The notes below the pieces were generated by a model, which saw nothing but the letters and a program-made list of their open reading frames with translations, was not told the DNA's origin and did no database searches. Positions 1 through 34,580 of a DNA stretch of 34,580 nucleotides are shown here, piece after piece. Source of the stretch: an uncultured Gammaproteobacteria bacterium (GTDB lineage: Bacteria; Pseudomonadota; Gammaproteobacteria; Pseudomonadales; Pseudohongiellaceae); NCBI GenBank assembly GCA_903889815.1, contig CAISYX010000336.1:1-34580 (forward strand). The letters run 5' to 3'. The translations under genes and the position numbers were made by a program. Numbering within the stretch: the first letter of the stretch is position 1; each line of letters begins with the position of its first letter.

Positions 1-53
1 AGGCCACCACCGACCACGACGATATCGTATGCACTGTGTGCGTTCTGCTGCAT
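1..53 (-). CDS. ubiI: N-terminus of FAD-dependent ubiquinone-biosynthesis hydroxylase (UbiI/VisC-like), truncated by window edge
   Basis: Minus-strand translation from ATG at 53: MQQNAHSAYDIVVVGGGL..., a Rossmann FAD-binding start; the neighbouring ubiH and pepP match the usual pepP-ubiH-ubiI order. Confidence 0.6.
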   Translation of the reverse strand, partial: MQQNAHSAYDIVVVGGG

Positions 54-211
54 GGGTTTCCAATTGTCAGGGCAGGGTATACAGGGCCGCCAGTATAGCC
101 GGGCGCCACGCTGCAATGCAGCCCTGTATTTGTAATCCCTGATTGCTGGCTGACAGGGGATGGTCGATACTGAGACTCCTTCCAGCCCTCGCAGCAACGA
201 CAGGATCCACT

Positions 212-724
212 GTGTCAGACAAGGATAATCTCTCGAACCTTACGCAGGGTTCCGGCTCGTCACCGAATTTCGTGACGCTGGCCGAGGCGCAGGCGTACAT
301 CGGGCGTGAAGTCGGCGTGACGCAGTGGATCGAGATTTCCCAGACGCGTGTGAACCAGTTTGCCGAGGCCACGGGTGATTTCCAGTTCATTCACATCGAC
401 AGTGTCAGGGCGCAGGCGCAGACCGCATTCGGCGGGACCATCGCGCACGGTTTTCTGACCCTGTCCCTGCTGAGCATGCTGGCCTCGCAGACGGGCACCA
501 TCAAGATCAAAGGCTGCAACGTGGCCATCAACTATGGCCTTGACAAGGTGCGCTTTCTCAACCCTGTCAAAGTGGGCAAACGCATTCGCGCGCGGTTCGA
601 ACTGATGAGTGCCGTCGAAAAGAGTCCTGACTGTTTTCTGCTCAAGCACAAGGCCACCGTGGAGATCGAAGGTGAGACCAGGCCGGCCATGATTGCCGAG
701 TGGCTGGGAATGGCAATGATCTGA
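212..724 (+). CDS. MaoC-like (R)-specific enoyl-CoA hydratase/dehydratase
   Basis: Contains FAEATGDFQFIHID...FGGTIAHGFLTLSLL hot-dog/MaoC signature; GTG at 212 (VSDKDNLSN) preceded by AGGA is preferred over ATG at 143. Confidence 0.85.
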   Translation: MSDKDNLSNLTQGSGSSPNFVTLAEAQAYIGREVGVTQWIEISQTRVNQFAEATGDFQFIHIDSVRAQAQTAFGGTIAHGFLTLSLLSMLASQTGTIKIKGCNVAINYGLDKVRFLNPVKVGKRIRARFELMSAVEKSPDCFLLKHKATVEIEGETRPAMIAEWLGMAMI

Positions 725-781
725 CCCCTTGCTGCACACCGTAACGTTGGAACCCCCTTTTTTACTGAGAGACTGAACACG

Positions 782-1198
782 ATGAAATGGAGCCTGATGA
801 TGATCCCCTTGTTGACGCTGCTAGGTTGCGCGGGCGAACGCCCTGCCAGCCTTGGTATAACCGCCGGACAGCTGGGCACCTGCCCGGACTCGCCAAACTG
901 TGTCTCCAGCATCGAGACGCGCGAAAGTCACAGTATTGCGCCATTGAATGCATCTCTGGCGCAGGTGCGCACCGCCGTCACCGCCATGCCGGGCGCACAG
1001 ATCATCAGCGAACAGGATCAGTATCTGTACGCCGAGTTCACTTCAAAACTGATGGGTTTTGTAGACGATGTGGAGTTTATGGCGGACCCGGCTGCTGGCC
1101 TGGTGCACGTGCGTTCAGCCTCGCGGCTCGGGCTCAGTGACCTGGGCGTCAACCGTGACCGGATTGAGACTCTGCGCAGCGCCCTGAGCGCCCGCTGA
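782..1198 (+). CDS. DUF1499 family lipoprotein
   Basis: MKWSLMMIPLLTLLGCAG lipobox, then CPDSPNCVSS and FVDDVEF motifs typical of DUF1499. Confidence 0.85.
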   Translation: MKWSLMMIPLLTLLGCAGERPASLGITAGQLGTCPDSPNCVSSIETRESHSIAPLNASLAQVRTAVTAMPGAQIISEQDQYLYAEFTSKLMGFVDDVEFMADPAAGLVHVRSASRLGLSDLGVNRDRIETLRSALSAR

Positions 1199-1199
1199 G

Positions 1200-2444
1200 T
1201 CAGGCCCGTTGCTGCCTGCGCTCGGCAAGACCCATGGCCTGCCGGGCAAAGCCGCGTTTGAACGTGGGAATCATGTCGATGGAAAACAGGCCGAATTTGC
1301 GTGCCCACACCAGCGCAGGATGGCTGCTGGAGAACAGCCGCGTCATGTAGTCGCTGAAGCCGATCGTCGCCTGCTGGTCGCGGGCCTGCTGTTTCACGTA
1401 GCTCTGCAGTACCTCCATATCTCCCGGATTGCGTCCCTGCGCCAGCGCATGTGCCAGTAATTCAGCCAGGACCTGCGCATCGCGCAAGGCCAGATTCAAG
1501 CCCTGTCCCGCGACGGGGTGCAGGGAGTGCGCCACATTCCCCAGCAGCACCAGACCGGGCCGCACCTGCTCGCGGGCAACACTCAGAGTCAGCGGGTAGA
1601 GCGAGCGACTGCCCACCTTCTCGAAACGCCCCAGGCGATAGCCAAAGCGCTCCTGCAGCTTTTCCAGGAACTGGCGCTCAGGCAGCGCGGCCACTGCTGC
1701 GGCCTCTTCATCCGCCAGCGTCCAGATCAGCGCGCCCCGATGCTCTCCCTCCTGCTCGGCCAGTGGCAGAACTGCCAGCGGGCCGCTCTCGGTGAAGCGC
1801 TCGTAGGCAATGTGTCTGTGCGGGTCGCTGAAGGCGACGTTGGCGATCAGGGCATGCTGTCCGTACGGCGTGAGGCTGCTGCTGATGCCGAGCTGTTCAC
1901 TCACGGTGGACTTGCCGCCATCCGCAAGCACCACCAGCGCGGCATCTACTGTCAGCAAATCTGTCGAATCGCCCTGCACCTGCAGACGCATGCCCTGCGG
2001 GGTGGGCACAAGCGAACTGATGCTGGCCGGACACAGAAAGTCGATGGCGGGGTCGGCGTCCAGCGCATCCGTCAGCACCCGCCCGAGATGCTGGTTCTCG
2101 GCAACATGCCCGAGGGCGTCCACCTGCATGTTCGCACGATCGATGCGCACTGCGCCGAAATGGCCGCGGTCTGACACGTGAATGCGCTGAATGGGAGTTG
2201 CATGGGTGGCAATTACCTTCCACAGACCAAGGCTTGCGTAGATCTGCTTGCTGCCATGGGACAAGGCCGTCGAGCGGGCATCAAAACTGGTCGACACCTG
2301 CATGGATGGCGCCGCCTCGATGACCAGGATGCGCGGCGCGAAGTCTCGCGTCTGTGCCGCCAGCGCGCAGGCGAAACTGGCGCCGACGAGACCGCCGCCG
2401 ATGATCACAATGTCATAGTGATGCAGAGGTTCCGAGATTCTCAC
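1200..2444 (-). CDS. ubiH: 2-octaprenyl-6-methoxyphenol hydroxylase (UbiH family)
   Basis: YDIVIIGGGLVGASFA FAD motif and LLGNVAHSLHPVAGQGLNLALRD; GTG at 2444 has a GGGAGG SD about 10 nt upstream; the supplied ORF starts further upstream at 2468 (TTG). Confidence 0.9.
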   Translation of the reverse strand: MRISEPLHHYDIVIIGGGLVGASFACALAAQTRDFAPRILVIEAAPSMQVSTSFDARSTALSHGSKQIYASLGLWKVIATHATPIQRIHVSDRGHFGAVRIDRANMQVDALGHVAENQHLGRVLTDALDADPAIDFLCPASISSLVPTPQGMRLQVQGDSTDLLTVDAALVVLADGGKSTVSEQLGISSSLTPYGQHALIANVAFSDPHRHIAYERFTESGPLAVLPLAEQEGEHRGALIWTLADEEAAAVAALPERQFLEKLQERFGYRLGRFEKVGSRSLYPLTLSVAREQVRPGLVLLGNVAHSLHPVAGQGLNLALRDAQVLAELLAHALAQGRNPGDMEVLQSYVKQQARDQQATIGFSDYMTRLFSSSHPALVWARKFGLFSIDMIPTFKRGFARQAMGLAERRQQRA

Positions 2445-2468
2445 AGAGTGCTGGCCTCCCGGCGGCAA

Positions 2469-3803
2469 TCAGGCGACAGCCTGGGTATGGGCCTGTGCCA
2501 TGAAGCTTTCAATTTCCTCGACCGTCTTGGGCGCTCCCTCGCTCAGAATGCGATGCCCTGTGCGAGTTACCACCACATCATCCTCGATGCGGATGCCAAT
2601 GCCACGCCATTTCTTGTCCACGTCCATGTTGTCGGGGGCGATATAGATGCCTGGTTCGATGGTTGTCACCATGCCAGGCTCCATAAGGCGCCACTTGTCG
2701 TCAATCTTGTAGTCACCCACATCGTGTACGTCGATCCCCAGCCAATGTCCGGCACGATGCATATAGAAGGCCTTGTAGGCGTTCGTTGCTATCAGCTCCT
2801 GCACATTGCCCTTGAGCAGGCCGAGATTGACCAGCCCTTCGGTGATGATGCGCACGGTAACATTGTGCGGTTCGTCCCAGGCTGCTCCTGGCTTGATGGC
2901 CTTGATGGCCTGCAGCTGGGCATTGAGCACGATTTCGTACAGGGCTTTCTGCTCTTTGCTGAAACGACCGTTCACGGGAAAGGTGCGGGTGATGTCGGCC
3001 GCATAGTATTCGTATTCGCAGCCGGCATCGATGAGTACCAGATCGCCATCCTTGAGTACCGCATTGTTTTCAACGTAGTGCAGGATGCAGGCGTTCTTCC
3101 CGCCCGCGACGATGTTGTTGTAGGCTGGCGCACGGCTGCCGGAGCGCACGAATTCATGCAGCAGCTCTGCCTCAAGATGGTATTCGTGCAGACCCGCGCG
3201 ACACACGGCCATAGCACGTTTGTGGGCCTGTGCGGAAATAGCGCCAGCTTTCTCCATCAGCTTGATTTCCATCGGGCTCTTGATCAAACGCATTTCATTG
3301 AGCAGATGATCCAGCACCAGAAACTCGCCCGGCGGATGCGCGCCCTGGCGCACCTTGCCGCGAATGATCTTGACCCAGTCCATGACTCGCTGATCAAAGC
3401 GCGGATCTTTGCCCATCGAATAGTAGACACGCTCACGCCCTTCAATCAGTCCGGGCAGAATGTCGTCGATGTCGCCGATGGGAAACGCGTCATCAATTTT
3501 CAATTGTTCAATGGCCTGTTCCGGCCCCATCAGAATTCCCGTCCACAATTCACGGGTCTTGTCCTTTTCCTGACAGAACAGCACTGCTTCACCTTGCTCG
3601 CGGCCGGGAATCAGCGCCAGCACGGCATCGTGTTCCACAAACCCTGTCAGATAGTAGAAGTCACTGTTCTGCCGGTAGAGATATTCCGTGTCATTGCTGC
3701 GGGTGCTCTGTGGCGCAGCGCAGAGCAGCGCAATGCTGTCCGGCTCCATCTGCTGCATGAGCTCTTTGCGCCTGCGCGCCGCTTCTTCATGAATGTTTGT
3801 CAT
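2469..3803 (-). CDS. pepP: Xaa-Pro aminopeptidase (aminopeptidase P)
   Basis: NDTEYLYRQNSDFYYLTGF, VLIDAGCEYEYYAADITRTFPVNG, HWLGIDVHDVG, TIEPGIYI. Confidence 0.95.
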   Translation of the reverse strand: MTNIHEEAARRRKELMQQMEPDSIALLCAAPQSTRSNDTEYLYRQNSDFYYLTGFVEHDAVLALIPGREQGEAVLFCQEKDKTRELWTGILMGPEQAIEQLKIDDAFPIGDIDDILPGLIEGRERVYYSMGKDPRFDQRVMDWVKIIRGKVRQGAHPPGEFLVLDHLLNEMRLIKSPMEIKLMEKAGAISAQAHKRAMAVCRAGLHEYHLEAELLHEFVRSGSRAPAYNNIVAGGKNACILHYVENNAVLKDGDLVLIDAGCEYEYYAADITRTFPVNGRFSKEQKALYEIVLNAQLQAIKAIKPGAAWDEPHNVTVRIITEGLVNLGLLKGNVQELIATNAYKAFYMHRAGHWLGIDVHDVGDYKIDDKWRLMEPGMVTTIEPGIYIAPDNMDVDKKWRGIGIRIEDDVVVTRTGHRILSEGAPKTVEEIESFMAQAHTQAVA

Positions 3804-3901
3804 CGTACACCCGCGATTGACCGCATTGGGTCGCGCCTCTATAGTAACGGGAAGTTTACCAGTGGGTTTTTATGCATAACCTGCATATGGCGACCATCAT
3901 A

Positions 3902-4117
3902 ATGACAGACGAGAAATTTACCACGCTGGATCAAAAGATTGATTCGCTCATCGAACTGTGTGCCACGATGAAGCGGGAAAATCAGTTGCTGAGAGCAAAC
4001 GAGCATAACTGGCACTCCGAACGCCAGCAACTGCTCGAAACCAATAAACTGGCCAAGACCCGTCTTGAGTCCGTCCTGAACCGGCTCAAGTCTCTGGAGC
4101 AGTCACAGTCATCCTGA
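3902..4117 (+). CDS. TIGR02449-type coiled-coil protein (ZapB-like)
   Basis: MTDEKFTTLDQKIDSLIELCATMKRENQLLRANEHNWHSERQQLLETN, directly upstream of zapA. Confidence 0.8.
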   Translation: MTDEKFTTLDQKIDSLIELCATMKRENQLLRANEHNWHSERQQLLETNKLAKTRLESVLNRLKSLEQSQSS

Positions 4118-4177
4118 GGGCTGCTCCTGCCTTCCTGCACAACTGTCACACGCTTCACCCTGACCAAGAGAGATCGC

Positions 4178-4504
4178 ATGAACGCAGAAGAAAATGTTCC
4201 CGGCACCGTAGTGGTCAAAATTCTCGACAAAGAGTATCAGGTCAGCTGTCCGCCTTCGGAACAGGAAGCTCTGCTGAAGTCTGCACGCTACCTCGATGAG
4301 AACATGAGGAAGATCAAAGGCCGGGGCAATATTCATGGCCTCGAGAAAATTTCCGTCATGGCTGCATTGAACATCACGCATGAAATGCTGAGCAAAAGTC
4401 TGCAGCTCAACGAGAGCCGTCATCAGACTGCGCAGCAGATCAAATACCTCGAAGCCAAGCTCGATCGCAGTCTGCAGGCCAATCGTCAGCTTGAAATAAG
4501 CTGA
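4178..4504 (+). CDS. zapA: Cell division protein ZapA
   Basis: VVVKILDKEYQVSCPPSEQEALLKSARYLDENMRKIK. Confidence 0.9.
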   Translation: MNAEENVPGTVVVKILDKEYQVSCPPSEQEALLKSARYLDENMRKIKGRGNIHGLEKISVMAALNITHEMLSKSLQLNESRHQTAQQIKYLEAKLDRSLQANRQLEIS

Positions 4505-4567
4505 TCGTATTGAGACAAAAAACTTTTCAGCGCTTGCTCGATCAGCTTTCCACAGTGCTATATACTC

Positions 4568-4745
4568 GGGTCGGAGTTGCCTAGAGCATTAGCCAGTCAA
4601 AAGTGTTCTTGAGCCGATATCTGTTAACCTGGAGGCTCCTCGCCAGGTGCTGTTGTGCATGTCCGCCCGACGGAAAGCCTTATGCGCCTCTGGAGTCACC
4701 ACCTGAACCTTGGGTTCAGGACTATTTTGGTAGCGGTGCTCCGGG
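4568..4745 (+). ncRNA. ssrS: 6S RNA (SsrS)
   Basis: Between zapA and ygfA (classic ssrS position); TATATACT -10 just upstream; 6S-like blocks ttgagccgatatctgttaacctggaggctcc and cacctgaaccttgggttcagg; ends approximate. Confidence 0.85.
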
Positions 4746-4775
4746 TAACTTCATTCTCTCTTTCCTGCCATTGTC

Positions 4776-5375
4776 ATGACTCCTCACGAGCGCGCCAGTC
4801 TTCGCAAATCCCTGCGTCATGCACGACGCTCTCTGAGCCTGCGCGAACAGAATGATGCGGCCGTTGCGCTGCACAATGCCCTGGCCGACCAACGCTTCTT
4901 CCGATCCGCAAAGCGTCTTGCTTTCTACCTTGCCAACGATGGCGAAATCGATCCGTCTCTGCTGTTTGCCGCCGCACTCGCACGCGGACAAGAGTGTTTC
5001 CTTCCGCTGCTGCACCCGTGCGGTGAGAACCGTCTACTGTTCGTGCGCTATCGCCAGGGTGACCGGCTGCAGCGCAATCGCTGGGGGATTCTGGAGCCGC
5101 GCCTGCAGGCACGCAGGCGGGTGCCGGCCCGCACGCTGGATGTGGTCCTTGTTCCTCTGGTGGGCTTCGATGCACAAGGCAACCGGCTGGGAATGGGCAA
5201 AGGCTTCTATGACAGGACGTTCAGTTTCCGGGCCGCCGCACGGCGTCAGCGGCCACTGCTGGTGGGACTGGCCCATGAATGTCAGCGGGTGGAAAGCCTG
5301 GAGAGGCAGGCGTGGGATATCCGCATGGACCGAATCGTGAGTGACACGGCAAATTATCAGCCGCAGCCGATATGA
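4776..5375 (+). CDS. ygfA: 5-formyltetrahydrofolate cyclo-ligase
   Basis: LRHARRSLS..., VLVPLVGFDAQGNRLGMGKGFYDRTF; downstream of 6S RNA. Confidence 0.93.
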   Translation: MTPHERASLRKSLRHARRSLSLREQNDAAVALHNALADQRFFRSAKRLAFYLANDGEIDPSLLFAAALARGQECFLPLLHPCGENRLLFVRYRQGDRLQRNRWGILEPRLQARRRVPARTLDVVLVPLVGFDAQGNRLGMGKGFYDRTFSFRAAARRQRPLLVGLAHECQRVESLERQAWDIRMDRIVSDTANYQPQPI

Positions 5376-5423
5376 GGATTGCGCCAGCTGAAACAGGTGC
5401 AGCGCGGGATCAGGAGCCTTGGG

Positions 5424-5516
5424 TCAGAGCAATCCGCTCTGCACAACACCGCTGGCAAGCACGCCCAACGCAAACAGGACGACGACCACCATCAGCATGT
5501 CTGGTTTCTTGTTCAT
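5424..5516 (-). CDS. Small single-pass membrane protein, 30 aa
   Basis: Minus-strand ATG at 5516: MNKKPDMLMVVVVLFALGVLASGVVQSGLL*; one hydrophobic helix; absent from supplied track because it is short. Confidence 0.6.
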   Translation of the reverse strand: MNKKPDMLMVVVVLFALGVLASGVVQSGLL

Positions 5517-5721
5517 AAATTATTGAAAATTCCAGTGTATTGAGATTGTTATTTGAGAAGCATGTTCAGATAATCTTTCTAAGGCTCTGAAGATTAATAC
5601 AATATTTTGAGCATAACAATCACGGAAATGGAAAAACTCAATTAGTTTCCGCAAGTTGGAAGCTGTTCTCAGTCCGGACCCCAACAGTGTAGCGCCAGAG
5701 CGCTTGTAGGGACGCACAATA

Positions 5722-5737
5722 CTGGTAATATATACAG
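5722..5737. promoter_or_regulatory. LexA box upstream of imuA
   Basis: CTGG-TAATATAT-ACAG within atactggtaatatatacagtat; ATG follows 4 nt after the box. Confidence 0.9.
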
Positions 5738-5741
5738 TATC

Positions 5742-6383
5742 ATGCCGACCTCCGATACCGATCCCCGCCTTCTTTCCCTGCTGCACTCCCCCGGATTGTG
5801 GCGTGGCAGCGAGCACCCCGCTTCCGAGTCAGGGATCACTGACCCGGTGCTGAGCACCGGCTTTCCCGGCCTGGATGCCTGTCTGCCATGGCAGGGCTGG
5901 CCAACCGCCGCGCTGGTGGAAATCATCACGCCGCAGTGGGGCATCGGAGAGCTGCAGCTGGTGCTGCCACTGCTGCGCCGCCTGAGCCAGCAGGGCAGAA
6001 TGAGTCTTTGGTTCGCCCCTCCGTGTTCCCCCTATGCCCCCGCGCTGCTGGCGTCCGGGGTCGACCCGGCCTGCCTGTACGTCGTTTCGGCGCCCCCGGC
6101 ACAAGCGCTGTGGGGCATAGAGAAAGCCCTGCAGGATGCAAGCTGCGCGCTGGTGCTGGCCTGGCCGGGGCGGCTGAAAAACCGGCAGATCCGCCGCCTG
6201 CAGCTGGCCGCGAGCACGGGCCGGACGCTCGGCATCCTGTTCCATCACGACCCTGTGCGCCAATCGGCTGCCGTTCTGCGCCTGCGGGTGGATGCCACTG
6301 CCCAGGGTCTGCGGATCGAGGTGCTCAAGGCCCGTGGAAGCTACCGGCAGGACATCGTGGCAGTCACCAGGGGGCAACCATGA
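5742..6383 (+). CDS. imuA: ImuA (RecA/SulA-like translesion synthesis accessory protein)
   Basis: VLSTGFPGLDACLPWQGWPTAALVEIITPQWGIGELQLVLPLL; LexA box; followed by imuB with ATGA overlap. Confidence 0.88.
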   Translation: MPTSDTDPRLLSLLHSPGLWRGSEHPASESGITDPVLSTGFPGLDACLPWQGWPTAALVEIITPQWGIGELQLVLPLLRRLSQQGRMSLWFAPPCSPYAPALLASGVDPACLYVVSAPPAQALWGIEKALQDASCALVLAWPGRLKNRQIRRLQLAASTGRTLGILFHHDPVRQSAAVLRLRVDATAQGLRIEVLKARGSYRQDIVAVTRGQP

Positions 6384-7825
6384 CAGGACGTCTCTATCAA
6401 TTGCCACTGACAGGCAAGCCACAACGCTCTCTCACCCTCGCAAAGCGGCGGGCAGCGCAGGCCGCAGCGCCTGAAACCGGCCTCGCAGCCCGCCAGACGC
6501 CCCTGTGGTACGCAGTTGCCATCCCCCAGCTGCTGGGCATTCCCGATGAACAGTCCCGCAAGGACAGACTGGCCCTGCTTGCTGATCGCCTGGGCACACT
6601 GAGTGCCAGCGTCAGCGTGGAGGCGCCGGACTGTCTGGTTTTCGAGGCGCGCAGTTCGTTGCGCTATTTCGGGGGCATCGGCAAGCTCCGCGCTCTGCTC
6701 CAGCAGCTGCTGGAGCCTGTGTTGAGTGAGTGGGGACTTCCTGTCAGCGTTCATCACGCCGCCAGTCCCACGCCAGCTGCCAGCCTGCTGCTGGCGCGGG
6801 CGGGATGCAATCTGCTGATCCACCGCAAGGAGAATCTGCGCTCCGCACTGGGCAGGCTGTCCGTGCAGAGCCTGTGCATGCCCGCCAGCCGCCGCCGGCA
6901 ACTGCACGACAGCGGGCTGCGGTCCCTGCGGGATGTCTGGCGGCTTCCCGGTCACGCGCTGGGACAACGCTTCGGTACCCAGTTCCTCCGCCAGCTCGAC
7001 CAGTGTCTGGGGCACATTGCCTCGCCGGTCAGGACGTACCAGAGCCCGCCGCGCTTCAACAGCAGCCTTGAATTCGAATACGCGGTAGAAAGTACCCAGC
7101 GTCTGCTGCCTGCCGTTGAAGAGCTGCTTGAGCGGCTCTGCTCCTTCCTGCGGGCACGGGATCTGAGCACGCTGCACCTGCATCTTAGCCTGCAGCATGA
7201 AGCGCAGGCCCCCACGCTTCTGACGCTGGATATGCGACATGCCGGGCGCGCCGAGGCGCCTCTGTTACTGCTGCTCGAAACTCGGCTGAGCACCATGGCA
7301 CTGCCAGCGCCCGTCAGCGGCATGCAGCTGGAGGCCTGGCGGTTCAAGGCTGCCTCGGGAAGCAGTCATTCACTTGCAGGCTTTGTGACGGAAGGCACAG
7401 GCCGCAGCGCGCCGCGGGATGCCATTGCGCCGCTGCTGACCCTCTTGCAGGCCAGACTGGGTGACGCCGCCGTGCGCAGCCTGCAATGCCATGAGGAACA
7501 CTGTCCGGAGCATGCTGCCGGTCAGGCTGTCTGTGGCCAGGAGCAGGGCGACCCAGGGCCGGGCCAGGCAGAAACACTGCAGGCACGCCGGCCCTGCTGG
7601 TTGCTGCCGGAACCCGTGCTGCTGCGCCAGGACAACAACCGGCTGTTCTATCGCGGCAGCCTGCGCCTGCGCAGCGGCCCGGAACGCATCGAGACACGCT
7701 GGTGGACGGGCCAGGACGTGTGCCGGGACTACTATGTGGCGGACAACGCGCGGGGCATGCGCTTGTGGATTTTTCACGAGCGGGAGGGAGAGAGGCGGTG
7801 GTTTCTGCATGGCATTTTTGATTGA
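6380..7825 (+). CDS. imuB: ImuB (Y-family-like DNA polymerase homologue)
   Basis: ATG at 6380 overlaps imuA stop (ATGA); LWYAVAIPQLLGIPDEQ..., SLRYFGGIGKLRALLQQLL; C-terminus RGSLRLRSGPERIETRWWTGQDVCRDYYVADNARGMRLWIFHE. Confidence 0.9.
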   Translation: MTGRLYQLPLTGKPQRSLTLAKRRAAQAAAPETGLAARQTPLWYAVAIPQLLGIPDEQSRKDRLALLADRLGTLSASVSVEAPDCLVFEARSSLRYFGGIGKLRALLQQLLEPVLSEWGLPVSVHHAASPTPAASLLLARAGCNLLIHRKENLRSALGRLSVQSLCMPASRRRQLHDSGLRSLRDVWRLPGHALGQRFGTQFLRQLDQCLGHIASPVRTYQSPPRFNSSLEFEYAVESTQRLLPAVEELLERLCSFLRARDLSTLHLHLSLQHEAQAPTLLTLDMRHAGRAEAPLLLLLETRLSTMALPAPVSGMQLEAWRFKAASGSSHSLAGFVTEGTGRSAPRDAIAPLLTLLQARLGDAAVRSLQCHEEHCPEHAAGQAVCGQEQGDPGPGQAETLQARRPCWLLPEPVLLRQDNNRLFYRGSLRLRSGPERIETRWWTGQDVCRDYYVADNARGMRLWIFHEREGERRWFLHGIFD

Positions 7826-7859
7826 GGTTGATGCCAGGCCCCTCCCGGCACCGACTCCA

Positions 7860-10800
7860 TCAACAAAAATCACGCGACCGCACGGACATCTGCGCCAACC
7901 AGCCACTCAGGTCCACCAGCTCGGACGCAATCACATGCACCACCCCCTCGCTGATCTGCAGCGTACCCGCCACCCCCAGCAGGCGCGCCTCCCGCACCAT
8001 GCGTGGCTGCCGGGCCGAAAGCGCAGGCCACACCACCAGGTTCAGGAAGCCCGTCTCGTCCTCAAGCGTCACGAAGGTCACCCCCGATGCCGTCTGCGGC
8101 CGCTGCCGGGAGGTCACTATGCCCGCCACCTTTACCCGTGCGCCATTGGACAACTGCGCCAGGCTGTCGGCCGTGCGTACCCGGAAACCCTGCAGATGCT
8201 CGCGGAACAGCGCCAGCGGATGCCGGCGCAACGTCAGCCCGACGCTGTTGTAGTCGGCGATGATGTCCTGGGACTCCGAGGGCTTCGGCAGCAAGAGGGC
8301 CACCTGTGCTCCGGCGCCCGGCCAGGCCGCTTCCGGCGCCACCGCAGCCGCCGCTAACAGCGGCAGCTTTTCCTCATAGCCCGCCACGTCCCAGAAGGCC
8401 CGGTGCCGGTCACTGGCAAGCCCCCGCAGCGCATCGGCGGCCGCCAGACTCTCGCGGTCGCCGCGGTCGATGCCCGTGCGCTCCACCAGGGTCTGCACAC
8501 AGCGGAACGGGCCGCCCTCACGCGCCTCGCTCAGACGCCGCGCCCCTTCGGCGGACAGCCCCTTCACCAGGCACAGGCCAAGCTGCAGGGCCGGCGCGTC
8601 GCCAGCGCCACCCGCGAACACCAGCGTGCACTCCTGGGCACTGTGATTGACGTCCACCGGCAGCACCGTCACGCCGTGGCGCTGCACGTCCTGCACGAGT
8701 TGCGAAGCCGCATAGAAGCCCATCGGCTGGCTGTTGAGCAGGGCACAGGTGAAAGCCGCCGGGTAATGACACTTCAGCCAGGACGATACATAGGCCAGCA
8801 GGGCGAAACTGGCGGAGTGGGACTCGGGAAAGCCATAGTCAGCAAAGCCCTTGATCTGGCTGTAGATCTGCTCGGCAAACTGCTCGCTGTAGCCGCGCTC
8901 GCGCATGCCGGCCTTGAGCTTGTCCTGAAAGGGCTCCAGCCCGCCCTTCTTCTTCCAGGCCGCCATGGCCCGGCGCAGCTGATCCGCCTCGCCCCCGGTA
9001 AAGCCGGCCGCCACGATAGCCACCTTCATCACCTGCTCCTGGAAGATCGGCACGCCCAGCGTGCGCGCCAGCACCTCGCGGATGGCCTCGCTGGGATAGC
9101 TGACCGCCTCCCGGCCACTGCGCCGCGCCAGGTAAGGGTGCACCATGTTGCCCTGGATCGGTCCGGGCCGGACGATGGCGATCTGGATCACCAGATCATA
9201 GTAATTGCGCGGTTTGAGCCGCGGCAGCATGCTCATCTGGGCGCGGGACTCGATCTGGAACACCCCCACCGTGTCGGCCGCGCAGAGCATGTCGTAGACC
9301 TGCGGGTCTTCCACGGGAACGCCACTGAGTGTCAGCGGTGGCAGGGCTGCCCGCGCCGGGTACGTGTTGACCAGCGCAATGGCCTTGCGGATCGCGGTCA
9401 GCATCCCGAGCGCCAGCACATCCACCTTGAGCAGGCCCAGGGCCTCCAGGTCGTCCTTCTCCCACTGGATCACCGTGCGGTCCTGCATCGCGGCGTTCTC
9501 CACCGGCACCAGTTCGGACAGCGGGCCCTGGCTGATGATGAAGCCACCCACGTGCTGAGACAGGTGGCGGGGAAAGCCCAGCAGCGTGCGCACCAGCGTG
9601 ACCAACTGCTCCAGCCGCCCCGGCGGCAGCGCCAGGGCCTCCACTTCGGGCCCGGTGACGATCTCCTGCCCATACCAGTCCACCGACTTCGCCAGCACCT
9701 CCACCGCCGCTGCGCCAATGCCCAGCGCCCCCGCCACATCGCGGATGGCACTGCGCGCGCGGTAGCAGATCACCGTGGCGGCCAGCGCGGCACGCTCCCG
9801 CCCGTACTTGCGGTAGATGTACTGAATGACTTCCTCGCGCCGTTCATGCTCAAAGTCCACGTCAATGTCGGGCGGCTCATCCCGCTCCTTCGACAGGAAG
9901 CGTTCGAACAGCAGCTGCATGCGGGCCGGGTCGACGGCGGTGATGCCGAGGCAATAGCAGATCACCGAATTGGCCGCCGAACCGCGCCCCTGGCACAGAA
10001 TGCCCTGGCGGCGGGCGAACACCACGATGTCGTGGACGGTGAGGAAGAAGTGCTCGTAGCGCAGTTCCGCCACCAGCCCCAGCTCCTTCTCCAGAAGCGC
10101 AAGTACTCGCTCCGAGGGGCCTTCCGGCCAGCGCTCGGCCACCCCGCGCTCGGCAAGTGCACGCAGCCAGCTGCTGGCGGTGTGACCGGCCGGCACAAGT
10201 TCATGGGGGTATTCGTAGCGCAGCTCCGCCAGGGAGAACTCACAGCGCTGGGCGATGCGCACACTCTCTGCAAGCAGCTGCGGGGGATAGAGCTTGGCAA
10301 GGCGCGTGCGCTGCCGCAGGTGCTGCTCGTTGTTGGGCGCTGCGGCGAAACCAAGGGTCTCGAGGGTCCGCCCCAGCCGGATGGCCGTCAGAGTATCCAG
10401 CAGTGGCCGCCGCTCGGGCGCATGCATCAGCACGCCACCGCTGGCCACCAGGGGCAGCCCGAGCGTGGCGCCCAATGCCTGCAGCGAGGCCAGCCAGCGC
10501 CGGTCATTGCCCCGCAGCAGCAGCTCGACGGCAATCCACAGACGCTCCGGGAAACAGCCCTGCAGCCAGCGTCCGTCTTCCTCGCTGAGAGCGCCGCGCG
10601 CCGGTACCCACAGGGCGAGACACTCCTCCAGCGGCACTTCAGCCAGCAAGTCGCGATCCAGGTGATAGCTGCCCTTGGCCGCCCGCCGCCGGGCCTGGGT
10701 GATGAGATGGGATATCTGGCCATAGGCACGCCGGTTCGGGGCCAGCAGCACCACGCGCAGCCCGTCCTCCAGCAGGAAATCACTGCCGATCAGCAACTTC

Positions 10801-10985
10801 AGCCCGGTGTCGCGCGCCGCCAGGTGAGCACGCACAACGCCGCTCAGGGAGCATTCGTCGGTAAGCGCGAGGGCCGTATAGCCCAGCGCGTGGGCCTGCC
10901 GCACCAGCTCCTCGGGGAAAGAGGCGCCGTGCAGAAAGGTGAAATTGCTGAGGCAGTGCAGCTCAGCATAGGCAGGAGCGTTCAT
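7860..10985 (-). CDS. dnaE2: Error-prone DNA polymerase DnaE2 (ImuC)
   Basis: PHP start YAELHCLSNFTFLHGASFPEELV; PDIDVDFEHERREEVIQYIYRKYGR; GFADYGFPESHSASFALLAYVSSWLK. Confidence 0.97.
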   Translation of the reverse strand: MNAPAYAELHCLSNFTFLHGASFPEELVRQAHALGYTALALTDECSLSGVVRAHLAARDTGLKLLIGSDFLLEDGLRVVLLAPNRRAYGQISHLITQARRRAAKGSYHLDRDLLAEVPLEECLALWVPARGALSEEDGRWLQGCFPERLWIAVELLLRGNDRRWLASLQALGATLGLPLVASGGVLMHAPERRPLLDTLTAIRLGRTLETLGFAAAPNNEQHLRQRTRLAKLYPPQLLAESVRIAQRCEFSLAELRYEYPHELVPAGHTASSWLRALAERGVAERWPEGPSERVLALLEKELGLVAELRYEHFFLTVHDIVVFARRQGILCQGRGSAANSVICYCLGITAVDPARMQLLFERFLSKERDEPPDIDVDFEHERREEVIQYIYRKYGRERAALAATVICYRARSAIRDVAGALGIGAAAVEVLAKSVDWYGQEIVTGPEVEALALPPGRLEQLVTLVRTLLGFPRHLSQHVGGFIISQGPLSELVPVENAAMQDRTVIQWEKDDLEALGLLKVDVLALGMLTAIRKAIALVNTYPARAALPPLTLSGVPVEDPQVYDMLCAADTVGVFQIESRAQMSMLPRLKPRNYYDLVIQIAIVRPGPIQGNMVHPYLARRSGREAVSYPSEAIREVLARTLGVPIFQEQVMKVAIVAAGFTGGEADQLRRAMAAWKKKGGLEPFQDKLKAGMRERGYSEQFAEQIYSQIKGFADYGFPESHSASFALLAYVSSWLKCHYPAAFTCALLNSQPMGFYAASQLVQDVQRHGVTVLPVDVNHSAQECTLVFAGGAGDAPALQLGLCLVKGLSAEGARRLSEAREGGPFRCVQTLVERTGIDRGDRESLAAADALRGLASDRHRAFWDVAGYEEKLPLLAAAAVAPEAAWPGAGAQVALLLPKPSESQDIIADYNSVGLTLRRHPLALFREHLQGFRVRTADSLAQLSNGARVKVAGIVTSRQRPQTASGVTFVTLEDETGFLNLVVWPALSARQPRMVREARLLGVAGTLQISEGVVHVIASELVDLSGWLAQMSVRSRDFC

Positions 10986-11003
10986 TGGGGGGACACAAGA
11001 ATA

Positions 11004-11019
11004 CTGTTTTTATGTACAG
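11004..11019. promoter_or_regulatory. LexA box upstream of dnaE2
   Basis: CTGT-TTTTATGT-ACAG within aatactgtttttatgtacagtatt; extended flanks aatactg/cagtatt are perfectly palindromic. Confidence 0.93.
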
Positions 11020-11050
11020 TATTCTGTGCGCTCCCCCGGCGTCAAGTGGA

Positions 11051-12397
11051 TCAGAACTGATAAGTCATCTGGCTGTACCAGTACACGGTATCGCCACTGT
11101 CAGGGGCATTCGGGGCATCTTTCAGAAATTCACCCTTGAGCAGAAACGCTCCGCCCAGCTGCAACTGCATGCCGTCGATCAGCGTAATGACCATGCGCGT
11201 GTCAATGTGCTGGCCGGCATAGTCGCCCGAACGACCACTGCTGTCTCGCACCGCTGAGGCCGAGAAGGCATCGCGGTCTGCCGCCAGCCACATGGCTTTG
11301 TAGTTCACAAAACCCGAAACGCGAGGGCTGGCACGGTATTCCCAGCTCAGACCCGGTGCGAACAGATTGCTGCGGGTAAGGGGACCATAAATGCCGGTGC
11401 CACCGAAATCGCCCTGCAGTGGACCAAACAGACTGTCGAAACGATTGCTGTAAGCATCCAGCGGACTCTCGTCGCCCGAAGCATAGTCGAACGTGCCATA
11501 AACACGGGATGCCCACGCGTTCTCGAACTGGAAGCCGATACGACCGTGCAGCATGGAAGCACGGTGCTCCAGATCGCGCACATCGGCTGGCGCAGCGGAG
11601 CCGCGAACGGTGCCGTGCTGAAGCATGAGCTCCACTTCGTACAGCCACTGCCCGGGCGTGGCCGGTTTGACGATGCGCATCCCGGCCACATTGAAATTAC
11701 GATTGCGCGTGGCAAGGTCACGTTGATCGTCTTCCGTGAATCTGAACAGGAAGGCATCCATGTCGGGCAACGCTCCCGGGGCCGCATAGCTCAGACTGGC
11801 GCCAGTCAGACGTATGCCTGAGTACTGGCGGTCCAAGTCCTGTTTGTTGTCATCCAGATCGGCGAGTGTCGCAGGGAGCCTGTTCATCGGCATGACGGTG
11901 AAGGCCTGCACACGCCAGGCATTGTGGCGCCAGTCGCTGTGTACGCCGGTAAAGCTGTTCTTGGTGTTGGGGTAGACACTGCGTCCGATCTGACGGCGGC
12001 CGGCAATATCCAGGGTCATGCGACCGGCACGCACGGCAAGACTCTGGTTCTCGCCGCTGCTTTGTCGCCAGCCTGCGTAGGCCTGCAGTGGCTCCAGCGT
12101 ATTCACATCGTCGGTGCCAAGTGGCGATCCTGCATCATCCAGCCAGGCGCGGGCATCCTCCAGCTCAACTTCGCCAAACCAGTGCTCCCCGCTGGCTTTG
12201 GCGCTCAGCAACAACAGAGATACCAGCATCTGATCCGTGCCCGAAGTGCCCGGGCGGAATGAGTCCTCCTGATGCTCGAAACGCAATCGGTACGACCCAC
12301 TGACATCGATCAACGATTCTTCAGCCGCCATGAGCGCGGAGGGACCGCAGAGCAGGAAGATGCCTACCATACCAACAAGCAAGAATATTCGGATCAT
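11051..12397 (-). CDS. Alginate-export-type outer membrane beta-barrel protein
   Basis: Signal peptide MIRIFLLVGMVGIFLLCGPSALMAAEE then SGSYRLRFEHQEDSFRPGTSGTDQMLVSLLLLSAKA...; WLYEVELMLQHG; real ATG at 12397 (GTG/alternative starts upstream are artefacts). Confidence 0.8.
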   Translation of the reverse strand: MIRIFLLVGMVGIFLLCGPSALMAAEESLIDVSGSYRLRFEHQEDSFRPGTSGTDQMLVSLLLLSAKASGEHWFGEVELEDARAWLDDAGSPLGTDDVNTLEPLQAYAGWRQSSGENQSLAVRAGRMTLDIAGRRQIGRSVYPNTKNSFTGVHSDWRHNAWRVQAFTVMPMNRLPATLADLDDNKQDLDRQYSGIRLTGASLSYAAPGALPDMDAFLFRFTEDDQRDLATRNRNFNVAGMRIVKPATPGQWLYEVELMLQHGTVRGSAAPADVRDLEHRASMLHGRIGFQFENAWASRVYGTFDYASGDESPLDAYSNRFDSLFGPLQGDFGGTGIYGPLTRSNLFAPGLSWEYRASPRVSGFVNYKAMWLAADRDAFSASAVRDSSGRSGDYAGQHIDTRMVITLIDGMQLQLGGAFLLKGEFLKDAPNAPDSGDTVYWYSQMTYQF

Positions 12398-12550
12398 GCT
12401 GTGACCTGCCTTCATTTTATTTTGAGAAAGTGGAAAGGCTAACCAAAACAGGAGCCCGTGGCCATCTCTGAATGCTTCAGGATCCCTGCCGCAGCAAATT
12501 GTGCTGCAGAAATGGCGGCTGTCCCGCTGCGAGTGCCATAATGCCCGCCC

Positions 12551-14869
12551 ATGAAGCACAGCAATCGCAAGACACATCGCCCGCCTTCCTCCCTCCCCCG
12601 CGCCAGCCGTGGTTTTGCGTGGGTCTGGACCCTGCTGGGCCTGGCCACGCTGGGTTTCATCGCCTGGTGCATCAAGATCGACTACGAAGTGCGCCGCGAC
12701 TTCGAAGCGCTGCAGTGGGAACTGCCGGCACGCATCTATGCACGCCCGTTGGAGATCTATGCCGGCGCCCACGTCAGCGCGGCCCAGCTCACCGACCAGC
12801 TGCGCCGCCTGGGCTATCGCGAGACTCAGCAACTGCGCAGCCCCGGTGAATATCAAACCAGTGGCACCCGGGTCAGCTTGTGGACACGGGGTTTCGACTT
12901 CTGGGACGGCGCCGAGCCCAGCCTGTACGTCAACGTGGAGTTTTCCGGCAACCGCATCCGCGAGATGTGGGGCGATCAGGCCACCGGCATGGTGCCGCTG
13001 GTGCGCCTTGAGCCTGCGGAAATCGCCCTGATCAACCCCGGCAATGGCGAAGACCGCGTGCCCATCAGCCTGGAAGACGTGCCGCCCGACCTGGTGGAAG
13101 CCATCATCGCCGTGGAAGACCAGCGCTTCTACACCCACTTCGGTGTTGACCCGATCGGCATTCTGCGAGCACTGGTGGCCAATGTGCGCGCTGGCGGGAT
13201 CGTGCAGGGTGGCAGCACACTGACCCAGCAACTGGTGAAGAACCTTTACCTGAACCGCGAACAGACCCTGCGCCGCAAGGCCGAAGAGGCCCTGATGGCG
13301 CTGGCGCTGGAGCTGCACTTCAGCAAGGACGAGATACTCACTGCCTATCTCAACGAAGTCTTCCTCGGTCAGCAGGGCAACCGCGCCATCCACGGCTTCG
13401 CGCTGGCGGCCGAGTTCTACTTCAGCCGCAGCCTGGATGAGCTGTCCCTTGACGAACTGGCCCTGCTGGCCGGCCTGCCCCGGGGCGCGTCCTACTACAA
13501 CCCGACGCGCTTCCCGGAGCGCGCCGTCGAGCGCCGCAACGTGGTGCTGGCCCGCATGTTGTCCCAGAGCTATATCAGCGCGCCCGACTACGAGGATGCC
13601 CGCAACGCCGAACTGCGCGTGAACGCCCGGGCGCCGCGCCAGAGCGCCGGCTACCCGGCCTTCATGGATCTGGTGCGCAATGACCTGGCCCGTGACTACG
13701 ACGCCGAGGCCCTGCGCACTGAAGGCCTGCGCATCTTCACCACCCTGGACCTGCACGTGCAGAGCACCATGGAAGAGGCCTTGGAAGACGCCGTGCAAGC
13801 CGTGGAGCGCCCGGTCAGTGAGGGCAAACTGGAAGCGGCCGCGGTGATCACCGATGCCGTGACCGGCGAAGTGCGGGCGGTGGCCGGTGGCAAGCAGCGC
13901 GGCTATGCGGGCTTCAACCGGGCGCTCAATGCGGTGCGCCCCATTGGCTCGCTGGTGAAACCGGCGGTGTATCTGGCGGCGCTGGAGTCCGGCCAGTTCA
14001 CGCTGGCCTCGGTATTGTCAGACCGCCCCGTCACCCTGCAGACCAGGGGTTCGCCCGCCTGGTCTCCCAGCAATTACGACGACAAGATTTTCGGCGACGT
14101 CTATCTGCACGACGCCCTCGAACGCTCCATGAACCTGGCGACCGTCGATCTGGGCATGCAGGTGGGACTGGACAAGGTGGGTGAAATGCTCACGCGCCTG
14201 GGGTTTACCCGCGAGGTGCCACAATTCCCGTCCGTGCTGCTGGGCTCGGTGGACATGGCGCCCGTGGAAGTCGCCCAGTTTTACCAGACATTGGCCAGCA
14301 ACGGTTTCCGCTCGCCACTGCGCACCGTCGAGGCCGTGACCACATCGCTCGGAGAGCCGCTGGAACGCTACGGCATCGAGACGGCACAGGTGGTGGACCC
14401 GGCCTCCATGTACCTGCTGGAGTATGCCCTGCAGGGCGTCTTCCAGCGTGGCACGGCCCAGACCGCCAGCAACCGTCTGAGCAACAGCCTGCCCCTGGCC
14501 GGCAAGACCGGCACCACGAATGATCTGCGGGACAGCTGGTTCGCCGGCTATGGCGAAGACCTGGTGGGCGTGGTCTGGCTGGGCAATGACGACAATTCCG
14601 ACACCGGACTGACCGGTGCCACCGGCGCGCTGCGTGTCTGGACAGAAATCATGAGCCGCCTGGACATCCAGCCGCGCCTGACCATTCCACCATCCAACGT
14701 CGTCTGGCAGAGCGTAGCGCTTGGCCCCGTGCGCGATGCCACGCTGCGCGACTGTCGCCTGACCACGTCTCTGCCCTTTCTCCCCGGCCGCCTGCCGGAC
14801 CCGGCGCTCAACTGCGAGGACGACGAGTCCTTGATGGAACGCCTCTTCGATCGCTTCAGGGACTTCTGA
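12551..14869 (+). CDS. mrcB: Penicillin-binding protein 1B (bifunctional transglycosylase/transpeptidase)
   Basis: AIIAVEDQRFYTHFGVDPIGILRA, GGSTLTQQLVKNLYL, RPIGSLVKPAVYLAAL, LAGKTGTTNDLRDSWF. Confidence 0.95.
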   Translation: MKHSNRKTHRPPSSLPRASRGFAWVWTLLGLATLGFIAWCIKIDYEVRRDFEALQWELPARIYARPLEIYAGAHVSAAQLTDQLRRLGYRETQQLRSPGEYQTSGTRVSLWTRGFDFWDGAEPSLYVNVEFSGNRIREMWGDQATGMVPLVRLEPAEIALINPGNGEDRVPISLEDVPPDLVEAIIAVEDQRFYTHFGVDPIGILRALVANVRAGGIVQGGSTLTQQLVKNLYLNREQTLRRKAEEALMALALELHFSKDEILTAYLNEVFLGQQGNRAIHGFALAAEFYFSRSLDELSLDELALLAGLPRGASYYNPTRFPERAVERRNVVLARMLSQSYISAPDYEDARNAELRVNARAPRQSAGYPAFMDLVRNDLARDYDAEALRTEGLRIFTTLDLHVQSTMEEALEDAVQAVERPVSEGKLEAAAVITDAVTGEVRAVAGGKQRGYAGFNRALNAVRPIGSLVKPAVYLAALESGQFTLASVLSDRPVTLQTRGSPAWSPSNYDDKIFGDVYLHDALERSMNLATVDLGMQVGLDKVGEMLTRLGFTREVPQFPSVLLGSVDMAPVEVAQFYQTLASNGFRSPLRTVEAVTTSLGEPLERYGIETAQVVDPASMYLLEYALQGVFQRGTAQTASNRLSNSLPLAGKTGTTNDLRDSWFAGYGEDLVGVVWLGNDDNSDTGLTGATGALRVWTEIMSRLDIQPRLTIPPSNVVWQSVALGPVRDATLRDCRLTTSLPFLPGRLPDPALNCEDDESLMERLFDRFRDF

Positions 14870-14871
14870 CC

Positions 14872-15423
14872 ATGCACACACGCCTGCTTCCTGTTCTTTG
14901 CTTCAGCCTGCTGAGCGCCTGCGCCGGCCTCGACGGAGGACGTGGCATTCCCGCGCCTGTGGAAGACCGCACCGGCCAGCCCGCTCAGTCACTGCCTGCA
15001 AGCCCGCCGCCCCCGGCCAGTGTGCCTGCCCGGACGAATCCCGCCCGCACCGTGGTGCCAGGCATTGACGATCTGCCGCCGCGCAACGTGACACCCGGCA
15101 TTCCCAGTCCGGCGCCCGCACCGGTGCCTGTAACGCCCGCCCCGACGGTGCCCGCCATGCCGTCGACGCCCTCGGAAGCCCTGCTGCTGGAAGTGGATGC
15201 CGCACTGGCCAATGGCGACCTGGAACGGGCCGCCGCCGTGGCAGAACGCGCCGTGCGCATCGCCCCGCGCGATGCGCAGTTATGGTACCGGCTGGCCAGC
15301 ATCCGCGCCCAGCAGGGACGCACTGACGAGGCCGTCGGGATTGCCCGCCGCGCCCTTAGCTTCGCCGCGCCCGACAGCGCGGTGGCTCAGGAGATCAGCG
15401 TTTTTCTACGCGCACTGGAATAA
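14872..15423 (+). CDS. lpoP: TPR lipoprotein, probable PBP1b activator LpoP
   Basis: Lipobox LLSACAG, long Pro/Ala linker, C-terminal TPR-like helices (LANGDLERAAAVAERAVRIAPRDAQLWYRLASIRAQQGRTDEAVGIARRAL), 2 nt after mrcB. Confidence 0.7.
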   Translation: MHTRLLPVLCFSLLSACAGLDGGRGIPAPVEDRTGQPAQSLPASPPPPASVPARTNPARTVVPGIDDLPPRNVTPGIPSPAPAPVPVTPAPTVPAMPSTPSEALLLEVDAALANGDLERAAAVAERAVRIAPRDAQLWYRLASIRAQQGRTDEAVGIARRALSFAAPDSAVAQEISVFLRALE

Positions 15424-15468
15424 GCGTGACACAACAGAGCCTTCCCTCGTTCAAGGAGTCACGACGTC

Positions 15469-17592
15469 ATGAGCAGCACGCAAATCGAAGGTCACAAATG
15501 GCGCTTCTTCCGCTCTGGCGGCTTTGATCAGGTGGCACTGAGCAGCGGCGACGACCTGCGCAATCTGGCGCAACTGGACCCCAAACTGTGGACGGTGCTC
15601 AACTGCCCCACCACCGGGCTGGAGTTTGATGGCAGAACAGCGGCATTGCTGGACAGCGACGGCGACGGGCAGATCCGCGTGCCCGAGATTCTGGCGGCCG
15701 TGCAGTGGGCGTGTTCCCGTGTCGTGGATGCCGACCTGTACTTCGAGGAACCAGGCCTGCCGCTGGACGCCATCGTGGACAATGACGCGGAAGGCGCCGC
15801 ATTGAAACAGACGGCATCGCGCATCCTCAGTTACCTGAACAAAGACCCCCGGAGCGTGCTGCAGGTCAGCGATTTTGCCGACATGAGTGCCCTGTTCGCG
15901 CCAGGCAATCTGAATGGAGACGGCATTGTCACCGCCGCGCTGAGCAGTGACCCTGAGGTGCAGACACTGCTGGGCGAGATCATCGCCACTCAGGGGCCTG
16001 CAGCCGACCGCAGCGGCACGGACGGCGTCAGTACCGATACACTGGCCGCGTTCTTTGCCCAGGCCGCCAGCGTGGTGGCCTGGCATGAAGCGGGCGCCGC
16101 CGATGCTGCCAGCATCCTCCCGCTGGGCGACAGCACGGCCGCGGCGGCCCAGGTGTTCCAGCAGCTGCGCGCCAAGGTGGACGATTATTTCATGCGCTGT
16201 CAGCTGGCCGCGTTCGACACCCGCGCCAGCGAGGTGCTGAACCCGGCACCGGCCGTTTACAGCGCGCTGGCCACCCGCGTCATCGCCAGTGATGATGCCG
16301 ATGTCGCCGCACTGCCCCTTGCGGCCATTGCCGCCGAAAAGGTGCTGCCGCTGCGCGACGGACTCAACCCCGCCTGGGCCGCCGCCGTGCAGGCGCTGCA
16401 CAGCACCGTCATCGTCCCCTTGCTCGGCAAACGCGACAGCCTGAGTGCCACAGACTGGCAAGCCATCAGCGAGCAGCTCTCTGCCTGGCTCGCCTGGCAG
16501 TCAGCCCGCCCTGCTACTGACGTGCATGGGCTGGGTGTGGAGCGCCTGCGGGAGATTCTTGCCAGCACCGGGCAGCAGCAAGTCGCGGCGCTGATCGCTG
16601 ACGACCTCACCGCCACCGGTTTCGTCACCCATGTGGAAGGCGTTGAGCGCCTGGTCCGCTTCCAGCGCGACCTGGTCACCCTGCTGCAGAATTTCGTCAC
16701 GCTCAGTGATTTCTACCGCGGGCAGAAAAAGGCCATCTTCCAGGTGGGCACCTTGTATCTGAACCAGCGCAGCTGCGAGCTGGTGCTGCGGGTGAATGAC
16801 ATGGCCCGCCACGTCACCATGGCACCCTTCAGCGGCTGCTACCTGGTGTACTGCCAGTGCGAGCGCAAGGGCGAGGCGCCCATGGCCATCGTGGCGGCCT
16901 TGACGGGCGGGAATGTGGACGAGCTGATGGTGGCCGGCCGCAACGGCATCTTCTATGACCGCAAGGGCCGCGACTGGCGGGCCACAGTCACCAAGGTGGT
17001 CGAGCAGCACGTCAGTCTGCGGCAGGCGTTCTGGTCGCCCTATCGCCGCATTGCCAGCTTTGTGGAAACCCAGCTGCGCAATTTTGCAGCGTCCCGCGAC
17101 AAGGACATCGAGGCCAAAACCACCACCGGCGTCAGCGTCAGTGCGCCTGCTCCCGGCGTGCCGGCCTTCGACATCGCCAAGTTCGCCGGTATCTTCGCCG
17201 CCTTCGGGCTGGCGGCAGGCGCTCTCGGCACGGCATTGGCCGCCGTGATGAGCAGCCTGTTCTCTCTGGCCTGGTGGCAGATGCCGCTGGTGGTGGCCGC
17301 CGTGGCCCTGGTGATTTCCGGACCGGCCATGACCATGGCGTATATGACCCTGCGACGCCGCAATCTGGGGCCGCTGCTGGATGCCAATAGCTGGGCCGTG
17401 AACACCCGCGCGCGGATCAATGCGCCTTTCGGCGCCTCGATGACCGGCGTGGCCAGCCTGCCTGCTGGAGCCAGTCGTTCACTGCGTGATCCCTTTGCCG
17501 AGAAGAAGCGCCCGTGGAAGCTCTGGCTGGTGCTGCTCGTCATTGCGCTGGCCCTGGTGGCCGCCTGGCAGCTGGGCTTCCTGCCCCTGTAA
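15469..17592 (+). CDS. Large membrane protein with N-terminal EF-hand-like calcium loop
   Basis: LLDSDGDGQIRVPEIL fits DxDxDGxIxxxE; C-terminal TM helices (IFAAFGLAAGALGTALAAVM, MPLVVAAVALVISGPAMTMAYM, LWLVLLVIALALVAAWQL). Confidence 0.75.
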   Translation: MSSTQIEGHKWRFFRSGGFDQVALSSGDDLRNLAQLDPKLWTVLNCPTTGLEFDGRTAALLDSDGDGQIRVPEILAAVQWACSRVVDADLYFEEPGLPLDAIVDNDAEGAALKQTASRILSYLNKDPRSVLQVSDFADMSALFAPGNLNGDGIVTAALSSDPEVQTLLGEIIATQGPAADRSGTDGVSTDTLAAFFAQAASVVAWHEAGAADAASILPLGDSTAAAAQVFQQLRAKVDDYFMRCQLAAFDTRASEVLNPAPAVYSALATRVIASDDADVAALPLAAIAAEKVLPLRDGLNPAWAAAVQALHSTVIVPLLGKRDSLSATDWQAISEQLSAWLAWQSARPATDVHGLGVERLREILASTGQQQVAALIADDLTATGFVTHVEGVERLVRFQRDLVTLLQNFVTLSDFYRGQKKAIFQVGTLYLNQRSCELVLRVNDMARHVTMAPFSGCYLVYCQCERKGEAPMAIVAALTGGNVDELMVAGRNGIFYDRKGRDWRATVTKVVEQHVSLRQAFWSPYRRIASFVETQLRNFAASRDKDIEAKTTTGVSVSAPAPGVPAFDIAKFAGIFAAFGLAAGALGTALAAVMSSLFSLAWWQMPLVVAAVALVISGPAMTMAYMTLRRRNLGPLLDANSWAVNTRARINAPFGASMTGVASLPAGASRSLRDPFAEKKRPWKLWLVLLVIALALVAAWQLGFLPL

Positions 17593-17613
17593 TGCGGACG
17601 CCCGGCGGGCGTC

Positions 17614-17961
17614 CTAGAGAAGCCCAATGCCGAAGCGCCGCAGCAACAGCGCCCACAGCACGAAAAGAATCACGGTCAGCACGGCGCTGGCCCCCAGCGC
17701 CAGCCAGAAGCCCAGGCTGCGGTGCAGCCAGGGGAAGAGCAGGAACATCGGCAGGGTCGGAATCACGTACCAGAAGGTGTACCAGGCGTGATTCGAGATC
17801 TGTTCGACGGACTGCTTCTCCACCTGCATCCAGATCAGCACCAGAAAACTCACCAGCGGCAGCGCCGCAATCAACGCCCCCAGCTGGGCGTTGCGGCGGG
17901 CGATCTCGGACACCACCACCACCACGACCGCGGTGATCAGATACTTCATTGCCAGAAACAT
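17614..17961 (-). CDS. DUF3147 family membrane protein
   Basis: MFLAMKYLITAVVVVVVSEIARRNAQLGALIAALPLVSFLVLIWM...HAWYTFWYVIPTLPMFLLFPWLHR; GAGGAG upstream of ATG at 17961. Confidence 0.85.
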   Translation of the reverse strand: MFLAMKYLITAVVVVVVSEIARRNAQLGALIAALPLVSFLVLIWMQVEKQSVEQISNHAWYTFWYVIPTLPMFLLFPWLHRSLGFWLALGASAVLTVILFVLWALLLRRFGIGLL

Positions 17962-17963
17962 GG

Positions 17964-20660
17964 TCACACTCCTCTGTCGGCCCACCAACGCAGACGAATC
18001 TGCTTCTCGATTTCCAGAACGACGAACATCAGCACCCCGATGCCCAGCACCATCAGCCCTTCATCCAGAGGCACCGGCGCCGTGCCGAAGACCCCCTGCA
18101 TGAACGGCAGATAGGTCAGCGCTCCCTGTGCCAGCAGCACAGCGATGATGGCCGTCCACAGCACGGGAGTACCCCGCAGCGCGCGCCATGTCAGCGAGGT
18201 GCCATAGAGATTGCGGATGAAGAACAGGTTGAAGATCTCCAGCACCACCAGTGTGTTGACGGCCAGCGTGCGGGCCAGCTCGACGGTCTGCCCCCGCTCG
18301 ATAGCGACGGCATAGATGCCGTATACGCCTACCAGAAACAGCAATGAGACGAAGCTGATCTGCCACACCAGCGCGGGCCCGATCAACGATTCGCCCCGGG
18401 CGCGGGGCGGGCGGCGCATGGTGTTCTCCTCGGTCGGCTCGAAGGCCAGCGTCAGCCCCAGCGCAATGGTGGTGACCAGGTTAACCCAGAGGATCTGCAC
18501 AGGCGTCACCGGAATGCTCATGCCCAACAGGATGGCCACCACGATGGTGATGCCTTCCCCAGCGTTGGTGGGAAGCTCCCAGCTGATCAGCTTGCGGATG
18601 TTGTCGTACACTGTGCGTCCCTCGCGCACAGCGACCACGATGGAGGCAAAATTGTCGTCAGCCAGCACCAGGTCAGCCGCTTCCCGGGCCGCTGCACTGC
18701 CCTTGCGGCCCATGGCGATACCGGCATCGGCGCGCTTCAGGGCCGGGGCATCGTTCACACCGTCGCCCGTCATCGCCACCGTCAGGCCATGGGATTGCAG
18801 CGCCATCACCAGACGCAGCTTGTTTTCAGGGCTGGTGCGGGCAAACACATCGCACTCCAGCACGGTGCTGGCCAAAGCCGCGTCGTCCAAGGTATCGAGC
18901 TTGGCGCCAGTGAGTACCGTGCCCGAATTCTGCAGACCAATCTGGCGGGCGATGGCGGAGGCGGTCAGCGCATGATCGCCGGTGATCATCTTCACGCGGA
19001 TGCCGGCGGTGTGACACTCGGCCACGGCCTGAATGGCCTCGGCGCGGGGCGGATCAATCAGACCCACCATGCCCAGCAGGCACAGCGTACCCTCCACATC
19101 GGCCAGGCTCAGGCCTGGATGCTGTGCGTCCAGCGTGAGGGTGGCGAAAGCGAGCACGCGCTGCCCCGCGCTGGCCACGGTGTCGGCCTGCACGCGCCAG
19201 AATTCGGTATTCAGTGGCTCCTCGCCCTGCGGACCGCGTTGCGTGCGGCACATGGACAGCAGGCGCTCCGGCGCCCCCTTCACGTAGACTACGGATTGCG
19301 TGTCCTGCGCATGTCGGGTGGCCATGAAACGCTGGCGTGAGTCGAAGGGAATGAGCGCCTGGCGTGCCATGTCCTGCGTGTCGGCAGCGATGCCGCACTT
19401 GCCGGCAAAGGCCAGCAGCGCCCCCTCCATGGGGTCGCCATGGACGCCCCACACGCCTTTTGTTTCTTGCAGCGTTGCGTCATTGCAATGTGCTGCCGCC
19501 CGGGCCAGAGCCTGCAAATGCGGCTGTGCAGCCGCTTCCAGCGCTTGCTCGCCTTCGCGCACCGCGCCGGCCGGTGTATACCCGTCCCCCTCTACCTTCA
19601 ATGTCTTCGGCCCGATCAGCACGGTGGCCACCAGCATCTTGTTGCGGGTCAGTGTGCCCGTCTTGTCCGTGCAGATGACCGAGACCGAACCGATGGTCTC
19701 GATGGCCGGCAGCCGACGCACGATGGCATTGCGCTTCGCCATGGTCCGCACCCCGATTGCCAGGGTAATGGTGAGAACGGCGGGCAGGCCTTCCGGGATG
19801 ACCGAGACCGCGAAGCCAACCATGACCATGAAGATCTCGTCGAAGGCGAAGTCGGCTACCCAGTAACCGTAGGCCATCAGCAGCGCTGACATGACCAGAA
19901 TCACCAGCGTCAGCCAGCGGGAGAACACCGCCATCTGCTCCACCAGCGGCGTGCTGATCTGCGCCACTGTCGAGAGCATGCCGCTGATGCGGCCCACCTG
20001 CGTCCGGACGCCAGTCGCGACCACCACCCCGCGCGCCTGGCCCGTGGCGATCAGGGTGCCCGAGAACACCATGTCCAGGCGGTCGCCCAGCGGGGCAGCC
20101 TGCGCCACGGTGGCCAGTGACTTTTCGACGGGCACCGACTCGCCGGTCAGGATAGATTCCTGCACGCTCAGGCTGGAAGTCTCGAGCAAGCGCAGATCGG
20201 CTGGCACCTTGTCGCCCGCCTCGAGCAGCACGATGTCCCCCGGCACCAGGGCTTCGCCGAGCACGGTCTGGCGCTGACCATCACGCAACACTGCCGCATG
20301 GGGCGACAGCATGTCGCGAATGGCTTCCATCGCCTGTTCCGCCTTGCCTTCCTGGAGATGTCCGATGATGGCATTGGCGACCACCACTATCAGGATGACG
20401 ATGGTGTCTACCCAGTGCCCGAGCAGCCCCGTGACGAACGCGGCGCTCAGCAGCACATAGATCAGAATGTTGTGGAATTGCTGCAGGAAGCGGACGACGG
20501 GAGAGGTGCGACGCGGCTCGGGCAGGCGATTCGGCCCAAAGGTGGCCAGCCGCTGCTGTGCCTGGGCAGAGCTCAGGCCGGCAGCGGTGGTGTCGGCAGC
20601 CAGCAGCGCGTCCTCAGGCGAGAGCGTATGCCACTGGTCAGACTGACCTTCCTGCGTCAG
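17964..20660 (-). CDS. Cation-transporting P-type ATPase (IIA/SERCA-like group)
   Basis: ICTDKTGTLTRNKM, LTGESVPVEK, MTGDGVNDAPALKRADAGIAMG, VIPEGLPAVLTI; manual translation extends N-terminus to ...DQWHTLSPEDALLAADTTAAGLSSAQAQQRLATFGPNRLPEPRR; start codon uncertain (CTG at 20660 proposed). Confidence 0.9.
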   Translation of the reverse strand: MTQEGQSDQWHTLSPEDALLAADTTAAGLSSAQAQQRLATFGPNRLPEPRRTSPVVRFLQQFHNILIYVLLSAAFVTGLLGHWVDTIVILIVVVANAIIGHLQEGKAEQAMEAIRDMLSPHAAVLRDGQRQTVLGEALVPGDIVLLEAGDKVPADLRLLETSSLSVQESILTGESVPVEKSLATVAQAAPLGDRLDMVFSGTLIATGQARGVVVATGVRTQVGRISGMLSTVAQISTPLVEQMAVFSRWLTLVILVMSALLMAYGYWVADFAFDEIFMVMVGFAVSVIPEGLPAVLTITLAIGVRTMAKRNAIVRRLPAIETIGSVSVICTDKTGTLTRNKMLVATVLIGPKTLKVEGDGYTPAGAVREGEQALEAAAQPHLQALARAAAHCNDATLQETKGVWGVHGDPMEGALLAFAGKCGIAADTQDMARQALIPFDSRQRFMATRHAQDTQSVVYVKGAPERLLSMCRTQRGPQGEEPLNTEFWRVQADTVASAGQRVLAFATLTLDAQHPGLSLADVEGTLCLLGMVGLIDPPRAEAIQAVAECHTAGIRVKMITGDHALTASAIARQIGLQNSGTVLTGAKLDTLDDAALASTVLECDVFARTSPENKLRLVMALQSHGLTVAMTGDGVNDAPALKRADAGIAMGRKGSAAAREAADLVLADDNFASIVVAVREGRTVYDNIRKLISWELPTNAGEGITIVVAILLGMSIPVTPVQILWVNLVTTIALGLTLAFEPTEENTMRRPPRARGESLIGPALVWQISFVSLLFLVGVYGIYAVAIERGQTVELARTLAVNTLVVLEIFNLFFIRNLYGTSLTWRALRGTPVLWTAIIAVLLAQGALTYLPFMQGVFGTAPVPLDEGLMVLGIGVLMFVVLEIEKQIRLRWWADRGV

Positions 20661-21622
20661 GGTTGTTTCGCGAATTTCTGCACTCGTCGGTTGATGACAT
20701 CGGCGATCCAGGCATTCCCGGCGGCATCCAGCGTCAGCGCATGGGCTTCGCCGAACTGGCCGTTGCCCGTGCCGGGGCTGCCGATGGAGCCCAGCACGTT
20801 GCCTTCCGAGTCTACCCGCGCCAGCTCGCCGTCGAAACCCGTGGTCATGTAAAGATAGCCGTCAGAGTGCAGGAACAGGGCGCACACCATGGCGTCGAAA
20901 CGCCACTCCCGCAGCAGCGTGCCAGCGGTGTCGAAACGCTGGATGCGCATGTTTTCGCGGTCGGCCACGTGCAGGATGTCATTGGCGTCGATCTCGATGG
21001 CGTGGGCCGCCACGAACTGGCCGGGCCCATAGCCACGGGTGCCCCATTGCGCGATGAACTCGCCCGTGGGGCTGAACTTGAGCACCCTGGGTACCTGACC
21101 GCCATGGCCCTGGGCCACGTAGATATTGCCGGCAGAATCCAGCGCCACATCATTCGGCTCGCTGAACAGATGCTGCCCTGCCGCCTCGTTCCATTCCCCC
21201 GCCTGGCCTTTTGTGCCCAGAGTCATCAGCACCTGACCGTCACTGTCGAGCTTCAGGACCACATGATCGTTGACATCAGTCACCCAGAGGTGATTCTCGG
21301 CGTCGATGTGCAGGCCATGGGCCCGGGCCAGCAGATTCTCGGCCCCAAAGCCGCGAATGAAACGCCCGTCGGGCGCAAACTCCAGAAAGGGCTGCGGGTC
21401 ACGGCTGAGCACGATCAGGGTGTTGTCGGTGGTCATGGCCACACCGGCATAGGACGCCGGCTCCAGAGTCGCCGGCAGCGTCAGCGCTTCGGCAAAGGGA
21501 ATCGGCGTGTAGTCCTGCAGCGTCCAGGCCCGCAGCGGCAGCAGCGGACGGATGGGCCGCTGGGCCCAGGCGTGGGAGGAGGTCAAAAGCAGGATCAGGC
21601 AGGTGATGGTCAAAGTACGCAT
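20657..21622 (-). CDS. Secreted NHL-repeat/6-bladed beta-propeller protein
   Basis: Signal peptide MRTLTITCLILLLTSSHAWA; repeats such as PNDVALDSAGNIYVAQGHGG, AHGLHIDAENHLWVTDVNDHVV, HALTLDAAGNAWIADVINRRVQKF. Confidence 0.85.
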   Translation of the reverse strand: MRTLTITCLILLLTSSHAWAQRPIRPLLPLRAWTLQDYTPIPFAEALTLPATLEPASYAGVAMTTDNTLIVLSRDPQPFLEFAPDGRFIRGFGAENLLARAHGLHIDAENHLWVTDVNDHVVLKLDSDGQVLMTLGTKGQAGEWNEAAGQHLFSEPNDVALDSAGNIYVAQGHGGQVPRVLKFSPTGEFIAQWGTRGYGPGQFVAAHAIEIDANDILHVADRENMRIQRFDTAGTLLREWRFDAMVCALFLHSDGYLYMTTGFDGELARVDSEGNVLGSIGSPGTGNGQFGEAHALTLDAAGNAWIADVINRRVQKFAKQP

Positions 21623-21688
21623 GGTCGCTCTCCGGCGGGCTATTGTTGTTGTTGGCAAAGTACGCCTGTACGCAGGCGCCAGCAACCC

Positions 21689-21769
21689 TTACCGCGGGAA
21701 GCACTCGAATGCGGGCAATTCAACGAAGGCGTTGGCGATCACGCCAGCCATTGCGAGCCAGTGCCTCAT
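21689..21769 (-). CDS. Candidate small ORF, 26 aa
   Basis: AAGGAG SD about 9 nt before ATG; MRHWLAMAGVIANAFVELPAFECFPR*; 67 nt upstream of the NHL gene on the same strand. Confidence 0.35.
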   Translation of the reverse strand: MRHWLAMAGVIANAFVELPAFECFPR

Positions 21770-21839
21770 TCCATTGTTCTCCTTTTGCACGAATTGGAAC
21801 CTTGCGCGGAGAATACGCGAGGCCCCCGGAGTGGCGACA

Positions 21840-23984
21840 CTAGAATGTGCCGCGCACCTTGAACGCTACCTGCATGCCCGTAGTGGAGCAGTTGTTTTCG
21901 ATTTCCTTGAGGATACCGTCGCGCATGTAGCCATCGTAGCGGCGGCGCATCGCACAGGCTTCGAAGTCAGCCAGGTTGCTGCCTTCCAGTCGGTAGGTCA
22001 GCCCTGCAAAGCCCACCATCTCCACGAAGGCGCTGAGGTTGGTCGGGATGATCCAGGTAAAGCGGCTGTCGTTCTCGTAGATGTAGCGGCCGTCATGCGC
22101 CCGGCCGTTGTAGGTCACGCCATAGCTCATGTTCCAGGCCGGCAGGTCGTGCCGGTACGTCACGCGCAGAGAGCCACGGTCATACGGGGGGAAGCGATGC
22201 GAGTAAGGCACGAAGGGGTCGTCTTCAAACTTCGCACTCTGCATGGTCAGCGAGGCGGTCACCAGCGCCTGCGGCAGACCCAGGAAGCCCAGCCGCAGAC
22301 TGGCATTGCTGATCAGACCGTAAGCCACCGCCGGGCCGATATTGCCATTGGTGGACTGCAGATTCTTGACAGACGGCGAGATGTCGATCTTGCCGATCTT
22401 GTTGTCCCAGTCGTAATAGAACAGCCGTGTGTTGAGCGTGCCGGCATCGCTGGGCAGACGGTAATCCAGTGTCAGTTCGGCACGCAGGCTTTCTTCCGGC
22501 TCCAGGGTCGGGTTGCCCGCCACCGTATCCCGGTCAATGTCACGTTCATCGATGGTGCGCGAGAAGTCCGCAAAGGTCAGTTGCGAGACGAAGCGTTCCA
22601 GAGTGCCGCGCACCTGCAGCGTGCTGCTCAGGTCGTAGCGCATATCCAGCTTCGGTTTGACGAAATTGAAATCGCGCTTGTTGTTCACATCGCCCGTCTG
22701 GGATATCTCGGAGAATTCTGCCACCAGCGTGCTTTCAAGCGTCATGCGCGGATTGATCTGCCAGGTGTGCACCGCGAAGGGCTCGTAGCGGATTTCCTCG
22801 ACAGTCCCGAAGGCATTGGGCAGCACCACCGGCGTCAGGCCGCCGTATTCGGCCACGCCCGGGGCAGCCGTGCGCACGCCCTGCCGCAGGCCGGAGTCCT
22901 GCGTGGTCAGCGCACGCTCAACGCCCATCTCCACGCCCTGTCCTTCCGCCATGTTGAAGGTGTAAGAGCCGCGCACGATTTTTTCCTGATACACACTGCT
23001 GGTGTCCAGAAACAGATTCTTCACGCCGACATCCGTGGGCGAAGTGGCACGGTAGCGTTCACGCGTGGACTGATTGTCACGCTCGTTCACGATGAACAGC
23101 CCCTTCAGGCGGCTGCCGCTGGCATAGCGATGTTCGTAGTCGCCGCCCACTTCCCAATTGGTGGAGGTGGCAGGAATGGTCTCGCGTTCGTAATAGGTGT
23201 TGACCGGCCTGGCGCGCTGATCGACATAGGTGCGCAGCAGTTTCACGGGCGGGTCCTGCTCGCCGTAGAGCGCGTTGAAAGTCACGCTGTCGTTCGGCGT
23301 CAGCGCATAACCCAGCGTCGTGTTGAAGGTGTAGTTGGTCTGATCGCGGTAGCGGTCGGCGTCGATGGTCTCGTTGGGCGAAAAGTCGCCCAGAATGCTG
23401 GTCTCGAAACTTTCCAGGTGCTCGTAGGCGCTTACAGCTTGGCCGCTGAACAGATAGTTCAGGCGGCCGCGCTCGCCGCTCAGCGAGAGCGAGCCCCCGG
23501 GGTTCACCTTGCCGTCGCTGTACTGCGTCACGTTGATTTCGCTGGACAGGCTGCTGCTGGGCAGCGCTTCCAGCAGCACTATGTTGACGATCTGATTGCT
23601 GTTCTGCACATCCAGATCACTGGACGATCCGCGGATGATTTCGATGCGGGCGACCTGACCGGCGGGGATGCGCGCCAGCTGGCTGCGCGCTTCGTTGGCC
23701 TTGCCGGCCATGCGCTTGCCGTCGATGAGAATCTGCGACGTTGCCCCCAGGCCCCGGTTGCCATCGCTGGACACCGACGACACGTTGGTGGCCTGCAGAA
23801 TCATTTCGATGCCGGGCACACGATCCAGCATGTCATTCACCGTCAGCGCGCCGGAGCCCTGAAAGAATTCGGCGCCGTAGGTCACGGTGGAGTCGGTTTC
23901 CGGCGTCTGGGCCAGCGTGGTGGAAATGGCCGTGGTGAGGCAGAGTGCAGTGGTGAAGGTGTGCAGACGGGTAGCACGACGCAT
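21840..23984 (-). CDS. TonB-dependent receptor
   Basis: Plug domain GALTVNDMLDRVPGIEMI...ILIDGKRMAGK...IPAGQVARIEIIRGSSSDLDVQNSNQIVNIVL; ends in aromatic VRGTF; ATG at 23984 has AGGAG SD. Confidence 0.9.
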   Translation of the reverse strand: MRRATRLHTFTTALCLTTAISTTLAQTPETDSTVTYGAEFFQGSGALTVNDMLDRVPGIEMILQATNVSSVSSDGNRGLGATSQILIDGKRMAGKANEARSQLARIPAGQVARIEIIRGSSSDLDVQNSNQIVNIVLLEALPSSSLSSEINVTQYSDGKVNPGGSLSLSGERGRLNYLFSGQAVSAYEHLESFETSILGDFSPNETIDADRYRDQTNYTFNTTLGYALTPNDSVTFNALYGEQDPPVKLLRTYVDQRARPVNTYYERETIPATSTNWEVGGDYEHRYASGSRLKGLFIVNERDNQSTRERYRATSPTDVGVKNLFLDTSSVYQEKIVRGSYTFNMAEGQGVEMGVERALTTQDSGLRQGVRTAAPGVAEYGGLTPVVLPNAFGTVEEIRYEPFAVHTWQINPRMTLESTLVAEFSEISQTGDVNNKRDFNFVKPKLDMRYDLSSTLQVRGTLERFVSQLTFADFSRTIDERDIDRDTVAGNPTLEPEESLRAELTLDYRLPSDAGTLNTRLFYYDWDNKIGKIDISPSVKNLQSTNGNIGPAVAYGLISNASLRLGFLGLPQALVTASLTMQSAKFEDDPFVPYSHRFPPYDRGSLRVTYRHDLPAWNMSYGVTYNGRAHDGRYIYENDSRFTWIIPTNLSAFVEMVGFAGLTYRLEGSNLADFEACAMRRRYDGYMRDGILKEIENNCSTTGMQVAFKVRGTF

Positions 23985-24043
23985 GGGAACTCCTGTGGGA
24001 CCGATAATTTTTGTTGGCCGCAACGCTACAGGGGTGCATTATG

Positions 24044-24057
24044 CGTGTATATACACG
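24044..24057. promoter_or_regulatory. Perfect 14-bp palindrome, candidate MarR-family operator
   Basis: CGTGTATATACACG in the divergent intergenic region between the TonB receptor and the MarR gene. Confidence 0.6.
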
Positions 24058-24099
24058 ATGTGTGTCTTTTTGTGACCAACTTCCGGGAGGTGACAGACC

Positions 24100-24570
24100 A
24101 TGAACGCTGAACAAAGCCACATGCAGCAGAACACCGAGTACACACCGGCAGACTCCCCCTGCAATCTGTTCCATCTGCGCCGTGCCGCCCGAGCGGTGAG
24201 CCGGCAGTATGGCGCCGTCATGAAGAGCACAGACGCGCAGGCTCCTCAGTTCAGCGTGTTGTTCATCCTTAGCCGCGCCGGCGCTCTGTCCATCACCGAA
24301 CTGGCCAGCAGGATGGGCATGGACCGTACGTCGATGAGCCGCAACCTGCTGCCGATGCAGGCGCACGGCCTAATCAGCGTGGGAGCAGAAGGGGCAGCGC
24401 GGGCGCGGGATGTGAGCATCACGGAGGCCGGCAGAGCGGCGCTGGCGGACCTGATGCCAATGTGGCGTCAGGCGCAGTCAGAGTTTGTGGAACACCTGGG
24501 CGAGGCCGACACCGCGTTGCTGATCAGCCTGCTGGAGCGGGTGGCGACGATTGACGCCCGACGCCAGTAG
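24100..24570 (+). CDS. MarR family transcriptional regulator
   Basis: CNLFHLRRAARAVSRQY, FSVLFILSRAGALSITELASRMGMDRTSMSRNLLPMQAHGLI winged helix; GGGAGGTGA SD. Confidence 0.92.
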   Translation: MNAEQSHMQQNTEYTPADSPCNLFHLRRAARAVSRQYGAVMKSTDAQAPQFSVLFILSRAGALSITELASRMGMDRTSMSRNLLPMQAHGLISVGAEGAARARDVSITEAGRAALADLMPMWRQAQSEFVEHLGEADTALLISLLERVATIDARRQ

Positions 24571-24635
24571 GCCGGCCATACTGGTGGCGGCAGGTTTGGA
24601 TTTCGACTCTGCCATGGATGCCTGGCGATCTGTGT

Positions 24636-25820
24636 CTATCGGCAGTAGTCACTCGTGGTGCCCGCCACGCCGTCCGCCGCCGGCAGGCTGCGCACGCGGG
24701 CCTTGTCCGCGGCAGGCAGGGCATCGAGCCAGCAGATGCCGTAGGGTTTGAGCTCTCCGGTCATGGTGGTGGTGGCGGGATTACGCGAGCGCAGGTCGTA
24801 GATGCCGAAATCCATGAACACATTGCCGGGCAGGCCAATCGCTGTGGCGATGGATTCTCCGGCGCTCACGGTGACTCCCGAAAGATTCGTCGTGGCACTG
24901 CTGGCGGAAGCTGCCGGGAGCGTGTCGGCGATGGCGGCAAACTTCGGAGACAGCGTCAGCAGATGGTCCATCCGCATCATCAGGCCACAGGGATGGATGA
25001 CATCGAACAGGTACTGCACGACGCCCTGCTCGATATACCTGGCGCCCCGCACCACACTGCCCGCGATGGGCGCATTAACGTTGATCTGACTGGTCTGCCC
25101 TGCACCATCCAGGCGGAAGCCACCGTGTGCCTTGTAGTCACCCCCGCGCGTCTGGCCCGGATAGAGAATCGACGTCACCTTGTTCAGATCCAGGGGCGCC
25201 TGCACCAGCGGGCTCGGGCAGTCGCCAGGCGTGCCGCTGGCCTGCCAGGCGCTGCCGTTGAAAAGCCAGGTCGTTGCAGTACCGGGTTGCCCCGCGCTGC
25301 TGTTCAACACATAAGGCGCCGCGCTGTAGTGCAGCACGCCGTCGGGGCCGCGATACCCCAGAAACAGTTCAAACTGACCGCTGACGCCGAGCTGGCCGGC
25401 ATACAGCGTCATGTCCGTGTCGGCTGCCAGAATCGCCTGCTGCTGGAACGGCAACAGTCCGCTCAACTGGCCGTTCCATTGCTCGAAGCCTCCATCGGTC
25501 CTGCGCATCAAGACGACGGCGCCGTCTTTTACCAGCATATAGAGATCCGCCGCCTGACCAATGTGCGACGCCTCAGGCCGCACCCTGCCGACAATGCGCA
25601 GCGCCTCGGTGGGCGCCACACTGCTGCGCCAGCTCGCCCCATTGTCGGTGGTGATGCCGATGGCAAAACGCGCATTGGTGACACCGCTGGCAGAGCCTGC
25701 AGGAGGGACGCGCGCGCCACCCAGTTCGGTGATGCCATTGCTCTGGGCAGCGGCAGCACTGCAGAAAAGGGCACCAGTCAATAGTGTTGTCAGCAGGTAA
25801 AGCAGTCGATAGCCGGCCAT
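24636..25820 (-). CDS. Secreted protein of unknown function, possible divergent M23-like (lysostaphin-fold) C-terminal domain
   Basis: Signal peptide to AAAAQ; HGGFRLDG...INVNAPIAGSVVRGARY...YLFDVIHPCGLMMRMDHLLTL...VSAGESIATAIG resembles the M23 fold pattern. Confidence 0.55.
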   Translation of the reverse strand: MAGYRLLYLLTTLLTGALFCSAAAAQSNGITELGGARVPPAGSASGVTNARFAIGITTDNGASWRSSVAPTEALRIVGRVRPEASHIGQAADLYMLVKDGAVVLMRRTDGGFEQWNGQLSGLLPFQQQAILAADTDMTLYAGQLGVSGQFELFLGYRGPDGVLHYSAAPYVLNSSAGQPGTATTWLFNGSAWQASGTPGDCPSPLVQAPLDLNKVTSILYPGQTRGGDYKAHGGFRLDGAGQTSQINVNAPIAGSVVRGARYIEQGVVQYLFDVIHPCGLMMRMDHLLTLSPKFAAIADTLPAASASSATTNLSGVTVSAGESIATAIGLPGNVFMDFGIYDLRSRNPATTTMTGELKPYGICWLDALPAADKARVRSLPAADGVAGTTSDYCR

Positions 25821-25929
25821 TTCTTCAGTCTTCCGCTGTAAAAAGGTGAAACGTACGTGTCAGGCAGTTTTGAACCCGCGACATCGTCGCAGATCACAGG
25901 CCTCTTGTCGGCTGCTGCAACACAACCTG

Positions 25930-26043
25930 CAGACTTCGCGAGAATATTCTTCCAGAAACGCCGCCTTGTCCGGCACTGTCGAGTTTGAACATTCCGGGTT
26001 CTGGGGTGGCGAGCGCCTTTGTCTTCAATTCACTATGGTTCAC
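25930..26043 (-). pseudogene. HigA/XRE-like antitoxin remnant interrupted by a 49-bp repeat
   Basis: GTG at 26043 overlapping the toxin stop region: MNHSELKTKALA..., then the 49-bp repeat, then frame-shifted KAAFLEEYSREV. Confidence 0.45.
25967..26015 (+). repeat. 49-bp exact inverted repeat, copy A
   Basis: tgtccggcactgtcgagtttgaacattccgggttctggggtggcgagcg is the reverse complement of 26701-26749. Confidence 0.97.
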
Positions 26044-26134
26044 GTTTTACCTCTTGCAAACGCTTCTGTGCCTTGCGCAATTCGTTGGCAGGAGTAAGCG
26101 CGGTCTTCTTGATGAAGCCATTTGCCGGCAGCGG
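26033..26134 (-). pseudogene. C-terminal remnant of HigB/RelE (phage Gp49-like) toxin
   Basis: Minus-strand reading PLPANGFIKKTALTPANELRKAQKRLQEVKREP*, matching the typical GFxKKTxxTPxxEixxAxxRxxE C-terminus; N-terminal part missing. Confidence 0.55.
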
Positions 26135-26344
26135 TGAACGTGTTAGCCAGAACCAGCCCGATTGCAGTGGCTGGCATGTGATGCGATCACGTCAAATATA
26201 GCAAATCGCCTGGAGTGCACTGCCGCACGGGGGTCAGAGGCGGCGCAGGGCCCGCAGGCCAGTGTCAAAAAAGTCTTCAATATCCGTGATCATGGCGAAA
26301 CTTCCTCGTCCGTGAGGTTGCGAAAAGTGTCGCAAGGACAGCAC

Positions 26345-28597
26345 TCAGAAACGCAGCGTGTAATTCAGCTTCAATGCACCGCCGCTGGAGAGCGTCGAGA
26401 AGCGGCTGTCGGCGAGCGGGCCATCGTCATACAGCCAGTTGTTGCTCCACACCAGGAAGACGTCATTGCCGGGCTGCACGATCCAGCGCAGGCGCGCATA
26501 GAAGCCAACGACATTGGAGAGATCGTCGTACTGCACGTTGCCGGTGATGGCCGTCCAGGGGCTCAGATTCCAGGCCCAGGACAGGCGCACCAGGTTGGTG
26601 TCGAAGTCCCCCTGGGGCAGGCTGACCTGGTTGTGCTGGTACGTGGTGGTCAGCTGCATGCCGCCGCGTGAGCGAACGGTGCCGGAGAGGTCCAGCGTGT
26701 CGCGCTCGCCACCCCAGAACCCGGAATGTTCAAACTCGACAGTGCCGGACAGCATGCGGCGACCAGCCGTGCTGGCATCGATGGACCAGCTGTCGGAGTC
26801 ATAGTTGCCAGGCAGGATGCGGATGGCATCGGCGCCGCTGCCATACACGGTGAACGTGCGGTCAAGGCGCTCGAAGTTGCGGCCGATCTCGAAGCCCAGA
26901 CGGTCGCCGCTCTCGAAATTGATCTCCAGTGGCGTGATCTCGAGATTGCGGGTCAAGAGACGGTCGTCCAGATCCGTCAGATATTCGAACTCGATGCCGT
27001 GCTCCGTCTGCCGGATACTCTCCCAGCGTTCAGGGCGCGGAGCGAAGGTCAAAGTCGGCGCATGACGGCGGAAGCCGCGACGCTCCACGAAGCCAAGGGC
27101 CGGGTCCCACTGCTCGCCGAACTCGCGGTGCGAGGAACTCACCCGCAGCAGATCATTCGGGAACGACCAGTTCAGGCCGCGAGCACGCCGCTCGGAAGCA
27201 CTCAGATCGCCTCCGGCCAGAGGATCGGTGTGATACAGCATGAAGCCTTCGATCTGAGCGTTGTACTTGCCGAGAAACTGCGAGGTGTAGAAATCGAAAT
27301 CGGCGCCCACGGTGTGGCGGTCTTCCAGCGGCCCGGCGCCCGCCGGCGAATCCGAGGCGCGCCGCGTGTAGATCATGCCCACGTGGGACTGTTCGAACAG
27401 GCTGCGCTTCACGCGCCCGACGGTGAAATCCTCCGCTGCCCACGGGCGCGCTGTCCCGTTGCTGTTCTCCAGGGTGGTGTCGCCGGTGCGCACCTGATAG
27501 AGGCCCACCTCGTAGTTGCCGACCTGACCCCCCAGGCGTCCGCCGAAGTCGATCGGCACTTCCTGGCCGTCCACCAGTCCTATGCGGCGGCTGAAGAACG
27601 GGTCGGCCCCGCTGAGCGAGAACACCCCGGAACCCTCCAGGAAAAATTCGCGCTGCTCAGGGAAACGCAGCGGAAAGCGCGTCAGGTTCACCTGGCGGTT
27701 GTCCACTTCCACTTCCGCGAAGTCGGTGTTGATGGTCAGCGCCGTGCGCAGCGAGGGCGTCAGCGAGTAGGTGACGTCGATGCCCGCCGTGGCCTCAGAG
27801 CCGGCGTTCGCACCCGCGCCGGGGCCGCGGTTGGTCGAGGCGTTGATGAAGGGCTTGAGCTCGATGCCCCGGCCCTGACTCAGCCCGCTCAGGCCGCGCA
27901 GCTCGCCCGTGTACACCGGCCGGAACAGGCCCTCGGCCCGCCGCCAGCCATTCCAGAGAATCTCTTCGTTGTAGCGTCGGATGGTGCGCTGGAAATTGAT
28001 GCCCCAGGTGGTGAGCGCGGGGTCGAAATTGAGTGTCGAAAACGGGATGCGGATTTCCACCGACCAGCCATCGTTCTGTATGGCAGTGCGCATGTTCCAG
28101 ATGCCGTTCCAGCGCTTGTTGAAGCCGCCACCGCCTTGAATCAGGCCATCGCCCAGCAGGCCGGCAGGATTGGTCTCGAAGAAATAGCCGGTGCGGTTGT
28201 CGTCGAAGGTGCTGATGATCCACATGAAGCGGTCGTCGGTGCCCAGCCCGGCGTCGCGCTGCAGCTGATAGGCCAGGATGCCGTCGGGGTCGGAATCAAA
28301 CAGCATGGCGCCGATGTACAGGGCCTCGTCGTCATAGAGCACGCGGATCTCGGTGGGCTCGCTCGGCTCGCCGCCTTCCACCGGCTCCTGCTGACGGAAC
28401 TGCGTGATGGGCGTGGCCAGGGCCCAGACATCTTCGTCCAGATGCCCGTCCAGCTCCACCTCGCTCTGCGCCGGCATGCGGGCGGCCTGCATGGCAGGGC
28501 GCACGTCGGTGGTGGTGATGGGGGTCTGAGCAAGCCCCTGTGAGGTCAGGAGGGATGTCGTCAACAGCAGAAGGGCGGTGCATTGATCTCTTGTCAT
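26345..28597 (-). CDS. DUF5916 outer-membrane protein with N-terminal CBM9-like domain
   Basis: VELDGHLDEDVWALATPITQFRQQEPVEGGEPSEPTEIRVLYDDEALYIGAMLFDSDP...GWSVEIRIPFSTLNF...GINFQRTIRRYNEE; beta-barrel C-terminus ending LNYTLRF. Confidence 0.88.
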   Translation of the reverse strand: MTRDQCTALLLLTTSLLTSQGLAQTPITTTDVRPAMQAARMPAQSEVELDGHLDEDVWALATPITQFRQQEPVEGGEPSEPTEIRVLYDDEALYIGAMLFDSDPDGILAYQLQRDAGLGTDDRFMWIISTFDDNRTGYFFETNPAGLLGDGLIQGGGGFNKRWNGIWNMRTAIQNDGWSVEIRIPFSTLNFDPALTTWGINFQRTIRRYNEEILWNGWRRAEGLFRPVYTGELRGLSGLSQGRGIELKPFINASTNRGPGAGANAGSEATAGIDVTYSLTPSLRTALTINTDFAEVEVDNRQVNLTRFPLRFPEQREFFLEGSGVFSLSGADPFFSRRIGLVDGQEVPIDFGGRLGGQVGNYEVGLYQVRTGDTTLENSNGTARPWAAEDFTVGRVKRSLFEQSHVGMIYTRRASDSPAGAGPLEDRHTVGADFDFYTSQFLGKYNAQIEGFMLYHTDPLAGGDLSASERRARGLNWSFPNDLLRVSSSHREFGEQWDPALGFVERRGFRRHAPTLTFAPRPERWESIRQTEHGIEFEYLTDLDDRLLTRNLEITPLEINFESGDRLGFEIGRNFERLDRTFTVYGSGADAIRILPGNYDSDSWSIDASTAGRRMLSGTVEFEHSGFWGGERDTLDLSGTVRSRGGMQLTTTYQHNQVSLPQGDFDTNLVRLSWAWNLSPWTAITGNVQYDDLSNVVGFYARLRWIVQPGNDVFLVWSNNWLYDDGPLADSRFSTLSSGGALKLNYTLRF
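26701..26749 (-). repeat. 49-bp exact inverted repeat, copy B (inside DUF5916 gene)
   Basis: cgctcgccaccccagaacccggaatgttcaaactcgacagtgccggaca; encodes SGTVEFEHSGFWGGER of the minus-strand gene. Confidence 0.97.
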
Positions 28598-29001
28598 GTT
28601 CTCTCCATGGCAGAAAACGGAAGATCAATCGTGACCTTGCTGAATTCCCCGGGGTGGTCGGACTGCCTGACGGCAGTGCCGGGCAATGTCACATAGACCC
28701 GGATTGCGGTCAAAACTTTTGCGGGAATCCTCTGGTCGAAGTCGGCCGAAAGTCAATTTCATTCAACTGCCCTTCTCAATCAACTGACCATCAATGTACT
28801 TGTGCAGCACACTTGAAACGAGTGTTTGACAAGGGATTCCTTGATGGGGGCGTCCTTGTCCTTGACGATGAAGACCAGCAACGCCAGCAGCATTGCGAAT
28901 TTTTCATCGATCGGTCCTCGCAGGTTCTTGTTGAATTTGGTTTGATCACGCGCCGCGCGCGAAACGCTCTTCGCAGTATGTCCGACTTGATCAACATCAG
29001 G

Positions 29002-29023
29002 TATGCGCATAGGCTATGCGCAT
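29002..29023. promoter_or_regulatory. Tandem operator of ccdAB
   Basis: TATGCGCAT-aggc-TATGCGCAT; two copies of palindrome ATGCGCAT (29003-29010, 29016-29023) just upstream of ccdA. Confidence 0.65.
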
Positions 29024-29044
29024 CAGGCACAAGGAGCAATCATC

Positions 29045-29290
29045 ATGAATTACGCGTTCAACCCGCAAGCCCCCAAGAAGCCCACCAATGTGAGCATCAA
29101 CAGCGACTTGCTGGAGAAAGCGAGGAGCCTGAACATCAATCTATCCGCGACATTGGAGCACGCCCTGGCCGAGCATCTGAAGGCCGAGCAACGCGCCCAA
29201 TGGTTACGCGAAAATGCCAATGCCATTCAGGCCTATAATCAATTTGTGGAAACCAATGGCACCTTCAGTGACAGCGTCAGGAAATTCTGA
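29045..29290 (+). CDS. ccdA: CcdA-family antitoxin
   Basis: KKPTNVSINSDLLEKARSLNINLSATLEHALAEHLKAEQRAQWLRENANAIQAYNQFVETNGTFSD; AAGGAG SD. Confidence 0.93.
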   Translation: MNYAFNPQAPKKPTNVSINSDLLEKARSLNINLSATLEHALAEHLKAEQRAQWLRENANAIQAYNQFVETNGTFSDSVRKF

Positions 29291-29607
29291 TGAGCCAGTT
29301 CTGTGCGTACAAGAACACAAGCCCGGCAAGTCGCACTCTGTATCCATTCCTGCTGGAAATACAGAGTGACTTGCTTAGCGGCCTGCGCACCACCCTCGTC
29401 ATTCCGCTGACATCTGCAAAGATCGCTGCTCCGATCAGCCTCTCCAGGCTCAACCCAACACTCACACTGGATGGCAAGCACTTCACGGTCATGACGCAGG
29501 ACATCGCTGGCATTGACCGCTCACAGCTCGGCCCGCTGGCGCATGATCTGACGGCTCACCGTGCCGAAATTGTGGCAGCGGTGGATTTTGTGCTGTTTGG
29601 CATCTAA
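29290..29607 (+). CDS. ccdB: CcdB-family toxin
   Basis: TGATG overlap with ccdA; YPFLLEIQSDLLSGLRTTLVIPL...SRLNPTLTLDGKHFTVMTQDIAGI...FGI C-terminus. Confidence 0.93.
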   Translation: MSQFCAYKNTSPASRTLYPFLLEIQSDLLSGLRTTLVIPLTSAKIAAPISLSRLNPTLTLDGKHFTVMTQDIAGIDRSQLGPLAHDLTAHRAEIVAAVDFVLFGI

Positions 29608-29761
29608 GTCCTTTGCAGCTGTGAATGATCAAGCATCTGCTTCCGCCCGCAACGATGATTGTGACAGGGCTGTGTGTGGGTATCTGAGAAAACTCATTTT
29701 TCTTTCTCAATTTCTGGAACACAGATTCATCATCTGCGGGTGACTGAGGAGGGCTGAGCGA

Positions 29762-30823
29762 TTACAAAAGCTCAGCCTGCAGCACACCGCGCCCGGCGCG
29801 CGCCCGCAACTGGCCGCAGCCGGCGTCCACGTCCTGCCCGGCGCTGTTGCGCACCTTGGTCAGCACATGGCGACTGTGCAGGTAGGTGACGATCTCGCGG
29901 ATACGTTCAGCATCCGGACGCTCGTAGCGCACCCCATTGCTGGCATCCAGCCCCGTGCCTTCCAGCGAATTGAAAGGGATGACGTTCAGCAGTGCGTACT
30001 TGCCTTTGAACAGGCGCAGGATTTCGTCGAGCTCGTCCTGCCCGTCGTTGATGCCCTTCAGAAGCGTCCATTGGTACTGGATGGGATAACCCGTCTCGCG
30101 CGCGTACGCCTCACCCAGTTCAATCAGTTCGTCCGGCGCAATTTTCGGCGCGCGGGGCAGCAGGTGTTCGCGCAAGTCAGCCTTGGTGGTGTGCAGGGAC
30201 AAGGCCAGTGCCGGGCGCACGCGTTGCCGTGGCAGCAGGTCGAACACGCGGCGGTCGCCCACCGTGGAGAACACCAGATTCTTGTGGCCGATGCCGCCCT
30301 CAGTGCCCAGCAGAGTGATGGCCTCCAGCACATTGTCGAGATTGTGGGCAGGCTCGCCCATGCCCATGAACACCACTTTCTTCACCGGGCGCAGCCGGCG
30401 CGCGAGCACCACCTGTGCCACGATCTCCAGGCTGCTCACCTGACGAATCAGGCCGCTCTTGCCCGTCATGCAGAAGCGGCAGCCCACAGCACAGCCCACC
30501 TGGGTGGACACGCACAGCGCGTCGCGCGGCAGCAGCACGCTTTCGATCATCTGCCCGTCGGCAAGCCTGACCAGCAAGCGCACCGAGTCATCGGCACCGG
30601 GATGTTGGGAATGAATCTGCGCCACGGCATCCAGCGCGTCGCTGAGTGCAGGCAAGCCAGTGCGCACCGACAGCGGCAGGAAGTGTTCCTGTGGCTGAAG
30701 GCGCGGCCCTGCGCCCAACGCCTTGCCGTTGAGCCACGCCCGCAACACCCGGCCACGGTGGACGGGCAGGGCCTTGAGGGTGAGCAGGCGTTGGTCGAGG
30801 TCGGCAAGAGTGAGTAACGGCAT
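29762..30823 (-). CDS. RlmN/Cfr-like radical SAM RNA methyltransferase
   Basis: CAVGCRFCMTG (CxxxCxxC), VVFMGMGEPAHNLDNV, STVGD, ALSLHTTKADLREHLLP, SAGQDVDAGCGQLRA. Confidence 0.92.
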   Translation of the reverse strand: MPLLTLADLDQRLLTLKALPVHRGRVLRAWLNGKALGAGPRLQPQEHFLPLSVRTGLPALSDALDAVAQIHSQHPGADDSVRLLVRLADGQMIESVLLPRDALCVSTQVGCAVGCRFCMTGKSGLIRQVSSLEIVAQVVLARRLRPVKKVVFMGMGEPAHNLDNVLEAITLLGTEGGIGHKNLVFSTVGDRRVFDLLPRQRVRPALALSLHTTKADLREHLLPRAPKIAPDELIELGEAYARETGYPIQYQWTLLKGINDGQDELDEILRLFKGKYALLNVIPFNSLEGTGLDASNGVRYERPDAERIREIVTYLHSRHVLTKVRNSAGQDVDAGCGQLRARAGRGVLQAELL

Positions 30824-31039
30824 GGGCAGATGCTAGCACCTGGGGGTCGGGGGTGCATTTCAAAACGTGGTTTCACATCGCAATTTGCCCTGTGGGATGA
30901 CTTGTCCAGCATTACTGCTGTGCGTGAAAAAAATGAGGCAGGAATCGGCACTGGTGATGAAACGTGATCCAGCCACGAAAGCCTCTCGTAAGTTTTACCA
31001 AGTGGCTGTGTCCGAAAACCTGCTGGAGCAGAATTTTTT

Positions 31040-31867
31040 ATGAAAGCGTTTACACATTTGATGTTGGCAGTTGTCACCCATGCGCTCTTTGCTCAAGCCG
31101 CGTTGGCGCAGGACGCAAATACAGCGTTGGTGCCGCTGCCCTCTATCGACGACTTCACCAAGGGCAATGACGGATTCAGCTTCGGGCTGGGCCTGGGGCT
31201 TGAATACGAATCTGCCTATGAAGGGTCGGATGAATTCGGCTTCGAAGCCAGCCCCGCTGGTGCGGTGCAATGGCGCCGAGGGGATGACATTTTCTACTGG
31301 GCCGGCGAGGCGCTGGGGTGGCGCGGACTTCGTTCTGACACGTGGCTGTTCCAGGCCACCGTGGGCTTCGATGAAGGACGCGAAGAAGGGGATTCCGATG
31401 ACGGACGATTGAACGGACTCGGTGATTCAGGAGAGAGCACCGAAGTCGTGCTGCAGGCGCGGCGTGCGTTCGATGCCGACTGGCGCTACTGGCTGGATGG
31501 CCGAGTCGTCACGGGTGACAACGGCAGCCTTGGTCTTTTTGGCGTGGGGCGACGCTTCGGCGAACAAGCGGACGGTTCCGGCTCTGACTTTTCCATCGTG
31601 GCGGTTTTTCACGACAGCGATCGCGTCAATAACAATTTTGGCATCACTGCCGCGCAGTCAGCGGCGTCCGGACTGAAGCAGACGGAACTGAGCGGAGGAT
31701 TTCGCTCGATTGGCTTCAACTACACGTATCGCAATTACATCAATGACAACTGGCAGCTGTTTGGCGAGGTGCTCTACGAGCGTTTTGGCAGCGACGTGGC
31801 AGATAGCCCAATTACACGCAGCAACTATGAAGCGGAAGTGGGCGTAGGGTTCATTTACGCGTTCTAG
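31040..31867 (+). CDS. MipA/OmpV family outer membrane protein
   Basis: Signal peptide; LGLGLEYESAYEGSDEFGFEASPAGAVQWRRGDDIFY...SPITRSNYEAEVGVGFIYAF. Confidence 0.88.
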   Translation: MKAFTHLMLAVVTHALFAQAALAQDANTALVPLPSIDDFTKGNDGFSFGLGLGLEYESAYEGSDEFGFEASPAGAVQWRRGDDIFYWAGEALGWRGLRSDTWLFQATVGFDEGREEGDSDDGRLNGLGDSGESTEVVLQARRAFDADWRYWLDGRVVTGDNGSLGLFGVGRRFGEQADGSGSDFSIVAVFHDSDRVNNNFGITAAQSAASGLKQTELSGGFRSIGFNYTYRNYINDNWQLFGEVLYERFGSDVADSPITRSNYEAEVGVGFIYAF

Positions 31868-31907
31868 GGCGCGTAACGGAGTGCAGTTCACTACATTGTC
31901 AGGCGCC
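31868..31907. other. Weak attC-like inverted repeat at the array edge
   Basis: ggcgcgtaacggagtgcagttcactacattgtcaggcgcc: imperfect inverted repeat with GTAAC/GTCAGGC ends. Confidence 0.3.
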
Positions 31908-31975
31908 GAATCTGACATGAATGTCATTGTCATGGAAGAAACAAGGTTCCAGTGTGACAAGCGCAACAATATCGT

Positions 31976-32060
31976 CAGTAACACTCTGCAACTGGCTTAT
32001 GGCCATGGCTTCTGCGTGCTGGTTTCCTCAATAGCGAGCCGCATGTAGCTGTTGTCAGGC
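31976..32060 (-). other. Degenerate attC-like site 3' of the monooxygenase gene
   Basis: Minus strand GCCTGACAACAGCT...GAGTGTTACTG; imperfect inverted symmetry; core GCCTGAC differs from RYYYAAC at one base. Confidence 0.4.
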
Positions 32061-32067
32061 CGCTGCG

Positions 32068-32439
32068 CTACGGACCGACGCATAGATTGGGTACCGTGAG
32101 CCGCGTGAAGAGATGAGGGGACGCCACGGCACTGGAAGGATAGTGCCCAAGCGCCTGCTTGAACTCGGGATGGTTGAACGCCGCCCGAAAATGGGCCACG
32201 GACTCCCACAACGCGTAGTTCATGAATACCGTGCTTCCTGCAATGCCTTGATGCAACTGCGTTGAGATGTAGCCTGGCTGCTGTTTCATCCAGTTCGCAT
32301 CGGCTTCCCATGCCTTCAACAGGGCTGGGATTTCTTCCGCTGCCACCTGAAAGACGTTCACCAATACAACAGGTGAGACGTCGGTATTGATCTGCTGAAA
32401 AATCGGGACGTTTTGGTCCAGTGGCTTGAGTTGTAGCAT
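32068..32439 (-). CDS. Antibiotic biosynthesis monooxygenase (ABM)-like protein
   Basis: PVVLVNVFQVAAEEIPALLKAWEADANWMKQQPGYISTQLHQGIAGSTVFMNYALWESVAHFRAAFNHPEF. Confidence 0.88.
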   Translation of the reverse strand: MLQLKPLDQNVPIFQQINTDVSPVVLVNVFQVAAEEIPALLKAWEADANWMKQQPGYISTQLHQGIAGSTVFMNYALWESVAHFRAAFNHPEFKQALGHYPSSAVASPHLFTRLTVPNLCVGP

Positions 32440-32449
32440 GTGGTAACTC

Positions 32450-32677
32450 CTATGGTTGTCTTGTGCTGGAACCGTACTTCAGAACTTCGGAGGCTCTGCA
32501 TGTCACTGGGTTCAATTGATAATCTCCACTGTGCTTGATTTCATCTCGTACGAATACGAAGCACGCTCTGGCAATCTCTACCAGGTCATCACCGCCACTC
32601 GACAGCGCGAGGGCTTTTCTCACCACTTCAGGATGATCCGAGTCTACATACTTGCCTGGCTTCAGGAACTCATTCAT
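32450..32677 (-). pseudogene. Truncated transglutaminase-like protein (N-terminal part only)
   Basis: MNEFLKPGKYVDSDHPEVVRKALAL...FVFVRDEIKHSGDYQLNPVTCRASEVLKYG then abruptly SSTRQP*; the catalytic Cys region expected after KYG is absent. Confidence 0.65.
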
Positions 32678-32696
32678 CTAGATAATTTCTCTGGAG

Positions 32697-32760
32697 TGCT
32701 AACGCAGAGCATCAGCCTCCGCCGTGCCGAAAGCGGTCGGCCTGCATGCGGTTGTTGGGC
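32697..32760 (-). other. attC recombination site
   Basis: Minus strand GCCCAACAACCGCATGCAGGCCGACCGCTTTCGGCACGGCGGAGGCTGATGCTCTGCGTTAGCA: RYYYAAC at 5' end, GTTAG at 3' end, imperfect stem. Confidence 0.75.
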
Positions 32761-32783
32761 CGCCTTGCTTGGTCGATGACAAT

Positions 32784-33263
32784 CTACTGCGATTCTCTTG
32801 CATCCCTATTTGCCTTGTAAGTACTCCACACAGACAGAACCAGCATGAACACTGCCAGCGGCAAAATAATTTGATTACCAATTGCGCCGGGAGGGGGATG
32901 GGCAAATGTGACTGGCTTCAAATATCCAACCAGTTCGCGCAAAAGAACTTCCAGAATGAGCATCAGGTACATGAATGACACTAGCGACCTGTACCGAAAG
33001 ACAACCAGCAACTGAATCACAGCAAAGAGCAACTGCGAACTCCCCCACAGACCAAATGCAAAGATAATTCCGTCCGCACCAGCCACCGAGAGATCCATTC
33101 CGGCGATGCTACCCGCTCCGCCATCTGGAGAGAGTAGATGGATGCAACTTCGTACGGTACTGACGACAGCAAAAAAGGCGAACACGTAGAATGGCAGTTT
33201 CACTCCACGGATGGTGTTATCAATTGGAACAGGCAGGATAGTTTGAAAAATAGCTTGTGGCAT
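32784..33263 (-). CDS. Small membrane protein, probably 4 TM helices, cassette-borne
   Basis: Hydrophobic stretches FYVFAFFAVVSTV, GIIFAFGLWGSSQLLFAVIQLLVVF, SFMYLMLILEVLL, IILPLAVFMLVLSVW; flanked by two attC-like sites. Confidence 0.65.
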   Translation of the reverse strand: MPQAIFQTILPVPIDNTIRGVKLPFYVFAFFAVVSTVRSCIHLLSPDGGAGSIAGMDLSVAGADGIIFAFGLWGSSQLLFAVIQLLVVFRYRSLVSFMYLMLILEVLLRELVGYLKPVTFAHPPPGAIGNQIILPLAVFMLVLSVWSTYKANRDARESQ

Positions 33264-33344
33264 TTTGTCTCTTCGAACTCAAAGTTACTGGGCTTGGCTT
33301 AATGAACATACAGACTGGTTGTTTTACAGGTCACGATTGGGTCT

Positions 33345-33416
33345 GGCTAACGATCAAGCTCACCGGCGGCAATGGAGCGCAGCGAAATTGTCGTCGGGTG
33401 CAGCGCCTTGTTAGGC
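33345..33416 (-). other. attC recombination site
   Basis: Minus strand GCCTAACAAGGCGCTGCACCCGACGACAATTTCGCTGCGCTCCATTGCCGCCGGTGAGCTTGATCGTTAGCC: GCCTAAC...GTTAGCC with imperfect inverted symmetry. Confidence 0.85.
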
Positions 33417-33559
33417 ATTCTTGAGACTCATTGGGGAAAAAAGTCTAGATGTTGTCACGAAGCGCTTGATGGAGAGATCCTCATCATCTTTTGACATATC
33501 TCGAAGTATCCATCCAACCGGGTTTCTGGCAAACGTCTTTGCCCCTCCGACAGCTACGT

Positions 33560-34450
33560 TTACTGACCAGTCACTTCGCGCAATAAATCAAGCGCTCTGC
33601 GCTGAGTATCGGCGGTCGCCTCGGGATCGTAACGATGCGGCAACAGATCAAAGTCAGCCTTGTTGTCGAACCAGTGGGTTGCCCCAGCATATTCGATGAA
33701 TTCCGACTGCGCGCCACTTTCGCGCAGTTTGGCCATGCGCTTCTGACACGGCTCGAACGGAACATTTTCATCGCCCGTTCCCATGAACACGAGCGCCCGG
33801 GTCCCGCTGGGCAACGAACGCGTGTATGAATGGCTGCCGAAGCCGCAATACGGATAGAAGGCAATGATCGCCCGGAATTGTGCTGGCTTGGGCGCACGCC
33901 AATCGAGCAGGTTCGGCGGACGCTTGTTCAGGCTGACGAAGTGGAGCAGGTCCCAGACCGTCCAGCCTCCATGACTCCATCCTGCCAAGACGATGTTTGA
34001 TTGATCGACGACGGGCGGGAATTCCAAGCGATCCAATGCCACCGCAATGTCGCCAGCCCGCTCGAAGCCGTAGATGCCTTCGCCCTCACATGCGACGGCC
34101 TCGATCGCCTTGGGGTCGGTCAAGCCACGCGCGGCAAAGCTATCCACATATAAGACTGCGTAGCCGGCTGCCATGAAAACGGCCCGCCATCGCTCATGGT
34201 GAGGACGCCAGCCGAGACATCCTGGCGCCATCACTACCATCGGAACCGGCACCACGGCCGTTTTCGGCATAGTCAGGGTCACATGGGGCGCTAGCGTTCT
34301 CCAGAGCTCGTCGCTCGATTGCGCCTTGCTCAACCAGCGCGCGGAGAATGTAGTCACACCGTCCATCAGCGAGCTAGCCCATACCAGCGCTACGCACGCA
34401 GCCAGCACCAATACACCAATCCATAATTTGGCATGTTGCTTTAGCGGCAT
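33560..34450 (-). CDS. Dienelactone-hydrolase-like alpha/beta hydrolase with N-terminal TM/signal anchor
   Basis: VLAGWSHGGWTVWD (GxSxG), VFMGTGDENVPFEPC, ATHWFDNKADFD; start at 34450 because the longer ORF start (34492) would cross the cassette boundary at 34474. Confidence 0.85.
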   Translation of the reverse strand: MPLKQHAKLWIGVLVLAACVALVWASSLMDGVTTFSARWLSKAQSSDELWRTLAPHVTLTMPKTAVVPVPMVVMAPGCLGWRPHHERWRAVFMAAGYAVLYVDSFAARGLTDPKAIEAVACEGEGIYGFERAGDIAVALDRLEFPPVVDQSNIVLAGWSHGGWTVWDLLHFVSLNKRPPNLLDWRAPKPAQFRAIIAFYPYCGFGSHSYTRSLPSGTRALVFMGTGDENVPFEPCQKRMAKLRESGAQSEFIEYAGATHWFDNKADFDLLPHRYDPEATADTQRRALDLLREVTGQ

Positions 34451-34467
34451 GTATCGTCCTCGCGCGG

Positions 34468-34517
34468 GCCTAACATTTGTATAGTGCGCCAACGCACTAT
34501 TTGAACAGCATATGGCC
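34468..34517 (-). other. Candidate attC/attI junction upstream of the hydrolase cassette
   Basis: Minus strand ATAGTGCG-TTGG-CGCACTAT hairpin followed by ...ATGTTAGGC (consensus GTTRRRY); left core poorly conserved. Confidence 0.5.
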
Positions 34518-34580
34518 GGAGTCTACCCGCCTTTTTCCGGAAAGAACAATCACTTGATCGCCATACGCTGTCGCGGCGTC
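34497..34580 (-). CDS. C-terminal end of an upstream cassette gene, truncated by window edge
   Basis: Open minus frame to the window edge: ...DAATAYGDQVIVLSGKRRVDSGHMLFK*; stop lies in the attC-like hairpin. Confidence 0.35.
   Translation of the reverse strand, partial: DAATAYGDQVIVLSGKRRVDSGHMLFK

Follow-up and report, generated by a model that had tools for sequence, protein, structure and literature searches.

A cassette array headed by attI at the rlmN–ovoA locus and related attI platforms without an adjacent integrase gene across the family

We consider it highly probable that the right-hand end of the DNA analysed here belongs to a sedentary chromosomal integron, of which it holds the part nearest attI and which in this genus lies between rlmN and ovoA, and that the same attI module, found elsewhere in the family without intI, is there most simply served in trans. 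The window is the entire contig G000:C336 (34,580 bases) of a draft genome of 2.69 Mb in 429 contigs (86% complete). Read along the minus strand, the array runs from a probable promoter through attI, a hydrolase cassette with its attC and a membrane-protein cassette with its attC to a truncated cassette, and degenerate distal genes close it, ending at mipA and rlmN (Table 1).

Table 1. Coordinates of the array, its recombination sites and its flanks in the window
Feature	Position	Strand	Basis or remark
Putative cassette promoter Pc (TTGTTC, 18 nt, TAGACT)	34520-34549	-	by eye
attI core: palindrome AGTGCGTTGGCGCACT, spacer, R box GTTAGGC (34468-34474)	34468-34501	-	homology to intI-adjacent sites
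Cassette 1 gene, dienelactone-hydrolase family	33560-34450	-	PF01738, E 2e-14
attC of cassette 1	33345-33416	-	covariance model E 3.2e-4; score 37.7; bottom-strand fold
Cassette 2 gene, 159-aa hydrophobic protein	32784-33263	-	same cassette at 95% in G007:C2
attC of cassette 2	32697-32760	-	covariance model E 0.015; homology to G007:C2 breaks at core
Cassette 3 remnant, first 75 aa of a transglutaminase-like protein	32450-32677	-	full-length homologue, L056 1136-1876
ABM-domain (antibiotic biosynthesis monooxygenase-like) gene, distal array	32068-32439	-	PF03992, E 3e-12
mipA/ompV-like gene, distal flank or reversed cargo	31040-31867	+	PF06629
rlmN, chromosomal flank of the locus	29762-30823	-	radical SAM domain; also array flank in G010, G013

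attC sites were sought with a covariance model (R1) derived from 31 attC, all taken from other genomes and none from the window; it was run with filters off, and its E-values are rough because calibration was shortened. Up to E=10 it gave exactly two matches in the 34,580 bases, at 33345-33416 and 32697-32760. The earlier note had named these two sites as attC and had tied the array reading to covariance-model matches there; both were matched with the same end points, both on the minus strand, and the claim was not refuted. A second score, combining box motifs with R/L pairing and trained on 22 sites of relatives, reached 37.7 for the attC at 33345-33416. Scores of at least 30 are expected 0.008 times per window, as estimated from 257 Mb of random sequence with the same dinucleotide content. 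The attC at 32697-32760 scored 18, which alone is not significant, and its assignment therefore draws on the covariance model and on comparative evidence. Its R'' box is atypical and its R boxes pair at 4/7 positions; the L boxes are fully paired, with a single extrahelical G between them. The bottom-strand folding proposed earlier was seen at 33345-33416, where the plus (bottom) strand pairs the R and L boxes; folding energy by itself did not distinguish attC from shuffled sequences. The window thus shows the arrangement of an integron cassette array, attC sites with paired R and L boxes following genes of the same orientation. Two further sites that had been read as degenerate attC were discarded: neither 31976-32060, which scored -1.0, nor 31868-31907 was matched by the covariance model.

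Every gene between attI and mipA lies on the minus strand, in agreement with the single orientation proposed at the outset. The segment 32699-33352 recurs at 95% identity in another species (G007:C2), with homology ending at both core sites. There the copy of cassette 2 is flanked by an acetyltransferase-like gene and, at its opposite end, by an alpha/beta hydrolase cassette. Such recurrence among different neighbours, with breaks at both cores, is the signature of a cassette that has moved, and it marks the region as an integron cassette array. The cassette 2 protein had no match in Pfam and PDB searches and belongs to no known family. In G009:C338 (L046 4115-4594) the gene for this membrane protein stands alone between ordinary genes, with attC undetected. 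Within the window no attC was found for the cassette 3 remnant or for the ABM-domain gene. A plasmid search returned no relatives of the membrane protein and only distant ones of the hydrolases, so mobile integrons are not indicated.

The mipA gene, earlier taken for the left edge, does stand at the distal end of the array. It may nevertheless be reverse-oriented cargo rather than the chromosomal edge, given that a 77% homologue, likewise reversed, directly follows an attC in an array of another genus (G068:C5). Another homologue lies at an array end in G010:C22. Three genomes thus have mipA homologues (in the window, in L181 and at L049 12786-13558) within an array or at its end, in the opposite orientation to the cassettes.

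The GTTAGGC at 34468-34474, previously listed as a junction, is present on the minus strand but is the R box of an attI and not an attC junction. A third attC at this position was dropped in favour of attI. All 34 bases of 34468-34501 agree with G003:C16:481-514, where a broken integron integrase gene starts about 300 bases away. In G013 and G004, too, a full-length intI is found about 300 bases from the motif GTGYGNNNGCRCACTATACAAATGTTA. Judged by this homology, an attI adjoins the first cassette, as in a complete integron. The putative Pc boxes recur as the same pair, equally far from attI, in G000:C79 and G007:C52, and the segment may act as a promoter; a consensus promoter scan did not call it.

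In relatives, the rlmN–ovoA locus carries both arrays and integrase genes. intI is convergent with ovoA in G003, G004, G005, G011 and G013. In G010, a 10-kb interval with 11 predicted attC separates rlmN from ovoA, and in G013 a predicted attC array lies on the rlmN contig while the intI–ovoA contig starts beside attI. The window carries rlmN, the array and attI; intI, if any, would fall in the gap before ovoA. Occupation of the same chromosomal locus in related species is typical of a sedentary chromosomal integron. These results uphold the integron-type array, its cassette orientation and the prediction of intI to the right, as attI sits at the right end and the intI of relatives lies about 300 bp beyond the core. 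The contig stops 106 bases past the attI core, before any intI position could show, and in this genome ovoA is truncated where contig C251 ends. The missing intI is thus no evidence for the CALIN (an attC cluster lacking an integrase) that the earlier note had offered as the alternative; with attI 106 bases from the contig end and two attC present, that class cannot be concluded. The gene is truncated or missing at this locus in G003, G009, G007 and G010, so intI may or may not stand there in the present genome. The integrase gene of G003 (L044 796-1497) has an in-frame deletion of the C-terminal catalytic part. A CcdA/CcdB toxin-antitoxin pair lies at 29003-29607 on the plus strand, beside rlmN near the far array flank.

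An attI motif search over 137 genomes of the family, mostly draft metagenome assemblies with contig ends often at attI, found 44 sites in 23 genomes, against 1 match for the reversed-pattern control. Two divergent copies at a phosphofructokinase locus brought the total to 46 sites in 24 genomes. Same-strand attC occur within 4.5 kb at 27 of the 38 sites with at least 1.2 kb downstream; in all, 63 attC downstream of attI sites were on the same strand and 0 on the opposite one. intI adjoins 7 of the 46 sites. At another 35, the upstream DNA is free of it over 2 kb or more. Twenty-one of these 35, in 14 genomes, head same-strand attC arrays and are orphan platforms by sequence. A stretch of about 60–130 bp upstream of the attI core recurs, and motif and upstream module are conserved at sites without intI. 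The genome of the window has a second such module, C79 (L042 7809-7923), which lacks intI, lies beside a phosphofructokinase gene and heads an alpha/beta hydrolase gene. The clearest case is G004, which has a full-length intI with attI at ovoA and, on a different contig, a second attI at the head of eleven attC. In G230, which belongs to another family of the order, intI and attI share one contig, and 13 predicted attC (11 at E<0.01) follow an attI on a different one. The genomes in which orphan arrays occur together with full-length intI are G004, G011, G013, G072 and G230. No recognisable integrase was found in the orphan-bearing G012, G006 and G066, and several genomes that carry orphan attI have either no integrase or just one of another type; some orphan arrays may be relics.

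A few sites have unusual arrangements. In G001:C2 (L209 7740-7847) an attC that lacks its final core passes straight into an attI-like site; such a hybrid may illustrate the way in which attI modules spread. Between them, G068:C5 and G068:C9 (L181, L182) show two attI modules 4.4 kb apart and also an attI lying within an array, flanked by attC on both sides. In Shewanella sp. 1CM18E (L131 5119-5145) the attI motif occurs with neither intI nor a model-detected attC nearby.

Five orthologous platform pairs in which no intI is seen (in one member, G006:C26, over only 586 bases upstream) were compared on either side of the core: identity is 80-93% over the 100 bases that precede it and 50-52% over the 100 bases that follow, against 49% for random pairs. 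The attI flank is thus kept and the first cassettes differ. The phosphofructokinase-locus pair has a common upstream region without intI and different first cassettes. Conversely, one hydrolase cassette begins at the core of both G000:C79 and G009:C88, platforms with unrelated flanks. The drop in identity at the core and the sharing of this cassette argue for exchange of cassettes at orphan attI sites. The most parsimonious view is that the ancestor shared by G000 and G007 already had a phosphofructokinase-locus module without intI; exchange in trans would then be the simplest account.

The attI module of the window itself matches C79 at 84% over about 113 bases, and the resemblance to C79 and G007:C52 over this length (84-87%) compares with only 34 bases for the ovoA-locus module of G003. 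This suggests that the window platform could itself be an orphan, an attI-led array whose adjacent intI was lost or never present, as at C79, a reading to which we assign somewhat less than an even chance. The loss or breakage of the ovoA-locus intI in G003, G007, G009 and G010 speaks for it, as does the finding that no integron integrase was found in the G000 assembly (draft, 86% complete). However, the rlmN flank matches a locus that carries intI in relatives such as G013, and the contig ends before intI could show, with ovoA also cut off. The window platform may also be dead, because the G000 assembly yielded no integron integrase and the ovoA-locus gene is deleted, truncated or absent in several relatives; only two attC in the window are intact. 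That we are dealing with an attG-type insertion or with small genes lined up by chance, and with no integron platform, we regard as very improbable: the genes are short, the distal sites weak and one attC degenerate, yet a conserved attI module, attC matched by a covariance model and cassette boundaries at core sites contradict it.

The orphan platforms of the relatives could alternatively be fossils, left by integrons that were duplicated or broken and that lost their own intI by deletion after the cassettes had come to differ; nothing would then act on them in trans. IntI pseudogenes and fragments in G003 and G009, the three orphan-bearing genomes without a recognisable integrase and the common decay of intI in Xanthomonas integrons (PMC12444791) are consistent with this account, which we hold to be possible but doubtful. 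In contrast, the phosphofructokinase-locus pair lacks intI upstream yet differs in its first cassettes, a pattern seen in five pairs; motif and upstream module are still conserved at sites without intI; and five genomes carry full-length intI alongside their orphan arrays.

We return to the reading of a sedentary integron with further platforms served in trans. Integron integrases insert circular cassettes at attI and excise them through folded attC bottom strands; here the gene for the enzyme would lie immediately beyond the end of the contig or at some other place in the genome. The attI modules that stand at other chromosomal places without intI would also acquire and shed cassettes, for which an integrase working in trans is the simplest explanation, and we infer that one integrase may serve several platforms. 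Carried further, the integron of the family would be a one-integrase, many-platform system, with attI modules dispersed across the chromosome as separate capture and expression sites at conserved loci and cassettes supplied in trans; we judge this extension to be evenly balanced between right and wrong.

Integrons with similar features have been described. The sedentary integron at the ilvD locus of Xanthomonas (PMC12444791) likewise occupies a conserved locus, with attI and attC alike within the genus and intI often decayed, but here the locus is rlmN–ovoA and genomes hold several attI platforms, most without intI. Xanthomonas also has CALINs at conserved loci (PMC12444791). The orphan arrays resemble CALINs in having attC and no adjacent intI; in contrast, they carry their own attI, many with the conserved upstream module, and the missing intI of the window may be a contig-end effect. 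One Shewanella prophage (M16-3) contains a CALIN with its own attI (PMC9892861). The attI core has the same form, GCGCATGCGCACTAATAAAATGTT, and there too one array has intI and one does not, each with attI, but that is a single prophage case, whereas here chromosomal loci recur in many genomes. In mobile integrons, attI fragments occur inside cassettes (PMC12901181). Such Delta-attI-type cassettes (PMC12901181) and attG insertions (discussed in PMC12444791) are alike in that the integrase uses attI pieces inside arrays or sites outside integrons; here, however, what recurs is a stretch of about 60–130 bp upstream of the core, whereas those consist mostly of a piece of 14-18 bases or follow a loose genomic consensus. 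In the open-licence literature searched we found no report of recurrent chromosomal orphan attI platforms, which does not prove that none exists.

Arrays with their own attI may be integron platforms that need only an integrase in trans, which offers a testable account of the origin and continued activity of integrase-less cassette arrays. The relatives have several attI docking sites per genome, most without adjacent intI, and one enzyme may serve many capture sites. If so, searches for attI only beside intI, or only for clinical-class attI, would miss platforms.

An Rfam scan of the window, which returned no attC family, gave a single match, a 6S RNA (SsrS) at 4575-4751 on the plus strand (80 bits).
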